From contig CALVCQ010000004.1 of the NCBI GenBank assembly GCA_944326115.1, positions 1-64,000 on the forward strand: 64,000 nt of DNA. Direction: 5' to 3'. The position numbers and the translations under genes were made by a program. Of this stretch, positions 1 to 64,000 are shown piece by piece (within the stretch, counting starts at the first letter, position 1; every line of letters begins with the position of its first letter). The stretch is from Candidatus Gastranaerophilales bacterium (GTDB taxonomy: Bacteria > Cyanobacteriota > Vampirovibrionia > Gastranaerophilales > Gastranaerophilaceae). The notes under the pieces are model-generated. The model did not search any database, was not told the DNA's origin, and saw nothing but the letters and a program-made list of their open reading frames with translations.

Positions 1-77
<77 letters not shown>

Positions 78-138
78 CAGTTTAACGGCTGTATAAAAAC
101 TTGTCAAGCACTGATGTATACAGGAGCACAGAAATTTT

Positions 139-1197
139 ATGCCTAAAGTTTCTGTCATAATACCTGTATATAATATTGACGAAAAGAAATTAAGAAAAGG
201 TCTGGATAGTTTGCTTGCTCAGACATTGCAGGATATTGAGTTCATCTGTGTTGATGACGGCTCTAAAAATAATGAAGCACTTATACTTGAAGAGTATAAA
301 AACAAAGACCCGAGATTTGTAATTATACGACAAGAAAATAAAGGCATAGGAGCAGCCCGTCAGACAGGAATTGAACATGCAGCAGGCGAATACATAGGAT
401 TTATGGATGCGGATGATTATATCTCGCCTTTAATGTATGAAAAAATGTATAATCAGGCAAAAACACTTGACTCAGATATAGTTGAATGCGGATTTGAGTT
501 AATTTTAGATTGGACTAAAAAAACATTAAGCTTTAACAATATTGATAAATACAATCAATGTCAAAGTTATATTAAATTTGAAGAAAATATAAATTATACC
601 CCACATCAGCTTGAACCGCTGATATTTACGAATTTATCAAATATGATGTGGGATAAAATTTATAAAACAAAGTTTATAAAAGAAAATTCTATAAAATCTC
701 TTAGTATAGAAATGGGAGAAGATGTATATTTTTCATTAAATGCACTTTTAAGCGCACAAAAAATATCATTTGTTAAAGATGTATTTTATACCTATATACA
801 GCACGAAAAATCAAATATTCATATCTGGGAGACTAAACAAAAAGGCAAAGCCTACAAAAGACACATATATAATATATTGGAAAAACATCCTCAATTTAAA
901 GATAAACTCAAACCGAAATTTAATAAACACCTGTTGTCTTGTTATGTTTTTGCAGTAGAAAGAGAACCTTCTATAAAAAAGAGAAGAGAAACCTGCAAAT
1001 ATTTCAAAGAAAATTTAGAGAAAGAAGAGTACCAAAAATTTATTGCTCTAAAAAAAGAAAATGATAAAAAAGCAGGAAGAAATTTTTTAAGCAGTATTTT
1101 TTCAATTAAAACATTATCTGCAGACGGTACTGCAAGAAAAATCATTATGTTCTTCGGATTTAAAATATCTTTTAAGAAGAAACGTGTTGAAAATTAA
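139..1197 (+). CDS. Family 2 (GT-A) glycosyltransferase
   Basis: Predicted to transfer a sugar from a nucleotide-sugar donor during cell-surface glycan synthesis. The N terminus has the GT2 pattern (VSVIIPVYN at residues 4-12, VDDGS around 38-42), and the metal-binding acidic motif is DADD at about 90-93. The last third is basic and amphipathic, ending in a short hydrophobic/Lys-rich tail (GFKISFKKK) like the membrane-proximal tail of many LPS glycosyltransferases. AGGAG at 122-126 lies somewhat far upstream of the ATG. Directly upstream is the GACA tract and a possible out-of-window partner gene, so expression may be coupled to it. The 3' end overlaps the convergent TOPRIM gene by 4 bases (shared stop region). 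Substrate unknown. Confidence 0.9.
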   Translation: MPKVSVIIPVYNIDEKKLRKGLDSLLAQTLQDIEFICVDDGSKNNEALILEEYKNKDPRFVIIRQENKGIGAARQTGIEHAAGEYIGFMDADDYISPLMYEKMYNQAKTLDSDIVECGFELILDWTKKTLSFNNIDKYNQCQSYIKFEENINYTPHQLEPLIFTNLSNMMWDKIYKTKFIKENSIKSLSIEMGEDVYFSLNALLSAQKISFVKDVFYTYIQHEKSNIHIWETKQKGKAYKRHIYNILEKHPQFKDKLKPKFNKHLLSCYVFAVEREPSIKKRRETCKYFKENLEKEEYQKFIALKKENDKKAGRNFLSSIFSIKTLSADGTARKIIMFFGFKISFKKKRVEN

Positions 1198-2213
1198 ATT
1201 TTCTTTATTTCATTTATTATAAAAATTATTTCATCCGTTAAATCGGATTTATATTTCAAATTCATTGCCAGTTCCTTTGCAAACTCCGCTTTTTGAAAGT
1301 CACCGAGTTCATGTATTCTGAAAAATTCGGCAAGAATTTTTGTCATCGGCAATGATTTTTTAAAATCGGATATTCGACATTCACATATATTCTTAAAACG
1401 GTTATTAATAGTACGTTTTATCAAATTCAAAGAAAATATATCCTCAAACTCACCATGTTTAATAAGATATATTTTATCCGAATCCCTCAGTATGTCTTTT
1501 ATTGAATTTGCAGTTTCTTTTGCATCTGCATCAAGCAGAATAAATACGGGTATTTTTAATTCATCTTTCAGCCCGCAATACAATTTTGCCAGCTGGCTTT
1601 TGCCGCCTGCGCTGATTAGTTTTACTCCGTACTTATCAAAATTATAACCGTAAATTTTTGCAAACTCAGGGAGTAAAATTTCTTCTGTAATTCCTTCGCA
1701 CAATATCACTTTTTCTACGGGAAACAATAAATTATACTTTTCTCTGACCAATATTGCCTCATCCTGTCTGTAGCGATTTTTTACCAAATGCTTGATATTA
1801 ACCGGCAGTGAGTCGTATCCGTACAAATCAATCGCAATATCTAACACTCCGCTTATATTTATATTTAAATCAGCAAGTTCTTTTATTTCTTCATTTAAAC
1901 AGTAAACAGAATTTAATTCATCGTACAAAAATTTATTAAAATCATTGTCAATATGTGATTCCGGTGCATATTTTTGTACAGAACAATTCCATATCATTTC
2001 AAAATACTCTTTGAGTATTTTTATATCAGTATTTTGTATTTCTTTTTTAGAAAATTTAGGCGACAATAAATATTTACACAGTATATCAGAAATCACCCTG
2101 TAAAAAGCAATTTCGGGACTTTTAAATCTTGTGAGCCTGTCAAGAGCAAGAACAATATCTTCCTGCGTCACGGGCAAAAATTTTATTTCATTTTTATCAA
2201 TATTTTTTATCAA
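1194..2213 (-). CDS. OLD-type TOPRIM domain protein lacking an ATPase domain
   Basis: The C-terminal half carries a TOPRIM fold signature: acidic motif CEGITEE at about 172-178, AGGK at 202-205 and LLDADA at about 226-231. This arrangement matches the TOPRIM nuclease domain of OLD-family proteins, in which Glu and the Asp-x-Asp pair bind metal. OLD proteins normally have an N-terminal ABC-type ATPase. The first 165 residues here show no Walker A or signature motif and look like a helical domain of unknown kind. Translation appears to begin at TTG (2211-2213): an in-frame stop lies a short way upstream and no ATG lies between, and I see no Shine-Dalgarno. The gene is alone on the minus strand. 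Nuclease activity is inferred from the motif only. Confidence 0.7.
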   Translation of the reverse strand: MIKNIDKNEIKFLPVTQEDIVLALDRLTRFKSPEIAFYRVISDILCKYLLSPKFSKKEIQNTDIKILKEYFEMIWNCSVQKYAPESHIDNDFNKFLYDELNSVYCLNEEIKELADLNINISGVLDIAIDLYGYDSLPVNIKHLVKNRYRQDEAILVREKYNLLFPVEKVILCEGITEEILLPEFAKIYGYNFDKYGVKLISAGGKSQLAKLYCGLKDELKIPVFILLDADAKETANSIKDILRDSDKIYLIKHGEFEDIFSLNLIKRTINNRFKNICECRISDFKKSLPMTKILAEFFRIHELGDFQKAEFAKELAMNLKYKSDLTDEIIFIINEIKKI

Positions 2214-2322
2214 TTCGCAACTATTATAAAAATTTGTAAACTTTACTTATAAAAGTATATCAAAAAAAGCAATTTTTAAAATGTTTGTTTTTTAATACTG
2301 TATAAAAAGACGGAAGTGTAAA

Positions 2323-3756
2323 GTGTTGAATTTATCGGGATTAACAGTAAATACAAACAGATATAATATACAATCAGCCCAGCTGCACAACACAACGGGT
2401 ATAAAAAATGCTGAGCAAACACAACAGCCGGCAAATCATTCAAATCCTTTATTGCAGCGGGCTGCAAATGTAAACATTCCTTCTTTTGGTGCAGCAAACA
2501 CTATCCGCACACAGCTTTCCGGTAAAGATGAACAAAATAAATACAACAAGCTTTCTTCTGTTCTGGATAAAAAATCACGTAAAGAACTCAACGGACTGCT
2601 TAAAAGCGGAAAACTTTTAAATAACAGCTCAAATGACGGATCTACAACACTGGATAATTTGTACAATATTATTACAAAACAAGGAGCGGAAGGTATAGAC
2701 AGAATAAAAGTTGCGCAGGATGTAATTGCAAGAATAACAAAACCTCCGTTAATCACTCAAAAATTCGGTGATATTCCGCTCAATATGCAGCCGGAAATAA
2801 TAAGCTACGAACAATCAAACGGAAAAAATGTATCGGCAACAGATTTGGATGTAAAATCAAGCACATGCCCTGCTGCCAGTATAGAATCTTCTCTTGCCCG
2901 AAGAATGCCAGCTGAATTTGCCAGAATGGCGGAAGGGCTTACATCCCCGAAAGTAAGTGTGGAAAAAACAATCAATGTTTCAGACCTCTCGCAGAATCTT
3001 GTTGATATTATATGGATGCTTAACGAATTCGGTGCAGATTATAAATTCACAAACTGGAATCAATTTAAAGTAAATTTAAAACCTGATAATAATGCCATTA
3101 TCAGAGCAAGAATACAAAATGATTACAAAGATCCGGATGAGCGCTCTGTCATCGATGTTCTTATGCAATCCACTTTCATGAACATAGGTGCACAAAATAC
3201 TTATGACAGCCTTATAGATAAAAGAGTACCAAAATACAACGCTGATGACAGCGGACTTATTGATATAGAAAAAAACTTCGCAGAAGAACTTGCTACCGGC
3301 AAAGGAAAAATTTGCGTTACTTATCAAAAAATTGATGACAACGGAAAACTTGTAGGTTATGAGTGCGAACAAAACGAAACACTCCAACACATAGAAGATA
3401 CTCTTGCAGGCGGAGATGATGTAATTATAGGATATACATACTGCGATGAAAATAACAATGTAATCGGCGGTCACGAAATTACCATAATAGGTATTGAAAC
3501 TGATAAAAACGGCAACAAATATTTTATCTGCAATGATACAGATGACGGAATAAATGATTATATCAAATACTCAGTTGCGGAATTACTGCCGATAATACAT
3601 CATGCCGGCATTCCGAAATCAGTTCTGGTTAACAATGTCGAATTTATTGAAGGCTGGAAAGAGCTTATGCAAATTTATAAAGAAACAAGAACACAAAATG
3701 AAGTTCAATCCGCTGTAAATAACAATAAGTTAACAGTGCTGAATCAATCTGTATAA
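2323..3756 (+). CDS. Lineage-type protein with a possible Cys/His peptidase-like domain
   Basis: I do not recognise a named family. A GTG start at 2323 is assumed. The N-terminal about 60 residues are low-complexity, Asn/Gln-rich, with no signal peptide, and contain the IPSFGA element (residues 52-57) seen in several other proteins here. From about residue 150 the protein looks globular. Cys182 sits at a helix start (CPAASIESSLAR), His384 in a GGHEITIIG strand, and Asn404-Asp405 follow in ICNDTDDG. The order Cys, His, Asn/Asp with a beta strand around the His resembles papain-like/C39-like cysteine peptidases, but this is an analogy from spacing and local sequence. It is flanked by the divergent TOPRIM gene and the alcohol dehydrogenase gene. 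Confidence 0.75.
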   Translation: MLNLSGLTVNTNRYNIQSAQLHNTTGIKNAEQTQQPANHSNPLLQRAANVNIPSFGAANTIRTQLSGKDEQNKYNKLSSVLDKKSRKELNGLLKSGKLLNNSSNDGSTTLDNLYNIITKQGAEGIDRIKVAQDVIARITKPPLITQKFGDIPLNMQPEIISYEQSNGKNVSATDLDVKSSTCPAASIESSLARRMPAEFARMAEGLTSPKVSVEKTINVSDLSQNLVDIIWMLNEFGADYKFTNWNQFKVNLKPDNNAIIRARIQNDYKDPDERSVIDVLMQSTFMNIGAQNTYDSLIDKRVPKYNADDSGLIDIEKNFAEELATGKGKICVTYQKIDDNGKLVGYECEQNETLQHIEDTLAGGDDVIIGYTYCDENNNVIGGHEITIIGIETDKNGNKYFICNDTDDGINDYIKYSVAELLPIIHHAGIPKSVLVNNVEFIEGWKELMQIYKETRTQNEVQSAVNNNKLTVLNQSV

Positions 3757-3832
3757 ATTTGGACAAGTTTTTTTTCTTCACTTATAATAATTTTTGAATA
3801 TATAAAATGAGTAAACGGATAGGAATTAAGAA

Positions 3833-4789
3833 ATGAAAGCAGTTGTTTTTGACGAGGGGTTAAAATTAGAAAATAATTATCCTTTGCCTGTTCCACAAAA
3901 AGGTGAAGCACTTATAAAAGTAACAACAATAGGAATCTGTAACACCGATTACGAAATAACAAAAGGGTATATGGGCTACAAAGGCATACTCGGTCACGAG
4001 TTTACCGGAATAGTAGAACAAGCAGAAAACAAAGAACTGGTAGGTAAACGTGTTGTCGGAGAAATTAACTGCGGCTGCGGCGAATGTGAATGGTGTGCGC
4101 AAGGTCTTGAGAGACACTGTTTTAACCGGTCAACTCTTGGTATATGGAAAAGAGAAGGTTGCTTCGCAGAATATGTTGCGTTGCCTGAAAAAAATCTCCT
4201 CGTTATACCTGACACGGTATCTGACAATGAAGCTGTTTTTGTTGAGCCGCTTGCTGCTGCACTGGAAATATTAGAACAGGTTCATATACCGCCTTATAAA
4301 AAGGTTATAATTCTCGGCGACGGCAAACTCGGAATAATAACGGCACTGGCTCTTAATGCCTGCAATCTGGACATTACTCTTGTCGGAAAACATGAAGAAA
4401 AACTTGCTCTGGCAAAAGCACAGGGTGTAAAAACAAAGCTTTTAAATGAATTAAAAATAGAAAAGACTTATGATTTTGTTATCGAAGCAACAGGCTCTAT
4501 CAGCGGGTTTGAAACTTCGGTAGCTTTAACAAAGCCAAGAGGGACGCTTATTTTAAAAAGTACAATTGCCGCCTCTAAAGAATTTAACCTAGCCCCTATC
4601 GTTGTTGATGAAATCACTATAGTCGGCTCAAGATGCGGACAATTTGCTCCGGCAATGAGAATGCTGGAAAGTAAACGCATTGATGTTAAACCGCTAATTT
4701 CAGATATTTATCCAATTGAAAAATCAATAAAAGCTTTTGAAAAGAATAAAGAAAAGACATCTGTCAAGGTACTTGTAAAAGTTGAATAA
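3833..4789 (+). CDS. Zinc-dependent medium-chain alcohol dehydrogenase
   Basis: NAD(P)-dependent oxidation of an alcohol or polyol. Catalytic-zinc ligands are visible at Cys36 and GHE (54-56). The structural-zinc set is Cys82, Cys85, Cys88 and Cys96. A Rossmann glycine motif (LGDGKLG) lies near residue 160. At 318 residues it is slightly short for the family. Closest in feel to sorbitol/threonine dehydrogenase-type proteins, but the substrate cannot be told from sequence. It overlaps the next gene by 8 bases, so the two are probably translated together. Two more members of the same superfamily sit at 54311 and 55370, but they are not close duplicates. Confidence 0.9.
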   Translation: MKAVVFDEGLKLENNYPLPVPQKGEALIKVTTIGICNTDYEITKGYMGYKGILGHEFTGIVEQAENKELVGKRVVGEINCGCGECEWCAQGLERHCFNRSTLGIWKREGCFAEYVALPEKNLLVIPDTVSDNEAVFVEPLAAALEILEQVHIPPYKKVIILGDGKLGIITALALNACNLDITLVGKHEEKLALAKAQGVKTKLLNELKIEKTYDFVIEATGSISGFETSVALTKPRGTLILKSTIAASKEFNLAPIVVDEITIVGSRCGQFAPAMRMLESKRIDVKPLISDIYPIEKSIKAFEKNKEKTSVKVLVKVE

Positions 4790-5831
4790 AATTAAACAGC
4801 ATAAAGAAAAAATATTAGGATTGATAATCAGCCTGATTTTTATAGGACTGATATTCTGGAATATCGATTTTCATGAACTATTAGAAACCTTTAAGATTTT
4901 TAATTATAAAGTTTTACTGATATTTATACCTCTGTATGTCATAAGCCTTTATATAAGAGGGTTCAGATGGAAATACCTGCTTTATAATACAAATAATTTG
5001 ACTGTAAAAGAAGCATTTTTTGCATTTACGACAGGCAATACACTCAACAGCTATCTTCCCGCACGGGCCGGCGACTTTTGGAGAGCATATCATATAGGTC
5101 ACAAGATTGGCGAAAGCAAAATGAAACTGCTGGGTTCCATTATACTGGAACGGCTTATTGACGGAATATCTGTACTTTTGATATTGTTTTTTGCCGTGCT
5201 GACATATTTTAAACACCAATGGATTCTAAATATCGCATATATTGCAGCAGCTCTGTTTTTAGGCAGTCTTATAATTATCTTTTTAATTTTTAAATTTAAC
5301 AGGATTGATTATTTTTTTGAAAAACTTATACAAATGCATTTCCTTGAAAAATTCAAAAGTGTATTTTTAAAAATAGCCTCTGTTTTAAACAGATTCTTAG
5401 ACGGATTTCAGGCGTTGAACAGCCCTAAAAACTTTTTTGCCGCATTTTTTGCAAGCTGTTTTGCATGGGGAATAGAATGCGTTTTAACCTATATACTAAT
5501 CACCGGATTCGGTCACTATTACGGTTTTTCAATTGCTTATTTTGTTATAAGTTTTATTGCTTTATCCACAATCATACCGTCATCTTCAGTATTTGTCGGA
5601 CCGTATCAGTTTGCATACATTCTGGCGCTGAACATATATCACATAGAAAAATCAAACGCCCTCGGAATTGCATTTATTCACCAGATTACAATAATGATTA
5701 CTATCACTATTATATCCGTTATTTATTTTATGATTTCGAATACAAGCATTAAAGAGCTGCGTACGGAAATAGATGAAAACAATAATTCTTTATCAGAGGT
5801 TAAAAAAAATGACGGGAACACCCAGAGCTAA
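4782..5831 (+). CDS. YbhN/AglD-type flippase-like membrane protein (LPG synthase TM family)
   Basis: An integral membrane protein of about 8 hydrophobic segments, matching the family related to the transmembrane half of lysylphosphatidylglycerol synthase. The hallmark segment LNSYLPARAGDFWRAYHIG (residues 86-104) followed by an ERLIDG motif is present. Members are thought to move or handle lipid-linked intermediates. The start is TTG at 4782, inside the end of the dehydrogenase gene, with AAGGT upstream. The 3' end overlaps hydF by 23 bases. Function in this operon is not evident; no partner soluble transferase domain is fused. Confidence 0.85.
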   Translation: MNKIKQHKEKILGLIISLIFIGLIFWNIDFHELLETFKIFNYKVLLIFIPLYVISLYIRGFRWKYLLYNTNNLTVKEAFFAFTTGNTLNSYLPARAGDFWRAYHIGHKIGESKMKLLGSIILERLIDGISVLLILFFAVLTYFKHQWILNIAYIAAALFLGSLIIIFLIFKFNRIDYFFEKLIQMHFLEKFKSVFLKIASVLNRFLDGFQALNSPKNFFAAFFASCFAWGIECVLTYILITGFGHYYGFSIAYFVISFIALSTIIPSSSVFVGPYQFAYILALNIYHIEKSNALGIAFIHQITIMITITIISVIYFMISNTSIKELRTEIDENNNSLSEVKKNDGNTQS

Positions 5832-7026
5832 TAGACTTCATATCGGTATTTTCGGTAAACGAAATGCCGGAAAATCTTCTCTTTTAAATACACTGGTTAA
5901 TCAGGATATATCTATTGTTTCTGATACTGCAGGCACAACTACCGACCCTGTTGAAAAGGCTATGGAATTCCTTCCCCTGGGTCCCGTTGTTTTTATTGAC
6001 ACAGCAGGTATAGATGATACAGGAACTCTTGGCAGACAACGAATAAATAAAACAAAAAAAATTTTTGACAGGACAGATATTGCAATTATAATTTGTGACT
6101 ATAAAGGCTGGGATAATTATGAAATCGAATTATTTAAAGAATTCGAATCAAGAAAAATTCCGGTACTCTCAGTTGTAAATAAACAGGATATACAACAAAT
6201 AAACTCAAAAGAACTTGATAAAATAAAGGCATATACAAAACAACCAGTTTTAACAAGTATTTCTTCCGGAAGAGAAATTGTTTACAAACTAAAAGAACAA
6301 ATTGTAAATGTTTGTCCTGAAGATTTTATAACACCCCCATCCATTCTCGGAGATATCGTAAAACCGAAAGATACTGTCGTTCTCGTTATACCCGTGGATA
6401 AAGAAGCGCCGAAAGGACGGCTTATTTTGCCGCAGGTACAGGTATTAAGAGATTTGCTTGATAACAGATGCAAAGTCTTTGTTACTCAAGAAACAGAACT
6501 TAAAGATACACTTAATGAAATCAAATCACCGCCAAGACTTGTAATAACTGACTCACAGGCATTCGAATCCGTTTCTAAAGATGTTCCGGAAAATATCGAT
6601 CTTACATCATTCTCGATTATTTTTGCAAGGATGAAAGGAGATTTAAACGAGTTTTATAAAGGCGCCGCACAAATAGACAATTTAAAAGACAATGACAAGG
6701 TGCTTATTTGTGAAAGCTGCTCGCATCACCAGATTGAAGACGATATAGCAAGAGTAAAAATCCCGAAATGGATAAAGAAAAAAACAGGTAAAAATATAGA
6801 ATTTGTTTATCACTCCGGTCATGATTTTCCACAGAATCTTACAGAATATGCACTATTAATACATTGCGGAGCCTGCATGACAAACAGACGAGAAATTCTT
6901 TCAAGAATTATGAAATGTAAAAAAGCAGAGCTGGCAATAACTAATTACGGAATAGCGATTGCACATTGTCTGGGGATATTAAAAAGAGCAATTACTCCGT
7001 TTAACATAATAGACACAGAAGAATAA
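5809..7026 (+). CDS. hydF: [FeFe]-hydrogenase maturation GTPase HydF
   Basis: HydF is the GTPase scaffold on which the 2Fe subcluster of the [FeFe]-hydrogenase H-cluster is assembled before transfer to the apo-enzyme. I place the start at ATG 5809, preceded by AGAGG at 9-base spacing; an in-frame upstream ATG at 5773 lies inside the previous gene. The P-loop GKRNAGKS is at 16-23, DTAG (G3) near 64 and NKQD (G4) near 124. The C-terminal Fe-S site is CSH (304-306) with HCGAC (352-356), the HydF cluster-binding pattern. Length of about 405 residues is normal. HydE, HydG and the hydrogenase itself are not in the window, but this gene implies they exist elsewhere, so hydrogen-evolving fermentation is likely. 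Confidence 0.95.
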   Translation: MTGTPRANRLHIGIFGKRNAGKSSLLNTLVNQDISIVSDTAGTTTDPVEKAMEFLPLGPVVFIDTAGIDDTGTLGRQRINKTKKIFDRTDIAIIICDYKGWDNYEIELFKEFESRKIPVLSVVNKQDIQQINSKELDKIKAYTKQPVLTSISSGREIVYKLKEQIVNVCPEDFITPPSILGDIVKPKDTVVLVIPVDKEAPKGRLILPQVQVLRDLLDNRCKVFVTQETELKDTLNEIKSPPRLVITDSQAFESVSKDVPENIDLTSFSIIFARMKGDLNEFYKGAAQIDNLKDNDKVLICESCSHHQIEDDIARVKIPKWIKKKTGKNIEFVYHSGHDFPQNLTEYALLIHCGACMTNRREILSRIMKCKKAELAITNYGIAIAHCLGILKRAITPFNIIDTEE

Positions 7027-7134
7027 AACTACTATAATAAATAAACTGTTTAAGAAAAAACACAAGATACATTGAAGGTGAACAGCCAATTGCTGTACAC
7101 CGGATTAGATAAAAAACACAATGAGGATTTAATT

Positions 7135-7473
7135 ATGACTGATGGAAGACGATGGTACGATAAAGATCCTGTTTTAAAAGAAGCATTAGAGCTTTTGAGA
7201 CTGCAGACAGATGAAGCAAAAGCAGAAGCTGCAGATTATATTATGAAGCTTCAAGAACAGGTTGCTGCTGATGTAATAGAACATCTGTATGAAACAATTG
7301 CAAAATATCAGGGAAAAGGCAACAGATGGTACGACAATGACCCTGTTATGATGAAAGCTATTGAAATGCTGCGCCTTGCTCCGCCAAAAATGCAAAGAAT
7401 TGCAGCATTAAAATTGTTGCTTGCACTTGAACAAAAATCCTCAGAACATTTGGAATCCATTGATAAAGATTAA
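7135..7473 (+). CDS. Small protein with duplicated RWYD-DPV repeat
   Basis: I choose ATG 7135 because GAGGA lies 7 bases upstream; the longer frame from TTG 7072 has no ribosome site. The 112-residue product contains two copies of a helical unit starting RWYD(K/N)DPV followed by (L/M)KA(L/I)E(L/M)LRL, at about residues 6-22 and 62-78. This is an internal duplication of roughly 56 residues. Both halves look all-helical and charged, with no membrane segment or signal. It sits between hydF and folE2, 6 bases before folE2, suggesting co-transcription. I cannot assign a function. Confidence 0.8.
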   Translation: MTDGRRWYDKDPVLKEALELLRLQTDEAKAEAADYIMKLQEQVAADVIEHLYETIAKYQGKGNRWYDNDPVMMKAIEMLRLAPPKMQRIAALKLLLALEQKSSEHLESIDKD

Positions 7474-7479
7474 CCTGTT

Positions 7480-8304
7480 ATGAAAAGCCCTAATAAAAAT
7501 TTAACTTTTGGAGGTTTACCGCTTACTGATGTACAAAATCTTATGGACAACAGAGGCATTGATATACAAAAAGTAGGTATTAAAAATGTTGATGTTCCTT
7601 TGATAATCCAAAGAAAAGATAATGAAAATCAGGTAGTTTACGCAAAAGCAAAGATATGCGCCTCTTTAGATTCAAATTTTAAAGGCACACACATGTCACG
7701 CTTTATGGAAATACTCAATGAGTGGAGAGAAAAAGAACTTCTCGGTGTAGACATCAAAGGCTGTCTTGAAGCGATTCAACAAAAGCTGGGTGCTCACAGC
7801 TCGCAGGTAAAATTTTCTTTTAAATATTTTGTGGAAAAAACAGCCCCCGTATCCGGACAAAAATCTCTTATGGCTTATGATTGTTCATTTGAGGGAAAAT
7901 TAGACGACAATAATTACAAATTTTTCCTCGGTGCAAAAATTCCCGTGACAACCCTGTGTCCTTGTTCAAAAGAAATATCAGACTATTCCGCTCACAACCA
8001 GAGAGCGATAATAAATGTGTTGATAAGCTATGATGAACATGAACATATATGGCTTGAAGATTTAATTTCAGAAATTGAACAAACAGCATCTTGCGAAGTA
8101 TTTCCTCTTTTAAAAAGAGAAGATGAAAAATATGTAACAGAACATGCCTATGACAATCCAAAATTTGTTGAAGATGTATTAAGAGACATAGTGCTAAAGT
8201 TCAGAAATAATAAAAAAATTAAATACTTTGAAGTTGAAGTTGAATCGCTGGAAAGCATCCACAATCACAGTGCCTGGGCATATCAGCTTGAATCAAAAGG
8301 ATAA
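7480..8304 (+). CDS. folE2: GTP cyclohydrolase FolE2 (type IB)
   Basis: Converts GTP to 7,8-dihydroneopterin triphosphate, the first step of folate and of queuosine synthesis. The family signature CPCSKEIS (Cys160, Cys162) followed by AHNQR at 171-175 is clear, as is the VGIKNVDVP segment near 32-40. Type IB enzymes do not require zinc strictly and are structurally tunnelling-fold proteins. Length of 274 residues is usual. An SFG-like element, LTFGG, lies at residues 8-12 just before the conserved N terminus. No other folate gene is adjacent; queF at 27830 shows that the queuosine branch exists in the same genome. Confidence 0.95.
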   Translation: MKSPNKNLTFGGLPLTDVQNLMDNRGIDIQKVGIKNVDVPLIIQRKDNENQVVYAKAKICASLDSNFKGTHMSRFMEILNEWREKELLGVDIKGCLEAIQQKLGAHSSQVKFSFKYFVEKTAPVSGQKSLMAYDCSFEGKLDDNNYKFFLGAKIPVTTLCPCSKEISDYSAHNQRAIINVLISYDEHEHIWLEDLISEIEQTASCEVFPLLKREDEKYVTEHAYDNPKFVEDVLRDIVLKFRNNKKIKYFEVEVESLESIHNHSAWAYQLESKG

Positions 8305-8307
8305 ATA

Positions 8308-9546
8308 ATGAAAGAATTTAATGAATCCGTAAAATCAATTGATACATATATAATGTTCCGTATAAAACAGGAAGCTGCAAAGCTTGCGCCTGTATTAAAA
8401 AATGCAGAAAGAGAACCGATTGCTCTTGCCATGGGTGCACCGACAGCACCTCCGCCGGATTTTGTATACAATACAATAAAAAAAGCTCTTGAAATACCGC
8501 AAATACATACATATTCTTCACCTAAAGGAGAAGACTGGTTTTTGGAAGCAATTGCAAAGCGGATGAAAAACCGCTTCGGAGTTGAACTTAATCCAAAAAC
8601 TGAAATTTTCTCCCTTATAGGTTCCAAAGAAGGTCTGGCAAATTTTATAAGAGCACTTATTAATCCGGCAACACTTGAAAAAGATAAAGAAATTATACTT
8701 GCTCCGGATCCGGGATATGCATCATACGCACAGATGATCAAAACCAACGGAGGTCTAACATACGGATACGAGTTGAGCAAAGAAAACAATTATATGCCCG
8801 ATATGTACAAAGTTTGGGAACAAATGAAAAAAGACGGTTATAATGAAAGCAAGGTCAAGGCTGTTATAATAAATTATCCGTCAAATCCGCTCGGTGCAAC
8901 ATGTACAAAAGAGTATCTGCAACATGTTGTAGATTTCTGCAAAGAAAAACAGATATGGCTTATAAGCGATGCAGCATACTGTGATATCTATTTTAACGAA
9001 GAAAACAAACCGCACAGCGTACTTGAAACAGAAGGCGCAAAAGATGTTGCAGTTGAATTTTTCAGTTTTTCAAAACCGTACTCAATGACAGGATTCAGAC
9101 TCGGATGGATTTGCGGAAATGCTCATGCGGTAGGAACTTTCGGACGTCTTAAATCAACAATTGATACAGGAATTTTTAAAGCATTGCAAAAAGCCGGAGC
9201 TGAAATATTAAATTCACAAGAAGGCGATGAATATATTAACCGTTCTAATAAAAATTTCAAAACAAAACAAATGATAATAATAAACGGTCTGAGAGAATTA
9301 GGCTGGAAAATACAAGATGAGGACATTCCTTCAGCCACCTTCTACATCTGGCAGCCTATACCGCCGAGATTCAAAACATCTGCTGAATTTACTGATGCGC
9401 TTTTAAAAAACTCAGGAATAGTAGTCGTTCCCGGAAGCGGATTTGGAAAAAACGGCGAAGGCTATTTTAGATTGTCTGCAGTAGCCTCTGATGACAAACT
9501 TAAAGAAGTAATAGACAGAATGAAAAAGGACGGCTTTTATTTTTAA
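8308..9546 (+). CDS. Class I/II aminotransferase, LL-diaminopimelate aminotransferase-like
   Basis: A fold-type I PLP aminotransferase of 412 residues. The Schiff-base lysine is Lys256 in SFSKPYSMTGFRLGW, the pyridine-nitrogen Asp is in SDAAYCD (about 220-226), and the phosphate-binding segment NYPSNPLGA lies at 189-197. The overall pattern resembles LL-diaminopimelate aminotransferases and related aspartate-type enzymes, which would place it in lysine/peptidoglycan precursor synthesis. Assignment within the subfamily is tentative. It starts 3 bases after folE2 and ends 2 bases before hisH, so it is in the same transcription unit. Confidence 0.85.
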   Translation: MKEFNESVKSIDTYIMFRIKQEAAKLAPVLKNAEREPIALAMGAPTAPPPDFVYNTIKKALEIPQIHTYSSPKGEDWFLEAIAKRMKNRFGVELNPKTEIFSLIGSKEGLANFIRALINPATLEKDKEIILAPDPGYASYAQMIKTNGGLTYGYELSKENNYMPDMYKVWEQMKKDGYNESKVKAVIINYPSNPLGATCTKEYLQHVVDFCKEKQIWLISDAAYCDIYFNEENKPHSVLETEGAKDVAVEFFSFSKPYSMTGFRLGWICGNAHAVGTFGRLKSTIDTGIFKALQKAGAEILNSQEGDEYINRSNKNFKTKQMIIINGLRELGWKIQDEDIPSATFYIWQPIPPRFKTSAEFTDALLKNSGIVVVPGSGFGKNGEGYFRLSAVASDDKLKEVIDRMKKDGFYF

Positions 9547-9548
9547 TT

Positions 9549-10145
9549 ATGACAAAAAAGACAGTAATTATAGATTATGATGCAGGTAATCTGAAAAGTA
9601 TAGGAAATATGCTGAAATTTTTAGGAGAAGATTTTGTTATATCTTCTCAAGCCGATGTTATAAAAAATGCAAAACGCATAATCTTCCCGGGACAGGGGCA
9701 TTTCCGTCAGTCAATGGAAAATCTTGAAAGAAAAAAACTTATTGAACCTATAAAAACAGCCCTGCATTACGGCATTCCTTTTCTCGGGATATGTCTGGGT
9801 TTACAAATACTTTTTGAAAAGAGTGAAGAAGCCCCAAATTGTGAAGGTTTGTCCGTACTAAAAGGAGAAGTCAAAAAATTCAACTCCGGCAAAGTTCCTC
9901 AAATAGGCTGGAACAAGATTCAAACAACTCAAAACAATACTTTTTTAAAAGATGATTTTTTCTATTTCGTAAATTCATATTATGTAGACCCTTACGACAA
10001 AACAGTTGTATCCTCTACAGCAAATTACGAAATTGACTTTTGTGCATCAATACAAAAAGACAATCTGACAGCAGTACAATTTCATCCTGAAAAAAGCGCA
10101 AATGCAGGGATGGAATTTTTTAGACTATGGATTGCTGGTTCTTAA
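9549..10145 (+). CDS. hisH: Imidazole glycerol phosphate synthase, glutaminase subunit HisH
   Basis: Releases ammonia from glutamine for HisF in histidine synthesis. The class I glutaminase nucleophile is Cys82 in GICLGLQ; the catalytic His179 and Glu181 lie in FHPEKS. The N terminus VIIDYDAGNLKSI is typical. At 198 residues it is full length. Its partner HisF and the rest of the his pathway are not in the window, so the gene is split from its usual operon here. It directly follows the aminotransferase. Confidence 0.95.
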   Translation: MTKKTVIIDYDAGNLKSIGNMLKFLGEDFVISSQADVIKNAKRIIFPGQGHFRQSMENLERKKLIEPIKTALHYGIPFLGICLGLQILFEKSEEAPNCEGLSVLKGEVKKFNSGKVPQIGWNKIQTTQNNTFLKDDFFYFVNSYYVDPYDKTVVSSTANYEIDFCASIQKDNLTAVQFHPEKSANAGMEFFRLWIAGS

Positions 10146-10295
10146 ATTATTTGTATTAATAAAATTTATTAAAGAATTCATGCTGTCTTTTAGAAGATAG
10201 CCGTTCTTTATCGTTGTCGCTCTTATTTTTAAGTTGAATAACGTAAAATTTACATCATCATCCAACTTAAAAAATCTTTTTTCTTCATTTGTCAT
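10125..10295 (-). CDS. Candidate small protein, 56 residues
   Basis: A short minus-strand frame with ATG at 10293-10295, GAAGAG a few bases upstream, and a stop overlapping the end of hisH by 21 bases. The product begins MTNEEKRFFKLDDD and has a charged start and a mixed hydrophobic/Asn-rich remainder. It occupies most of the otherwise empty gap 10146-10441. Not recognised; supported only by start context and plausible composition. The rest of the gap (10296-10441) holds only AT-rich upstream sequence of the next gene. Confidence 0.35.
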   Translation of the reverse strand: MTNEEKRFFKLDDDVNFTLFNLKIRATTIKNGYLLKDSMNSLINFINTNNLRTSNP

Positions 10296-10441
10296 AATGC
10301 TCTTCTTTTTACTAAAACCTTATATATTTATAAAAACAATTTAATGTTTCATATTACAAAGTCAAAGAAAATCGTAATAAATGTTTACAAATAAGAAAAT
10401 ACCAATTTGTTATATTTATTCAGTTGAACTATAATTTTGCT

Positions 10442-11209
10442 ATGAAAAAGACATTATGCCTGATGATTACAACTGCGTTAATGTGCATAGCAGCAAATTA
10501 TGCAAGTGCAAATAATGCACCTGTTCCAGCGGGAATAAAAACAGACAGCAGCAAAATATTTTTCAACGAAACAAAGCCTGCCGAACCGCAGCTTAGAAAA
10601 AAAATTGATTCAATTGAATCTAACAACAAGGTTAATAACAATAAAAAAAGCAACAAACAAAAAGAGCCTCCTGCTGTTACACAGGATAAGAAGGATTCTT
10701 TTCAAGACATACGCAATCAGGCAAAAATTTTATATAATGCAAATAAGCCTGATGAAGCAATAAAACTTTTTAGTACAATACCTGACAGTGAAAAGATATC
10801 TGATGACTGGCTTATACTGGCAAATATATCACAGGATAAAGACAAAATTGTTGATGCCGTATTTTATTTGAAAAAAGCTATTCAAGCAGATGAAAAAAAT
10901 TACAAGGCTCATTACAATCTGGGTAACCTGTATTACTACGACAACAAGTATAATATGGCGCTGAACGAATACAAGAAAGTATTAAAAATAAAAAAAGATT
11001 TTGCATATGCGTATTACAATAAAGGATGCTGTTATTTAAAGAAAAAAAGCTGGTTTAATGCAAAATATGAATTCGGACTTGCTATAAAAGCGAACCCGGA
11101 AGAACCGTCTTTTTACTACAATCTTGCATACACCTATAAAATGATGAAAAAAGAAAAAAAAGCACAGGAAGCATTGGATATATACAACAAATGTATGACT
11201 CAACAGTAA
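10442..11209 (+). CDS. Exported TPR-repeat protein
   Basis: Start at ATG 10442 gives a clean signal peptide (MKKTLCLMITTALMC then small residues to about 23); the frame also extends to a TTG at 10424. A low-complexity Lys/Asn linker (about 45-75) precedes a helical region with at least three TPR-like units, including AHYNLGNLYYYDNKYNMALNEY and AYYNKGCCYLKKKSWFNAKYEF. A Cys at 16 could make it a lipoprotein, but the lipobox is poor. Likely a periplasmic or outer-membrane-associated scaffold. A hairpin with a T-run follows. Confidence 0.8.
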   Translation: MKKTLCLMITTALMCIAANYASANNAPVPAGIKTDSSKIFFNETKPAEPQLRKKIDSIESNNKVNNNKKSNKQKEPPAVTQDKKDSFQDIRNQAKILYNANKPDEAIKLFSTIPDSEKISDDWLILANISQDKDKIVDAVFYLKKAIQADEKNYKAHYNLGNLYYYDNKYNMALNEYKKVLKIKKDFAYAYYNKGCCYLKKKSWFNAKYEFGLAIKANPEEPSFYYNLAYTYKMMKKEKKAQEALDIYNKCMTQQ

Positions 11210-11298
11210 AATATCAGTCAGTCGGGTAATATAAAAAACTCAAAAAATGAGTATTATTATATATAACATTTAATTACCCAGACACGATCCAGCTATTT

Positions 11299-11330
11299 AC
11301 CCGCAGGTATTTCCTCGGGTTTCTTTTTTT
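11299..11330 (+). terminator. Probable intrinsic terminator after the TPR gene
   Basis: A 5-bp GC-rich stem ACCCG/CGGGT with a 12-base loop is followed by TTCTTTTTTT. It lies about 90 bases after the TPR gene and just before the rplU promoter. Confidence 0.55.
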
Positions 11331-11350
11331 ACAAAGGCTTTACAATCAAG

Positions 11351-11379
11351 TTGACACTGTAGTGTGTGCTTGTTAAACT
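11351..11379 (+). promoter_or_regulatory. Sigma70-type promoter for rplU-rpmA
   Basis: TTGACA (perfect -35) and TAAACT are separated by 17 bases, about 140 bases ahead of the rplU start. This gives the transcript a long 5' leader. Confidence 0.7.
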
Positions 11380-11428
11380 AAACTTACTGATATGTTAGAT
11401 AGGTAAGCTGTCTTAAAATGCCGGGGGT

Positions 11429-11498
11429 GGCGCACAGGTATTGAGTTTGCTTGTAGCTGCTCAGATATAAATAAGTGAATTCCCTCTGCTACAGCGCC
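11429..11498 (+). promoter_or_regulatory. Structured 5' leader of rplU (candidate r-protein autoregulatory element)
   Basis: Between the promoter and the rplU ribosome site is a GC-richer segment with nested complementary arms: GGCGC (11429-11433) with GCGCC (11494-11498), and inside it GTAGC (11453-11457) with GCTAC (11488-11492). The structure closes just before AAAGGA. Autogenous control of L21-L27 operons by leader RNA is known in other bacteria; that this leader does so is inferred from position and pairing only. The rest of the gap 11210-11517 holds the terminator and promoter listed separately. Confidence 0.4.
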
Positions 11499-11517
11499 TC
11501 AAATGAAAGGAAAAGAA

Positions 11518-11886
11518 ATGTACGCAATAGTTGAAACAGGCGGAAAACAGTACAAATTAGAAGAAGGTCGCTACGTTGATATTGAACTTATCGACGGCGA
11601 AGAAAATGACAAAGTTGTCTTTGACAAAGTAGTTATGCTCGTAAACGGTGCAAAATCCAAAGTAGGTGCACCTTATGTTGACAAAGCAACTGTAGAAGGC
11701 AAAATCGTTAAACACGATAAAGATAAAAAAGTTATTGTTTTTAAACAAAGAGCAAAAAAAGGCTACAGAAAAAAACAAGGACACAGACAGTTCTTTACAA
11801 GAGTAATGGTTACAAAAATCAGAACTACAGCAGCAAGAACTAAAGCTGCAGCCGCAGAAGCAGAAGCACCGGCTGAAGAAGCATAA
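11518..11886 (+). CDS. rplU: 50S ribosomal protein L21
   Basis: Large-subunit protein that binds 23S rRNA near L20. The start is set at ATG 11518 (MYAIVETGGKQY, the canonical N terminus) with AAAGGA upstream; an ATG five codons earlier is in frame but removes the spacing. The core ends near residue 103 (TRVMVTKI). A C-terminal Ala/Glu/Lys-rich tail of about 18 residues is appended. Followed by rpmA after 136 bases, the standard L21-L27 order. Confidence 0.97.
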   Translation: MYAIVETGGKQYKLEEGRYVDIELIDGEENDKVVFDKVVMLVNGAKSKVGAPYVDKATVEGKIVKHDKDKKVIVFKQRAKKGYRKKQGHRQFFTRVMVTKIRTTAARTKAAAAEAEAPAEEA

Positions 11887-12022
11887 ACCGTTGTCATTCT
11901 GAAATTGCAGTTGCTTTTATTACAAAAAGAAAAGATACTGCAATGAAGAATGAGAAATAGTATTTCAGAATCACCGGTATTATCCGGACAGAATATAATA
12001 AAAATTACAAGGAGAAATAAAA

Positions 12023-12277
12023 ATGGCACATAAGAAGGGCGTAGGCTCATCAAAAAACGGTCGTGACAGCGAAAGTAAACGACTCGGCGTAAAAAAATTC
12101 GGCGGAGAACAGGTTCTTGCCGGTAATATCATCGTTCGTCAAAGAGGTACAAAATTCCATCCGGGTAACAACGTAGGCATCGGTAAAGATGATACTTTGT
12201 TTGCTTTGATTGACGGCAAAGTTGTTTTTGAACCTCACCGACGTGACAGAAAACAGGTGAGCGTTTACGCTGTTTAA
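12023..12277 (+). CDS. rpmA: 50S ribosomal protein L27
   Basis: The 84-residue product begins directly with [20 protein letters not shown]. It therefore has no N-terminal extension of the kind processed by the Prp protease in Firmicutes. The L27 N terminus reaches the peptidyl-transferase centre. AAGGAG precedes the ATG at good spacing. A strong terminator follows at 12295, ending the rplU-rpmA unit; no obg follows here (it is at 47390). Confidence 0.97.
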
Positions 12278-12294
12278 ATATAAATGTAACTAAC

Positions 12295-12332
12295 AAAAAA
12301 GAAGACGAATTAAACAGTTCGTCTTCTTTTTT
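12295..12332 (+). terminator. Intrinsic terminator of rplU-rpmA
   Basis: A 15-bp perfect stem (AAAAAAGAAGACGAA against its complement) with an 8-base loop; the 3' arm ends in a T-run. The flanking A-run means it could also act on the minus strand for the broken gene at 12386. Confidence 0.9.
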
Positions 12333-12385
12333 GTTGTTTTATAATTATCTTTTATTTTTGTTTACTGTGTATTGCTTCTTAATAT

Positions 12386-13527
12386 TTATTGGAATATGCC
12401 TCCTCCGTATAGGTAGCTGCTCATTGAAGGCAGCTTGAAATGTTCCGTGATCACCGGTAAGCCATCACGGTAGTATCCCATATCTTCTTTTACCACGCCA
12501 TATTCAATTTTTAGACGTTCATAAGGAATTATCTTTACTTCTTTTGTTCCGTCTTTTGAAATTTTGGTTATTATACAGTTATTTGTTTTATGTCCAAATC
12601 TGTCGGATTCAGGATGAAACTTGAGACGTGTACCATCTGCATATTTTATATTTAGTTTTTTAAGCTCTTTTAAGTCCTTAAGATTATCTAAGTTGTAGGA
12701 ACATTCATAAGAAAAACTTGTTACAGGATTATAATTATTATAGCTATTTGGTTCAATGCCTTCATTCGTATATCTTACTTCTACCTGATTGCCTTTTTGG
12801 TAGCTGTATAATATTTTGTTTCTTCTCGCATGTTAATTACTTTGCCTTGGTATATCCAACCACTATTTGCATCTACTTTGCTGTCACTGCTCCAGTGTCT
12901 TATTTGGACTTTTCCTTTGTTATTACGATATTCTTTAATGGTACCGTCTGATAAATATACTAAATTATGATCTTCTGTATTTACTTTATTTACAATAAAT
13001 GGTTTATCAGATTCTACTTTTTTATTGTTAACTTTTTGGGACGTTATAGATTTGCCTGTATCATCATATTTTATCAATACCTGTTTACCTGTAGTATCTG
13101 AATATGTGCTTACCGGTTTATTTGTCTTTGGGTTGTATTTCGTGTGTCTCACTTCACCTGAAAGCAGTTCGACTTTTGCTTCTATAAGATTGCCGTTAGG
13201 ACTTACTATTTTTTCCATTACAGTACCATTTTGGTTGACATGCCTTGTTTTAGTATTCCCATTGGGTAATTCTGTTTTTACTGTTCTTCCTTTTTTAACA
13301 TTTTTTAGTCTAAGCGATAGACTGTCTTTTGCAGTTGTTAGTGCAGCCATTTCTTCTGCTGTTTTACCTTTAAATTGTGCAACTTCTGCCTGTACTTTGC
13401 CTATTTCTTTTTGTGCTGCTTCAACTACTTTATTAATTGCTTCAATTGCTGATTCTTTGCTTACTCCGCCTAAAGTCTTATTTTTTAAAAGAGACAATGC
13501 TTCTTCACCAATTCTTTCTAATCCCAT
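12386..13527 (-). pseudogene. Frameshifted Rhs/YD-like repeat protein, lineage-type
   Basis: The intact first part (13527 to 12781) starts at ATG 13525-13527 with AGAAAGG upstream. It has a coiled-coil region (about residues 15-75), then short repeats such as NGNTKTRHVNQNGT, SGEVRHTKYN and DTGKSIT that resemble the YD/Rhs beta-strand pattern. It ends at a premature TAG at 12781. Immediately around 12810 the reading continues in another frame (GNQVEVRYTNEG) for about 130 more codons to a stop at 12386. A single A lost from the A-run in ACAAAATAT would join the two. The full protein would be about 380 residues. The break may be a real inactivation, phase variation or a sequence error. The 178-bp repeat begins 28 bases upstream. 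Confidence 0.7.
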
Positions 13528-13555
13528 AGCAATCCTTTCTATAATTGTTATAAAT

Positions 13556-13733
13556 ATTTTCATATTGTCAACTGACTCCGACTACTTGTTGAACCTGTGC
13601 AATAAGCAAGTTCAATATTTAACAATAAGTCCGGCACAGTCAACAAGCGCATGGGGTCACTTCCGTAAAATGCTAGACTCGGCGCCACTCGCACTCCGTG
13701 TACCACTCCTACAAGCGAGGTCCCACTCAGACA
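13556..13733. repeat. 178-bp dispersed repeat, copy 1
   Basis: Identical base for base to 47191-47368 and in the same orientation. It is visibly GC-richer than its surroundings. A long imperfect stem forms from 13585-13600 (CTTGTTGAACCTGTGC) with 13634-13647 (GCACAGTCAACAAG), 14 pairs with a 2-base bulge and a 33-base loop. The innermost ends read TGTC...GACA. On the minus strand the far edge contains TTGACA, a perfect -35 box, pointing toward the gene at 12386. Open frames cross it on both strands, but these look like by-products. The remaining 183 bases to pnp show nothing else. Confidence 0.95.
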
Positions 13734-13916
13734 ATCTATATAGACTAAAACATTAAAAAAACAAATTATTGTGTTATTTTATTCACTAGCCTGCAATTTG
13801 TAAAAAATTATTAAGAAGCTGTTTTTTCTTAAACAGATTGTTCAAAAGCACATGTTTAATATATACTTTAAAAGAACACAGTAAAAGTGCAAGTAGAAAA
13901 GAAAAAGGAAAAAAAC

Positions 13917-16046
13917 ATGGTAGATGTTAAAAGAATTGAAATTCCTGTCGGTGACAAAACTGTTACCATTGAAACAGGAAAGTATGCCAAATCTGCGAGC
14001 GGTTCGGTAGTAGTACGTTGCGGCGATACAATGCTGCTGGTTCATGCTGTAGTAAGCCCTGAACCCAGAGTCGGGATAGACTTTTTCCCGTTGTTGATTG
14101 ATTACGAAGAAAGAATGTCGGCTGTGGGAAGAATACCCGGCGGATATAACAGAAGCGAAGGTAAAGCTTCCGATAAAGCTATTCTTATTTCAAGATTGAT
14201 AGACAGACCAATAAGACCGTTATTTCCGAAAGGTTACAGAAATGATGTACAAATTGTGGCACAGCTTGTAAGTCTGGATCATGAAAATCAGCCGGATACT
14301 CTTGCAATGCTGGGTGCTTCTGCTTCTTTAATGCTTACGGAAGCTCCGTTTGAAGGTCCGATTGGTGCTGTAAGAGTAGGCAGAATTGACGGTCAATTTG
14401 TTGCAAATCCATCTTATGCAGTTGCAGCAAAATCTGATATAGATATTGTCGTTGCAGGTACACATGATTCGGTAATTATGGTAGAAGCAGGTGCAAAATT
14501 TGTTACGGAAGACGATATTATGAATGCTGTTGAATTTGCACAAAAAGAAATAGCAAGACAATGCGAACTGCAAATTCAGTTTATGAACGATTGCGGTGTT
14601 GTTAAACCTGAATTTGTAAATCCTTATGACACAACAACAATTGCAAAAATAATAAATGACATAGCTTATGACAAAGTTACGGAAGCTTATCATGATTTTG
14701 ACAGAGAAGGCAGAAAAGCCAAACTTGATGAAGCTAAAAAAATGGTCAAAGCAGAATTTGATTCTTACGGTGATGACCACGAAGCAAAAATCATGATGGC
14801 AGAAACAGGTATTGACTTTGTTGCCGAAGAATTTAAGGCTCTTGAAAAGAAAATCATGAGAAAAATGATTAAAGAAGAAAGAGTCAGAGCAGACGGTCGT
14901 AAATTTAACGAAGTTCGTCCAATATGGTGTGAAGTAGGTGTTGTACCGAGAGCACACGGTTCCGCTGTATTTACAAGAGGACAGACTCAAATCTTGTCTG
15001 TTGCAACTCTTGCTGGTCCGGGTATGGCACAAGAACTTGACGGCGTCGACCCTGAAACTAAGAAGACATTTATGCACAAATATATCTTCCCGGGCTTTTC
15101 TGTTGGTGAAGTTAAGCCGCTGAGAGGTCCCGGCAGACGTGAAGTGGGTCACGGACATCTTGCTGAAAGAGCAAACGTACCGGCGCTACCTTCCCAGGAA
15201 GAATTTGGTTATACAATAAGAGTTACATCTGATGTTTTGGAATCCAACGGTTCAACATCAATGGGTTCCACCTGTGCAACTTCAATGGCATTGATGAATG
15301 CAGGTGTTCCCGTTAAATGCATGATTGGCGGTGTTGCAATGGGATTAATCAAAGAGCCTGATGAAGACATCGTTTTAACAGATATTCAAGGTATTGAAGA
15401 CTTCCTTGGCGACATGGACTTTAAAGTCACAGGTAATGATGACGGAATTACTGCTCTTCAAATGGATATGAAAGCCAAAGGTATTTCTAATGAAACATTG
15501 AGAAGAGCATTGCTTCAAGCTAAAGAAGGCAGATTACATATTTTAGGCAAGATGAGAGAAGTAATCACAGAACCGGCAAAAGAAATGTCACCATATGCAC
15601 CCAGAATTCATACAATGAAGATTGCTAATGAAGACATAGGCGCAGTAATCGGACCCGGCGGTAAAAATATCAGACATATCATAGAATGTTCAGGTGCGGA
15701 AATTGATATTCAAGACGACGGTACCGTTACTATCACAAGCAACGATAAAGAAGGCACCGATATCGCTATCAGAATGATTGATGCAATTACTTTCAAACCG
15801 GAAGTCGGTATGGTCAGAAAAGGTAAAGTAGTCAGAATTATTCCTATCGGAGCGTTTGTAGAACTTGCACCCGGTAAAGACGGAATGGTTCATATTTCGC
15901 AAGTATGCCATGAAAGAATTGAATCAATTGAACCGCATTTGAATGTAGGTGACGAAGTCATTGTCAAAGTAATTAAAATAGATGACAAAGGCAGAGTTAA
16001 CCTCACTATCAAAGGTGTTACTGACGAAGAAAAAGCATCTGTTTAA
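13917..16046 (+). CDS. pnp: Polyribonucleotide nucleotidyltransferase (PNPase)
   Basis: 3'-5' phosphorolytic exoribonuclease and degradosome component. I choose ATG 13917 (MVDVKRIEIP) with AAAAGG upstream rather than GTG 13887. Two RNase PH domains are visible, the first starting near residue 15 and the second near 320 (RADGRKFNEVRPI). A KH domain follows with IGAVIGPGGKNIRHI near 563, then an S1 domain ending near 705 (GAFVELAPGKDGMVHIS). Length of about 709 residues is normal. The frequent partner rpsO is not adjacent. A 16-bp terminator follows. Confidence 0.97.
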   Translation: MVDVKRIEIPVGDKTVTIETGKYAKSASGSVVVRCGDTMLLVHAVVSPEPRVGIDFFPLLIDYEERMSAVGRIPGGYNRSEGKASDKAILISRLIDRPIRPLFPKGYRNDVQIVAQLVSLDHENQPDTLAMLGASASLMLTEAPFEGPIGAVRVGRIDGQFVANPSYAVAAKSDIDIVVAGTHDSVIMVEAGAKFVTEDDIMNAVEFAQKEIARQCELQIQFMNDCGVVKPEFVNPYDTTTIAKIINDIAYDKVTEAYHDFDREGRKAKLDEAKKMVKAEFDSYGDDHEAKIMMAETGIDFVAEEFKALEKKIMRKMIKEERVRADGRKFNEVRPIWCEVGVVPRAHGSAVFTRGQTQILSVATLAGPGMAQELDGVDPETKKTFMHKYIFPGFSVGEVKPLRGPGRREVGHGHLAERANVPALPSQEEFGYTIRVTSDVLESNGSTSMGSTCATSMALMNAGVPVKCMIGGVAMGLIKEPDEDIVLTDIQGIEDFLGDMDFKVTGNDDGITALQMDMKAKGISNETLRRALLQAKEGRLHILGKMREVITEPAKEMSPYAPRIHTMKIANEDIGAVIGPGGKNIRHIIECSGAEIDIQDDGTVTITSNDKEGTDIAIRMIDAITFKPEVGMVRKGKVVRIIPIGAFVELAPGKDGMVHISQVCHERIESIEPHLNVGDEVIVKVIKIDDKGRVNLTIKGVTDEEKASV

Positions 16047-16050
16047 TATA

Positions 16051-16087
16051 AAAACGGGTATTTATTGTTGAAATAAATACCCGTTTT
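16051..16087 (+). terminator. Intrinsic terminator of pnp
   Basis: A perfect 16-bp stem (AAAACGGGTATTTATT and its complement) with a 5-base loop, the 3' arm ending TTTT. Confidence 0.9.
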
Positions 16088-16114
16088 ATTGTGTATAAAA
16101 GTTGGAGTTTATAA

Positions 16115-16915
16115 ATGTATAAAAAAGTTAAATTTTTAATTTACGCCTCATTCTTTTTATTTTTTATATTGTCTTTTGTTATTTTACAGAATACAACATC
16201 ACAGGTAGCGCAAAAAAAGGAACAGGGAAAAATTGAGCAGGATTTAGTCACAAAAACAGATAGATACAAAAAGCTCAATGAAGAAAGAAACAGAAGAATA
16301 CAGGAACAACACACGACTGAAAGTCAAGCCCCATACGATTATACAACAGAACCTGTAACAGTAACAGAAACAACGCCTAACCAACCGCAAGTTGAAAATG
16401 GCAATTATTCAGCAACTAACAATAACACTCAAAATATTGAGGAATATATTCCTGATAATGACAAAATAGAAACTAAAAATTCCGAAAAAAGTTTAGAGCA
16501 ATTGTATTTAGAAACGAACGGCGCTGCAGCAGAAGGATACACTCTTTGTAACAAATTTGTTTTTGACAATAACAATTACGCAATAATATCAGTTGATGAT
16601 ACAAGATATGCTTCTGAATACTCAAACTATATAAATCGTAAATTTTATATTTACAAACAAATTGATAATAAACTGGTACGGATACATTATCTGTTTGATA
16701 AGTCAATATCAAGAACAGTGGATTCAATACCGGAAATTCAAACAGAAACCAATAAATACGGAGTAAAAATCACTTATAACGTAAAACCGCAAATTACAAG
16801 GACAGTAAACAGTAATATATTATTAAACAGCGGATACCAGTTCAATGATATTCCAGCTTTAACAACCAACCCGAAAAACACAGAAACGCAGGAGTTTAAT
16901 AAAGCCGAAAACTAA
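16115..16915 (+). CDS. Membrane-anchored hypothetical protein
   Basis: Not recognised. A single N-terminal transmembrane segment (about residues 6-25) is followed by a charged coiled-coil stretch (33-65), a Thr/Asn/Pro-rich linker (66-125) and a globular C-terminal domain containing NKFVFDNNNYAIISVDD and several short strands. The topology suggests an inner-membrane anchor with the bulk outside the cytoplasm. GGAG precedes the ATG. It lies between the pnp terminator and the pyrH promoter, so it is probably transcribed alone. Confidence 0.75.
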   Translation: MYKKVKFLIYASFFLFFILSFVILQNTTSQVAQKKEQGKIEQDLVTKTDRYKKLNEERNRRIQEQHTTESQAPYDYTTEPVTVTETTPNQPQVENGNYSATNNNTQNIEEYIPDNDKIETKNSEKSLEQLYLETNGAAAEGYTLCNKFVFDNNNYAIISVDDTRYASEYSNYINRKFYIYKQIDNKLVRIHYLFDKSISRTVDSIPEIQTETNKYGVKITYNVKPQITRTVNSNILLNSGYQFNDIPALTTNPKNTETQEFNKAEN

Positions 16916-16934
16916 CTATAATAACAAATTGTGA

Positions 16935-16963
16935 TTTACAGTTTAAAAATTTTTCTGTATAAT
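16935..16963 (+). promoter_or_regulatory. Sigma70-type promoter for the pyrH operon
   Basis: TTTACA and a perfect TATAAT are separated by 17 bases, ending 31 bases before the pyrH ATG. Confidence 0.7.
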
Positions 16964-16994
16964 CGAAGGTATACAAAATTGAACAGGATAAAAA

Positions 16995-17720
16995 ATGAGC
17001 GACGGTCTAAAATATAAAAGGGTTTTGCTAAAAGTAAGCGGTGAAGCGTTGCTGGGAGATCAAGAGTTCGGCATTGACCAGAAACCAGTAGAAATGATTG
17101 CAAAAGAAATAAAAGAAGCACACGATATGGGTGCAGAAATTGCTGTTGTAGTCGGAGGCGGGAATATTTTCAGAGGAATGAAAAATTCTGCAAAACTAGG
17201 TATGGATCAAGCTTCCGGGGATTATGTAGGTATGCTTGCTACGGTTATGAATGCTATCGCTCTGCAAAGTGCACTGCGAAAACTTAAAGTTTCGTGCAGA
17301 GTACAAACAGCAATTGATATGGATAAAATAGCAGAGCCTTATATCCGTTTCAAAGCAATCCGGCATCTTGAAAAAAACAGAGTTGTTATTTTTGCTGCAG
17401 GAACAGGCAATCCTTTCTTTACAACAGATACCGCAGCAGCACTAAGAGCCTCCGAAATAGATGCGCAGATTATGCTAATGGCAAAAAACGGCGTAGATGG
17501 GGTCTATTCTGATGATCCCAGAACAAATGCGCAGGCAAAAAAATATGACAGAATATCTTATGATGATATAATTGTTAAAGGTTTAAAAGTTATGGATACT
17601 GCATCTTGTGCATTGTGCAAGCAAAATAAAATACCTATTATAGTCTTTGATTTTGCTGCAAAAGGCAGTATTACTAAAATTTTACATGGTGAAAATATAG
17701 GTACTTTTGTAGGAGAATAA
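16995..17720 (+). CDS. pyrH: UMP kinase
   Basis: Phosphorylates UMP to UDP. The amino-acid-kinase fold is shown by [11 protein letters not shown] at the N terminus and the glycine-rich [11 protein letters not shown] near 50-60. [11 protein letters not shown] near 160-172 forms the nucleotide pocket. 241 residues, normal length. It is first in a tight run pyrH-frr-cdsA-rnc-rpe; the pyrH-frr pairing is highly conserved. A good promoter lies just upstream. Confidence 0.97.
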
Positions 17721-17722
17721 AC

Positions 17723-18283
17723 ATGACAGTTGAAGAAATGCTATCAAACGGCACTGATAAAATGGAAAAAGCCGTAGCAGCTTTAAAAAAAGAATTCGGT
17801 CAAATCCGAACAGGCAGAGCAAATCCGCTTATTTTAGACAAAGTCGTGGTAGATTATTACGGAGTACCAACTCCTTTGAGACAAATGTCACAAGTCGGTG
17901 TACAGGATGGTCAAACTCTTGTAATTACGCCCTATGATAAATCAATTATAAAAGAAATTGAAAAAGCAATGATAAAAGCAGAATTGGGAATTACACCGAA
18001 CTCTGACGGGATTGTTATAAGACTTACATTTCCTCCTTTGACTGAGGACAGAAGAAAAGAAATCTGCAAGGATGTAAAAAAAGCGGCAGAAGATGCAAAA
18101 GTAGCCATAAGAAATATCCGAAGAGATATGACTGATGAGCTCAAAAAAATTGAAAAAGCTGACAACCTTCCGGAAGATGCAGTAAAGGATAATCAGGATA
18201 AAATTCAAAAGATAACGGATAAATATGTAAAAATCATTGATGACCACGCTGCAGAAAAAGAAAAAGAGGTTATGACTGTATAG
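17723..18283 (+). CDS. frr: Ribosome recycling factor
   Basis: With EF-G it splits the post-termination ribosome. The 186-residue protein shows the typical LKKEFGQIRTGRANP segment at 24-38, the hinge region near 30 and 105, and the C-terminal helix of domain I. It follows pyrH by 2 bases, and its stop overlaps the GTG start of cdsA by one base, so translational coupling is likely. Confidence 0.97.
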   Translation: MTVEEMLSNGTDKMEKAVAALKKEFGQIRTGRANPLILDKVVVDYYGVPTPLRQMSQVGVQDGQTLVITPYDKSIIKEIEKAMIKAELGITPNSDGIVIRLTFPPLTEDRRKEICKDVKKAAEDAKVAIRNIRRDMTDELKKIEKADNLPEDAVKDNQDKIQKITDKYVKIIDDHAAEKEKEVMTV

Positions 18284-19191
18284 TGAGTGTATTGAATCTG
18301 CTTAACAATTCAACACTGCGGCTGATAACAGGTGTTTTAATAGGTTTTTTCGTACTCGGATGCGTCATTGCCGGCGGGATTCCTTTAATGCTGCTCGTTA
18401 TGTTTGTCGCTTATATCGGCTCTAAAGAGTATGTTGATATTTTAAAGAAAAAGGGGTTCAGACCATTTTTGCACTTGATTTTAGTTGCTGATATATGTTT
18501 TGTAATATTAACGGCGCTAAAAAGGTATGATCTTGTACCGGTTGTACTTACTATCGGAACAATTGGCGCCTTTACTCTTGTGCTGTGTAAAGGCAGACAG
18601 CCATATATTGCGAATGTTGCAACTACAGTATTGGGCTTTATCTACGGCGGATGGCTGCCCTGTTATGTAATTTTGTTAAGACAATTAAATCAGGATTCTC
18701 TGGGCTTTTTCACAATCAAAATGTGTTCCGGTCTTGGCTTTTTAGTACTATTGTTTTTTACAATACTTGTGACAGATGTCGGTGCCTATGTATGCGGTTC
18801 CAAGTTTGGTAAAACACCGCTTGCACCTGTAGTCAGCCCCAAAAAGACAGTGGAAGGCTCTGTCGGAGGAACAATTCTTGCAATTATTACAGCTATGATT
18901 ATAGGATGGTTAATACACATAGAATGGTATCAGTCGCTTATTGCCGGTTTTTTGATAACTCTTTTCGCACAGGTGGGTGATTTAGCGGAATCATTGATAA
19001 AAAGAGATGCGGGAGTAAAAGATTCGGGCAATTCTCTTCCGGGGCACGGCGGTTTTTTAGACAGAGCTGACAGTTATTTATTCAGCACGCCTGTTGCATA
19101 TTTTTACTTCAATTATTTTGTTGTAAGTGACCAGCTTACAATTGATTTCATAAGTTTTGCCAGAAAGGCGCTGCATGCAGTCGGACTGTAG
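18283..19191 (+). CDS. cdsA: Phosphatidate cytidylyltransferase
   Basis: Makes CDP-diacylglycerol from phosphatidate and CTP in the cytoplasmic membrane. About eight hydrophobic segments are visible. The family signature lies in two places: SPKKTVEGSVGG near 185-196 and VKDSGNSLPGHGGFLDRADS near 245-264, which carries the metal-binding Asp residues. Length of 302 residues is a little above the usual 270-290. The start is GTG at 18283. uppS, often found just upstream in this operon type, is absent. Confidence 0.95.
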   Translation: MSVLNLLNNSTLRLITGVLIGFFVLGCVIAGGIPLMLLVMFVAYIGSKEYVDILKKKGFRPFLHLILVADICFVILTALKRYDLVPVVLTIGTIGAFTLVLCKGRQPYIANVATTVLGFIYGGWLPCYVILLRQLNQDSLGFFTIKMCSGLGFLVLLFFTILVTDVGAYVCGSKFGKTPLAPVVSPKKTVEGSVGGTILAIITAMIIGWLIHIEWYQSLIAGFLITLFAQVGDLAESLIKRDAGVKDSGNSLPGHGGFLDRADSYLFSTPVAYFYFNYFVVSDQLTIDFISFARKALHAVGL

Positions 19192-19903
19192 TGAACAGGA
19201 TTTATATAAATTTATTTGCGAACTTGGATTTAAAGATTTCTCTTTAGATTTAATCAATATTGCATTTACGCACAGTTCTTACACAAAAGAGCACGATGAA
19301 AGTTATTTAAAATGCTATGAAAGATTGGAATTTTTGGGCGACGCCGTTTTAAAAATGGCAGTTACGGATTATTTATACAAAAATTACCCGGAATCACACG
19401 AAGGAGAACTTACGAAAATTCGGTCTATAATTGTCAGTGATGAAATTTTATTCCATGTTGCACAAAAATTGGATATAGAACGATTTATAAAAGTAAGCAA
19501 AGCAGAAGAAAAGTGCGGCGGCAAAAAACTTGAATCAATACAGGCGTGTGTGATGGAAGCAATGTTTGGAGCATTATATCTTTCTTCTGATAAAAACAGT
19601 CTGTATTCTTTTATAATTAACAATTTACAACAATATATTAAAGACATAGCAGACAACAAAACAGTCTACAATGCCAAAGCTGTTTTACAGGAATATACAC
19701 AGGGAATCAATAAAATGTTACCTGAATACACTCTTGTGGAAGAAAAAGGTGCAGCACACAATAAAACCTTTTATATACAGGTATCTTATAACGGAGAAAT
19801 ACTTGCAGTTGCAGACGGAAAGACAAAAAAACAAGCAGAACAGCAGGCTGCATTCATTGCGTGCAAAAAAATTGGAATTATAAAGGAAAATACTGATGAG
19901 TAA
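19175..19903 (+). CDS. rnc: Ribonuclease III
   Basis: Double-strand-specific endoribonuclease for rRNA and mRNA processing. ATG 19175 has GAAAGG six bases upstream and is preferred to TTG 19157; it begins inside the end of cdsA. The catalytic signature ERLEFLGDAVL is at 49-59, with the second acidic cluster EAMFGALYL near 120. A dsRNA-binding domain occupies roughly 155-238. It overlaps rpe by 8 bases. Confidence 0.96.
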   Translation: MQSDCSEQDLYKFICELGFKDFSLDLINIAFTHSSYTKEHDESYLKCYERLEFLGDAVLKMAVTDYLYKNYPESHEGELTKIRSIIVSDEILFHVAQKLDIERFIKVSKAEEKCGGKKLESIQACVMEAMFGALYLSSDKNSLYSFIINNLQQYIKDIADNKTVYNAKAVLQEYTQGINKMLPEYTLVEEKGAAHNKTFYIQVSYNGEILAVADGKTKKQAEQQAAFIACKKIGIIKENTDE

Positions 19904-20543
19904 GATTATTGTATCACCTTCAATTTTATCGGCAGATTTTGCAAATCTTGGCAAAGATGTAAAAACACTGCAAGACAACGGCGCCGACTGGATACATATT
20001 GATGTAATGGATGGTCATTTTGTACCTAACTTAACCATAGGAGCGCCTGTTGTAAAAGCAATAAAACCTTATTGCAATATTCCGCTTGATGTGCATCTTA
20101 TGATAGATAATCCTCAAAACTATATTGAAGACTTTGTTAAAGCAGGAGCCGACATAATAACATTTCATTATGAAGCAGCAAAAGATTTAACTGAAGATAT
20201 TATAAATAATATAAAATCACATAATATACTTGTAGGTCTTTCTATCAAACCATCTACTGCGCCTCAGGAAATTTTAAAATATCTCATAATGGTTGATATG
20301 GTGCTCGTAATGACTGTTGAGCCAGGTTTTGGCGGACAACAATTTATGAAAGATTGTTCTGATAAGATACCTGTTATCAGACAAAATGCGCCTGAAAATT
20401 TGATTATTCAGGTTGACGGCGGTATCAATAAAGAAACAGCTCAAATTTGTAAAAAATTGGGCGCAAATTCACTCGTGGCAGGCTCGTATATATTCAAGTC
20501 AGCAAATACTGAAGAAGCAATAAGTTCTTTAAAAATCATTTAA
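19896..20543 (+). CDS. rpe: Ribulose-phosphate 3-epimerase
   Basis: Interconverts ribulose-5-phosphate and xylulose-5-phosphate in the pentose phosphate pathway. TIM-barrel signatures are present: PSILSADF at 8-15, HIDVMDGHFVPN (metal His/Asp) near 32-43, DVHLMI near 64-69, and VEPGFGGQ near 142-149. 215 residues is normal. It ends the pyrH operon, and its stop overlaps the convergent gcvPA stop by 4 bases with no room for a terminator between them. Confidence 0.96.
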   Translation: MSKIIVSPSILSADFANLGKDVKTLQDNGADWIHIDVMDGHFVPNLTIGAPVVKAIKPYCNIPLDVHLMIDNPQNYIEDFVKAGADIITFHYEAAKDLTEDIINNIKSHNILVGLSIKPSTAPQEILKYLIMVDMVLVMTVEPGFGGQQFMKDCSDKIPVIRQNAPENLIIQVDGGINKETAQICKKLGANSLVAGSYIFKSANTEEAISSLKII

Positions 20544-21793
20544 ACCGCAAAATACTCATAGTTGTCAATTTCTTCATCCGTATTCATTTCTGTAACGCAG
20601 ACAAGAACTCTGGTGTTATCAAGTTTAATTCCTCCCAGAATATTATTTTCTTTTAAATTAGACAAAAATTCATCTGAATTTTTTACTTTAAGAACAAATT
20701 CATTAAAGAAATTTTGAGACTGAAGTTCAAAACCTTTATCCATAAGTTTTTCTGCCAGTTTGTGCGCATTAGCTGCACTCAATAAAGCAGCCTGTCTAAT
20801 GCCCTTATACCCCAGTAAAGATAGATATACAGTAGTTTGCAGTGCAATAAGAGCCTGATTGGAGCAAATATTACTCGTTGCCTTTTCTCTTCTTATATGC
20901 TGCTCTCTTGTTTGAAGAGTAAGACAAAAAGCTTGATTTCCGAATTTATCTACAGTTCTGCCAACGATTCTGCCGGGAATTTGTCTTTTGTATTTATCTA
21001 AACATGCGAAATAAGCCCCGTATGGACCGCCAAAAGACAAAGTATTACCTGCCGGCTGTAAATTTCCGACCATAATATCACACACAGGCGGTTCTATTAC
21101 CGATAAAGGCAGCAAATCGCAGCAGCATATAAGTAAAGTTTTATCATCATTAATCTTTTCTTTTAATTTTTCTACATCATGTATTGCACCGAAATAATCC
21201 GGCGTTTGTAAAAGTACACAAGCAGTATCAGAATCAATTACAGATAAATTATCCGATATTTCAATATTCGCTGCCTGTGCATAAGTTTTTATGACTTGAT
21301 GATATTGAGGATTTACTCTCGGACAGACAAGAGCTTTCTTTCTTCCCGTAACTCTTACTGCAGTCAAAACAGCTTCTGCACAAGCAGTTGCCGCATCATA
21401 CATTGAAGCATTAGAGACATCCATATTCGTAAGATTACAAATCATAGTCTGATACTCATAAATGGCTTGCAGAGTTCCCTGAGATATTTCTGCCTGATAT
21501 GGTGTATATGCTGTATTGAATTCAAATCGGGACGCAATTTGAGATACTGCAGCAGGAATAAAATGTCTTTGTGCTCCTCCGCCAAGAAATGATGAATATT
21601 GAGTTTTATTGCTCTGTGCAAGTCTTTTTATTTCATTTACGGTTTCTAATTCTGAATACGGTTTGGGCAGGTTTAAACCGTTTATTTTTATATTTTCAGG
21701 TAGACTTTGATATAAGTCATCCAGTGACATTAAACCAATTGAAGAAAGCATTTCTTCTCTTTCTTCAGGAGTATGTGATTCAAAATTAATCAT
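20540..21793 (-). CDS. gcvPA: Glycine dehydrogenase (decarboxylating) subunit 1
   Basis: The N-terminal half of the two-subunit P-protein of the glycine cleavage system. It forms the PLP enzyme with GcvPB, which carries the PLP lysine. Typical segments are SFLGGGAQRHFIPAAV near 68-83, TPYQAEISQGTLQAIYEYQT near 96-115, and the Gly-rich MVGNLQPAGNTLSFGGPYGAYF near 242-263. 417 residues is slightly short of the common 440-450. It follows gcvH by 1 base. gcvPB is not downstream, where it would usually be; rpe converges instead. Confidence 0.94.
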   Translation of the reverse strand: MINFESHTPEEREEMLSSIGLMSLDDLYQSLPENIKINGLNLPKPYSELETVNEIKRLAQSNKTQYSSFLGGGAQRHFIPAAVSQIASRFEFNTAYTPYQAEISQGTLQAIYEYQTMICNLTNMDVSNASMYDAATACAEAVLTAVRVTGRKKALVCPRVNPQYHQVIKTYAQAANIEISDNLSVIDSDTACVLLQTPDYFGAIHDVEKLKEKINDDKTLLICCCDLLPLSVIEPPVCDIMVGNLQPAGNTLSFGGPYGAYFACLDKYKRQIPGRIVGRTVDKFGNQAFCLTLQTREQHIRREKATSNICSNQALIALQTTVYLSLLGYKGIRQAALLSAANAHKLAEKLMDKGFELQSQNFFNEFVLKVKNSDEFLSNLKENNILGGIKLDNTRVLVCVTEMNTDEEIDNYEYFAV

Positions 21794-21794
21794 A

Positions 21795-22178
21795 TCATTC
21801 TATTTCTTCTTTATAATCATTATATTCAAGCAAATCACCAGAATCAGCCTGAGCATCATCAGCTTCAATTTTTACAAGCCAACCGTCCGCATAAGGACTG
21901 TCATTTAAAATTTCAGGCGATTCTACAAGTTTTTCATTTACTTCGATTATCCGACCTGTAACAGGCATATAAATTTCAGAAGCAGCTTTTACAGATTCGA
22001 CGGTTGCAAATACTTCACCCTTGGTAAAATGAGAACCTGCTTCAGGCAGCTCGATAAAAACTATATCGCCAAGCTGTTCAACTGCATAATCTGTAAGCCC
22101 TACATTATAACTGCCGTTTTCTTTTTCAAGTAAATACTCATGGCTTTTTGAACATAAAATACCTTCAGGCACAATCAT
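21795..22178 (-). CDS. gcvH: Glycine cleavage system H protein
   Basis: The lipoyl-carrying shuttle protein of glycine cleavage. The lipoylated lysine is Lys64 in ATVESVKAASEIYMP. 127 residues, usual length, ending in an acidic tail. AAGGAG lies upstream of the ATG. It sits between gcvT and gcvPA in one minus-strand operon. Confidence 0.97.
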   Translation of the reverse strand: MIVPEGILCSKSHEYLLEKENGSYNVGLTDYAVEQLGDIVFIELPEAGSHFTKGEVFATVESVKAASEIYMPVTGRIIEVNEKLVESPEILNDSPYADGWLVKIEADDAQADSGDLLEYNDYKEEIE

Positions 22179-22205
22179 TATCGTTTTCTCCTTTATTTTA
22201 ATTGT

Positions 22206-23321
22206 TTATGTCTGATTACTGTTTTTGTAATTTTTATGAACAAAAGGTCTTTTAACAACTTTTGCTTTATATAATTTATTTCTTACCATAATTTGTATCT
22301 CGGAGTCCAGACTTATATTATATTTTGTATCAACATATCCCATGCCGATATTTTTGTCCAGCGTAGGCGAATAACCTCCGCTTGTGACAACTCCGGCAGG
22401 TTCATTGTTATAATAAATAGCATATTCATGTCTTGGTATAGCTCTTTCTGTCATAATAAAGCCAATAAGTTTTTTGGGGCATCCATTTTTAATCTGTTCA
22501 GTTATAATATTTTTTCCGTTATAATCTTCTGCTTTATTAACGGATACAGACCATTTTAGACCTGCTTCCACCGGTGTTGTCTTTTCATTCAAGTCATTGC
22601 CGTAAAGCATAAGAGCTGCTTCTAAACGCAAAGAATCACGTGCACCGAGACCGATGGGTTTTAGATGATATTCTCCACCCGCCTCAAATAATATATTCCA
22701 TAAATCCATTGCATATTCATTTTTTACAATAAATTCAAATCCGTCTTCGCCGGTATAACCTGTTCTGGAAACAAATAAAGGAATATGTTTTATTTGTTTC
22801 ATTACAATATTAAAGAATTCCGGCTGCTCATCCGTATTCAAGCCAGCTTTTTCCAGTATCTTGCAGGCATCAGGTCCCTGCAGAGCCAGCATAGAATATT
22901 CATCGGATTTATTTTCGATAGTAACTTTAAAATCTGCTTTATTTACTAAAAACCATGAATAATCTTTTTGGATATTCGATGCATTTACTATTATCAAATA
23001 ATCATTATCTTCTAATCTGTATATTATTAAATCATCAATCAATCCCCCGTTTACATCCGGAAGCTGGCAGTATACAGCTTTATTTACAGCCAATTTTGAA
23101 ATATCCTGGGGAACAATTTTTTGCAGAAAATCCAGCGAATTCTCACCTGATACAAAGACCTGTCCCATATGGGAAACATCAAAGAGTCCTGCCGAATTTC
23201 TGACGGATTTATGTTCAGCGATTATACTTGTATACTGAACCGGCATGTCCCATCCGCCGAATTCTACAATTTTTGCACCAAGCTCAAGATGCTTTTGATA
23301 AAAGACAGTCCTCTTACCCAT
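22206..23321 (-). CDS. gcvT: Aminomethyltransferase (glycine cleavage T protein)
   Basis: Transfers the methylene group from H-protein-bound aminomethyl to tetrahydrofolate. Visible family segments are HLELGAKIVEFGGWDMPVQY near 10-29, VRNSAGLFDVSHMGQ near 40-54, and SRTGYTGEDGFE near 195-206. The C-terminal barrel contains TSGGYSPTLDKNIGMGYV. 371 residues, normal. First gene of the gcv operon. The 113-base upstream gap shows no room or motif for a glycine riboswitch. Confidence 0.96.
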   Translation of the reverse strand: MGKRTVFYQKHLELGAKIVEFGGWDMPVQYTSIIAEHKSVRNSAGLFDVSHMGQVFVSGENSLDFLQKIVPQDISKLAVNKAVYCQLPDVNGGLIDDLIIYRLEDNDYLIIVNASNIQKDYSWFLVNKADFKVTIENKSDEYSMLALQGPDACKILEKAGLNTDEQPEFFNIVMKQIKHIPLFVSRTGYTGEDGFEFIVKNEYAMDLWNILFEAGGEYHLKPIGLGARDSLRLEAALMLYGNDLNEKTTPVEAGLKWSVSVNKAEDYNGKNIITEQIKNGCPKKLIGFIMTERAIPRHEYAIYYNNEPAGVVTSGGYSPTLDKNIGMGYVDTKYNISLDSEIQIMVRNKLYKAKVVKRPFVHKNYKNSNQT

Positions 23322-23434
23322 ATTTGCCTCGCCTTAAAATATCAAAACATATAATATTAGTTTTAGATTATTTTTATAAGAGTGTCAAGGTTGTGTATTA
23401 ATGAATTTTTTATTGAACATGCATCTTTAATAAT

Positions 23435-24352
23435 CTAATTTGCATTTACATTAATCATTCTGTTTATAGCAAATCTTGCTTTTTGGGCGATTGTTTCATC
23501 TACATTCACTTCATATTCATTATTTAATAATGAACGGTAAATATCCTCAAGATGAAACAGCTTCATACTTTTGCAAACAGCATTATCGTTTATCAGGACA
23601 AACTCTTTATCCTGACAATCACGCCGTAATCTATCTACTACACCTTTTTCGGTAACTATTATAAATTTTTTCAAAGAGCTCTCCTTCACTGCTTTAATAA
23701 TGGCAGTAGTCGAGCCGACAAAATCAGCAAGTGCAGTTACTTCTTTTGTACATTCCGGATGAATCATTATTCCGGCATCAGGGTGTAGTATTTTCTGTCT
23801 TTTTATATCTCCGACGGTTATATTGTGATGTATAGGACAATACCCCGGGTATGTAATCACTTCAACTCCGTCAAGCTGAGATTCAACATAAGAGCCCAGA
23901 TTTTTATCAGGAACAAACAATACTTTGGGAGAATTTAATGATTTCACAACATTGACAGCATTAGCACTTGTACAGCAAATATCTGATTCCGACTTTACTT
24001 CTGCTGCAGAGTTTACATAACAGACCACAGGAATATCCGGATATTTTGATTTGAAATCTCTTAACTGCAAAAGATTAATTTTGTCTGCCATATCACAGCC
24101 AGCAGATAAAGAAGGCAAAAGAACCTTCTTTTGGGGTGACAGAATTTTTGCTGTTTCTGCCATAAAATACACACCGGCAAAAACAATAACGTCAGCATCA
24201 GTTTTTGCAGCCTGACGGCTCAAATACAAAGAATCACCTGAAAAATCTGCAATTTCATCTATTTCCAGGTTTTGATAAGTATGTGCAAGTACTATTGCAT
24301 TTTTTTCTTTCTTTAAATTATTAATTTTTGATATTAAATCTTTTTGTTCCAT
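23435..24352 (-). CDS. nadA: Quinolinate synthase
   Basis: Condenses iminoaspartate and dihydroxyacetone phosphate to quinolinate in NAD synthesis. It is a [4Fe-4S] enzyme. Three Cys at 86, 172 and 260 have spacing matching the cluster ligands of characterised NadA proteins. Conserved segments include AHTYQN at 23-28 and DKNLGSYV near 149-156. 305 residues corresponds to the compact form. nadB and nadC are not adjacent; it follows the MarC gene by 2 bases. Confidence 0.95.
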   Translation of the reverse strand: MEQKDLISKINNLKKEKNAIVLAHTYQNLEIDEIADFSGDSLYLSRQAAKTDADVIVFAGVYFMAETAKILSPQKKVLLPSLSAGCDMADKINLLQLRDFKSKYPDIPVVCYVNSAAEVKSESDICCTSANAVNVVKSLNSPKVLFVPDKNLGSYVESQLDGVEVITYPGYCPIHHNITVGDIKRQKILHPDAGIMIHPECTKEVTALADFVGSTTAIIKAVKESSLKKFIIVTEKGVVDRLRRDCQDKEFVLINDNAVCKSMKLFHLEDIYRSLLNNEYEVNVDETIAQKARFAINRMINVNAN

Positions 24353-24354
24353 CT

Positions 24355-24999
24355 CTAAGACCTTGCACTTTTAATTATTTCAATTAATCCTGTCATAAGA
24401 AACTCACAGGACATTGCCGCAAGCAGTATGCCAACAATTCTGTTTATAACACTAACGCCTGTTTTTCCGAGAATTTTGCTGACTTTAGAAGCAAATTTTA
24501 AAATCAACCAGCAAACAACAAGATTGAAAAACAATGCAGCGATAATTAACGATCTGTCAATAACATCACCCTGAGCATTTTTCATGCAAATAGTCAGCAT
24601 TGTAATTGTAGCCGGACCTGACAACAAAGGAATAGCAAGCGGAAATACAGAAATATCAGTCCTTTTCATTGACTCTTTGCGCTCTTCTTTATTTTCATTA
24701 TTCATGGCTGGTTCAGGATTTCCAAGCACCAGATCTATAGCCATAATCAATAACAAAATACCGCCTGCGATTTTTAATGCAGTCAAGCTAATACCTAATA
24801 AGTCCAGAACAACAGAACCTGTGTATGCAAAAAATATAAGGATAAAAAAGGCTATAACAATGGCTTTATTCATCATAATATTACGCCATTTGTCTTTAGT
24901 ATGAGCAGTCAAGGCAATAAAGACAGGAGCAAGTCCAATTGCATCCAATGTGACAAACAGTTTAGAAAAATAGCTTATAAAAGAATGAAGATGTTCCAA
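24355..24999 (-). CDS. MarC family integral membrane protein
   Basis: A six-helix membrane protein of the MarC/YchE family. Typical are FVTLDAIGLAPVFIALT near 15-31 and FPLAIPLLSGPATITML near 119-135. The transport role of this family is unsettled; early antibiotic-resistance naming is not supported. It is 214 residues long and shares a transcription unit with nadA downstream. Confidence 0.9.
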   Translation of the reverse strand: MEHLHSFISYFSKLFVTLDAIGLAPVFIALTAHTKDKWRNIMMNKAIVIAFFILIFFAYTGSVVLDLLGISLTALKIAGGILLLIMAIDLVLGNPEPAMNNENKEERKESMKRTDISVFPLAIPLLSGPATITMLTICMKNAQGDVIDRSLIIAALFFNLVVCWLILKFASKVSKILGKTGVSVINRIVGILLAAMSCEFLMTGLIEIIKSARS

Positions 25000-25099
25000 A
25001 TTTTATCCTTTCATATACAGAGTGTTATTATTATACAGGAAACAAATGTTTGAAGTTATTAAGATATTGTAAATATTTTTGCGCAAAATATTTTATATC

Positions 25100-26374
25100 T
25101 CACTGAACTGATTCCATAAGAGATAAAAATTCCGGAAAAGATATATCAACCCATTGAAAATCATTTATTAAGACATGCTTGCTGCACACAAGTCCTGCGG
25201 TATAAAGACTCATTGCCAGCCTGTGATCGTGATAGCATTCAACTTCACAACCACCGGTAAGTTGTGTTTTTCCTTCTACAATAAAACCGTCACGTGTTTC
25301 TTCAATATTGACGCCTATTTTCTTTAATTCTGATACAAGACATTTTATCCTGTCAGATTCTTTATTTCTTAAATCTCCGGCATCTTTTACAACAGTTGTA
25401 CCGCTTGCCTGCGTAGCTGCCACCGCAATAACAGGAAGTTCATCTATCAGTCTCGGTATAATTTCACCTTCAATTGTTACGGCTTTGAGTTCCGAAGTTC
25501 TTATCCTTATGTCTCCGACTTCTTCATTGCACTCGATTTTTTCATCAAGAATTTCTATTTCTGCCCCCATCTGATTCAAAACATCGATTATACCTGTCCG
25601 GGTCTGATTAAGTCCGATATTTCTCAGTATAACATCGGAGTTTGGAGTAATAGCAGCAGCAACCATAAAAAATGCAGCAGACGAAATATCCCCGCAAACA
25701 GATATGTTTTTCGGCTCTAATTTTGATCTTTTTATGCACACTGTGTTGCCATTTACTTTGATATCAGCACCAAGATATTCAAGCATTTTTTCTGTATGAT
25801 TTCTGGACACAAAAGGTTCTGTTACTCTGGTTTCGCCGTATGTGTTGAGTCCGGCAAGCAAAATGCAGGATTTTACCTGAGCAGATGCTATAGGAGTTTT
25901 GTAATCAATCGGAAAAAGCTCTTTGCCGAAGATTGTCAACGGGCTTTTAAAATCCTTATGCTTTATCTTTGCACCCATAAGCTCTAACGGGTTAATTATT
26001 CTTCTCATCGGGCGTTTAGAAAGACTCTCATCTCCGTATAACTCTGCTTCTATTTCCGGTCTTGAAGCAAGGATACCGGAAAACAAACGCATAGAAGTAC
26101 CAGAATTTCCGCAATCCAGCCTGTACAAATCTTTTTTGAAAGCGTTTTTAGAATCCACAACAAGATGCTTATCAGAAATAAATTCAGCCTCACAGCCAAG
26201 TGCTTTTATTATATTCAAAGTGCTTATACAATCTGCACCTGTAGAAAAATTGTTTATTTCAGCTTTCCCGCCCGTCAAAGCAAGAAGCATAGCACTCCTG
26301 TGACTTATTGATTTATCTGAAGGGATAACAATTTCGCCGTTTAGCCCCGACGATTTATTGACAGTTAAATTCAT
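25100..26374 (-). CDS. aroA: 3-phosphoshikimate 1-carboxyvinyltransferase (EPSP synthase)
   Basis: Sixth step of the shikimate pathway. Phosphate-binding SDKSISHRSAML lies at 18-29, DCGNSGTSMRL near 86-96, and the C-terminal ESDRIKCLVSELKKIG near 335-350. DHRLAMS near 382-388 is also typical. 424 residues, normal. It follows the symporter gene by 1 base. No other aro gene is in the window. Confidence 0.96.
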   Translation of the reverse strand: MNLTVNKSSGLNGEIVIPSDKSISHRSAMLLALTGGKAEINNFSTGADCISTLNIIKALGCEAEFISDKHLVVDSKNAFKKDLYRLDCGNSGTSMRLFSGILASRPEIEAELYGDESLSKRPMRRIINPLELMGAKIKHKDFKSPLTIFGKELFPIDYKTPIASAQVKSCILLAGLNTYGETRVTEPFVSRNHTEKMLEYLGADIKVNGNTVCIKRSKLEPKNISVCGDISSAAFFMVAAAITPNSDVILRNIGLNQTRTGIIDVLNQMGAEIEILDEKIECNEEVGDIRIRTSELKAVTIEGEIIPRLIDELPVIAVAATQASGTTVVKDAGDLRNKESDRIKCLVSELKKIGVNIEETRDGFIVEGKTQLTGGCEVECYHDHRLAMSLYTAGLVCSKHVLINDFQWVDISFPEFLSLMESVQ

Positions 26375-26375
26375 A

Positions 26376-27722
26376 TTAAATTATGTCTTTATAGGATTCT
26401 TCACTTGTCAGCATGTCATAGTTCAGTTCATTTTCATTATCCGCAATCACTGCCGTAACAACAGCATCTGATGTGATGTTTAGCATTGTTCTGAACATAT
26501 CAACTATTCTGTCCACTGCAAACAGGAAAGCAAAACCTTCTACCATTTGTGTTGGAGTCAATCCCAGTCCGTTTAATACCAGTGCAATAGTTATTATACC
26601 TCCGCCCGGGATACCTGCACATGTGCTTGATGCAACAATAGCGAGCACGGCTATCTGAAGAATCTGCAAAGGTTCTACACTAATTCCGTAAGCCTGCGTA
26701 AGAAATAATACTGCTATAACCTGAAACATAGCAGTAGCATCAAAGTTCAATGTAACACCCAGCGGTAAAACAAAGCTGCAGACCTTATGTGAAATACCTC
26801 TTTTTTCACAGCACGCAATTACAAGAGGCAATGTAGCAGAACTGCTTGCAGTACCGAAACCGACCATCATAGCTTCTGCAATTGCAGCAAAGAACAGTCT
26901 TACCGGCACTTTAGAAAATATTTTCATAATTATCGGATACACAACAAATAGCTGTATTGCAAAACCGATAAATATAGCAAGGAAGTATTTTGAAATACTC
27001 GAAAATACAGATATACCGAATGACGATATAGCTGTAGCTGTCAGTGCAAAGATACCGGGTGCGGCAAGATACATAATACCGTCCGTTACTTTCATTGTCG
27101 CAGCAAAAATCGATTCAAAGAAAGAAACAACCGGTCTGTTAATTTCGCCAACTTTGGCAAGCGCTATAGCAAATACCATAATAAATATGATTATAGGAAT
27201 CATTTCACCTTTGGATAGAGCTTCCATCGGATTAGCCGGAATCAGGTTTATTAGCAATTGAGAGAAATGTCCTTTTTGATCGGCTATAGCCTGACTTACA
27301 ATCTGTTGAGTTTCTACAGCGGATTCCTGACTGATAAAAGACTGTACACCATTGCCGGGATGTATCAGCCAGGCAAGAGTCAGACCTATTATTACAGCAG
27401 CTATGGAAATAATTGAATAATAGACAACCATTTTTATACCCAAAGCACCGAGCTGCTTATTATCACCTATACTGGAAATACCTATTACTATTGCGCTGAA
27501 TATCAACGGAATAATTACCATTTGAATAAGTCTTATAAAAGCCTGTCCTATGAAATTCAATATCCCGTATAATATGTTATAAACCGCTGTCGGTTCATGA
27601 GTAGCATTGTATGAATGCATTACAATACCGAGAATAATACCTGCAATCAAGCCCAAAAATATATGCCCGTTTCGTTTAATACCAAGCCCCAGAGCAATCA
27701 ATATCTGCATGTGTAATTTCAT
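26376..27722 (-). CDS. Dicarboxylate/amino acid:cation symporter (DAACS/SDF family)
   Basis: Secondary transporter of glutamate, aspartate or C4-dicarboxylates coupled to Na+ or H+. The Ser-rich re-entrant loop GTASSSATLPL is at about 290-300, and the second hairpin loop AGIPGGGI near 365-372 is intact. N-terminal helices include the LIQMVIIPLIFSAIVIGIS motif near 66-84. 448 residues. Substrate cannot be decided from sequence. It lies directly before aroA. Confidence 0.92.
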   Translation of the reverse strand: MKLHMQILIALGLGIKRNGHIFLGLIAGIILGIVMHSYNATHEPTAVYNILYGILNFIGQAFIRLIQMVIIPLIFSAIVIGISSIGDNKQLGALGIKMVVYYSIISIAAVIIGLTLAWLIHPGNGVQSFISQESAVETQQIVSQAIADQKGHFSQLLINLIPANPMEALSKGEMIPIIIFIMVFAIALAKVGEINRPVVSFFESIFAATMKVTDGIMYLAAPGIFALTATAISSFGISVFSSISKYFLAIFIGFAIQLFVVYPIIMKIFSKVPVRLFFAAIAEAMMVGFGTASSSATLPLVIACCEKRGISHKVCSFVLPLGVTLNFDATAMFQVIAVLFLTQAYGISVEPLQILQIAVLAIVASSTCAGIPGGGIITIALVLNGLGLTPTQMVEGFAFLFAVDRIVDMFRTMLNITSDAVVTAVIADNENELNYDMLTSEESYKDII

Positions 27723-27829
27723 AGTATTTCCTCTCTTACGTAAGATTATATTTTAGACAAGTATAGTTATTTTACTATTTTTTATAACACATGACAACAA
27801 TTCATATAGAGGATAAACAGGTAAAATAT

Positions 27830-28729
27830 TTATTGTTTTAAATTGTTAACGGCATAAACTGTTACATCAAGCAGTTTTTGTGCATCACGAACAGGCAGGT
27901 TATTATTCCAGCGGCACGGGCAGATATCGATCCCTCCCCGTCTTGTATACAAAGCACAAACAAATAGCGTATCCTCAGGATTAAGAAGATCATAAAGCCT
28001 TTTGTATATCATCTCGCAGCATTCTTCATGAAAATGATACTCGGATCGAAAGGAGCACAAATATTTTACAAGAGAGGCTTCTTTTATATGCTTGTTTGAT
28101 TTGTAATAAACAAACACATCGCCAAAATCCGGCTGGTGAGTAACCCTGCAGTTTGACCGGAGAGAATCAAAGTGAAGATAATATTCTTTGTTTTTAGAAA
28201 TATCTTCTGTTTCAAGTACTTCGGGTGCTTCTTTAAATTTTTCGATTTTTAAAGAATTTTCATCTATGTAATTTATTATGTTTTCAAAATTCTGAAATAT
28301 TTTCGAAGAATCCTGTCTGTTATCTATAAATTCAAGTTCTATATCTGTTTTTAAAAGATTTTTTAAATCTTTTTTAATTATCTTTTTGCAAGTATCCAGG
28401 CATTCCTGAATATTTGAACCGTATTTTTCAAGATTAAAAGAATTCAGATACAGTTTTAACGATTTTGATTCGACTATACACTCACTTTCGCAGTTGTATT
28501 TGATTTTTAATAATTTTGTGACAGGCAGTCCGTTTTGTGTCATGGAAGAAAATTCATAGGCATGCCAGATATCATAACCGTTAAAAACAAGCTGTTTATC
28601 ATCTATATTGTATAGCAGCCTGTTTTCTTTTCTCGGCACTGCAACCAGCAGTGCCGGATTATATGTCTCACTGCCGGCAATTTTTTTTCCAAGATATTTT
28701 GATGCAATCTGTTCTGTTTTATCAGTCAT
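27830..28729 (-). CDS. queF: NADPH-dependent 7-cyano-7-deazaguanine reductase (long form)
   Basis: Reduces preQ0 to preQ1 in queuosine synthesis. This is the long, bimodular form of about 300 residues, as in E. coli. The nucleophilic Cys194 lies in SNCRVTHQPDFGDV. The substrate-binding ESKSLKLYLNSFN is at 87-99 and the tail segment YTRRGGIDI is present. No queC/D/E is adjacent. It complements folE2 at 7480, whose product feeds the same pathway. Confidence 0.94.
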   Translation of the reverse strand: MTDKTEQIASKYLGKKIAGSETYNPALLVAVPRKENRLLYNIDDKQLVFNGYDIWHAYEFSSMTQNGLPVTKLLKIKYNCESECIVESKSLKLYLNSFNLEKYGSNIQECLDTCKKIIKKDLKNLLKTDIELEFIDNRQDSSKIFQNFENIINYIDENSLKIEKFKEAPEVLETEDISKNKEYYLHFDSLRSNCRVTHQPDFGDVFVYYKSNKHIKEASLVKYLCSFRSEYHFHEECCEMIYKRLYDLLNPEDTLFVCALYTRRGGIDICPCRWNNNLPVRDAQKLLDVTVYAVNNLKQ

Positions 28730-28907
28730 TTTTCACACCCATATAATTTTAATAATAATCTGATAACTTGTCTATTTATTCTTAAATGCAATTTCTATAT
28801 ATAAAGAAATGTAAAAATTAAAAAAAATTTATTATAGAGTAGCAAGAATTAAGGAAAAAATTTGTTTATTAATACATAAGTGTTTTTAGTTGTGAAAGGA
28901 AGTTTTT

Positions 28908-29408
28908 ATGTTTGGTGTAGAAAGAATTGGTCAGTACGATGTGAGAAAAATGGATGACAAACGTTATGCTGTAGCATTGAATAACGGTAATATAGGAGCG
29001 TTCATAACTGATAAAGCGGGAGTTGAAGAATTAAGAAAAAAATATAACAGAGAAACAGATACGGTAGAACTCTCAAGAAAAAAATCGGAAGAAACACCGG
29101 AAAAAGAAGCTAAAAAAGGCGGAAATTGGGGTAAAGCAATTGCATCTACATTTTTAACAGGTTTAGGTCAATTGTGTGACGGCAGAGTTAAAGACGGTCT
29201 TGTTGATATGGGTACTGATGCAGCACTGGGGCTTACAGCATTCGGTCTTAAACTGGGCTATGCCAATGCATTTGATAAAGCTGTACAAAACGGTACCAAA
29301 TTGGGCCTTGGCGGTAAAGCAGCTGCCATTGGTCTAGCATTGACTGCCGGTGCATTCCTGGTAAACAAAATTCATACTATAGTTGATGCTTACAAAGGCG
29401 GAAAATAA
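28908..29408 (+). CDS. Lineage-type protein with hydrophobic C-terminal half
   Basis: Not recognised. The first about 65 residues are polar, then a Lys/Glu-rich linker (55-72), then two or three Gly/Ala-rich amphipathic or hydrophobic stretches: KAIASTFLTGLGQL, ALGLTAFGLKLGYA and AAAIGLALTAGAFLV. It may be a small membrane-associated protein. AAAGGAAG precedes the ATG. A hairpin terminator follows, so it is monocistronic. Confidence 0.75.
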   Translation: MFGVERIGQYDVRKMDDKRYAVALNNGNIGAFITDKAGVEELRKKYNRETDTVELSRKKSEETPEKEAKKGGNWGKAIASTFLTGLGQLCDGRVKDGLVDMGTDAALGLTAFGLKLGYANAFDKAVQNGTKLGLGGKAAAIGLALTAGAFLVNKIHTIVDAYKGGK

Positions 29409-29429
29409 TAATTAAAAAGTGTTTATAAC

Positions 29430-29467
29430 AAAAGAGCCGGTTGGGTTTATCCCTCCTGCTCTTTTTT
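29430..29467 (+). terminator. Intrinsic terminator after the 28908 gene
   Basis: AAAAGAGC pairs with GCTCTTTT around an inner GGG/CCC helix, followed by a T-run. Confidence 0.75.
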
Positions 29468-29566
29468 GCATGCCTGAAATATTAATTTTTTGTTTATTTT
29501 TTAATTTTTTGTTGAATTCAATGTTATAAATTAGATAGAAAAATGACATGCTAATTAATTAATTAA

Positions 29567-31432
<1,866 letters not shown>

Positions 31433-31458
31433 TTATTTTACACTTACCCTAATAAACA

Positions 31459-31491
31459 AAAAGCCCTTAGTCAAAATAGCTAAGGGCTTTT
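31459..31491 (+). terminator. Intrinsic terminator of dnaK
   Basis: A 12-bp stem AAAAGCCCTTAG/CTAAGGGCTTTT with a 9-base loop and T-run. Confidence 0.9.
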
Positions 31492-31492
31492 G

Positions 31493-31685
31493 CTATTCAA
31501 TGTTTTTAGAAAAAATCCAATAAATTAAACCAATAAACGGCAAAATATATTTTCCGAAATACAAATGATTCACTGTACGAGAATTTATATTCCAGTTAAT
31601 ATTACCTTCCAACTGAAAAAAAAACACATGATAAAATTAATCCGACAATAGTCAGCATAAATAGCATTATTGTCGATTTTTTCAT
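31493..31685 (-). pseudogene. Small two-helix membrane protein gene broken at a homopolymer
   Basis: Starting at ATG 31683-31685 the frame encodes a hydrophobic helix (MKKSTIMLFMLTIVGLILS) and then meets a run of nine T on the coding strand (31616-31624). With nine T it stops after 27 residues. With eight T it would continue as a good second half: QLEGNINWNINSRTV, then a second hydrophobic helix and a stop at 31493, about 63 residues in all. The quality of the continuation argues for a true gene with a one-base slip, by sequencing error, mutation or phase variation. It overlaps the upstream small gene by ATGA, supporting coupled translation. Not recognised. Confidence 0.45.
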
Positions 31686-31843
31686 TTATTGTACCTGCTT
31701 CTGTCGAAAAAAGCTGCTTCAGGATGTGCAGAATTAGACAGAACAATTTCTCTGTACTCGTTTTTGTCTATATCTACACCCATGTTTTTTATTTTAATTT
31801 CAGGGGACTTTTTCTTTTTATCTAAAAAACTTTTTTCTTTCAT
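31682..31843 (-). CDS. Small basic/charged protein, 53 residues
   Basis: ATG at 31841-31843. The product begins MKEKSFLDKKKKSPEIKIK and ends EAAFFDRSRYNK. No clear Shine-Dalgarno is seen. Its stop overlaps the start of the membrane-protein frame at 31685 by ATGA. Together the two small genes fill most of the 540-base gap 31433-31970, which otherwise holds the dnaK terminator and AT-rich sequence. Unrecognised. Confidence 0.4.
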   Translation of the reverse strand: MKEKSFLDKKKKSPEIKIKNMGVDIDKNEYREIVLSNSAHPEAAFFDRSRYNK

Positions 31844-31970
31844 ATAAAAATTTTATTATAAATAAACAAAACAACCAATATTTTTAGTTTTAGTTTCTTT
31901 TGTGTTTCTGGTATAATAAACTATCAGTAAAAACGAAATAATTATTAAGCGGAAACATTAGCAGGCTGTT

Positions 31971-34928
31971 ATGTCATTAAATATAAAAAAGAATAATATA
32001 GATGAACTTTTTTTAAACCTTACGGAAAACCCTGTCGGACTTGAAAACAAAGATTTCAGACTTCAATTGAGTACCATTTATCAAATTTTTGAGGACGAAT
32101 TTGAAGATGCCTTTGTCGGAAAGAATACCCCGATGCGCAATACTTGTTTTTATCTTCTTGAAAACGGAGATTTTTTTGTAACACCGACTAACAATTTTGA
32201 TTTTTTTGCGAAATCAAAAGGTTCTCTATATCGTTTCCGCTCCGAAATTAAAGAAATTGAAACAAACGGACAAAAGCAGGACCTGATAGGATATGTCATA
32301 AAACAGGATATAATTTTTGAATATTTTGCAAGTTTTAACCAAATTCTTAATTTCGAAGACGGAACAGATTCATTCAACTATTTGAACAGATTTGTTTATA
32401 CAATAATGAAAATAGTTGAAAAACTTCATTTTATTCCTGTTGTGACACAGACAGAAAATTTATTTAAAATAAAGTATGAAATATACAAAAACAGTAAAGA
32501 TGTTACACTTGCATTAAATTCAATAAAATCAGAAATTCCGGCTGATTTTATTACTAATAATGAAAAATATGATATAAATAAACTCATCGACAGTTTTTTA
32601 AACTATATAATTTTCAAGTTTTTGCATATAAAATCCACAAAATTTAAAGATGCAAAATCCGCTGTATATTTTATAAAAGATGCCAATAACAAAAGGTTTT
32701 TCAGGGGCAATGACCTTGCTCTAGCCATTTCGGAATGGCTGGACGAAATATATATAGGAAAATACAATATTTTACCGGAATTTGAGATTGTAAAACTCAC
32801 AGATGAAGATTATCAGCTTAAAATTAATATTAAAAACAAACATACCGGAGAAAAACACAGGATTGAAGATATATATGCAGAAACCGTACATTTTGAAGGA
32901 TATACAAATCAGGAAATCGTTGATTTAACAGAAAAGCAGCTTACTTATGTTGCCCGTTATTATCCTGAGCTTGAAGAATTCTTTAGTGAAGAACATCAAT
33001 TTGAATTAAATATGAATCTGAACGAAGTGTACAGAATAATTGCACAGATTTCATATTACCTGCAAAAAGCCTCAATAGATGTAATACTACCCGAAGGTAT
33101 TGATAATATCGTTACACCGAGAGCATCAATAAACGCAAGAGTAAAAGCGGCAAGAATGGCAGAACTAAGAGATATTATTACATCAAGCGGAGCTTCTAAC
33201 ACAGCATTGAATGATTTGTTTGAATTTTCATATACAATTGCCATCGGAGACGACAAACTTTCAGTTGAAGAATACGAAGAACTCACCAAAAATGCACAGG
33301 GTCTGATTAAATATAAAGATCATTATGTATTAATTGACAGGGAAGAAAACGCAAAACTTATAGAAAAAGTAAAACATCCGAAAATTACAGATAAGAATAA
33401 AATGGAAATACTTCATGCCGCACTGTCATCGCAGATGGAGGATTACGATTTTGACTATGATGAAGCATTTGCAAATATCCTGAAAGACTTAACAAAGACA
33501 GAAGATGTTCCACCTCCGGAATCCCTTAAAGGGGTATTGAGACCATATCAGGAAAGAGGCTTTAAATGGCTGCATACAAATATCAAAAAAGGTTTCGGCT
33601 GCTGCATGGCAGATGATATGGGGCTTGGAAAAACTATACAGGTTATCAGTTTTATACTGAATCAAAAAGAATCAGGCGAACTAAAAAATCCGGCGCTTGT
33701 TGTTTGTCCGACAACGTTACTCGGAAACTGGGTAAAAGAAATAAAGAATTTCGCTCCTTCTATAAACACCTCAATATATCACGGAATAGACAGGCAGCTT
33801 GATACTAAAGCGGACGTTGTAATAACGACTTATGCAATATTAAGAATAGATATTGACAAAATAAAAAAACAAAAATGGTCAATGCTGATTATAGACGAAG
33901 CACAAAATATAAAAAATCCTGATACGTCACAGACTCAGGCGGTTAAACAGATTAAATCAGACATAAAAATAGCAATGACGGGCACACCTGTTGAAAACAA
34001 ACTTACCGAGTTATGGAGTATTTTTGATTTTATAAACAGAGGGTATCTCGGTACAATAAGAGATTTTCAAAAAAGTTATGCAATACCTATTGAAAAATTT
34101 AAACAGACTAATCGTGCTGAAAAATTAAGACTAGCAATATCTCCGTTTATCTTAAGACGTTTAAAAACAGACAAGTCTATTATTTCCGATTTGCCTGAAA
34201 AAGTTGTACTGAACGAATATTGCTACCTTACAAAAACGCAGGCGGCATTGTATCAGAGCGTTCTTGACAATCTTATGTCAGACATAGCAAAACTTAACGG
34301 CATTAACAGAAGAGGTATGATATTTAAGCTGATAACAGCATTAAAACAAATCTGCAACCATCCTTACCAGTACTTAAAAACAGGAGATATCTCAAAAGAT
34401 GTCTCTGGAAAAGCGCAGCAGCTTGTATCAATAACAAACCAGATTTTAGAAAATAATGAAAAAACTCTTATATTTACACAATATAAAGAAATGGGTTCTA
34501 TATTAAGCACAATTCTTAATGATGAACTCGGTATTACCCCTTTGTTTTTCCATGGTTCGCTAAACAGATCTCAACGAGAAGATCTGATAAAAGATTTTCA
34601 GGAGAATAAGGATTCAAATGTAATGATACTCTCACTAAAGGCAGGCGGAACAGGTTTGAACCTGACAGCCGCAACCAATGTAATACATTACGACCTTTGG
34701 TGGAATCCTGCTGTTGAAGATCAGGCAACTGACAGAACTTATCGCATAGGTCAGGACAAAAATGTTATGGTACACAGATTTATAACACTGGGAACATTTG
34801 AAGAAAAAATCGATGAAATGATTAACAATAAAAAGGATCTTGCCAATGTTGCAGTATTTGAAGGCGAAAAAATTATCACAGAACTTTCAGACGAAGAAAT
34901 TTACAAAATATTTTCACTTGCCGTATAG
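31971..34928 (+). CDS. SNF2/Rad54-family helicase-like ATPase
   Basis: Double-stranded DNA translocase. The N-terminal about 500 residues are a divergent, mostly unclassified region seen in bacterial SNF2 proteins. Motif I is DDMGLGKT at 548-555 and motif II IDEAQ at 641-645. Motif III (MTGTPVEN) follows, and the C-terminal RecA lobe has LSLKAGGTGLNL, WWNPAVEDQATDRTYRIGQ-type motifs V and VI. 985 residues, normal for bacterial HepA-like/SNF2 proteins. No zinc-finger SWIM domain is seen. Stand-alone; no neighbouring nuclease or methylase to suggest a defence island. Confidence 0.93.
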   Translation: MSLNIKKNNIDELFLNLTENPVGLENKDFRLQLSTIYQIFEDEFEDAFVGKNTPMRNTCFYLLENGDFFVTPTNNFDFFAKSKGSLYRFRSEIKEIETNGQKQDLIGYVIKQDIIFEYFASFNQILNFEDGTDSFNYLNRFVYTIMKIVEKLHFIPVVTQTENLFKIKYEIYKNSKDVTLALNSIKSEIPADFITNNEKYDINKLIDSFLNYIIFKFLHIKSTKFKDAKSAVYFIKDANNKRFFRGNDLALAISEWLDEIYIGKYNILPEFEIVKLTDEDYQLKINIKNKHTGEKHRIEDIYAETVHFEGYTNQEIVDLTEKQLTYVARYYPELEEFFSEEHQFELNMNLNEVYRIIAQISYYLQKASIDVILPEGIDNIVTPRASINARVKAARMAELRDIITSSGASNTALNDLFEFSYTIAIGDDKLSVEEYEELTKNAQGLIKYKDHYVLIDREENAKLIEKVKHPKITDKNKMEILHAALSSQMEDYDFDYDEAFANILKDLTKTEDVPPPESLKGVLRPYQERGFKWLHTNIKKGFGCCMADDMGLGKTIQVISFILNQKESGELKNPALVVCPTTLLGNWVKEIKNFAPSINTSIYHGIDRQLDTKADVVITTYAILRIDIDKIKKQKWSMLIIDEAQNIKNPDTSQTQAVKQIKSDIKIAMTGTPVENKLTELWSIFDFINRGYLGTIRDFQKSYAIPIEKFKQTNRAEKLRLAISPFILRRLKTDKSIISDLPEKVVLNEYCYLTKTQAALYQSVLDNLMSDIAKLNGINRRGMIFKLITALKQICNHPYQYLKTGDISKDVSGKAQQLVSITNQILENNEKTLIFTQYKEMGSILSTILNDELGITPLFFHGSLNRSQREDLIKDFQENKDSNVMILSLKAGGTGLNLTAATNVIHYDLWWNPAVEDQATDRTYRIGQDKNVMVHRFITLGTFEEKIDEMINNKKDLANVAVFEGEKIITELSDEEIYKIFSLAV

Positions 34929-34942
34929 CCTCTAACGCAGGA

Positions 34943-35407
34943 TTAGACCTCTTTATTAACAAAAATACCGGGAATCTTTGAAAGATTCATCAATGTATTT
35001 GCTGCATCTTCTGGTGATATTGTTTTTGCAATCGAATTTGTCACTGAATCCCAAACTTCAATCATTCCTTCTGAATTCATTTTAAAATGATATTGTGAAC
35101 CGTCTTCATTATCTTCATCATCCTGCGATAAAACAATCTGCTCACCTTGATTATTATCAGGTTCGGGGCTGTCCTGACCATTATTTTCTGTATCCTCTTT
35201 ATTATCCGGAATAAAAGGAATAGTACCGTTAAAAGCTGCATCCGGATCTTTTCTGCCCGCTTTTTCTTTCTTACCGATTCCGTCAACATCCGCAATCTGG
35301 TTTTCAAGTGCTTGATTTGCTGTAGCTTCAGCTTCATTAGCCATCTGCGCAGATGTCAGATTTCTGTTTAAACCGAGATTTGACATAGAAAAACCGTCTA
35401 TACCCAT
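34943..35407 (-). CDS. Lineage-type protein with FlaG-like C-terminal segment
   Basis: The N terminus (LTSAQMANEAEATANQAL, about 17-34) is helical; the middle (55-95) is acidic, Asn/Asp/Glu-rich and probably disordered. The C-terminal about 50 residues (YHFKMNSEGMIEVWDS and TISPEDAANTL) resemble the beta-hairpin plus (I/S)PPE pattern of FlaG-type proteins. No flagellar genes are in the window, so a flagellar role is not implied. It converges on the SNF2 gene with 14 bases between. Confidence 0.7.
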   Translation of the reverse strand: MGIDGFSMSNLGLNRNLTSAQMANEAEATANQALENQIADVDGIGKKEKAGRKDPDAAFNGTIPFIPDNKEDTENNGQDSPEPDNNQGEQIVLSQDDEDNEDGSQYHFKMNSEGMIEVWDSVTNSIAKTISPEDAANTLMNLSKIPGIFVNKEV

Positions 35408-35505
35408 ATATTCCTTATCCTAATAATTTACCTGATACAGTATATATGATATTATAGTATATAATTATACTTAGATGAATAGTTGAATTAGTGGAGTTTT
35501 ATTCA

Positions 35506-36285
35506 GTGCAAAATAATTTGAATGTATTTATGGATACAATATACAGTGCTCCGGTATGGGTTCAGGAAGTCATTTATCTTGATATAAAAACATCGCTTGA
35601 AAACAGACTTGCTTCCGTTGCACAAAACGATAGAGATTCATTCTATCCTGTATTTGTACCTTTACTTACTTTTAAAGGAAAAAGAGAACTTGAAACACAT
35701 GAGTGCAATCATCATATTAATATATATAAATATCTTGAAGCTGTCTCTAATCAACTCAGGGTGATTGATATAACATTAAACAATTTTTGGACTTTAGAAG
35801 AATCTTCTCAGTATCTTTGTGAATGCATTAAAAACGAATTGATTCAGCCTCCGCAGGATACAGTTTTGATGGCTGCTATTTTCTATATTGCCGGAGAAAT
35901 AAGAATAGGAGAGTATGTTAAACGGCTTAACAAAATAAATGCAGAAGAGCTCGACGATGTTTTAAGAAAGCAAAAACAGCACAATCAAGAACACCCTGAA
36001 GAAAAATTAAGAACGGGTGAGATTATGGTAAGTATGGGATATGTGGCAAATAAAGATATTGATAAAATACTTTTCACAAAAGAAGAGGCTAAAAAAAGAT
36101 TTATACCGGATAATTTATTAAAAAAACCGCAAAATGTACAATCAAATCCAACACAAAACAATTCTGATAATAATGCAGACATAATACAAGAATTAACTGC
36201 ACAAAATCAAAAATTGACAGCAGAAAATAAACTGTTAAAAGATAAACTCAGAGCAATTTTTAATATACAAAACAGAAATAAATAA
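35506..36285 (+). CDS. Uncharacterised protein with a MshEN-like motif and C-terminal coiled coil
   Basis: Start taken as GTG 35506 with GGAG upstream; GTG 35491 is also in frame. Most of the protein is predicted helical. Around residues 163-185 the segment RTGEIMVSMGYVANKDIDKIL matches the Gly-containing GE(I/L)(L/M)V-x-x-GY pattern of MshEN/type II secretion ATPase N-terminal domains, which in some proteins bind c-di-GMP. The last 40 residues form a coiled coil (LTAQNQKLTAENKLLKDKL). It precedes the asparaginase gene by 1 base. Function unknown; the MshEN link is tentative. Confidence 0.7.
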   Translation: MQNNLNVFMDTIYSAPVWVQEVIYLDIKTSLENRLASVAQNDRDSFYPVFVPLLTFKGKRELETHECNHHINIYKYLEAVSNQLRVIDITLNNFWTLEESSQYLCECIKNELIQPPQDTVLMAAIFYIAGEIRIGEYVKRLNKINAEELDDVLRKQKQHNQEHPEEKLRTGEIMVSMGYVANKDIDKILFTKEEAKKRFIPDNLLKKPQNVQSNPTQNNSDNNADIIQELTAQNQKLTAENKLLKDKLRAIFNIQNRNK

Positions 36286-36286
36286 T

Positions 36287-37279
36287 ATGCAGCTAAAACC
36301 GGAACTTCTTCTGCTGGAGACGAGAAGCAATCTCATTGAGCTTCAGTATTACGGATATATTATATATAGTGACAAAAATAAGAATATAAAAACCTTCGGC
36401 AACACAGGAAGATATCCTTTTTTTCACAGATCCTGCGCAAAGCCGCTTCAAGCAGCAATAATACAGGAGTTAAAAACAAAAGAAAAATTTAATCTTACCG
36501 ATAAAGAAATTGCTGTATGCTGTGCTTCTCATACAGGAGAACCGGTACATATTGAATTATTAAAAAGTGTCTTACAAAAAACAGGACTTTGCGAAGATGA
36601 TTTACAATGTCCTGCAATAGAACCTCTCTCAAAGGAAGAACAAAAGAGATTAAAATCATTTTCACCGCTGCACAATAATTGCTCAGGTAAGCACATACTC
36701 ATGCTTGCTGTTTGCAAGCAAATAGGATGGGATACAAAAACATACTTAAACCCTGCTCATCCGCTGCAAAAGTTAATATACTCAAAAATTAAGCAATTAT
36801 GCGAAACAACAAAAGAACTGCCTACTACAAAAGACGGGTGCACTGCGCCTAACCCGGCAACATCTCTGGAAGAACTTACTACCGGATTTTATAATGTGTT
36901 TTGTACGGAAAAGTATAATGATATAAAAACAGCATTCATTAGTAATCCTTATCTTATAGGCGGAAAAGGACGTCCTGATACACAAATTATGCAGATGAAT
37001 CACACATTAGCTGCAAAAGCCGGTGCAGGAGGTCTTTTAGTCGTAGTTAATACAAAAACAAATGAAGTTCTTACGTTTAAAATTTTTGATGCGGATATGA
37101 AGGCAAGAAGCATAATAGCAATAAACGTAATGCTGCAACTAAACTGGCTTAATATTAATTCCATATATTCAAAACTCCTTGATTTTGGCTTAAATAATAA
37201 CGTAACTACAGAAACAGGTGAAACAATCGGAGAGTATATTCTCAATAAAGATGTTCTAAATTGGCTTGAAACTTTGTAA
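36287..37279 (+). CDS. Asparaginase (type II-like, pfam Asparaginase_II)
   Basis: Hydrolyses L-asparagine. It belongs to the asparaginase family typified by Rhizobium etli AnsA, distinct from E. coli AnsB. Diagnostic segments are FHRSCAKPLQA near 46-56, CCASHTGEPVH near 82-92, LHNNCSGKH near 127-135 and the C-terminal GAGGLLVV near 247-254. The two Cys-containing clusters carry the family's metal-binding and catalytic residues. 330 residues, normal. Cytoplasmic, no signal peptide. Confidence 0.88.
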   Translation: MQLKPELLLLETRSNLIELQYYGYIIYSDKNKNIKTFGNTGRYPFFHRSCAKPLQAAIIQELKTKEKFNLTDKEIAVCCASHTGEPVHIELLKSVLQKTGLCEDDLQCPAIEPLSKEEQKRLKSFSPLHNNCSGKHILMLAVCKQIGWDTKTYLNPAHPLQKLIYSKIKQLCETTKELPTTKDGCTAPNPATSLEELTTGFYNVFCTEKYNDIKTAFISNPYLIGGKGRPDTQIMQMNHTLAAKAGAGGLLVVVNTKTNEVLTFKIFDADMKARSIIAINVMLQLNWLNINSIYSKLLDFGLNNNVTTETGETIGEYILNKDVLNWLETL

Positions 37280-37295
37280 ATGAATAACGTTAATA

Positions 37296-37967
37296 TTATC
37301 CGAAGGCTTTAAATGTTTCTTCAATATTTTTATCTATTACTTTTTTAATAGAATCCATCTCTGCTTCAATTGCTTTTTGTTCGGTTGAAAGCTGTTGTAT
37401 CAGCATATCGTATTTTTTATCAATTCTTTGCAGACGCTCTACAGTTTCTTCGTATTCCGCATTTGCAATAGCATAGTCCCCGGCATCTATACCACGATAG
37501 ATAAAAGAACAGCCTTCTAAGGACTTATCCACAGGATTACCGTTTTCATCGTAGGATTGTATAACCCAGTTGCCTGTTTTTAAATTGTTTTCGAAGTAAT
37601 CAGCCTGATAACAATACGGCTCAATGACATAATCGGCTGGGGTTTTCCCTTCCGGCAGAACATCAGGTAATTCAGGAACGACTTCACGACCGTAAGAGTC
37701 ACGAACCCGTAATCCGAGCTGACCGGCTTCATGACCTGTGACAATAGAGTATGACAACCTTGGTAGATCAGATGATGCAGATCCAGTACCGTCAGCAGAA
37801 TAATATAAATGCTGAACGTTCATTCCATCGCTCCACAAAGCAGCTTCAGCATCTAACTGTGCAGTCAGCCCGAGTTTCTGCTGTGTAATCTGTTGAATCT
37901 GGAACTCAACGTTGTTTTTTCTAGCTGTTAAACACAGGTATCGAGCCTGTGATGCCGACATGCCCAT
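37296..37967 (-). CDS. Lineage-type protein with MSASQAR N-terminal motif
   Basis: The first 33 residues (MGMSASQARYLCLTARKN then EFQIQQITQQKL) form an amphipathic helix. I associate that N-terminal pattern with a family of otherwise variable proteins common in gut Gastranaerophilales. The middle is a globular Tyr/Asp/Gly-rich domain (about 55-165) and the C terminus a coiled coil (170-220). No signal peptide or membrane segment. Function unknown; the family attribution rests on memory. Confidence 0.7.
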   Translation of the reverse strand: MGMSASQARYLCLTARKNNVEFQIQQITQQKLGLTAQLDAEAALWSDGMNVQHLYYSADGTGSASSDLPRLSYSIVTGHEAGQLGLRVRDSYGREVVPELPDVLPEGKTPADYVIEPYCYQADYFENNLKTGNWVIQSYDENGNPVDKSLEGCSFIYRGIDAGDYAIANAEYEETVERLQRIDKKYDMLIQQLSTEQKAIEAEMDSIKKVIDKNIEETFKAFG

Positions 37968-38162
37968 AATCTGATACTCCTTTTTACATATAAGTTATCG
38001 GTCTTTTGGGATGCAATCTTTAGTATATTTACCGAATAGTTAACAAAAATTTACATTTATAGTAAAAATTTTTACACTGTTTAAACACTAACTTTTTTTT
38101 AGATTATAATTAAGATAATAAAAAAGAGAATAAAGACATTAATAGTAGAGTACGGGAGCATT

Positions 38163-39626
38163 ATGGAAGAATTAATAAAAAAGACTGCAGCAGAGCAAAG
38201 AAAAGCTCTTTTAAATAAAGAAATTTCCGCTGTAGAACTTGTAAATGCAGAATATAAAAGAATCGAAGAAATAGATGACAAGCTTGGAGCATTTAATTCA
38301 CTTTGCAAAGAACAGGCAATAGAAACAGCAAAAGAAGTAGACAAAAAAATAGCTTCAGGTGAATCGCTGCCTCCTCTTGCCGGAATTCCGCTTGCGCTGA
38401 AAGATAATATTAATTTCAAAAACACAAAAACAACAGCATCAAGCAAAATATTGGAAAATTTTGTTTCCCCATATGATGCTACAGTTGCAGTAAAGTTAAA
38501 AGAAAATTTGATACCTGTACTCGGAAAAGTAAATCTTGATGAATTTGCAATGGGTTCGTCTACAGAAAATTCAGCTTTTAAAATAACAAGAAACCCAAGG
38601 GACACAAATAAAGTTCCCGGCGGCAGCTCAGGTGGTTCAGCTGCAGCCGTAGCAGGCTGTGAAGCAACACTTGCTCTGGGATCAGATACAGGCGGAAGCA
38701 TCCGTTTGCCGGCAAGCTTTTGCGGCATTGTTGGTATGAAACCGACTTACGGACGAGTTTCCAGATACGGACTTATTGCTTTTGCATCTTCTCTTGACCA
38801 GATTGGACCTTTTGCACGAAATGTAGAGGATTGTGCTTTGCTGTTAGAAGCGATTTGCGGTCACGATAAACATGATTCAACATCTTTGAATATCCCGGTT
38901 CCCGCTTTTTCAAAAGCGTTAAACAATGATATTAAAGGTTCAAAGATAGGTGTAATAAAAGAACTGCTGGCAGAAGGTGTTTCTCCTGATGTAAAAAAAG
39001 CCATAGAGTCTGCGATTCAAAAATATAAAGATTTAGGTGCTGAAATTATTGAAATATCATTACCTCTTCTTAAATATTCAATCGGTGTATATTATATTCT
39101 TGCAACAGCAGAAGCCAGCTCTAACCTTGCCAGATTCGACGGTGTAAAATACGGGTACAGAACAAAAGATGCAAAAAATCTTCTTGAAATGTATACAAAA
39201 ACAAGAGCGGAAGGCTTCGGGGACGAAGTAAAAAGGAGAATTATGCTCGGAACTTATGCTCTTAGCGCCGGATATTATGATGCATATTATAAAAAAGCCC
39301 AGCAGCTAAGAAGTTTGATAAAATCCGATTTTGACAAAGCTTTTGAAAAAGTCGACATATTGCTCTCCCCGACTTGTCCAAATACGGCTTTTGAAATAGG
39401 TTCAAAAATTGAAGATCCGCTTAGCATGTATTTGACAGATATTGGAACAATCAGTGCTAACCTTGCCGGAATACCGGGTTTAAGCCTGCCCTGCGGATTT
39501 GATACGGATGGCATGCCTATTGGTCTTCAACTTCTTGCACCCGCATTAAAAGAAGACAAATTATTCAACATGGCGTATAATTTTGAACAGGCAACAGATT
39601 TTCATAATAAAAGACCAAATATTTAA
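38163..39626 (+). CDS. gatA: Glutamyl-tRNA(Gln) amidotransferase subunit A
   Basis: Glutaminase subunit of GatCAB, making Gln-tRNA(Gln) (and Asn-tRNA) from the mischarged form. The amidase-signature triad is Lys80, Ser155 and Ser179, in ALKDNINF, PGGSSGGSAAAVAG and SDTGGSIRLP. 487 residues, normal. GGAG precedes ATG. gatB and gatC are not adjacent, so the complex is encoded at more than one locus. Confidence 0.96.
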   Translation: MEELIKKTAAEQRKALLNKEISAVELVNAEYKRIEEIDDKLGAFNSLCKEQAIETAKEVDKKIASGESLPPLAGIPLALKDNINFKNTKTTASSKILENFVSPYDATVAVKLKENLIPVLGKVNLDEFAMGSSTENSAFKITRNPRDTNKVPGGSSGGSAAAVAGCEATLALGSDTGGSIRLPASFCGIVGMKPTYGRVSRYGLIAFASSLDQIGPFARNVEDCALLLEAICGHDKHDSTSLNIPVPAFSKALNNDIKGSKIGVIKELLAEGVSPDVKKAIESAIQKYKDLGAEIIEISLPLLKYSIGVYYILATAEASSNLARFDGVKYGYRTKDAKNLLEMYTKTRAEGFGDEVKRRIMLGTYALSAGYYDAYYKKAQQLRSLIKSDFDKAFEKVDILLSPTCPNTAFEIGSKIEDPLSMYLTDIGTISANLAGIPGLSLPCGFDTDGMPIGLQLLAPALKEDKLFNMAYNFEQATDFHNKRPNI

Positions 39627-39647
39627 TTAACGAGAATTGGAGATAAA

Positions 39648-40490
39648 ATGAAAAAGATTTTTGTAATTTTAGGATTAACTCTTTTACTTACATCTGCAGC
39701 AGGCAGTGCTTATGCTTATTCTACAGAAGGCGCTATGTACTATAATGAAGGACTCGACCAGTATGCCAGAGGAGAATACGGCAAAGCCATTGAATCATTC
39801 AAAAGTGCAGTGGCTAAAGATCCCGATTTTGTAGATGCATATTACAATATGGGTGCATTATATGAGTTTTTAAAGAGCTATCAATCAGCAATAGCATCAT
39901 ATTCAAAAATTAATCAGCTTGACCCGAATGATAAAGAGACTGTATACAAACTTGCAGAATTATATTATAAAGTGGGAAATACAGAAAGAGCTTTGTTCTA
40001 TGTAAATAAAATTTCACAGACAGATGATTTGTACAGCAAGGCACAAAATTTGAAAAATCAAATTGTAGTAGCATCACAAAAAGCAGCTGCAAAAAATGCT
40101 CTTTCCGCAGTAAATTCTGCATTGCCGCAGAATAAAAGTATTGTTGACAAATTCTCAGGACCGACAGGACTGGCAATAGATTCAAAAGGCATTCTTTATG
40201 TTGCAAGCTATACAGATAACTGCATATACAAAGTCATGCCAAACGGTATATCACAGCTTTACTCCAAAAGTCCTCAACTCGGCGGACCTATAGGTCTTGC
40301 TTTTGACTCTATGGACAATCTTTATGTAGCAAACTATGCAAAAAACAATATTTTAAAAATAAATAAAGCCGGACAGGTATACACATTTATGGATAAAATA
40401 ACAAGTCCGTATTATCTGATTATAAAAGGCAGCTATATGTATATAACAGAACAGGGCAACAATACGGTAATCAGATATAAATTGTACTAA
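39648..40490 (+). CDS. Exported TPR plus NHL/beta-propeller-like protein
   Basis: A signal peptide (1 to about 23, [23 protein letters not shown]) is followed by three TPR units (about 28-130), for example [18 protein letters not shown]. The C-terminal part (about 160-280) has propeller-like strands with the pattern [18 protein letters not shown] and [19 protein letters not shown], typical of NHL or SMP-30/Vgb repeats. About three blades are present, so it may oligomerise or be incomplete. Periplasmic or surface location likely. It converges with nth by 4 bases. Confidence 0.85.
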
Positions 40491-41131
40491 TCTTTACAAC
40501 TCTTACAATATTGTTTTACAGGACAAATATTGCACATTGGACGCTGTGGTTTACAAAGGTTTTGTCCGAATGTAACAAGAATAGTATTTATATCAAGCCA
40601 ATATTTTACAGGAAGGAGCTTTCGAAGCTCCATTTCTGTTTCTTCCGGTGTTTTTGTTTTTACCCAGCCAAGGCGGTTTGAAATTCTGTGTACATGTACA
40701 TCCACACATATTGCCGGCTTATTAAATCCTTTTGCCATTACAAGGTTTGCAGTTTTTCTTCCGACACCTTTAAATTTAACAAGTTCGTCTATTGATTTCG
40801 GAACCTGACCGTTATATTTTTCAACAAGCTCTTTTGAAATATCTATAATTTGTTGTGCTTTATTTCTGTAAAAGCCTACCGGATAAATTGCCCTGGCAAG
40901 TGTCTCAATATCTATATTTACAAAATCTTCGGGTTTAGTCCCTAATTCAAGCATTCTGAGCGAACACGGATAAGTTGTCAAATCATTTGTTCGAAGACTC
41001 AAAATACAGCAAACAAGAACCTTAAAAGGATCATGAAAAGTTTCCATCATCTTTACGAAGTCACGTTGTGGAAGATTTGCGTCTTTTATTCCTTTTATTA
41101 TTTTATCAATATTTTTTTTACTATCTTTCAT
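40487..41131 (-). CDS. nth: Endonuclease III
   Basis: Base-excision-repair glycosylase/AP lyase for oxidised pyrimidines. The helix-hairpin-helix contains KGVGRKTA with catalytic Lys126, and catalytic Asp144 lies in ICVDVHVHR. The [4Fe-4S] loop is Cys193, Cys200, Cys203 and Cys209 (spacing 6-2-5). One oddity is SLRTND near 45-50, where the family usually has SxQTxD. 214 residues, normal. Confidence 0.95.
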
Positions 41132-41147
41132 AAATTATTTTTACAAC

Positions 41148-41182
41148 AAAAAATCCCTGGAGTAAAACCTCAGGGATTTTTT
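41148..41182 (-). terminator. Intrinsic terminator of the ferredoxin gene
   Basis: A 12-bp perfect stem around TCCCTG/CAGGGA with an 11-base loop and runs of A/T on both sides. It is best placed as the minus-strand terminator of the ferredoxin gene, 20 bases downstream. Confidence 0.85.
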
Positions 41183-41199
41183 GTATATTGAATATTTTA

Positions 41200-41379
41200 T
41201 TATTCTTCTACTTCGATAACGCCTACAGGGCAAGATTCAGCAGCTTCTTTAACGCAATCTTCATTGCCTGCAACAGCAGATTCGTTAACTACAGCTGTAT
41301 CTTCGATAGAAAATACTGCATCACAAACTGATTCGCAAGCACCGCAAGCTATGCAGCCATCATTAATTTTTACTTTCAT
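41200..41379 (-). CDS. Small ferredoxin, single [4Fe-4S] cluster
   Basis: A 59-residue protein with Cys9, Cys12, Cys15 and a fourth ligand, Cys50, in SCPVGVI. Cys19 and Cys42 could form a disulphide, as in Thermotoga/Desulfovibrio-type mono-cluster ferredoxins. The acidic composition is typical. AAGGAG lies at good spacing to the ATG. It is a likely electron carrier for fermentative enzymes, possibly including the [FeFe]-hydrogenase implied by hydF, but that link is inference. Confidence 0.92.
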   Translation of the reverse strand: MKVKINDGCIACGACESVCDAVFSIEDTAVVNESAVAGNEDCVKEAAESCPVGVIEVEE

Positions 41380-41565
41380 TTCTTTCTCCTTTTAATTTTA
41401 TTTATAAAAACAGGAAAACCCTGCATTTTTATTATACAAAAAAAGACAAAAAATACATACCCTCTAAAATTAAGAAGTGTAAATAAAACTATTTTTTACA
41501 TATAAAAGGGGCTATTATATATTAAAATTTTTGTATAAGTTTTTTGGGATAGTTCAGGAGGAAAA

Positions 41566-41877
41566 ATGATAAAAGCCATTACATTTTCTAAAAACAACGT
41601 TTCATTTGGTAATAGAGATATTATTACATATAAAAAGTTGAAAAAAGAGCGTCCTGACACTTTGGACAATATTACAGTCGGCGATGTTGTGATTATGAAT
41701 AATCAGGAAGTTTTAAATAAAAAATTAGATATGAACAGAAAAATCAGCCTTGCAATACTGGAATCACTTGTTGATATAGGATATGTTTCAATAGGGCTTG
41801 ATGAATATCTGGAGCACCCTAAGGCAAGATTAGATAAATTACGCAAAGAAGAACATGACTTATTTTATAAAGCATAA
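41566..41877 (+). CDS. Small lineage-type protein with N-terminal SFG element
   Basis: Not recognised. The 103-residue protein begins MIKAITFSKNNVSFGNRD, with the SFGN element at 13-16, followed by a soluble helical region rich in Lys, Asp and Glu. No membrane segment or signal peptide. AGGAGG at good spacing to ATG. The following gene has an SFKG element in the same position, and the two are 30 bases apart on the same strand. Confidence 0.8.
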   Translation: MIKAITFSKNNVSFGNRDIITYKKLKKERPDTLDNITVGDVVIMNNQEVLNKKLDMNRKISLAILESLVDIGYVSIGLDEYLEHPKARLDKLRKEEHDLFYKA

Positions 41878-41907
41878 ATTATATTCATATAAAATAAAGG
41901 AGCTTAT

Positions 41908-42207
41908 ATGAAAATTTCTAAAATAAATTATAACTACCGTTCATTAAACCCAAAATCTTTTAAAGGAAATATTGATCCTGAATATATAGGTTTAATAAGC
42001 CGCAAAGTAACAAATGTAGCTATGGATGTCAAATCCGTAAATGAAAAAATTGATGAATCAAAGCACAAAGAAGATATAATTATCCAACAAAACAAAGATA
42101 TTTTAACAGCGCTATATTTAATGGCTGTTCATACCGATATTTCTGCACATAATAAGCTCTGGGTTCAGGAGATACAAAAATTAGCCGAAAAAAATAACAA
42201 TCACTAA
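41908..42207 (+). CDS. Small lineage-type protein with N-terminal SFKG element
   Basis: Not recognised. 99 residues: an Asn/Tyr/Ser-rich start, SFKG at 17-20, then a helical, probably coiled-coil region (VKSVNEKIDESKHKEDIIIQQNKDIL). AAGGAG precedes ATG. It converges on cysE with a 4-base overlap. Likely co-transcribed with the 41566 gene. Confidence 0.8.
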   Translation: MKISKINYNYRSLNPKSFKGNIDPEYIGLISRKVTNVAMDVKSVNEKIDESKHKEDIIIQQNKDILTALYLMAVHTDISAHNKLWVQEIQKLAEKNNNH

Positions 42208-42866
42208 CAATCAAATTTGTGTGAAGTATCGATATTCAATTTCTCTTTTATTTCAGCAACTTCATAAGTAAGCCTGTTTAACTGGCATTTAACAGGGTCG
42301 GGGAGCCTGTTATGCTGCAGCTGACCATTTACCATTACCCTTTGATGTACAACTCTGCCCGGTATGCCAACAACTGTAGAATCGGCAGGCACATCATCAA
42401 CAACAACAGAACCGGCACCGATGCGGGAATTTTTACCGATTCTAAGATTACCGAGAATCTTTGCACCTGCACCAACTATTACATTGTCCTCCAGTGTAGG
42501 GTGGCGCTTTCCGTGTTCTTTTCCCGTACCGCCAAGCGTGACTCCTTGATAAATTAATACGTCATCGCCTATATATGTTGTTTCGCCTATGACTACTCCC
42601 ATGCCGTGGTCAATAAAAAACCTTCTTCCGATTCTTGCACCCGGATGAATTTCTATCCCTGTAAATATTCTGCTCCAGTATGAAATAATACGAGGTATAA
42701 CAGGAATACCCCAGTATCTCAATTTGTGGGCAATTCTATGCGCAATAAGAGCATGAAGCCCCGGATAGCATAACAAAACCTCCAAAAGATTGTCTGCAGC
42801 AGGGTCTTTGTCATAAATTGTTTTAATATCTTCTTTTATTTGATTTATTGCACGTGTAAAAAGCAT
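42204..42866 (-). CDS. cysE: Serine O-acetyltransferase
   Basis: Acetylates serine with acetyl-CoA, the first step in cysteine synthesis. The left-handed beta-helix of hexapeptide repeats is clear from HPGARIGRRFFIDHG to about 175, with the catalytic His in IDHGMGVVIG near 88-97. The shorter N-terminal domain (220 residues in total) corresponds to the compact form found in many bacteria. It directly follows cysK, its partner in the cysteine synthase complex. The last residues (KFDC) could serve as the inhibitory tail, though the usual terminal Ile is absent. Confidence 0.95.
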   Translation of the reverse strand: MLFTRAINQIKEDIKTIYDKDPAADNLLEVLLCYPGLHALIAHRIAHKLRYWGIPVIPRIISYWSRIFTGIEIHPGARIGRRFFIDHGMGVVIGETTYIGDDVLIYQGVTLGGTGKEHGKRHPTLEDNVIVGAGAKILGNLRIGKNSRIGAGSVVVDDVPADSTVVGIPGRVVHQRVMVNGQLQHNRLPDPVKCQLNRLTYEVAEIKEKLNIDTSHKFDC

Positions 42867-42877
42867 TCTATCCTTCT

Positions 42878-43813
42878 TTATATTGCTATATCTGTATCAA
42901 ACAGAGGAGTGGACAAATATCTTTCGCCGTAATCACAGGTCATTGCAACAATAAGTTTTCCTTTATTTTCTTCTTTTTTAGAAAGTTCTAGGGCAGCATA
43001 GACATTAGCACCGGAAGAAATACCGCAGCAAATACCTTCTTTTTTAGACATTTCAATTGCAGTTTCTATTGATTGTTTTACATTCACAGTTACTATTTCA
43101 TCAATTACCTTTGTGTCTAAATTCTGCGGTATAAAATTTGCACCTATACCCTGCAGTCCGTGAGGACGAGAAATGCCCTTTGTAACAAGCGGGCTTTCTT
43201 CAGGCTCTATACCTATTACTTTAATATCCGGATTATATTTTTTTAATGCTCTGCCTGTTCCAGAAACAGTGCCTCCCGTTCCGAAAGATGCTACAAAGAT
43301 ATCAACTTTCCCGTCCGTATCTTTAATAATTTCCTGTGCGGTTGTAAGTTCATGAATTTCCGGATTATCGGGGTTTGAAAACTGTGAAGGAATAAAACAG
43401 TTCCCTACAGTATCTGCTATTTTAAGAGCTTCATTAACAGCACCTTTCATGCCTGCCTCTGCGGGAGTCAAAACAATATCAGCCCCGTAAGCAAGAAGCA
43501 TCTTTCTTCTTTCTGCACTCATACTTTCCGGCATAGTGAGTATAAGCTTATACCCTTTTACAGCACAGACAAGAGCAAGCCCGATGCCTGTGTTGCCGCT
43601 TGTAGGTTCAACTATTACCGTATCTTTATCAATTAGTCCGTCTTTTTCTGCTTTTTCTATCATATACAAAGCCGGTCTGTCTTTGACAGAGTTGGCAGGA
43701 TTAAAGTATTCCAATTTTACGGCTACATCAGCAAAACCTTTATTGATTTTATTCAACCTCACAAGCGGAGTATTGCCGATGAGTTCCAAAATATTGTTGT
43801 GTATGTTAGCCAT
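42878..43813 (-). CDS. cysK: Cysteine synthase (O-acetylserine sulfhydrylase)
   Basis: PLP enzyme forming cysteine from O-acetylserine and sulfide. PLP lysine is Lys44 in NPANSVKDRPAL, the substrate loop is TSGNTG near 70-75, and the phosphate-binding GTGGTVSGTGR lies near 175-185. 311 residues, normal. It overlaps the end of tyrS by 8 bases and precedes cysE by 11, making an operon tyrS-cysK-cysE. Confidence 0.96.
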   Translation of the reverse strand: MANIHNNILELIGNTPLVRLNKINKGFADVAVKLEYFNPANSVKDRPALYMIEKAEKDGLIDKDTVIVEPTSGNTGIGLALVCAVKGYKLILTMPESMSAERRKMLLAYGADIVLTPAEAGMKGAVNEALKIADTVGNCFIPSQFSNPDNPEIHELTTAQEIIKDTDGKVDIFVASFGTGGTVSGTGRALKKYNPDIKVIGIEPEESPLVTKGISRPHGLQGIGANFIPQNLDTKVIDEIVTVNVKQSIETAIEMSKKEGICCGISSGANVYAALELSKKEENKGKLIVAMTCDYGERYLSTPLFDTDIAI

Positions 43814-45038
43814 TAATGAGCCTCATAAATTTCCTTTTTCCTGCTTGCAGCACTACGGGTTCATCCGGTACAGACACCACAAGAGCTATATCAGAGACTT
43901 TTTCATTGTTTATTTTTACACCGCCGCCGGCAATCAGTCTTTTTGCTTCACCCTTACTTGCAACAAAACCTAATTCCAGAAGCAAATCAAGAATGTTTTT
44001 TTCTTCTTTCATAACAAAAGATCTAATATCCTCCGGAATGCCTTTGTTTTGCACTACATTTACAAACTCTTCCTGTGCTTTATTAGTTTCCTCATCGCTG
44101 TGATATTCGTTTGTAATAGTGTATGCCAGCTGCATTTTTATATCACGGGGATTTTCTGTTTTCAGTCTTTCTTCAATCTGTTTTAAATCCTCATCGGAAA
44201 TATCTGTTAATAAACTAAAATATTTAATAATCAATGTATCCGGAATTGACATTAATTTCCCGTACATATCTTTTGCACTGTCAGTTAAAGAAATACAGTG
44301 TTCCGGATATGTTTTAGACATCTTAACAAGACCGTCTGTACCTTCAATCAAAGGCAAAAGCATAACCATCTGCGGATTTGGTTTGCCATAAGCTGTTTGG
44401 ATTTCTCTTCCCAACAACACATTAAATCTCTGGTCTGTACCGCCCAACTCAATATCCGCATCTATTGCAACAGAGTCATAAGCCTGCATAAGCGGATAGA
44501 AAAATTCGTGTATAGCAATAGGTTTGCCTTCTGCATATCTTTTTGCAAAATCATCACGTGTCATCATCTGGGCAACCGTTACGTTTGACGCAAGTTTCAA
44601 CAAATCTATAAGATTCATTTTATGCAGCCAATCGGCATTGTTTACGACTTGTGCTTTTGTTGTGTCAAGAACTTTTGACATCTGTTCAAAGTATGTTTTT
44701 GCGTTTTCTTCAACCTGTTCTTTTGTTAATGCGGGACGGGTTTCAGACTTGCCGGAAGGGTCTCCTACCATTGCTGTTGCTCCGCCAACCAGAAGAACTA
44801 TTTGATGTCCTAGTTGTTGAAATTTTTTGAGCTTTTTCATTACAACTGTATGCCCGAGGTGCAAATCAGGACGGGTAGGATCCATACCGAGTTTTACTCT
44901 TATCGGTATACCGGATTCTTTTGATTTTTGCAGTTTTATGGCAAGTTCTTTTACACCGCCTGGCAAAAGCTCTGCGCCTCTTGAAATTTCCTGAGCCTGT
45001 TTTATAAATTCTTCTTTTAATACAAATCTTTCTTCCAT
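43806..45038 (-). CDS. tyrS: Tyrosyl-tRNA synthetase
   Basis: Class I synthetase. HLGH at 60-63 is the HIGH motif and KMSK at 239-242 the KMSKS motif. The C-terminal S4 RNA-binding domain (VASKGEAKRLIAGGGVKINNEKV) begins near 345. 410 residues, fits the second bacterial TyrRS type (TyrZ-like) rather than the shorter E. coli-type sequence motifs. Conserved PSGKSETRP near 94-102. First gene of the tyrS-cysK-cysE unit; no T-box leader is seen in the 53-base upstream gap. Confidence 0.95.
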   Translation of the reverse strand: MEERFVLKEEFIKQAQEISRGAELLPGGVKELAIKLQKSKESGIPIRVKLGMDPTRPDLHLGHTVVMKKLKKFQQLGHQIVLLVGGATAMVGDPSGKSETRPALTKEQVEENAKTYFEQMSKVLDTTKAQVVNNADWLHKMNLIDLLKLASNVTVAQMMTRDDFAKRYAEGKPIAIHEFFYPLMQAYDSVAIDADIELGGTDQRFNVLLGREIQTAYGKPNPQMVMLLPLIEGTDGLVKMSKTYPEHCISLTDSAKDMYGKLMSIPDTLIIKYFSLLTDISDEDLKQIEERLKTENPRDIKMQLAYTITNEYHSDEETNKAQEEFVNVVQNKGIPEDIRSFVMKEEKNILDLLLELGFVASKGEAKRLIAGGGVKINNEKVSDIALVVSVPDEPVVLQAGKRKFMRLING

Positions 45039-45091
45039 TTGTTTAAAATCCCTCTATACAAGTATTTAAGTCTATTGTAACAAAAAATCAT

Positions 45092-46120
45092 TCAACTATT
45101 TATGTTATTTAATATATTGTTAAAATCAAAAATGCACTCCTGTGCTTTTATCTTTATATCAGAAGATTGCAGGGCTTTTAATTTTTCAAACAATGCATTA
45201 AAATCTTCGTTTTCTTTTAAATGAGAACATGGCAGGGAAAATCTTTTTGCCAGCTTTTCAACTTTTTCATCATAACTCAAAGCAAGTGTGGGAATTCCAT
45301 ACTTAAGAGCCAGCAAACAGGCATGATATCTCATTCCGATTAAATAGTCTAAACTTGAAAAAGATTTTATTGTTGCTTCCGTACTCATTGCCTCGAAAAG
45401 AGTTGTTTTGATATTAGGATTTAACAATTTTAGATGTGCTTCAAAATGTTTACACAAAGACAAATCAAGAGCGTCCTGAAATGAATATATACAGATTTCT
45501 TTAGTTGAAAAATGTTTATTAATTTCACCTGCCAGATTAAATAAATATTTTTGTGATAACCCTTTCCAGCTTCTCAATTGAATGCCGATTTTTCCCCCAG
45601 GATTATATTCATCTGTTTTTACATTCCATACAGGATCAGAGACAAGCTCAGGATTTAACTTCCAGCCCCTTAACAAAAAAAGACTTTTTTCATCACGAAC
45701 GGTTATATATTTACATTTTTTTAAAGCCGTTTTTGTAAGAAATCTTCCTAAAGGATTTTTTATTGGTCCTATTCCCTGAGCAAAAATTATTACGTCCTTT
45801 TTAAAAAATTCTGCAGACAAGATTATAAATAAATAATATAAAAGGCTCTTTAAACTTGTAGCATCCTGCAAAAGACTTCCGCCGCCGCTAATTAAAACAT
45901 CAGAATTTTTTAAAGTATGCAGTATTTTTTTTATATCAAAAGTATAAACAGTGTTCACACCGAGCTTAAATCCTGTTATTTGGGGATTTTTTGAAAAAAC
46001 CGTTACATGAAAACCTTGCTGTTTTAATTCATTAGTCAAAACGCTTAATATCGCTTCATCTCCAAAATTTTCAAATCCATAATAACCGGAAACGGCAATC
46101 CTTTTTGTTTTATTGTCCAT
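45092..46120 (-). CDS. csaB: Polysaccharide pyruvyl transferase CsaB
   Basis: Adds pyruvate ketal to a cell-wall polysaccharide so that SLH-domain proteins can bind. The N terminus ISGYYGF-type (AVSGYYGFENFGDEAIL at 9-25) and SGGGSLLQD near 77-85, GIGPI near 118-122 and the late MRYHACLLALK near 256-266 are typical. 342 residues, normal. It follows a PfkB kinase by 12 bases. The presence of csaB predicts SLH-domain surface or porin proteins elsewhere in the genome. Confidence 0.9.
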   Translation of the reverse strand: MDNKTKRIAVSGYYGFENFGDEAILSVLTNELKQQGFHVTVFSKNPQITGFKLGVNTVYTFDIKKILHTLKNSDVLISGGGSLLQDATSLKSLLYYLFIILSAEFFKKDVIIFAQGIGPIKNPLGRFLTKTALKKCKYITVRDEKSLFLLRGWKLNPELVSDPVWNVKTDEYNPGGKIGIQLRSWKGLSQKYLFNLAGEINKHFSTKEICIYSFQDALDLSLCKHFEAHLKLLNPNIKTTLFEAMSTEATIKSFSSLDYLIGMRYHACLLALKYGIPTLALSYDEKVEKLAKRFSLPCSHLKENEDFNALFEKLKALQSSDIKIKAQECIFDFNNILNNINS

Positions 46121-46132
46121 ATTGATTACCTG

Positions 46133-47071
46133 TTACTGTCCGTAGTATGCCTGATAGACCTGTTCTTTATAAGGAGTTGATTTAATAGCCCCCATGCCTT
46201 TGCATTGAATAGCTGCATCGACAGAAGCTAACTTTGCAGCTTCAAAAGGTGTCATTCCTGAATTCATACCATGAAGAAAAGCACCGTTAAATGCATCACC
46301 GGAACCGGTCGAGTCAATAATTTCATCGGTTTGAAATTTGATAAATGTCATATCACCTTCAAAACCGACAAAATAACCTCTGTCTTTTGCCGATTTAACA
46401 ACTACAATTTTTATCCCTTTATCCCATAAATATTTTATACATTTATCAGGTGAATCTATTTCAAAAAGCTTAACAGCATCATGCTCCAAATTTAAAAACA
46501 CTATATTAAGATAATCAGAAATCTCACCAAAAGCATCTTTTGCGTCCTGTATGCTCCATAATCTGCAATCAAAATTAGGATCGTATGCTGTTGTCATGTT
46601 ATTCTCTGCTGCAATTTGAAAGGCTTTATTAACTGCCTCTTTTGCACTTAAAGAAAGTGATTGTGTTACTCCGGTTGCATATATTACATCCGCACTCAAA
46701 ATGTAATCTTTTGAAATATCATCTATAGAAAGCTTTGTTGCAGCGGTTTTTTTTCTGTAATAAACAAACTCTTTTTCCCCATCTTCAGGATGACCAACAA
46801 AATATATACCGTTAAAACCATCGATAAGTTTTACCTGTGATATATCTAGCCCCTCCGATTGCCATGCATCCAGAAGATATTCCCTAAACGGGTCATTTGC
46901 AACACGTGATATATATCCTGTTTTAGAGCCAAGCCTTTGTGCGGCAACAGCCGTACAAAGAGTGTCACCGCCATAATATTTATCAAGAGTCTGCGAGTAT
47001 GCCAGGCTGACTGAACTTGAAAGTTCTATAAGGCTTTCACCTATAGTAATTATATCTAAATTTTCACCCAT
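46133..47071 (-). CDS. PfkB-family carbohydrate kinase
   Basis: Sugar or nucleoside kinase of the ribokinase fold. ATG 47069-47071 has AAGGA five bases upstream and is preferred to the start 48 bases earlier. The N-terminal signature GESLIELSSS near 9-18, GGDTLCTAVAAQRLG near 34-48, and the C-terminal catalytic STGSGDAFNGAFLHG (anion hole and Asp base) near 250-264 are present. It resembles 2-keto-3-deoxygluconate kinases in composition, but the substrate is not determined. Upstream lies repeat copy 2. Confidence 0.9.
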   Translation of the reverse strand: MGENLDIITIGESLIELSSSVSLAYSQTLDKYYGGDTLCTAVAAQRLGSKTGYISRVANDPFREYLLDAWQSEGLDISQVKLIDGFNGIYFVGHPEDGEKEFVYYRKKTAATKLSIDDISKDYILSADVIYATGVTQSLSLSAKEAVNKAFQIAAENNMTTAYDPNFDCRLWSIQDAKDAFGEISDYLNIVFLNLEHDAVKLFEIDSPDKCIKYLWDKGIKIVVVKSAKDRGYFVGFEGDMTFIKFQTDEIIDSTGSGDAFNGAFLHGMNSGMTPFEAAKLASVDAAIQCKGMGAIKSTPYKEQVYQAYYGQ

Positions 47072-47190
47072 AATATTATCCTTAAAAACGACAATATCAC
47101 AAGAAACATATTCAGGCAAATTTTAATATTTTATTCAGCAGTTTAGCTAAAGTTTTATCAATATACAAAATAAATATTTAAATAAAGGTA

Positions 47191-47368
47191 ATTTTCATAT
47201 TGTCAACTGACTCCGACTACTTGTTGAACCTGTGCAATAAGCAAGTTCAATATTTAACAATAAGTCCGGCACAGTCAACAAGCGCATGGGGTCACTTCCG
47301 TAAAATGCTAGACTCGGCGCCACTCGCACTCCGTGTACCACTCCTACAAGCGAGGTCCCACTCAGACA
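47191..47368. repeat. 178-bp dispersed repeat, copy 2
   Basis: Base-for-base identical to 13556-13733 and in the same orientation. It occupies the gap between obg and the PfkB gene. The outer flanks differ immediately on both sides, which fixes the ends of the unit; no flanking target-site duplication of more than a few bases is evident. The minus-strand TTGACA at its edge points toward the PfkB kinase gene. Apart from the repeat, the gap 47072-47389 holds AT-rich sequence only. Confidence 0.95.
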
Positions 47369-47389
47369 TATATAAAGATATCGCTTTTA

Positions 47390-48661
47390 CTATTCATAAT
47401 AATCAAACTGAATGTGTCCGATTTTTACAACATCGCCGTCTTTTATACCTGCCTGTTTTAAAGATTCATAGACATTCATAGATGCCAGAATATTTTGAAA
47501 TCTGTACAACTGATCTATATTTCTTGTATCTGTGACATTAGCAAGTCTCAAAAGTTTTCCGCCTTCGACACTGTATGTATTTTTATCTATTTTATAAATT
47601 GCATAATCACTGTCATCATTATCAAAAGCAGCCAGATCTTCATCAATATCTATTTTAAATTCAGGTTTTGGTATTTCATCTACTTTTTGTGACACAAAAT
47701 CCATAAATTGTTTTAGATTTTCTTTTGTCGCTGCTGATATTAAAAAAACATCATCTGAAAAATCCTTAAATATTTTGAAATATTTAACTCTTGTTTCTTC
47801 ATCTACTGCGTCTATTTTATTGAGTGCAATTACCTGATAAAGAGAGCCCAGTCTTTCTGAATGCTTCTTTAGTTCCTCATTAATTTTTGTATAATTTTGC
47901 ACAGGATTTTCCTGCATAATATCAACAACATGAATTAAAAATCTGCATCTTTCTACATGACGCAAAAACTCATGTCCAAGACCTATCCCCTCGCTAGCAC
48001 CTTCGATTAGCCCTGGAATATCGGCAACAACAAAGCCGTCGCCGGATATTTTTTTCACAACACCAAGATGCGGCACAAGTGTCGTAAATGGATAATCGGC
48101 AATTTTGGGTTTAGCCTCGCTTATTACACTAATCAATGTAGATTTTCCGGCATTTGGCATACCTAGAAGCCCGACATCTGCAATAAGTTTTAACTCCAGC
48201 TCAAGTTCTCTTTCAATACCAGGCTCACCGGGTTCACAAAACTGGGGGGCACGTTTTTGTGCTGTAGCAAACCTTGCATTGCCTCTACCCCCACGCCCTC
48301 CTTTTGCAACCAGAACTGTCTGCTCATGGTGTGTGAGATCTGCTATGATTTTATCATTAGCAATATCTTTAACAACTGTACCAGCAGGCACTTTTATATA
48401 TAAATCTTTGCCTCCGTGTCCATGCTGATTTTTGGGACGACCGTTTTCTCCGTTTTCCGCTTTAAAAATTGATTGGAATTTAAAATCCATCAGAGTGGTC
48501 ATTGATTCATCAGCAATAAAATATACACTGCCGCCTCTTCCTCCGTCACCACCTGCAGGACCGCCTTTATCCACGTACTTTTCCCTGCGCCAAGCAACCG
48601 CACCGTTGCCGCCACGACCTGATAATATTTTTATTTTAGCTTTATCAAGAAATGTTGTCAT
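47390..48661 (-). CDS. obg: Ribosome-associated GTPase Obg
   Basis: Essential GTPase involved in 50S assembly and stress signalling. Three domains: the Gly-rich Obg fold (about 1-157, with GGDGGRGGSVYF), the G domain with P-loop GMPNAGKST near 166-174, NKID near 280 and the OCT domain in the last 75 residues (YSVEGGKLLRLAN). 423 residues. It is separate from rplU-rpmA, with which it is often linked. Confidence 0.96.
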   Translation of the reverse strand: MTTFLDKAKIKILSGRGGNGAVAWRREKYVDKGGPAGGDGGRGGSVYFIADESMTTLMDFKFQSIFKAENGENGRPKNQHGHGGKDLYIKVPAGTVVKDIANDKIIADLTHHEQTVLVAKGGRGGRGNARFATAQKRAPQFCEPGEPGIERELELELKLIADVGLLGMPNAGKSTLISVISEAKPKIADYPFTTLVPHLGVVKKISGDGFVVADIPGLIEGASEGIGLGHEFLRHVERCRFLIHVVDIMQENPVQNYTKINEELKKHSERLGSLYQVIALNKIDAVDEETRVKYFKIFKDFSDDVFLISAATKENLKQFMDFVSQKVDEIPKPEFKIDIDEDLAAFDNDDSDYAIYKIDKNTYSVEGGKLLRLANVTDTRNIDQLYRFQNILASMNVYESLKQAGIKDGDVVKIGHIQFDYYE

Positions 48662-48684
48662 ACATATTAGGGTACCATAAAATA

Positions 48685-48718
48685 AAAAAGAAGAATTTAA
48701 TTGTTAATTCTTCTTTTT
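48685..48718 (-). terminator. Intrinsic terminator of the 48717 gene
   Basis: AAAAAGAAGAATT pairs with AATTCTTCTTTTT around an 8-base loop, overlapping the stop codon of the gene at 48717-49100. A T-run follows on the minus strand, separating it from obg. Confidence 0.75.
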
Positions 48719-49100
48719 AATCTATATAAAAAAAATCTTCATTTTCATCTTTATAGTCTTCCCACAAAGGAATTTTTTCCTCAAGAAGTTTCTTCTTTTT
48801 TTCAGCCAGTTCTTCTTCCGAATCTGTTAGTTTTGATTTTTCTTCTTCTTTTCTCTTTTTAATAATGTTTGCAACATTCATCATTGCAAGAGAATTCAAT
48901 GTCGCATTCAGCTGTGCGCTTCTGTCAACAAATTGAGATTCGCTAAATTCTTGAGCTTCTTCGCCTTGCTGCAAGAAATATTCCATGCCAGGACTCTGCC
49001 TGTCGTCTGCAGTTTTTGCGGCAGTACCGGATATGTCGCCGCTTTTAAAATTAAAGCTGCCACCGATTCCGAAAAATCCAGCTGAACGATTATCTACCAC
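48717..49100 (-). CDS. Lineage-type acidic/coiled-coil protein
   Basis: Not recognised. 127 residues with an aromatic/Gly-rich start (AGFFGIGGSFNFKSG at 7-21), a middle helical region, a Lys/Glu coiled coil (80-112) and an acidic, aromatic C-terminal end (WEDYKDENEDFFYID). The N-terminal SFNFKSG is a looser version of the SFG/SFK element found elsewhere in the window. The stop codon is part of the terminator stem. The gap 49101-49247 has nothing recognisable. Confidence 0.7.
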   Translation of the reverse strand: MVDNRSAGFFGIGGSFNFKSGDISGTAAKTADDRQSPGMEYFLQQGEEAQEFSESQFVDRSAQLNATLNSLAMMNVANIIKKRKEEEKSKLTDSEEELAEKKKKLLEEKIPLWEDYKDENEDFFYID

Positions 49101-49247
49101 TTGCTAAATCTCCTGTGTTTCTCTCTTTTTTTAAAGATTTTGGATAGTTTAATATTATATAAAAACAGACAAAATATTTTTTGCTACATTTTTTTATTAT
49201 TTTAATCTATATTAACATTTATTTACATCCGTCTTTTGATGTAAGTA

Positions 49248-49514
49248 TTACAAACCTAGTATTAACAGCATTCTGACAAAAGCGAACTGAAGAATTTGTA
49301 AAAAAAGCAGTGCAATTATCGGAGAAAAATCTATTCCGCCAAGTGCAGGTATAATCCTGCGAAAAGGTTCAAGAATAACATCTGATATTAAAGCCAGAAA
49401 CTTAAATGGCTGCGAATACCAGTTTATTGAAGGAATCCAAGTTAAAAAGATTCTGACAATAATAACCCAGAAATAGATATTAAATAAATTATTTACGAAT
49501 GATGATATACTCAT
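49248..49514 (-). CDS. YggT family membrane protein
   Basis: 88 residues with two transmembrane helices and the family motif RIFLTWIP (21-28), followed by the LEPFRRIIPALGGIDFSPIIALL segment at 47-69. In other bacteria the family is found with septum/division and membrane genes; in cyanobacterial relatives homologues are linked to thylakoid or nucleoid functions. Function here not determined. It is 12 bases from the end of mtnP. Confidence 0.9.
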   Translation of the reverse strand: MSISSFVNNLFNIYFWVIIVRIFLTWIPSINWYSQPFKFLALISDVILEPFRRIIPALGGIDFSPIIALLFLQILQFAFVRMLLILGL

Positions 49515-49526
49515 TTTGTCTCCGCT

Positions 49527-50333
49527 TTATACTCTCGAACCAGAAATTGTATTTGCACAGCTGCATTTCGTTCTTTCCACAGGTAAACTTTCAATAAGAT
49601 TAAAAAGCAGGGATTTTAGTTTTTCATTGTTTTCATTAAAGACTTTTATTACTTCTGCATGCTGCACAGGAGGAACTTCACCGACCAGTCCTGCATCGTA
49701 ATCCGTTATTAATGAAATATTTAACGGGCACATATCCATTTCTTTTACTAAATATGCTTCCGGGAACTGGGTCATATTTATGACTTCCCATCCTTGTGAA
49801 GTAAAGAATTTTGATTCGGATTTTGTAGAAAATCTGGGACCGTTGATTACAACAACAGTACCTGTTTCATGTACAGTAATACCCAGTTTTTTAGCAGTTG
49901 CAACAGCCGCTTGTCGCATTTCTTCGCAGTAGGGATTAGCCGCACTGACATGCGTTACAACAGGTCCGTCAAAGAATGTGGATTTTCTGCCGTCTGTCCA
50001 GTCTACAAACTGATCACAGATTACAAAATGACCGGGTTCGACATGTTTTTGTAAACTTCCTGCAGCACACGGAGATATTACACGACTGCATCCGATTGAC
50101 TTCATAGCCCACACATTTGCTCTGTAGTTGATTAGATGAGGAGGAATTGTATGGCTTCTTCCGTGTCTGGGCATAAATGCGACTTTATGCTGTCCTATTG
50201 TTCCTATAAAAACGCTATCAGAAGGAGAGCCATAAGGTGTTTCTACTTTTACTTCTTCAATATTATCCAAAAACTTATAAAAGCCCGAACCGCCAAAAAC
50301 ACCTATATCTGCAAGCTGCATATTGTTTATCAT
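49527..50333 (-). CDS. mtnP: S-methyl-5'-thioadenosine phosphorylase
   Basis: Purine nucleoside phosphorylase-like enzyme in methionine salvage. Start set at ATG 50331-50333 with AAAGGA upstream; the frame extends another 22 codons but without a ribosome site. Segments ADIGVFGGSGFY near 7-18, PRHGRSHTIPPHLINYRANVWA near 54-75 and INGPRFSTKSES near 170-181 are typical. It is possible, though less likely, that it acts on inosine or guanosine. About 268 residues. Confidence 0.9.
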   Translation of the reverse strand: MINNMQLADIGVFGGSGFYKFLDNIEEVKVETPYGSPSDSVFIGTIGQHKVAFMPRHGRSHTIPPHLINYRANVWAMKSIGCSRVISPCAAGSLQKHVEPGHFVICDQFVDWTDGRKSTFFDGPVVTHVSAANPYCEEMRQAAVATAKKLGITVHETGTVVVINGPRFSTKSESKFFTSQGWEVINMTQFPEAYLVKEMDMCPLNISLITDYDAGLVGEVPPVQHAEVIKVFNENNEKLKSLLFNLIESLPVERTKCSCANTISGSRV

Positions 50334-50368
50334 ATCTTTTCCTTTACTTATCTGCATTAAACTAAATA

Positions 50369-51055
50369 TTATTTTATAGTTGTCGGATTTTTCAGCCACT
50401 GATAGGCATCATCCTGATTTCCATTATTTAAATTTTCATACAAAGATGATGTTTTCGGAACAGTTACTTTACCGTCTTTAAATATCTTTATGGCATATCC
50501 TTTACTAATACCGGCACAAGATGGATCAACAACAATTTCATAAGTACCTTTACCGGATTCATCAACAAGTCCCCAGAAACAAACGCCAATAGAAGATTTT
50601 ATGTTTTGAGATTCATTGCTGTCACAATTGATTGTTCCTATTGTATTTATATGTTCTGCAATGTAGTAACATATCGCATTCTTTTGATTTAAAGTTTTGC
50701 TGCAGCCCTCAGGCATATCTGCATTATCTGCACAGGCTTTTATTAATTTTCCGTTTTCCATATATTCGATTTGCGCAGTAGGCAAAGGTTCGTCGGAAAA
50801 ATCCAGATGAGGCTCTTCCGAGCCAGGATTGTTATCAGCATATATGTTTTGATCGTATTTACGTGCATCATTAATAGACATGCGAACTATTTCTTCTACT
50901 GCATGATATGACTTCAAAAACAGAACTTTATCTTTGTCAGGATCAGCACGCAATATAGTTCTGACCAATAAAGACATAATTACAGCAATTACTGCAATTG
51001 TCAAAAGTACTTCAGCAAGGCTGAACGCATTTTTAATTTTAAATTTTTCTATCAT
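50369..51055 (-). CDS. Type IV pilin-like/pseudopilin protein, third of a tandem trio
   Basis: A prepilin leader (MIEKFKIKNA) is followed by FSLAEVLLTIAVIAVIM: Phe+1, Glu+5 and a hydrophobic helix. The residue before the cleavage site is Ala, not the usual Gly. The C-terminal domain has several Cys, including CSKTLNQKNAICYYIAEH. It is shorter and more divergent than its two neighbours. Products would be processed by a prepilin peptidase and assembled into a pilus or pseudopilus, but no assembly genes are in the window. Confidence 0.85.
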   Translation of the reverse strand: MIEKFKIKNAFSLAEVLLTIAVIAVIMSLLVRTILRADPDKDKVLFLKSYHAVEEIVRMSINDARKYDQNIYADNNPGSEEPHLDFSDEPLPTAQIEYMENGKLIKACADNADMPEGCSKTLNQKNAICYYIAEHINTIGTINCDSNESQNIKSSIGVCFWGLVDESGKGTYEIVVDPSCAGISKGYAIKIFKDGKVTVPKTSSLYENLNNGNQDDAYQWLKNPTTIK

Positions 51056-51080
51056 CTATAACTCCTGCAAAGCTTATTAT

Positions 51081-51815
51081 TTACTTAACTGTAGTCTGCT
51101 CATTCATCCACGCCCATGCTTTAGCCTGATTTGCATTTTCATTAGTTTCCGGCACAGTAAGTTTTCCGTCCGGAGAAACATATACAGCATATCGAAGATT
51201 TTTATCGCTGCCGTTACAGGATGGAACTATACTAAAACTTTGCAAGCCTTCACTGTTTGCCCCGCCATGAACCCATCCTATACAAGCACCGTTAGTAAAT
51301 CTCATATTCAGACCACTCTGCTTTTTACCCTCAACTTGTATGCCGCTATTATTATCACAGTTAACTTCGCCTACGGTATTCATTTGATCAGCAATAAAAT
51401 AGCATAAAGCGTTTTTTATATTCATTTCTTTATCACAGCCCTGTGTATCCACCGTGCCGTCACCTTTTGTTACTTTAGGACAGGCTGTTTGCTGCACACC
51501 GTTGGAAACAAATGTTATTTTGGCAGAAGCCAGCGGCAAATAATCGAAATTCATATGCAGCTGTGATTTTTCATCTTCTGTCATTTTACTTATTTCGTTG
51601 TCAGTATAATAACTTTGATTATATTTTGTGGGATCATTAATAGTATTTGCCACAACTGTTTCAAGTGCATGAAATGTTTTTAAGAACAGAATTTTTTCTT
51701 TATCAGGGTTAATTTTATTAACTGATTTTAATAACAAAACCATTATTACGCCGGCGACTGTTAATGTAAGAAGAGTTTCCGCAAGTGTAAATGCAAATAT
51801 TTTATATCTGTTCAT
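51081..51815 (-). CDS. Type IV pilin-like protein, second of a tandem trio
   Basis: Leader MNRYKIFA is followed by FTLAETLLTLTVAGVIMVLL, with Glu at +5 and Ala at -1. The globular domain begins near residue 45 (YHALETVV-like segment) and includes conserved ACPK, GCDKE, ALCYFIADQMN and GEVNC elements, with four Cys likely forming disulphides. It is closely similar in sequence to the gene at 51905 and clearly a paralogue. 244 residues. Confidence 0.88.
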   Translation of the reverse strand: MNRYKIFAFTLAETLLTLTVAGVIMVLLLKSVNKINPDKEKILFLKTFHALETVVANTINDPTKYNQSYYTDNEISKMTEDEKSQLHMNFDYLPLASAKITFVSNGVQQTACPKVTKGDGTVDTQGCDKEMNIKNALCYFIADQMNTVGEVNCDNNSGIQVEGKKQSGLNMRFTNGACIGWVHGGANSEGLQSFSIVPSCNGSDKNLRYAVYVSPDGKLTVPETNENANQAKAWAWMNEQTTVK

Positions 51816-51904
51816 AGCTTTTATTCCTTAAATTTTTTACAATTATATTAGATATTTACAGGATTTGCAAAAAGTTCAAAATTTCGATATATACAAAAAT
51901 TCTA

Positions 51905-52630
51905 TTATTTTACCGTTGTCTGGTCATTAATCCAATCAAAAGCCTTTTTTTGCCGTTCTCCGATATTTTCATTTGTTTCGGGTACCGTCATCTTTCCGTC
52001 TTTATATATATTAATAACATATCCCTGTCCGTTACATAAAGGATCTATTACCGGATCATTAAAGCCGTCAGGCTTATCTGCTGAAGATCCGTCATAGACA
52101 CCTACAAAATTTCTCAGACAGGCGCCCTGCGGGGTTTTCATATTCACCTGATTATCGCCGTTTTGGGTCTCGCAGTTAACTTCTCCCGCTACATTCATTT
52201 GATCTGCTATAAAAAAGCACATTGCATTGTCCTTTGTCAGTTCAACGTCACACCCCTGATTACTCTCTGTACCGTTCGCATATTTTATTTTAGGACATGC
52301 TGTTTTTTGTTTTCCGTTTGAAATAAACGTCACTTTTGCAGACGGCATAGGAGGGTAACTGAAATCCAAATGTAAATCTTCTTTTTGTGCCGCAGTCATC
52401 TTATTTATATCACTGTCGGAATAATAATTCTGGTTATATTTTACGGGATCGGTTACTGTATTATGCAATATAGTTTCCAGAGAATGATACGTTTTTAAAA
52501 ACAACATTTTTTCTTTATCCGGAGTAACTTTATTTACTGCTTTCATAAGCAGTGCCATTAAAACACCGGCTATAGTCAAAGTAAGCAGTGCTTCAGCAAG
52601 TGTAAAGGCAAATACTTTATATCTTTTCAT
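51905..52630 (-). CDS. Type IV pilin-like protein, first of a tandem trio
   Basis: Leader MKRYKVFA is followed by FTLAEALLTLTIAGVLMALL, Glu at +5, Ala at -1. The C-terminal domain has the same Cys-containing frame as its downstream paralogue (ACPKIK, QGCDVE, AMCFFIADQMN, GEVNCE). 241 residues. GGAG lies upstream. The three genes are 25 and 89 bases apart in tandem on the minus strand, indicating duplication and divergence of one ancestral pilin gene. Confidence 0.88.
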   Translation of the reverse strand: MKRYKVFAFTLAEALLTLTIAGVLMALLMKAVNKVTPDKEKMLFLKTYHSLETILHNTVTDPVKYNQNYYSDSDINKMTAAQKEDLHLDFSYPPMPSAKVTFISNGKQKTACPKIKYANGTESNQGCDVELTKDNAMCFFIADQMNVAGEVNCETQNGDNQVNMKTPQGACLRNFVGVYDGSSADKPDGFNDPVIDPLCNGQGYVINIYKDGKMTVPETNENIGERQKKAFDWINDQTTVK

Positions 52631-52772
52631 AATTCTTTTCTCCTAATTTTTTTAAATTATATTCTATATTTTTCTTATTTGCAAAAAATAAAAAAAGTTA
52701 TCAAAATAAGGCAATTTTTTTTATAAAAATGTTTTTATATATATAAGGTAGAAAAGTAAGGTTAAATTTATT

Positions 52773-53006
52773 ATGGTAAATGGTATCAGTTCATCTTATG
52801 TTCCATACGCAGGTTTTCCGGCAAATGCTACCGGTGCTACTCCTGTAACAAAAGATATAGCAAGCTATTGTTATGATACACAGCGTCCTTCTATTTCAAA
52901 GACTTACGGTTATTTGACAACAGAAGAAAAAGAAAACTATACCTGGCCTGTAGTAGGAACAATTGTTTCAGCACTGGCTCTGATGGCTGTACGATTGAGA
53001 CGATAA
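52773..53006 (+). CDS. Small lineage-type protein with C-terminal membrane anchor
   Basis: Not recognised. 77 residues. The first 55 are polar with Pro, Tyr and Ser (SSYVPYAGFPANATG); the last about 20 form a hydrophobic helix followed by RLRR, so it is probably a tail-anchored or C-terminally anchored protein. It converges with the Fe-S protein gene at 53021, and lies in an AT-rich region. Confidence 0.6.
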   Translation: MVNGISSSYVPYAGFPANATGATPVTKDIASYCYDTQRPSISKTYGYLTTEEKENYTWPVVGTIVSALALMAVRLRR

Positions 53007-53020
53007 AAAATTGTTACAAA

Positions 53021-54238
53021 TTAATCTGATATTTTGCATACAGATGACAAAAATTGATAAAGACTCATTATCTCAGGTTTCTGTCTGTTTTGCGAAAGTT
53101 TGAGTTCAGCAAACCCCTGTTCTAACCCGAGCAAGCATGCCGGACAGGTGGTCAATATTATATCAACATCTGAATCTATATAATTTTGTGCTTTTTGTTC
53201 TGATATTTTTCCGGAAATATTTTGATTTATCAACGCAAACTTACCGGCAAAACCGCAGCATTTATCATAATCTTTTACCTCGATATATTCACAACTTTTA
53301 ATTTTTTTGACCAGATCAATAAATTCATAACTGTCATGACAGGGTTTATGAACTGAAATTTTATAGGATTTCAATGCTTCAAATTCAAGATTTTTCATTA
53401 AATCCCATGCCATTTTAATATTATCAGACAAGCTAACAGCTTTTGGATCAGAGCTGTAATCTTTATATTTTTTCAAAACATCATAACACGAGGCGCAATC
53501 TGTAATTATACAATCAAAGTCATCATCTAATTTTGAGAGATTTTTTTCTATTATTTTTTTGAACTCATCAATATTCCCGTCATTCAGATAACTCACGCCG
53601 CAGCATTCAAAATTCTTTGTAACAAGTTCAACATTACATTGTGCAAGTATTTTTTTTACCGAGTTTAAGGTTTCATTATTAATATACTTATTAAAACAGC
53701 CATCAAAATAAAGAACTTTTTTTAGGGATGAACCGGAACGAATTTTTGGTTTGTAACCATTACCTGCTGCGGAGTTTAAAAGGATAAGCCATTTAGCGGC
53801 TGTCCCCATTTTTTTTATACTGTTTTCAAAATATTTAATAAGTTTATTAACTCTAAAAAATCTGTACAGAGGTAGAAAAAATCGAGAAACTATCAATACA
53901 AGCTTGAATAAAAAATAAGAATTTAACACTTTTTCTTTAAATGACAATTTATTTGTCTTATAATATTCCGCCTTTGCCGCAATAAAAATATCCCTGACAT
54001 CTATCCTGCTTGGACAAAAATCTTTACAGGCATTACATCCGGTGCAAAGCTCAAGATACTTTTTCAGATTTTTATTTAATATTAAGTCCCCCTTTATAAC
54101 TCCGTTAAGCAAATTAAATTTGCCTCTTGAAACGGCACATTCATTCAAAGTTGCTTTGTAAACAGGACATACTGTCTGGCACAATCCGCAGCGGGAACAT
54201 TTGTATATATCATCTTTATAGTCAATTAAATTTTTCAT
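53021..54238 (-). CDS. GlcF-like (Fe-S)-binding oxidoreductase subunit
   Basis: Two [4Fe-4S] clusters of ferredoxin type: Cys14, 17, 20, 24 and Cys65, 68, 71, 75. These are followed by two CCG domains (ECCGVSYL near 210 and KCCGFAGKF near 330) that bind a further cluster or hand electrons to quinone or heterodisulfide. The arrangement matches glycolate oxidase GlcF or LldE-type subunits. The start is uncertain: ATG 54238 or GTG 54256. A flavin subunit such as GlcD is not adjacent; two divergent zinc dehydrogenases are. Confidence 0.88.
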   Translation of the reverse strand: MKNLIDYKDDIYKCSRCGLCQTVCPVYKATLNECAVSRGKFNLLNGVIKGDLILNKNLKKYLELCTGCNACKDFCPSRIDVRDIFIAAKAEYYKTNKLSFKEKVLNSYFLFKLVLIVSRFFLPLYRFFRVNKLIKYFENSIKKMGTAAKWLILLNSAAGNGYKPKIRSGSSLKKVLYFDGCFNKYINNETLNSVKKILAQCNVELVTKNFECCGVSYLNDGNIDEFKKIIEKNLSKLDDDFDCIITDCASCYDVLKKYKDYSSDPKAVSLSDNIKMAWDLMKNLEFEALKSYKISVHKPCHDSYEFIDLVKKIKSCEYIEVKDYDKCCGFAGKFALINQNISGKISEQKAQNYIDSDVDIILTTCPACLLGLEQGFAELKLSQNRQKPEIMSLYQFLSSVCKISD

Positions 54239-54310
54239 ATAATTAATTATATTCACAAAGAATAATTTAGTGATAAAATTTTTATAATATTAGGGATACA
54301 GAGACTTATT

Positions 54311-55342
54311 ATGAAAATAGCCATAGCAGAAAATCAAAAAATTACTATAACAGAAACAGACAAGCCAAAATTATCCGATTATAGTAATCAAGGCGCAATA
54401 ATAAAAGTACTCGGCTGCGGTTTATGCGGCTCCGATATTGTCAAATTTCTTCATGACGGAACAGAAAAGGTTCTCGGTCATGAAGTTGTCGGGGAAATAG
54501 TTGAAATAAAAAACGGATTATTTTCAAAATTCAAAACCGGAGACAAAGTCGTTTTAGGTCATCACGTTCCCTGTATGAAATGTGATTATTGCTGCAATAA
54601 AAACTATTCAATGTGCAGGCAGTTTAAACAAACAAACATATACCCCGGAGGCTTTTCAGAATACATTTATGTTTCACCTCTGCACCTTAAAAATACAGTA
54701 TTTAAAGTTCCAAAAAATCTTGATGATATGGAAATCTCTTTTATGGAACCTTTAGCCTGCTGTATAAGAGCTGTAGAAAGAGCACAGGTATCAAAAGGAA
54801 CATCATCTCTTGTTATTGGTCTTGGCTCTATTGGTCTTTTGATGGGGCAGGCGATTAAAGCTTTTGGAGGGGATGTAATAGGCTGTGATTTGATAGACGA
54901 GAGAGTCGCTCTTGCTAAAAATTTAAATTTTGATGCTTCGATAAAATTTGAAGATAACGATGAAACATCTGCAAAAATAAAAGATATGACATGTTCTATC
55001 GGTGCAGATATAGTTTTTATGACATCTGGGTCTGACAAAACGATTGAATTTGCTCTAAAATCTGTAAGAGACGGAGGAACTATACTTGTATTCTCTTCGG
55101 TGCCTAATGATACAGCAGGATATATAAACAACGAAATATATTACCGTGAATTAAAGATAATGGGAAGTTATTCACCGGCACCGGCAGATTTGAAACTTGC
55201 AAAAAATTTACTTAAGAAAAAGAAAGTAATAGTTAAATATTTTTCAACAGTATATGCTTTTGAAAACATTGCAGAAGCAATACAGGACACAATTGAAAAC
55301 AAAACGCTTAAAGCATACATAAAAATTGCAGATGCAGATTAA
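54311..55342 (+). CDS. Zinc-dependent medium-chain alcohol dehydrogenase
   Basis: Catalytic-zinc ligands Cys39 and GHE (56-58), structural zinc Cys88, Cys91, Cys94 and Cys102, with one extra Cys95. Rossmann motif GLGSIGLLMGQ near 172-182. 343 residues, normal. It resembles polyol/threonine dehydrogenases. It diverges from the Fe-S gene, 72 bases apart, so they may share a regulatory region. Substrate unknown. Confidence 0.9.
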   Translation: MKIAIAENQKITITETDKPKLSDYSNQGAIIKVLGCGLCGSDIVKFLHDGTEKVLGHEVVGEIVEIKNGLFSKFKTGDKVVLGHHVPCMKCDYCCNKNYSMCRQFKQTNIYPGGFSEYIYVSPLHLKNTVFKVPKNLDDMEISFMEPLACCIRAVERAQVSKGTSSLVIGLGSIGLLMGQAIKAFGGDVIGCDLIDERVALAKNLNFDASIKFEDNDETSAKIKDMTCSIGADIVFMTSGSDKTIEFALKSVRDGGTILVFSSVPNDTAGYINNEIYYRELKIMGSYSPAPADLKLAKNLLKKKKVIVKYFSTVYAFENIAEAIQDTIENKTLKAYIKIADAD

Positions 55343-55369
55343 TTTTACCGGGATGGATGGTTATATACA

Positions 55370-56407
55370 ATGAAAATGAAAGCAATCAGATATTATGCCC
55401 CTCTGGATATAAGATATGAAGATGTCGAAATAAAAGATCCCAAAGATAATGAGGTTCAAGTCAGAATAGAAGCTGCTCTTACATGCGGGACTGATGTAAA
55501 AACATTTAAAAGAGGACACCCTGTATTGATAAAAAAGACTCCGTCCGGTTTTGGACACGAATTTGCGGGTGTTGTGGTAAAAACAGGGAAAAATGTATTT
55601 GATTTCAAAATAGGAGACAGAGTTGTAGCGGCAAATTCCGCACCATGCGGAAAATGTTTTTATTGTTTAAAAAAGCAGTATAACCTGTGTGAAAATCTGG
55701 ATTTGCTAAACGGTGCTTATGCTGAATATATAAATATACCTGCACGGATAGTAGAAAAAAACCTTCTAACAATACCGGACGGATTAAGTTTTGAAAAAGC
55801 AGCTTTCGCAGAACCTCTTGCAAATGTTGTTCACGGAGTGGAAAGGACAGACATCCAGCCGGGCGACATAGTTGGTATTGTCGGTATAGGTCCGATTGGA
55901 CTTATGTTTGCTAGGCTCGCAAAGCTCAAAGGTGCTCGTGTCATTGCTGCAGGCAGAAATCCATTAAAGCTGCGTCTGGCTGATGAATTTGCACATGCTG
56001 ATGAAATAATTGATTTAAAAAAATATCAACATCCTGAAAAAATATTCAAATCCTTTACGGACAATGGAAGAGGATTGGATATAGCTGTAGAATGTGTAGG
56101 TTTGCCTGAAATTTGGGAAAAAATGTTCAGCCTTGTAAGAAAAGGTGGCAAGGTTCATTTATTTGGGGGGTGTAAATCAGGCACATCAATAAATATTGAT
56201 ACCAAGCTTCTGCATTATGATGAAGTAAAGATAATTAGTGTTTTTCACCATACCCCGCAATATTTCAGACAGGCTTTAAGTTTAATTGCAGACGGACATA
56301 TAGATGTAACAAAACTTATAACAAAAAAAATGCACTTATCTGATGCAAAAGAAGCCATACTTGCCCATGAACGAGGTGAAGCTGTAAAAATACTTTTGAC
56401 GCCTTAA
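55370..56407 (+). CDS. Zinc-dependent medium-chain alcohol dehydrogenase
   Basis: Catalytic-zinc ligands Cys39 and GHE (62-64), structural zinc Cys93, Cys96, Cys99 and Cys107. Rossmann motif GIVGIGPIGLMFARLA near 168-183. 345 residues. It starts 27 bases after the previous dehydrogenase; the two share the fold but differ strongly in sequence, so they are not a recent duplication. Possibly a polyol-1-phosphate or L-threonine type enzyme; the substrate is open. The gap 56408-56590 shows nothing recognisable. Confidence 0.9.
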   Translation: MKMKAIRYYAPLDIRYEDVEIKDPKDNEVQVRIEAALTCGTDVKTFKRGHPVLIKKTPSGFGHEFAGVVVKTGKNVFDFKIGDRVVAANSAPCGKCFYCLKKQYNLCENLDLLNGAYAEYINIPARIVEKNLLTIPDGLSFEKAAFAEPLANVVHGVERTDIQPGDIVGIVGIGPIGLMFARLAKLKGARVIAAGRNPLKLRLADEFAHADEIIDLKKYQHPEKIFKSFTDNGRGLDIAVECVGLPEIWEKMFSLVRKGGKVHLFGGCKSGTSINIDTKLLHYDEVKIISVFHHTPQYFRQALSLIADGHIDVTKLITKKMHLSDAKEAILAHERGEAVKILLTP

Positions 56408-56590
56408 AATTGTTAAATTTTGTTAACAATAAAATAATTGTCTTAAATACACTATATACAACACTCATTGCCTATTTTCATTAATCGGGTGGATTGCATT
56501 ATCTTTTTAATATGCTAATCTAATAGTAATGGAATTAATAAACATTCTGAAATGATTGTTTAGTTCACCTAAGACTTGTGAAAGAGAAGA

Positions 56591-57445
56591 ATGAAAATTT
56601 TACAGACGATAAAGGTAAATAAAATTCCTGCACACGGAGATTACAAATCTCATTTCGGGCATGAATCAGAGTATAGATCAACTTCATTCATTCCGTTTTT
56701 ACATGATTCCATGCTACAGAAGTCATTAGATTCTAAATCCAATATTAAAGTTTTAAATAATAAAAAGACCGCCAATGTTATTTCATTTGGCGGTCTTTCT
56801 TTTTCTCAAATACAAAAAATTAAGACTTCCGGTTTATGGAAATTTTTGAATGCTAAATGGTTTGAAAAATTTATAGCAAAAGCCGACGCAAGCCAGACAT
56901 TGTTTGATGCATTCTTTGCATTATTCCTTACGTGTGCTCTTCGTCCTGCAGCAATTATGGCTCAGGCAAATGATAAAAACAGAAACAAAAATAAAAAAGC
57001 AGCCTCACACTCTATATCTTCCGGTATTATAGGTTACGGATTTGCAAAAGTTGTATTTTCACCGGTAAAAAATGCTATTGATAAAATAAAAGCCCACCCG
57101 GGAGTTTTTGCAAATAAAGCAGAAAAATTTTTCAGATATGCCGATAAATATACAAATAAATCGCTGTACAGGACAATGAGTGCTTCTAAAAGAATGCAGA
57201 CATATACAATGCTGTTCAACAAAACAACGGAAGTTCTTACAGCGGGTGTACGTTCGGCAATAACAATCGGAATGATTCCTTATATAGACATGTATATTTT
57301 AAATCCGCTTTTCGGTTCCAAAGAGCCTGTTTCAACAAAAAAAGAATTACAGATGCCGTCATATAAATATTCATACATTGTAAACTTTAAAAACAATCAG
57401 GAATCAAACAGAGTTTTTCAAAACTTTACAGGAGGGATAAAATAA
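56591..57445 (+). CDS. Lineage-type membrane protein with SFGG element
   Basis: Not recognised. Residues 1-64 are polar, then ISFGGLSF (SFGG at 65-68). Hydrophobic segments lie near 102-122 and 233-255; the protein ends FTGGIK. The SFGG codons fall within a strong terminator-like hairpin (56764-56798). It overlaps the next gene by one base and forms a pair with it. Composition, Lys-rich loops and hydrophobic segments suggest an inner-membrane protein. Confidence 0.75.
   Translation: MKILQTIKVNKIPAHGDYKSHFGHESEYRSTSFIPFLHDSMLQKSLDSKSNIKVLNNKKTANVISFGGLSFSQIQKIKTSGLWKFLNAKWFEKFIAKADASQTLFDAFFALFLTCALRPAAIMAQANDKNRNKNKKAASHSISSGIIGYGFAKVVFSPVKNAIDKIKAHPGVFANKAEKFFRYADKYTNKSLYRTMSASKRMQTYTMLFNKTTEVLTAGVRSAITIGMIPYIDMYILNPLFGSKEPVSTKKELQMPSYKYSYIVNFKNNQESNRVFQNFTGGIK
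56764..56798 (+). promoter_or_regulatory. Terminator-like hairpin inside a coding sequence
   Basis: AAAGACCGCCAA pairs perfectly with TTGGCGGTCTTT over 12 bp, with an 11-base interior, followed by CTTTTTCTC. It would function as an intrinsic terminator if transcribed without coupled translation. It sits 174 bases into the 56591 gene and encodes that protein's SFGG element. It may be an attenuator or only a by-product of the codons used. Confidence 0.6.
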
Positions 57446-58392
57446 TGATTATAAGTCCGTATAATCCCGGTTTTAAAAAATATGAACCCCCTTCTTTTAA
57501 AGCTTTTAATGCAGCATCTGCCAGAAAAACAATAAAACAGGCTAAAAAGATTTTATATAACGGTTCTGACAGAACAACAAGCTATATGGCTCTTGGTATA
57601 GGAGAGATTGCTTCTTACAAGCCTGTACAAAAAATTGTTGACTGGTTTAAAGATAAAAACTACCAGGCACATCTTGCAGCAATTGTCGGATGTATACTTT
57701 CCGGTTTTTATATGCTCGACACTGCAAAATCAAAAACAATAGAAAAAGATCAAAAATTACCGCTCATATTAAATCAGGGTGTGGTATGTGCTTTTTCAAC
57801 AGCCGGCGCTTACACTTTAAACAGTTATCTTGATAAAAAAATTAATAATATAGCTGAACTGTTCAGTATTGCAAAAATAAAAAATAAAAAACTACAGGAA
57901 CATTTTCTAAAATTCAAAGCAGATTCACAATACGCAGATGTTATATACAGAGCTTCGTCTAATAATGAAAAAGTTAAAACAATTCTGAAAAAGCTGGAAA
58001 ACAAGTTTGAGTTTACAAATAACACAATTGTTTTTATAAAAGAGGAGTTGAAAAAAAATAAAAATGATTCTGTTGCAAAAAATTTCTTAAAAGAAATTAA
58101 ATCAATAAACACATGCGGCAGAGATAAAGCAGATGTAATAAAAGAACTGTTTTTAAAGCAAATGAAAGAAAGCCAAGTTCTTAAAAATGCTTACAACAGA
58201 GAATCAATGAATAACGCAATCAAATTATATTCAGGACTGCCTGAGTCCGGTAACCTGCCTAAATTGTTAAACGGATTTAAAACTGCTAAAGCATTGATGA
58301 TATTTGCTTTAATTTACAGATTTGTATCACCGGTAATAGCGACACCTATTGCTAACAAATTCAGTGAAAAACTTGAAGCAAAGAAAAAATAG
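57445..58392 (+). CDS. Lineage-type membrane protein with SFKA element
   Basis: Not recognised. The first 22 residues contain YEPPSFKAF (SFKA at 17-20). A hydrophobic pair near 75-95 and 112-130 is followed by a long soluble Lys-rich helical domain (about 135-270) and a C-terminal hydrophobic segment near 285-305. AGGAGG at good spacing to ATG. Its start overlaps the previous stop by one base, so the two products are likely made together in fixed ratio. Confidence 0.75.
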   Translation: MIISPYNPGFKKYEPPSFKAFNAASARKTIKQAKKILYNGSDRTTSYMALGIGEIASYKPVQKIVDWFKDKNYQAHLAAIVGCILSGFYMLDTAKSKTIEKDQKLPLILNQGVVCAFSTAGAYTLNSYLDKKINNIAELFSIAKIKNKKLQEHFLKFKADSQYADVIYRASSNNEKVKTILKKLENKFEFTNNTIVFIKEELKKNKNDSVAKNFLKEIKSINTCGRDKADVIKELFLKQMKESQVLKNAYNRESMNNAIKLYSGLPESGNLPKLLNGFKTAKALMIFALIYRFVSPVIATPIANKFSEKLEAKKK

Positions 58393-58453
58393 CTTAGTTT
58401 GACAGATGCAGACTTAATTGTAACTGATATGGAGCGCTAAAACGATTAATTAA

Positions 58454-58483
58454 TAAAAAAAATCCCGCAATCTAGCGGGAAAT
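58454..58483 (-). terminator. Intrinsic terminator of the 58532 gene
   Basis: TCCCGC and GCGGGA form a 6-bp GC-rich stem with a 6-base loop; a run of T follows on the minus strand. It may also serve the converging 57445 gene. Confidence 0.75.
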
Positions 58484-58531
58484 TTGGTTAGGTTTTAGTT
58501 TATAATAGGTTATTAGTTTAATTTGAACATT

Positions 58532-59893
58532 TTAAACTTTTTTAACTAATCGCTGCCATTGCTGTCCATTCAAATTCGAATTTAACTTAACATCATCACT
58601 ATTAAAGCAGATAGTTGAGAATATTTTTTTACGTTGTTCTGCTGATAAATGTTTGATTGCTTTAGGTCTGAATGTATAACCCAATTTCATTAATCTTTCG
58701 CTTGCTTTATTATATAATTCTTGAATAGTATATTCATGCGGCGGCAGTAGACCTTTTGTCCCCCCTTGTTGAGGAATATTAAATGTCTGCTGCTGTTTTG
58801 GCAAATAGTTTTCTATAGGACCTAAATCAGCTCTGTTAGAAGGTACATGTACCGGCAGATTGCTGCTGGTTGAGGCAGGCAAGCAGCCTTTAATACCTTG
58901 TTGAGGAATGTTAAATGTCTGCTGCTGTTTTGGCAAATAGTTTTCTATAGGACCTAAATCAGCTCTGTTAGAAGGTACATGTACCGGCAGATTGCTGCTG
59001 GTTGAGGCAGGCAAGCAGCCTTTAATACCTTGTTGAGGAATGTTAAATGTCTGCTGCGGTTTAGGCAAATAATCCGACAACGGACCTATGTTAGGTTTTG
59101 CACTTACAGCCGGATTTACAGGTGTAGTAGCGGTATGTTGCGGCAATAATCCTGCCGGAGCTTTAGGTTCCGGGGGTGTGTATACAACGCCGGATGAAGG
59201 CTGATTCATTGCTGCCTGCTGTTTGGCAATTGCGTCTGCACGTCTATCTACATGCGGCGGCAGTAAACCTTTAACAATTGTGTTTCCCGGATTAACCTGA
59301 TTTCCGCCTGTAGGTACCACGGGGGTTCCGCCTGCAGGTGTATTTACTGTGGTTGTTGTGCCTGTATATGGAGGCAAATAACCTTTTATATTTGTACCTT
59401 GAGGATTTACAGGATTACCGCCAGGGTTAACCGGATTTGTTGGATTTGTTGGATGCACCGGGTTTACGGGATTTGCCGGACGTACCGGATTTACCGGATT
59501 TGTTGGGTTAGTTACAGCTCTTGACGGTCTTCTGCCTTTTCTCAAAGATAAAAGCAATGCAGCCGTACCAAGTGCTGTACCTATTATACCAAGAATTGTA
59601 CCTGTTTCATCTTTCTTTTTGTGTACTGCTATCGGTCTTGTGTAATAATTGTTGTTACGGTCATCGTCTTTTATTAAATAATCTGCAGTGAATTGCCCGA
59701 TTCCGACATTACTCATAGGTGAAATAAATCCACCGTATCCAAAGCCGTTATAATTACCGAAGCCATATGAACTATAACCGCCATAGTATCCGTTATTACC
59801 GTTATTAACAGCATTATAATTCGCCATTACATTATAAGTCGGACTCATTAAGCTTTGAAAACTTGTGCTGTAATTGTCAAAATTCATAACCAT
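58532..59893 (-). CDS. Pro/Asn-rich repeat protein with KGxLPP motifs
   Basis: Residues 1-80 are Asn/Gly/Tyr-rich. A hydrophobic Gly-rich segment (IIGTALGTAALLLSL near 100-116) is followed by RKGRRPSR, likely a membrane anchor. Then a Pro-Asn-Pro-Val repeat region (about 125-165), followed by at least six units ending KG(Y/L/C)LPP or similar. Two of these are exact 44-residue copies (NIPQQGIKGCLPASTSSNL and so on). A C-terminal helical domain of about 70 residues (ELYNKASERLMKLGYTF) closes it. Probably a surface or periplasm-spanning protein. Not recognised as a family. Confidence 0.85.
   Translation of the reverse strand: MVMNFDNYSTSFQSLMSPTYNVMANYNAVNNGNNGYYGGYSSYGFGNYNGFGYGGFISPMSNVGIGQFTADYLIKDDDRNNNYYTRPIAVHKKKDETGTILGIIGTALGTAALLLSLRKGRRPSRAVTNPTNPVNPVRPANPVNPVHPTNPTNPVNPGGNPVNPQGTNIKGYLPPYTGTTTTVNTPAGGTPVVPTGGNQVNPGNTIVKGLLPPHVDRRADAIAKQQAAMNQPSSGVVYTPPEPKAPAGLLPQHTATTPVNPAVSAKPNIGPLSDYLPKPQQTFNIPQQGIKGCLPASTSSNLPVHVPSNRADLGPIENYLPKQQQTFNIPQQGIKGCLPASTSSNLPVHVPSNRADLGPIENYLPKQQQTFNIPQQGGTKGLLPPHEYTIQELYNKASERLMKLGYTFRPKAIKHLSAEQRKKIFSTICFNSDDVKLNSNLNGQQWQRLVKKV
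58766..59029. repeat. 132-bp tandem repeat, two near-identical copies
   Basis: Two consecutive 132-bp units (58766-58897 and 58898-59029) are the same except for rare changes, and each encodes 44 residues in frame. A third, diverged unit start follows at 59030. The unit length is a multiple of three, so copy-number change would not shift the frame. Confidence 0.9.
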
Positions 59894-60103
59894 GACCTAA
59901 TCTCCAAACTACCTTTAATTTTATAAATCTAACCTTATATTTATAAAAACAATTTGTTTTTATAAATTGCTTGAAACAAAATTAATGTTAAGAAATATTA
60001 AACAAGTTTCTTAATCAACTCTATTATTTTAGCTGTCAGCAAGTACAATAGACATAGGTTATAATTTTTATATATGATTAGTACACAAACAGAGGGGATG
60101 CGG

Positions 60104-61486
60104 ATGCTTGAATTTGACGCCCAAAATGTCAAAGCCGAAATCGTCGGTGAAGAAAACGGGTTAAATCTTGAAGAAGAATTTAACAACTATAATGACACAA
60201 TAGCTAAAATTATAAGTGACTTAAATTCCCGAAAAGACAAACCGGGTCAATGGCTGCAGTGGATGAATTTAGGCTACAGCGAAGAAACTGTATGGCTTGT
60301 TAAAGAGTATGCAGCAATGACACAGGGAATGTTTGAAAATGTACTGGTTCTGGGCTTAGGAGGCTCTGCACTCGGGGGCATGGCTGTTTGTGAAGCACTT
60401 TTGAAGCCATACTGGAATATGCTGCCGGCAGAGAAAAGAAACAATTATCCCCGTATATTCTTTCTGGACAACGTTGATCCTGATGAAATTAACGGATTGC
60501 TTGACTTGCTGGATTTAAAGAAAACTCTTGTTAATGTAATAACAAAATCAGGTTCAACAGCAGAGACCATGTCACAATTTATGATATTAAAAGACAGGTT
60601 GGAATCCGAACTCGGTGATAATTATGTAAGACATATTGTCGCAACTACTGATAAAAATGTTGGAATACTCAGACAAATTTCAAATGAAGAAGGCTACAAA
60701 ACCTTTGTAATACCTGACGATGTCGGCGGAAGATTTTCTGTATTTTCCGCTGTAGGGCTGCTGCCTCTTGCTCTGGCAGGAATTGACATAGAAGATCTGG
60801 TTCAGGGTGTAAAAGATATGGATCTGGCTTTGAAAAACACTGACATACACCATAATATTGCTGCACAAAATGCATTAATCCATTATTTAATGGACACTAA
60901 AAAAGGTAAAAATATAGTAGTTATGATGCCTTATTCATCAAGACTAAAGTATGTATCCGATTGGTTTGTGCAGTTATGGGCAGAAAGTCTCGGTAAAGAA
61001 TATGATAATTCCGGAAACAAGGTAAATATAGGACCGACACCGTTAAAAGCACTGGGCGCAACGGATCAGCATTCTCAGATACAGCTTTATAATGAAGGTC
61101 CGAATAATAAAATCATAAACTTTATCAGGGTCAAAGAATTTGATACAACTTTAGAAATACCCAAAATATTTGAATTTACAGGCGTCGGCTATCTTGGCGG
61201 CAAAACAGTGAACTCTTTGATTAACGCAGAAGCAGATGCGACAAAAGTTGCTCTTGTTGATTATAAAAGACCAAATGTTACAATCAGCATAGATAAAGTT
61301 AATGCTTATAACATGGGACAACTTTTATATATGCTTGAAGTCCAAACAGCAATTATCGGAGAGCTTTACAACATAAATACATTCAACCAGCCAGGAGTCG
61401 AACAGGCAAAAAATTATACTTATGCACTTATGGGCAGAGCCGGTTATGAAGAATCCGCAGCAATGCTTAAGGAAAAAATGTCTTAA
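60104..61486 (+). CDS. pgi: Glucose-6-phosphate isomerase
   Basis: Interconverts glucose-6-phosphate and fructose-6-phosphate. ATG 60104 is chosen because GAGGGG lies six bases before it; ATGs at 60074 and 60098 are also in frame. The sugar-isomerase domains show VLGLGGSALGGMAV near 82-95, TKSGSTAET near 147-155 and the C-terminal region containing GALGATDQHSQ-like sequence near 320-330. About 460 residues, the bacterial/thermophile-like short form. The gap 59894-60103 between it and the divergent 58532 gene holds only AT-rich promoter sequence. Confidence 0.95.
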   Translation: MLEFDAQNVKAEIVGEENGLNLEEEFNNYNDTIAKIISDLNSRKDKPGQWLQWMNLGYSEETVWLVKEYAAMTQGMFENVLVLGLGGSALGGMAVCEALLKPYWNMLPAEKRNNYPRIFFLDNVDPDEINGLLDLLDLKKTLVNVITKSGSTAETMSQFMILKDRLESELGDNYVRHIVATTDKNVGILRQISNEEGYKTFVIPDDVGGRFSVFSAVGLLPLALAGIDIEDLVQGVKDMDLALKNTDIHHNIAAQNALIHYLMDTKKGKNIVVMMPYSSRLKYVSDWFVQLWAESLGKEYDNSGNKVNIGPTPLKALGATDQHSQIQLYNEGPNNKIINFIRVKEFDTTLEIPKIFEFTGVGYLGGKTVNSLINAEADATKVALVDYKRPNVTISIDKVNAYNMGQLLYMLEVQTAIIGELYNINTFNQPGVEQAKNYTYALMGRAGYEESAAMLKEKMS

Positions 61487-61516
61487 AATTTATCGGTGTA
61501 ACAATAAGTTACATTT

Positions 61517-61545
61517 TTTACATCAAACTATGTCTTTGCTAAAAT
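61517..61545 (+). promoter_or_regulatory. Sigma70-type promoter for the coiled-coil gene
   Basis: TTTACA and TAAAAT separated by 17 bases, 35 bases before the ATG at 61580. Confidence 0.6.
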
Positions 61546-61579
61546 TTAATAGGAGCTTTTTAATTAGAGAGTAGTCTTT

Positions 61580-64000
61580 ATGGCAGAAATTAATTATTTG
61601 GAAATAATACAAAATAAACTTGATGCACTGGTTGAAAAAATAGTTCAGAAAGAAAATTCAGATGAAGATTTTCGTATTACTTATGCTCAAATTCTTGAAA
61701 AGATAAATACGAAAATGGATATATTTTCTAATGATGATACAACCGAAAGAATTAACCTTGTCGGAATAGAACTCGGCAAACTAATAAGAGAACGTCAGGA
61801 AGTAGTCGATTCAAAATTTAATGCAATAAAAGGAGAATTTGATAACATAAATGATATTTTATCCAATTCATTAAAAACTCCTGAAATTATTGCTGCGTTT
61901 GATAAAATACAAAATCAGATTCATTATTTTTCAGAAGAGCAGGAAAGCCAGAAATTTGCCTTCAATTCTATAATTTCACATATAGAAAAATTCGGAACAT
62001 TAGAAGAAACAAATGAAAATATCAGAGCCAATTTTGCTATTGTAAAAGAACAAAATACGATTATCAATGAAAATGTAAACAAACAGCTGGATATTTTAGA
62101 CAAATTAAACACTTCTTTACAAGAAACAGATAAAAAGATTCTGGATGATTTAAATACCCTTATTGCGTCATTAAAAGAATTCCTTGAGTCATTTAATGAA
62201 GATGTCACTGATATCAAACAATTTGTAGATGACAAAGTAGAGCAAATTTCAGCAAAGATAAATGAAGCAGATACTGTTATAAATGCTTTAAACAATAATT
62301 TTACTACATTAATGCAGGTTATAGGCAATATATTTGAAGATGATGCTTTTCAGGAAGTCCGTTCAAATATTACAGATATAATAGCAAAAACTGTATTCAT
62401 TTCGGAAGCAATAGCAAAACTGGCAACAAAAGAAGAACTCCTTGCCAATTCTGAAAAGAACAAAGAAGAAATAAAACTAGATACTAAAAAAAATATTGAA
62501 GAACTCGGTCAAAAACTTTTATCTTCTCTTGATTTTTCATCACTGGAAGATATCAAAAATTATACGGAAAAAATGTTCTTTCAAGGAACAGAAGTACTAA
62601 AAGAAGAAATATGGTCAATAAAAGACAAGGTAAATAATTTGAATGAAGAATCTTTAAAAAAAGATGAATTTGAAAAGAAACTTGATGAAATAAAAATACA
62701 AAATACCAATGCAAAAGAAGAAATAGACAAAAAATTTGAATCACTAAAAGAACAAAATGACACAATAAAAGACGATTTAACAGATATTATATCAGAAGAG
62801 AGTGTTGCAACATCTACACAACTGGTTGAAATATCCACGCTTATTGAGTCCTTAAAAAATAATTTAGCTGATATTGTATTGAAGCAGCAACAAGAACAAA
62901 TTGACAGCTCACTTAAAGAATTACAAACAAAATTTGTTACACAGCTTGTACAAATTGCAGACAATATTTCCTTCGAAGAAGAACTCGGAGAAATAAGCAA
63001 CAGTCTTGATTTATGCTCTGAAGAAATAAAAGAAAAAATATCCTCTGACATAAATGAAATAAAAGAAGAAATACTGCAATTAAAAGATACATCGGAAACA
63101 GAAAACAGAGATATTTTCGATGTATTAACAACAATTGATTCTGCGGTAAAAACAGATATTTCACAGGATTTAAAAACACTTTTATCCGGATTAAAGCTTT
63201 TGACAAGCGGAATGAATGAAGATAAAGAGTATGTGTATACTCTTCCTGATATAGAGTCAGATTTATCTAAAATAAGGCAGGATATCGGAAATATTCAAAA
63301 GACTCTTGCTCCATCAGAACAGGAAGCCGGAGAAAACAGTATCGATCTTACATCTAAAATAAACAGCATAAAAAAAGTATTGGATAAGCTGCAAGACAAC
63401 CCCCTGCCTGCAGAAATTGCAGAAATAAAAGCGTTGTTTGATTCTTTAAATGAAGATGTTTCAAGTATAAGCAAAAGAACAAATAAATTAATTATTGCTT
63501 CAGATGAAGTAAGCAAAGCTTTGAAAGCAAATATAATTGCATTTACCTCTTTAATAAATGAATTTGAAAAACAAAGCAGAGAATTTTATGATTCTGCATT
63601 TATGAAAGAAATACATGCAAGAATCGAAAGTATGTCTCAGAATGTTTCTTCGATTTTACAATCAGAGCAACTTTTAAATGAAGCTTTTATGTACATGGGG
63701 GAATGGATTGATTCTGCCAGTGACTCGTTTGATGAAATAAAAACAGATGTATCAAAAGTTAAGAAAAGTCTGCTTTCTGACGATATAAATTTTGCTGACA
63801 AAATCGAAAATACAGTCAATGATTTGACACAAAAAATTGCAGCACAGGATACAAAAATAGAAATGCTTGATGAAAAATTGAATCAAATTATTTCTCAACA
63901 GCAAGAATCAAAAGAAATAAAATCTTTGCTGGAATATATTACTTCTCAGATAAGCATTACTAATGAAAAAATTGTTGAAAATGAAAAACTTTCACAAAAA
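61580..64000 (+). CDS. Very large coiled-coil protein, 3' end beyond the window
   Basis: Open for 807 codons from ATG 61580 to the last base with no stop; I read it through codon by codon. The sequence is almost wholly alpha-helical with heptad character, rich in Lys, Glu, Asp, Ile, Leu and Asn, and nearly lacking Pro, Cys and Trp. No signal peptide, transmembrane segment, Walker motif or globular enzymatic domain is visible. SMC or Rad50 assignment is unlikely: no N-terminal P-loop. Repeated phrases (ITDIIAKT, EEIKEKI, DLKTLLSGL) suggest internal repetition at low similarity. Possible roles are a cytoskeletal filament, cell-shape or adhesin-type tether; undecided. Confidence 0.85.
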   Translation, partial: MAEINYLEIIQNKLDALVEKIVQKENSDEDFRITYAQILEKINTKMDIFSNDDTTERINLVGIELGKLIRERQEVVDSKFNAIKGEFDNINDILSNSLKTPEIIAAFDKIQNQIHYFSEEQESQKFAFNSIISHIEKFGTLEETNENIRANFAIVKEQNTIINENVNKQLDILDKLNTSLQETDKKILDDLNTLIASLKEFLESFNEDVTDIKQFVDDKVEQISAKINEADTVINALNNNFTTLMQVIGNIFEDDAFQEVRSNITDIIAKTVFISEAIAKLATKEELLANSEKNKEEIKLDTKKNIEELGQKLLSSLDFSSLEDIKNYTEKMFFQGTEVLKEEIWSIKDKVNNLNEESLKKDEFEKKLDEIKIQNTNAKEEIDKKFESLKEQNDTIKDDLTDIISEESVATSTQLVEISTLIESLKNNLADIVLKQQQEQIDSSLKELQTKFVTQLVQIADNISFEEELGEISNSLDLCSEEIKEKISSDINEIKEEILQLKDTSETENRDIFDVLTTIDSAVKTDISQDLKTLLSGLKLLTSGMNEDKEYVYTLPDIESDLSKIRQDIGNIQKTLAPSEQEAGENSIDLTSKINSIKKVLDKLQDNPLPAEIAEIKALFDSLNEDVSSISKRTNKLIIASDEVSKALKANIIAFTSLINEFEKQSREFYDSAFMKEIHARIESMSQNVSSILQSEQLLNEAFMYMGEWIDSASDSFDEIKTDVSKVKKSLLSDDINFADKIENTVNDLTQKIAAQDTKIEMLDEKLNQIISQQQESKEIKSLLEYITSQISITNEKIVENEKLSQK

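Follow-up and report, generated by a model that had tools for sequence, protein, structure and literature searches.

Two 178-bp stretches (13556-13733 and 47191-47368) of the window, which is the whole 64,000-nt stretch of Candidatus Gastranaerophilales DNA analyzed here, are identical base for base, and this raises the question of what such a repeat is and how it moves. A sequence-only reading had noticed this identity and had proposed a non-autonomous mobile element, a structured RNA gene, or a portable promoter. Its description of the two copies was correct: the repeat is GC-richer than its surroundings (47% compared to 30-36% in the flanks), a left-facing TTGACA lies at the left edge of both copies, and both lie upstream of a minus-strand gene, with their left ends facing the gene start. 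The element proper is 177 bp long, because some copies lack base 1 (A) of the 178-bp stretch and empty sites set the boundary after this base, which is thus flank; matches outside the window often cover only bases 2-178. Its plus-strand termini are TTTTCATATTGTCAACTGACTCC...ACAAGCGAGGTCCCACTCAGACA, and read on the minus strand it is 5'-TGTCTGAGTGGGAC...GTTGACAATATGAAAA-3' (Table 1). We conclude that the repeat is a non-autonomous mobile element, which is strongly supported by its ≈150 copies, its empty sites, the genes that it interrupts, and its occurrence in one genus.

Table 1. Features of the two element copies in the window, and paired empty and filled sites
Feature	Position	Strand	Basis
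Element copy 1, 177 bp, TTTTCATATTGTC...CTCAGACA	13557..13733	+	Boundary from genome matches and empty sites
Left subterminal hairpin, copy 1 (TGACTCC/GGGGTCA, CTTGTTG/CAACAAG, CTGTGC/GCACAG)	13573..13659	+	Pairing; compensatory changes at two pairs of inner helix
Right subterminal hairpin, copy 1 (CTCGC/GCGAG)	13688..13719	+	One C-G to U-A compensatory pair
Target tetranucleotide of copy 1, ATCT (T at +4)	13734..13737	+	Flank logo, 61 sites
Element copy 2, identical to copy 1	47192..47368	+	Sequence identity
Left subterminal hairpin, copy 2	47208..47294	+	Same sequence as copy 1, offset 33635
Right subterminal hairpin, copy 2	47323..47354	+	Same sequence as copy 1, offset 33635
Target tetranucleotide of copy 2, TATA (minority site without T at +4)	47369..47372	+	Flank logo, 61 sites
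Empty/filled pair, ATTATCAAT|ATATTAAATC (| = insertion point)			Empty in L136, counterpart filled in L120
Empty/filled pair, TTGCAA|ATTGTTC			L139 vs. L152
Empty/filled pair, TATACA|ACTTTACAC			L124 vs. L148

Amplification of the element within one genus

The host assembly (G000, a Gastranaerophilales MAG of 2.15 Mb, 96% complete) is fragmented into 92 contigs and was covered by fetched stretches and searches. Counted as ends in this fragmented MAG, copies amount to 148 left ends (LE) and 134 right ends (RE), almost all identical, which corresponds to ≈1 copy every 14 kb, or some 1.3% of the genome; at least 40 matches show 100% identity. Among 62 complete copies examined, 48 have the identical 177-bp form, 2 are 177-bp variants with one or two differences, 8 have an identical 213-bp form, and 4 have a 266-bp form. 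Older, diverged, longer copies of up to 654 bp are also present, and none of the full-length forms examined (≈172-654 bp) contains a plausible gene. Many host contigs end inside an element copy, and the element explains the fragmentation of these genomes in short-read assembly.

The element family is confined to one genus, with matches in 18 of 22 relatives of that genus and none in genomes of other genera. The version is homogeneous within a species and differs between species, mostly with 82-96% identity to the window element over the full length. Recent spread, one of the two implications that the sequence-only reading drew from the perfect identity, is borne out as a recent mass amplification: in these gut relatives of Cyanobacteria, an element without genes has multiplied across the genome very recently. 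The chance or assembly-derived duplication that the same reading had named as its refuting outcome is opposed by the ≈150 copies, by the distinct flanks of the 62 complete ones, and by the independent assembly of the relatives that carry the element.

Among named records, those that match a 20-mer of the left end exactly are mostly Candidatus Gastranaerophilales MAGs. Many element copies are also carried by CAMEWS01 records (L031, L054, and others) of a MAG titled 'uncultured Clostridia bacterium', and this title is probably wrong, because the copies are those of a Gastranaerophilales element. In one relative (G021), copies are spread very unevenly, at ≈1 per 8 kb in contigs C7, C10, C14, C15, and C17 and only three in 680 kb elsewhere (C1 and C2). 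Spread by phages or plasmids was rejected, since no match was found in phages, plasmids, or IMG/VR, the last scanned with one exact 20-mer.

Exact insertion, target motif, and strand bias

The comparison of sites with and without the element, which the sequence-only reading had suggested as a check, shows that insertion is exact. Other dispersed repeats of the host genome served as empty sites, as they are uninterrupted at the corresponding point; when the flanks of the filled counterpart are joined, they match the empty site without gain or loss of bases. Likewise, five insertions lie in four genes (FkbM-like, nitroreductase-like, UvrD-like helicase, and radical-SAM-like, named by inspection of their translations), where the joined flanks give stop-free frames of 172-487 codons and the reading frames are restored only if a duplication of 0 (or 3) bases is assumed. 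The radical-SAM-like gene was struck twice, 166 bp apart (L128:8864-9418 in the host genome). Empty sites and restored frames together imply zero target duplication. Intron-like behavior was rejected, since the copies that interrupt genes run both with and against the gene. Terminal inverted repeats are absent, as the ends TTTTCATATTGTC and CTCAGACA have only the 4-base complement TGTC/GACA in common. An ordinary MITE of a DDE transposon would likewise be short, high in copy number, and free of coding sequence; however, the lack of both terminal inverted repeats and target duplication, together with the evidence against assembly duplication given above, makes either origin highly improbable.

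The interrupted genes also bear on the portable promoter, by which a regulatory cassette would have spread for its function and kept its identity by selection. The outward TTGACA, the mostly intergenic position of the copies, and the minus-strand gene starts faced by both window copies are as this reading would predict. Yet left ends face a gene start in 34 of 59 copies (58%), compared to 62% expected from intergenic space (gene calls followed a simple ORF rule and include artifact ORFs running through the element), only 13 of the 26 aligned elements keep TTGACA intact, and several copies interrupt genes. We give this reading almost no credence.

Insertion sites share a one-sided motif. In the right flank, T occupies position +4 at 54 of 61 sites compared to a background of 32% (binomial p=4e-20), and at 42 of 52 sites in the relatives. 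This is the only one of the four positions of the target tetranucleotide that is strongly conserved, and the left flank is AT-rich with no further motif. Viewed on the minus strand, an A stands at -4, 5' of the element, and insertion occurs 3' of A-W-W-W. The element's own minus-strand 3' end is GAAAA, or GAAAT in most relatives, a tetranucleotide similar to the target.

Copy orientation was compared with GC skew, a noisy proxy for replication direction. In G021, which has long contigs and a clean skew, each of the 30 plus copies falls within negative skew. Positive skew holds just 5 copies, every one of them minus, and the other 9 minus copies sit in negative skew (Fisher p=0.002); the sign rule thus fails for 9 of the 14 minus copies of G021, and also for window copy 1. 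In the host genome, skew differs with copy orientation (p=0.0003 with 8-kb flanks; p=0.01 with 10-kb flanks and elements masked), and 8-kb loci of four relatives show the same tendency less strongly (p=0.08). Neighbors along a contig tend to have the same orientation (28 of 37 pairs, p=0.003), and orientation has no bias relative to flanking genes (17 vs. 13). By the GC-skew proxy, then, copies are oriented with replication, and since orientation follows skew and not the adjacent genes, the minus strand is the G-rich strand and the lagging-strand template, the same strand that carries the A-W-W-W target. IS608 and ISDra2 target the lagging-strand template beside a tetranucleotide, and the hairpins near their ends are bound (PMC6006769). 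Because target motif and skew bias point to the same strand, the element probably enters single-stranded DNA at the replication fork, as these two elements are documented to do.

Covarying hairpins and the search for a mobilizing enzyme

Two hairpins lie near the ends of the element: the first starts at element base 17, and the second ends 14 bases from the right end. Both are kept in 26 elements from many species, with 98.6% of cells paired. Double changes occur in 17 cells compared to 4 in shuffles, and the covariation score, another check that had been proposed, is 0.110 compared to 0.044 in shuffles, with 0 of 500 reaching 0.110. The inner left helix, for example, changes from CTG/CAG to GGG/CCC and GAG/CTC between elements. 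The strong fold noticed earlier thus stands as far as its stem is concerned (CTTGTTGA..TGTGC paired with GCACAG..TCAACAAG), which is present and shows compensatory substitution. By contrast, exceptional thermodynamic stability was rejected, since the folds of the two strands are not significantly better than those of shuffled sequences (z of -1.5 and -1.2). Most G-T wobbles fall on the plus strand (UG at columns 20/103, GU at 23/100). An invariant ATTTT stands on the minus strand 7 nt from the foot of the left hairpin, and by inspection no convincing guide tetranucleotide of the IS608 kind was found at both hairpin feet. The longer forms of the element carry extra hairpin blocks at fixed places inside or between the palindromes. 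Beside tRNA genes (L163 and L168), the hairpin module (feet CCTCTC and CTCGGCAGAG) stands alone as well, and in L163 it takes the place of the T-loop in a partial tRNA duplicate.

Subterminal hairpins are expected no less of a single-strand DNA transposon than of a structured RNA gene, and the element has no match in Rfam; the RNA-gene reading is unsupported. A related reading is a retrotransposed structured RNA (bacterial SINE-like), whose plus-strand RNA would be reverse transcribed at a nick after AWWW. The plus-strand G-U pairs of the covarying hairpins, the one-sided target motif, and the successive homogeneous subfamilies of each species are consistent with this. However, the ends are always exact, with neither duplication nor deletion of the target, the Rfam result offers no help, and a reverse transcriptase (RVT_1) is absent from 20 of 23 genomes, including the host; we therefore regard this origin as very unlikely.

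Six enzyme families were searched across the genus (PF01797, PF00078, PF07282, PF02371, PF00239, and PF00589), and none of them follows element abundance. TnpB (PF07282) and IS110 transposase are each absent from 22 of the 23 genomes, including the host. The host genome encodes one serine recombinase and three tyrosine recombinases, of which two have XerC/XerD-like length and occur in nearly all genomes and one is a phage-type integrase. Serine recombinases were rejected as mobilizers, because they are absent from G003 and G010, which are both rich in copies. An autonomous version of the element was not found either: LE-to-RE spans of >450 bp at all examined loci were only non-coding, hairpin-rich forms no longer than 654 bp, or remnants of an LE next to ordinary genes. 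Also rejected was an enzyme encoded between closely spaced copies, where ordinary host genes lie.

A further candidate is the RAYT (TnpA-REP) of the genus itself. The element would then be of REP/REPIN type, and the gene for its enzyme would either be missing from the assembly or have died recently. Of the 23 genomes, 8 have RAYT-like Y1 genes. In G012 (L162:1150-2190), an intact RAYT (1468-2010) lies between two direct element copies, the second of which starts directly after the RAYT stop codon. Short-read binning would lose such a gene with identical copies on both sides, and this, with the G012 arrangement, keeps RAYT a candidate. The host genome retains two short RAYT fragments at contig ends (C15:72-164 in L187 and C35:76-150 in L196); each directly abuts an element, and the dead host RAYT was thus apparently split by a long form of it. 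Against this reading, no intact Y1 gene (PF01797) was found in the host genome or in the copy-rich G003, G007, G008, G010, G014, and G021, whereas G002, G009, and G020 have a RAYT and only one or two weak matches to the element. Moreover, several inspected RAYTs adjoin a different REP of their own (TGTAGGTTGGG...CCCAACC), and the element, which occurs as single copies and not as paired inverted REPs, greatly exceeds a REP in length. On balance, we consider RAYT an unlikely mobilizer. Separately, a REP family (TGTAGGTTGGGG..CCCCAACA) adjoins RAYT genes of the genus (L163, L165, and L166).

As a less likely possibility, we entertain a type of enzyme so far not known to move transposons, maybe an undescribed HUH protein or one of the host's replication or repair enzymes. 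Mass single-strand transposition would then be proceeding in several species without a recognizable Y1, TnpB, IS110, or reverse transcriptase.

The reading that we favor as probable is that of a non-autonomous, protein-less, PATE-like transposable element that moves as single-stranded DNA. The element has exact ends, zero target duplication, a one-sided motif, a strand bias by GC skew, covarying hairpins, and a recent mass amplification; from these we infer a single-strand intermediate, an active strand, and HUH-type chemistry. The active strand would be the minus strand (5'-TGTCTGAGTGGGAC...GTTGACAATATGAAAA-3'). A trans-acting endonuclease/strand-transferase would recognize the two subterminal hairpins and cleave at the element ends, and the single-stranded element would be inserted exactly 3' of A-W-W-W (usually AAAT, AATT, or ATAT) in the lagging-strand template, where replication would then make it double stranded. 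Speaking against this model are the plus-strand G-T wobbles, which do not favor the minus strand as the structured one, the copy-rich genomes without an intact Y1, the IS608-type guide that was not found at both feet, and the noise and exceptions in the GC-skew rule.

Comparison with known systems

MITEs of DDE type have terminal inverted repeats and target duplications, both of which the element lacks. With REP/REPIN sequences and their RAYTs it shares palindromic repeats in high copy number that lie mostly between genes and could be moved only in trans, in a genus that has RAYTs. However, it is 177 bp long compared to 20-65 nt, is not built of paired inverted REPs, has no GT[AG]G (GTAG) at the hairpin foot, and resides in a genome without an intact RAYT. 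BOX and other modular bacterial repeats are built from blocks, as the element is, and are likened to it by architecture alone.

The likeness to IS200/IS605 elements (IS608 and ISDra2) lies in the single-strand logic: subterminal hairpins, a bias to the lagging-strand template (for the element, by the GC-skew proxy), and the lack of target duplication. The tetranucleotide beside one end, with a similar one at the other end, is a partial likeness, as only one of its four positions is strongly conserved. By contrast, the element has neither tnpA nor tnpB, no Y1 HUH transposase is encoded in it or in a full-length relative, its target is weak (only A at -4 is strong), its hairpins are much larger, and no convincing guide was identified.

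The closest known system is that of the PATEs (palindrome-associated transposable elements) of Haloquadratum walsbyi (PMC3119063), as judged by anatomy. Like PATEs, the element has near-terminal palindromes without terminal inverted repeats, makes no target duplication, has no transposase gene inside and is too short to code, forms homogeneous high-copy types, and has a short target sequence at one end. In both, smaller repeats invade the palindromes, namely SMR-A in Haloquadratum (PMC3119063) and the hairpin modules here. The element differs in being bacterial and in having ≈150 copies of one type with near-zero divergence. Archaeal PATEs moreover share their ends with IS605 elements, whereas no IS605-type transposon with matching ends was found here, nor any longer element with the same ends in the examined loci. 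For this reason, we propose PATE-like action for the element without assigning it to IS200/IS605. In Haloquadratum, PATE mobility is seen although IS200-type transposases are nearly all pseudogenes (PMC3119063). The element likewise bears the signature of replication-coupled single-strand transposition without a known transposase, and the puzzle of the Haloquadratum PATEs thus recurs in a bacterium, where it is now testable because of the parallel bursts in several species and the intact RAYT between two copies in G012.
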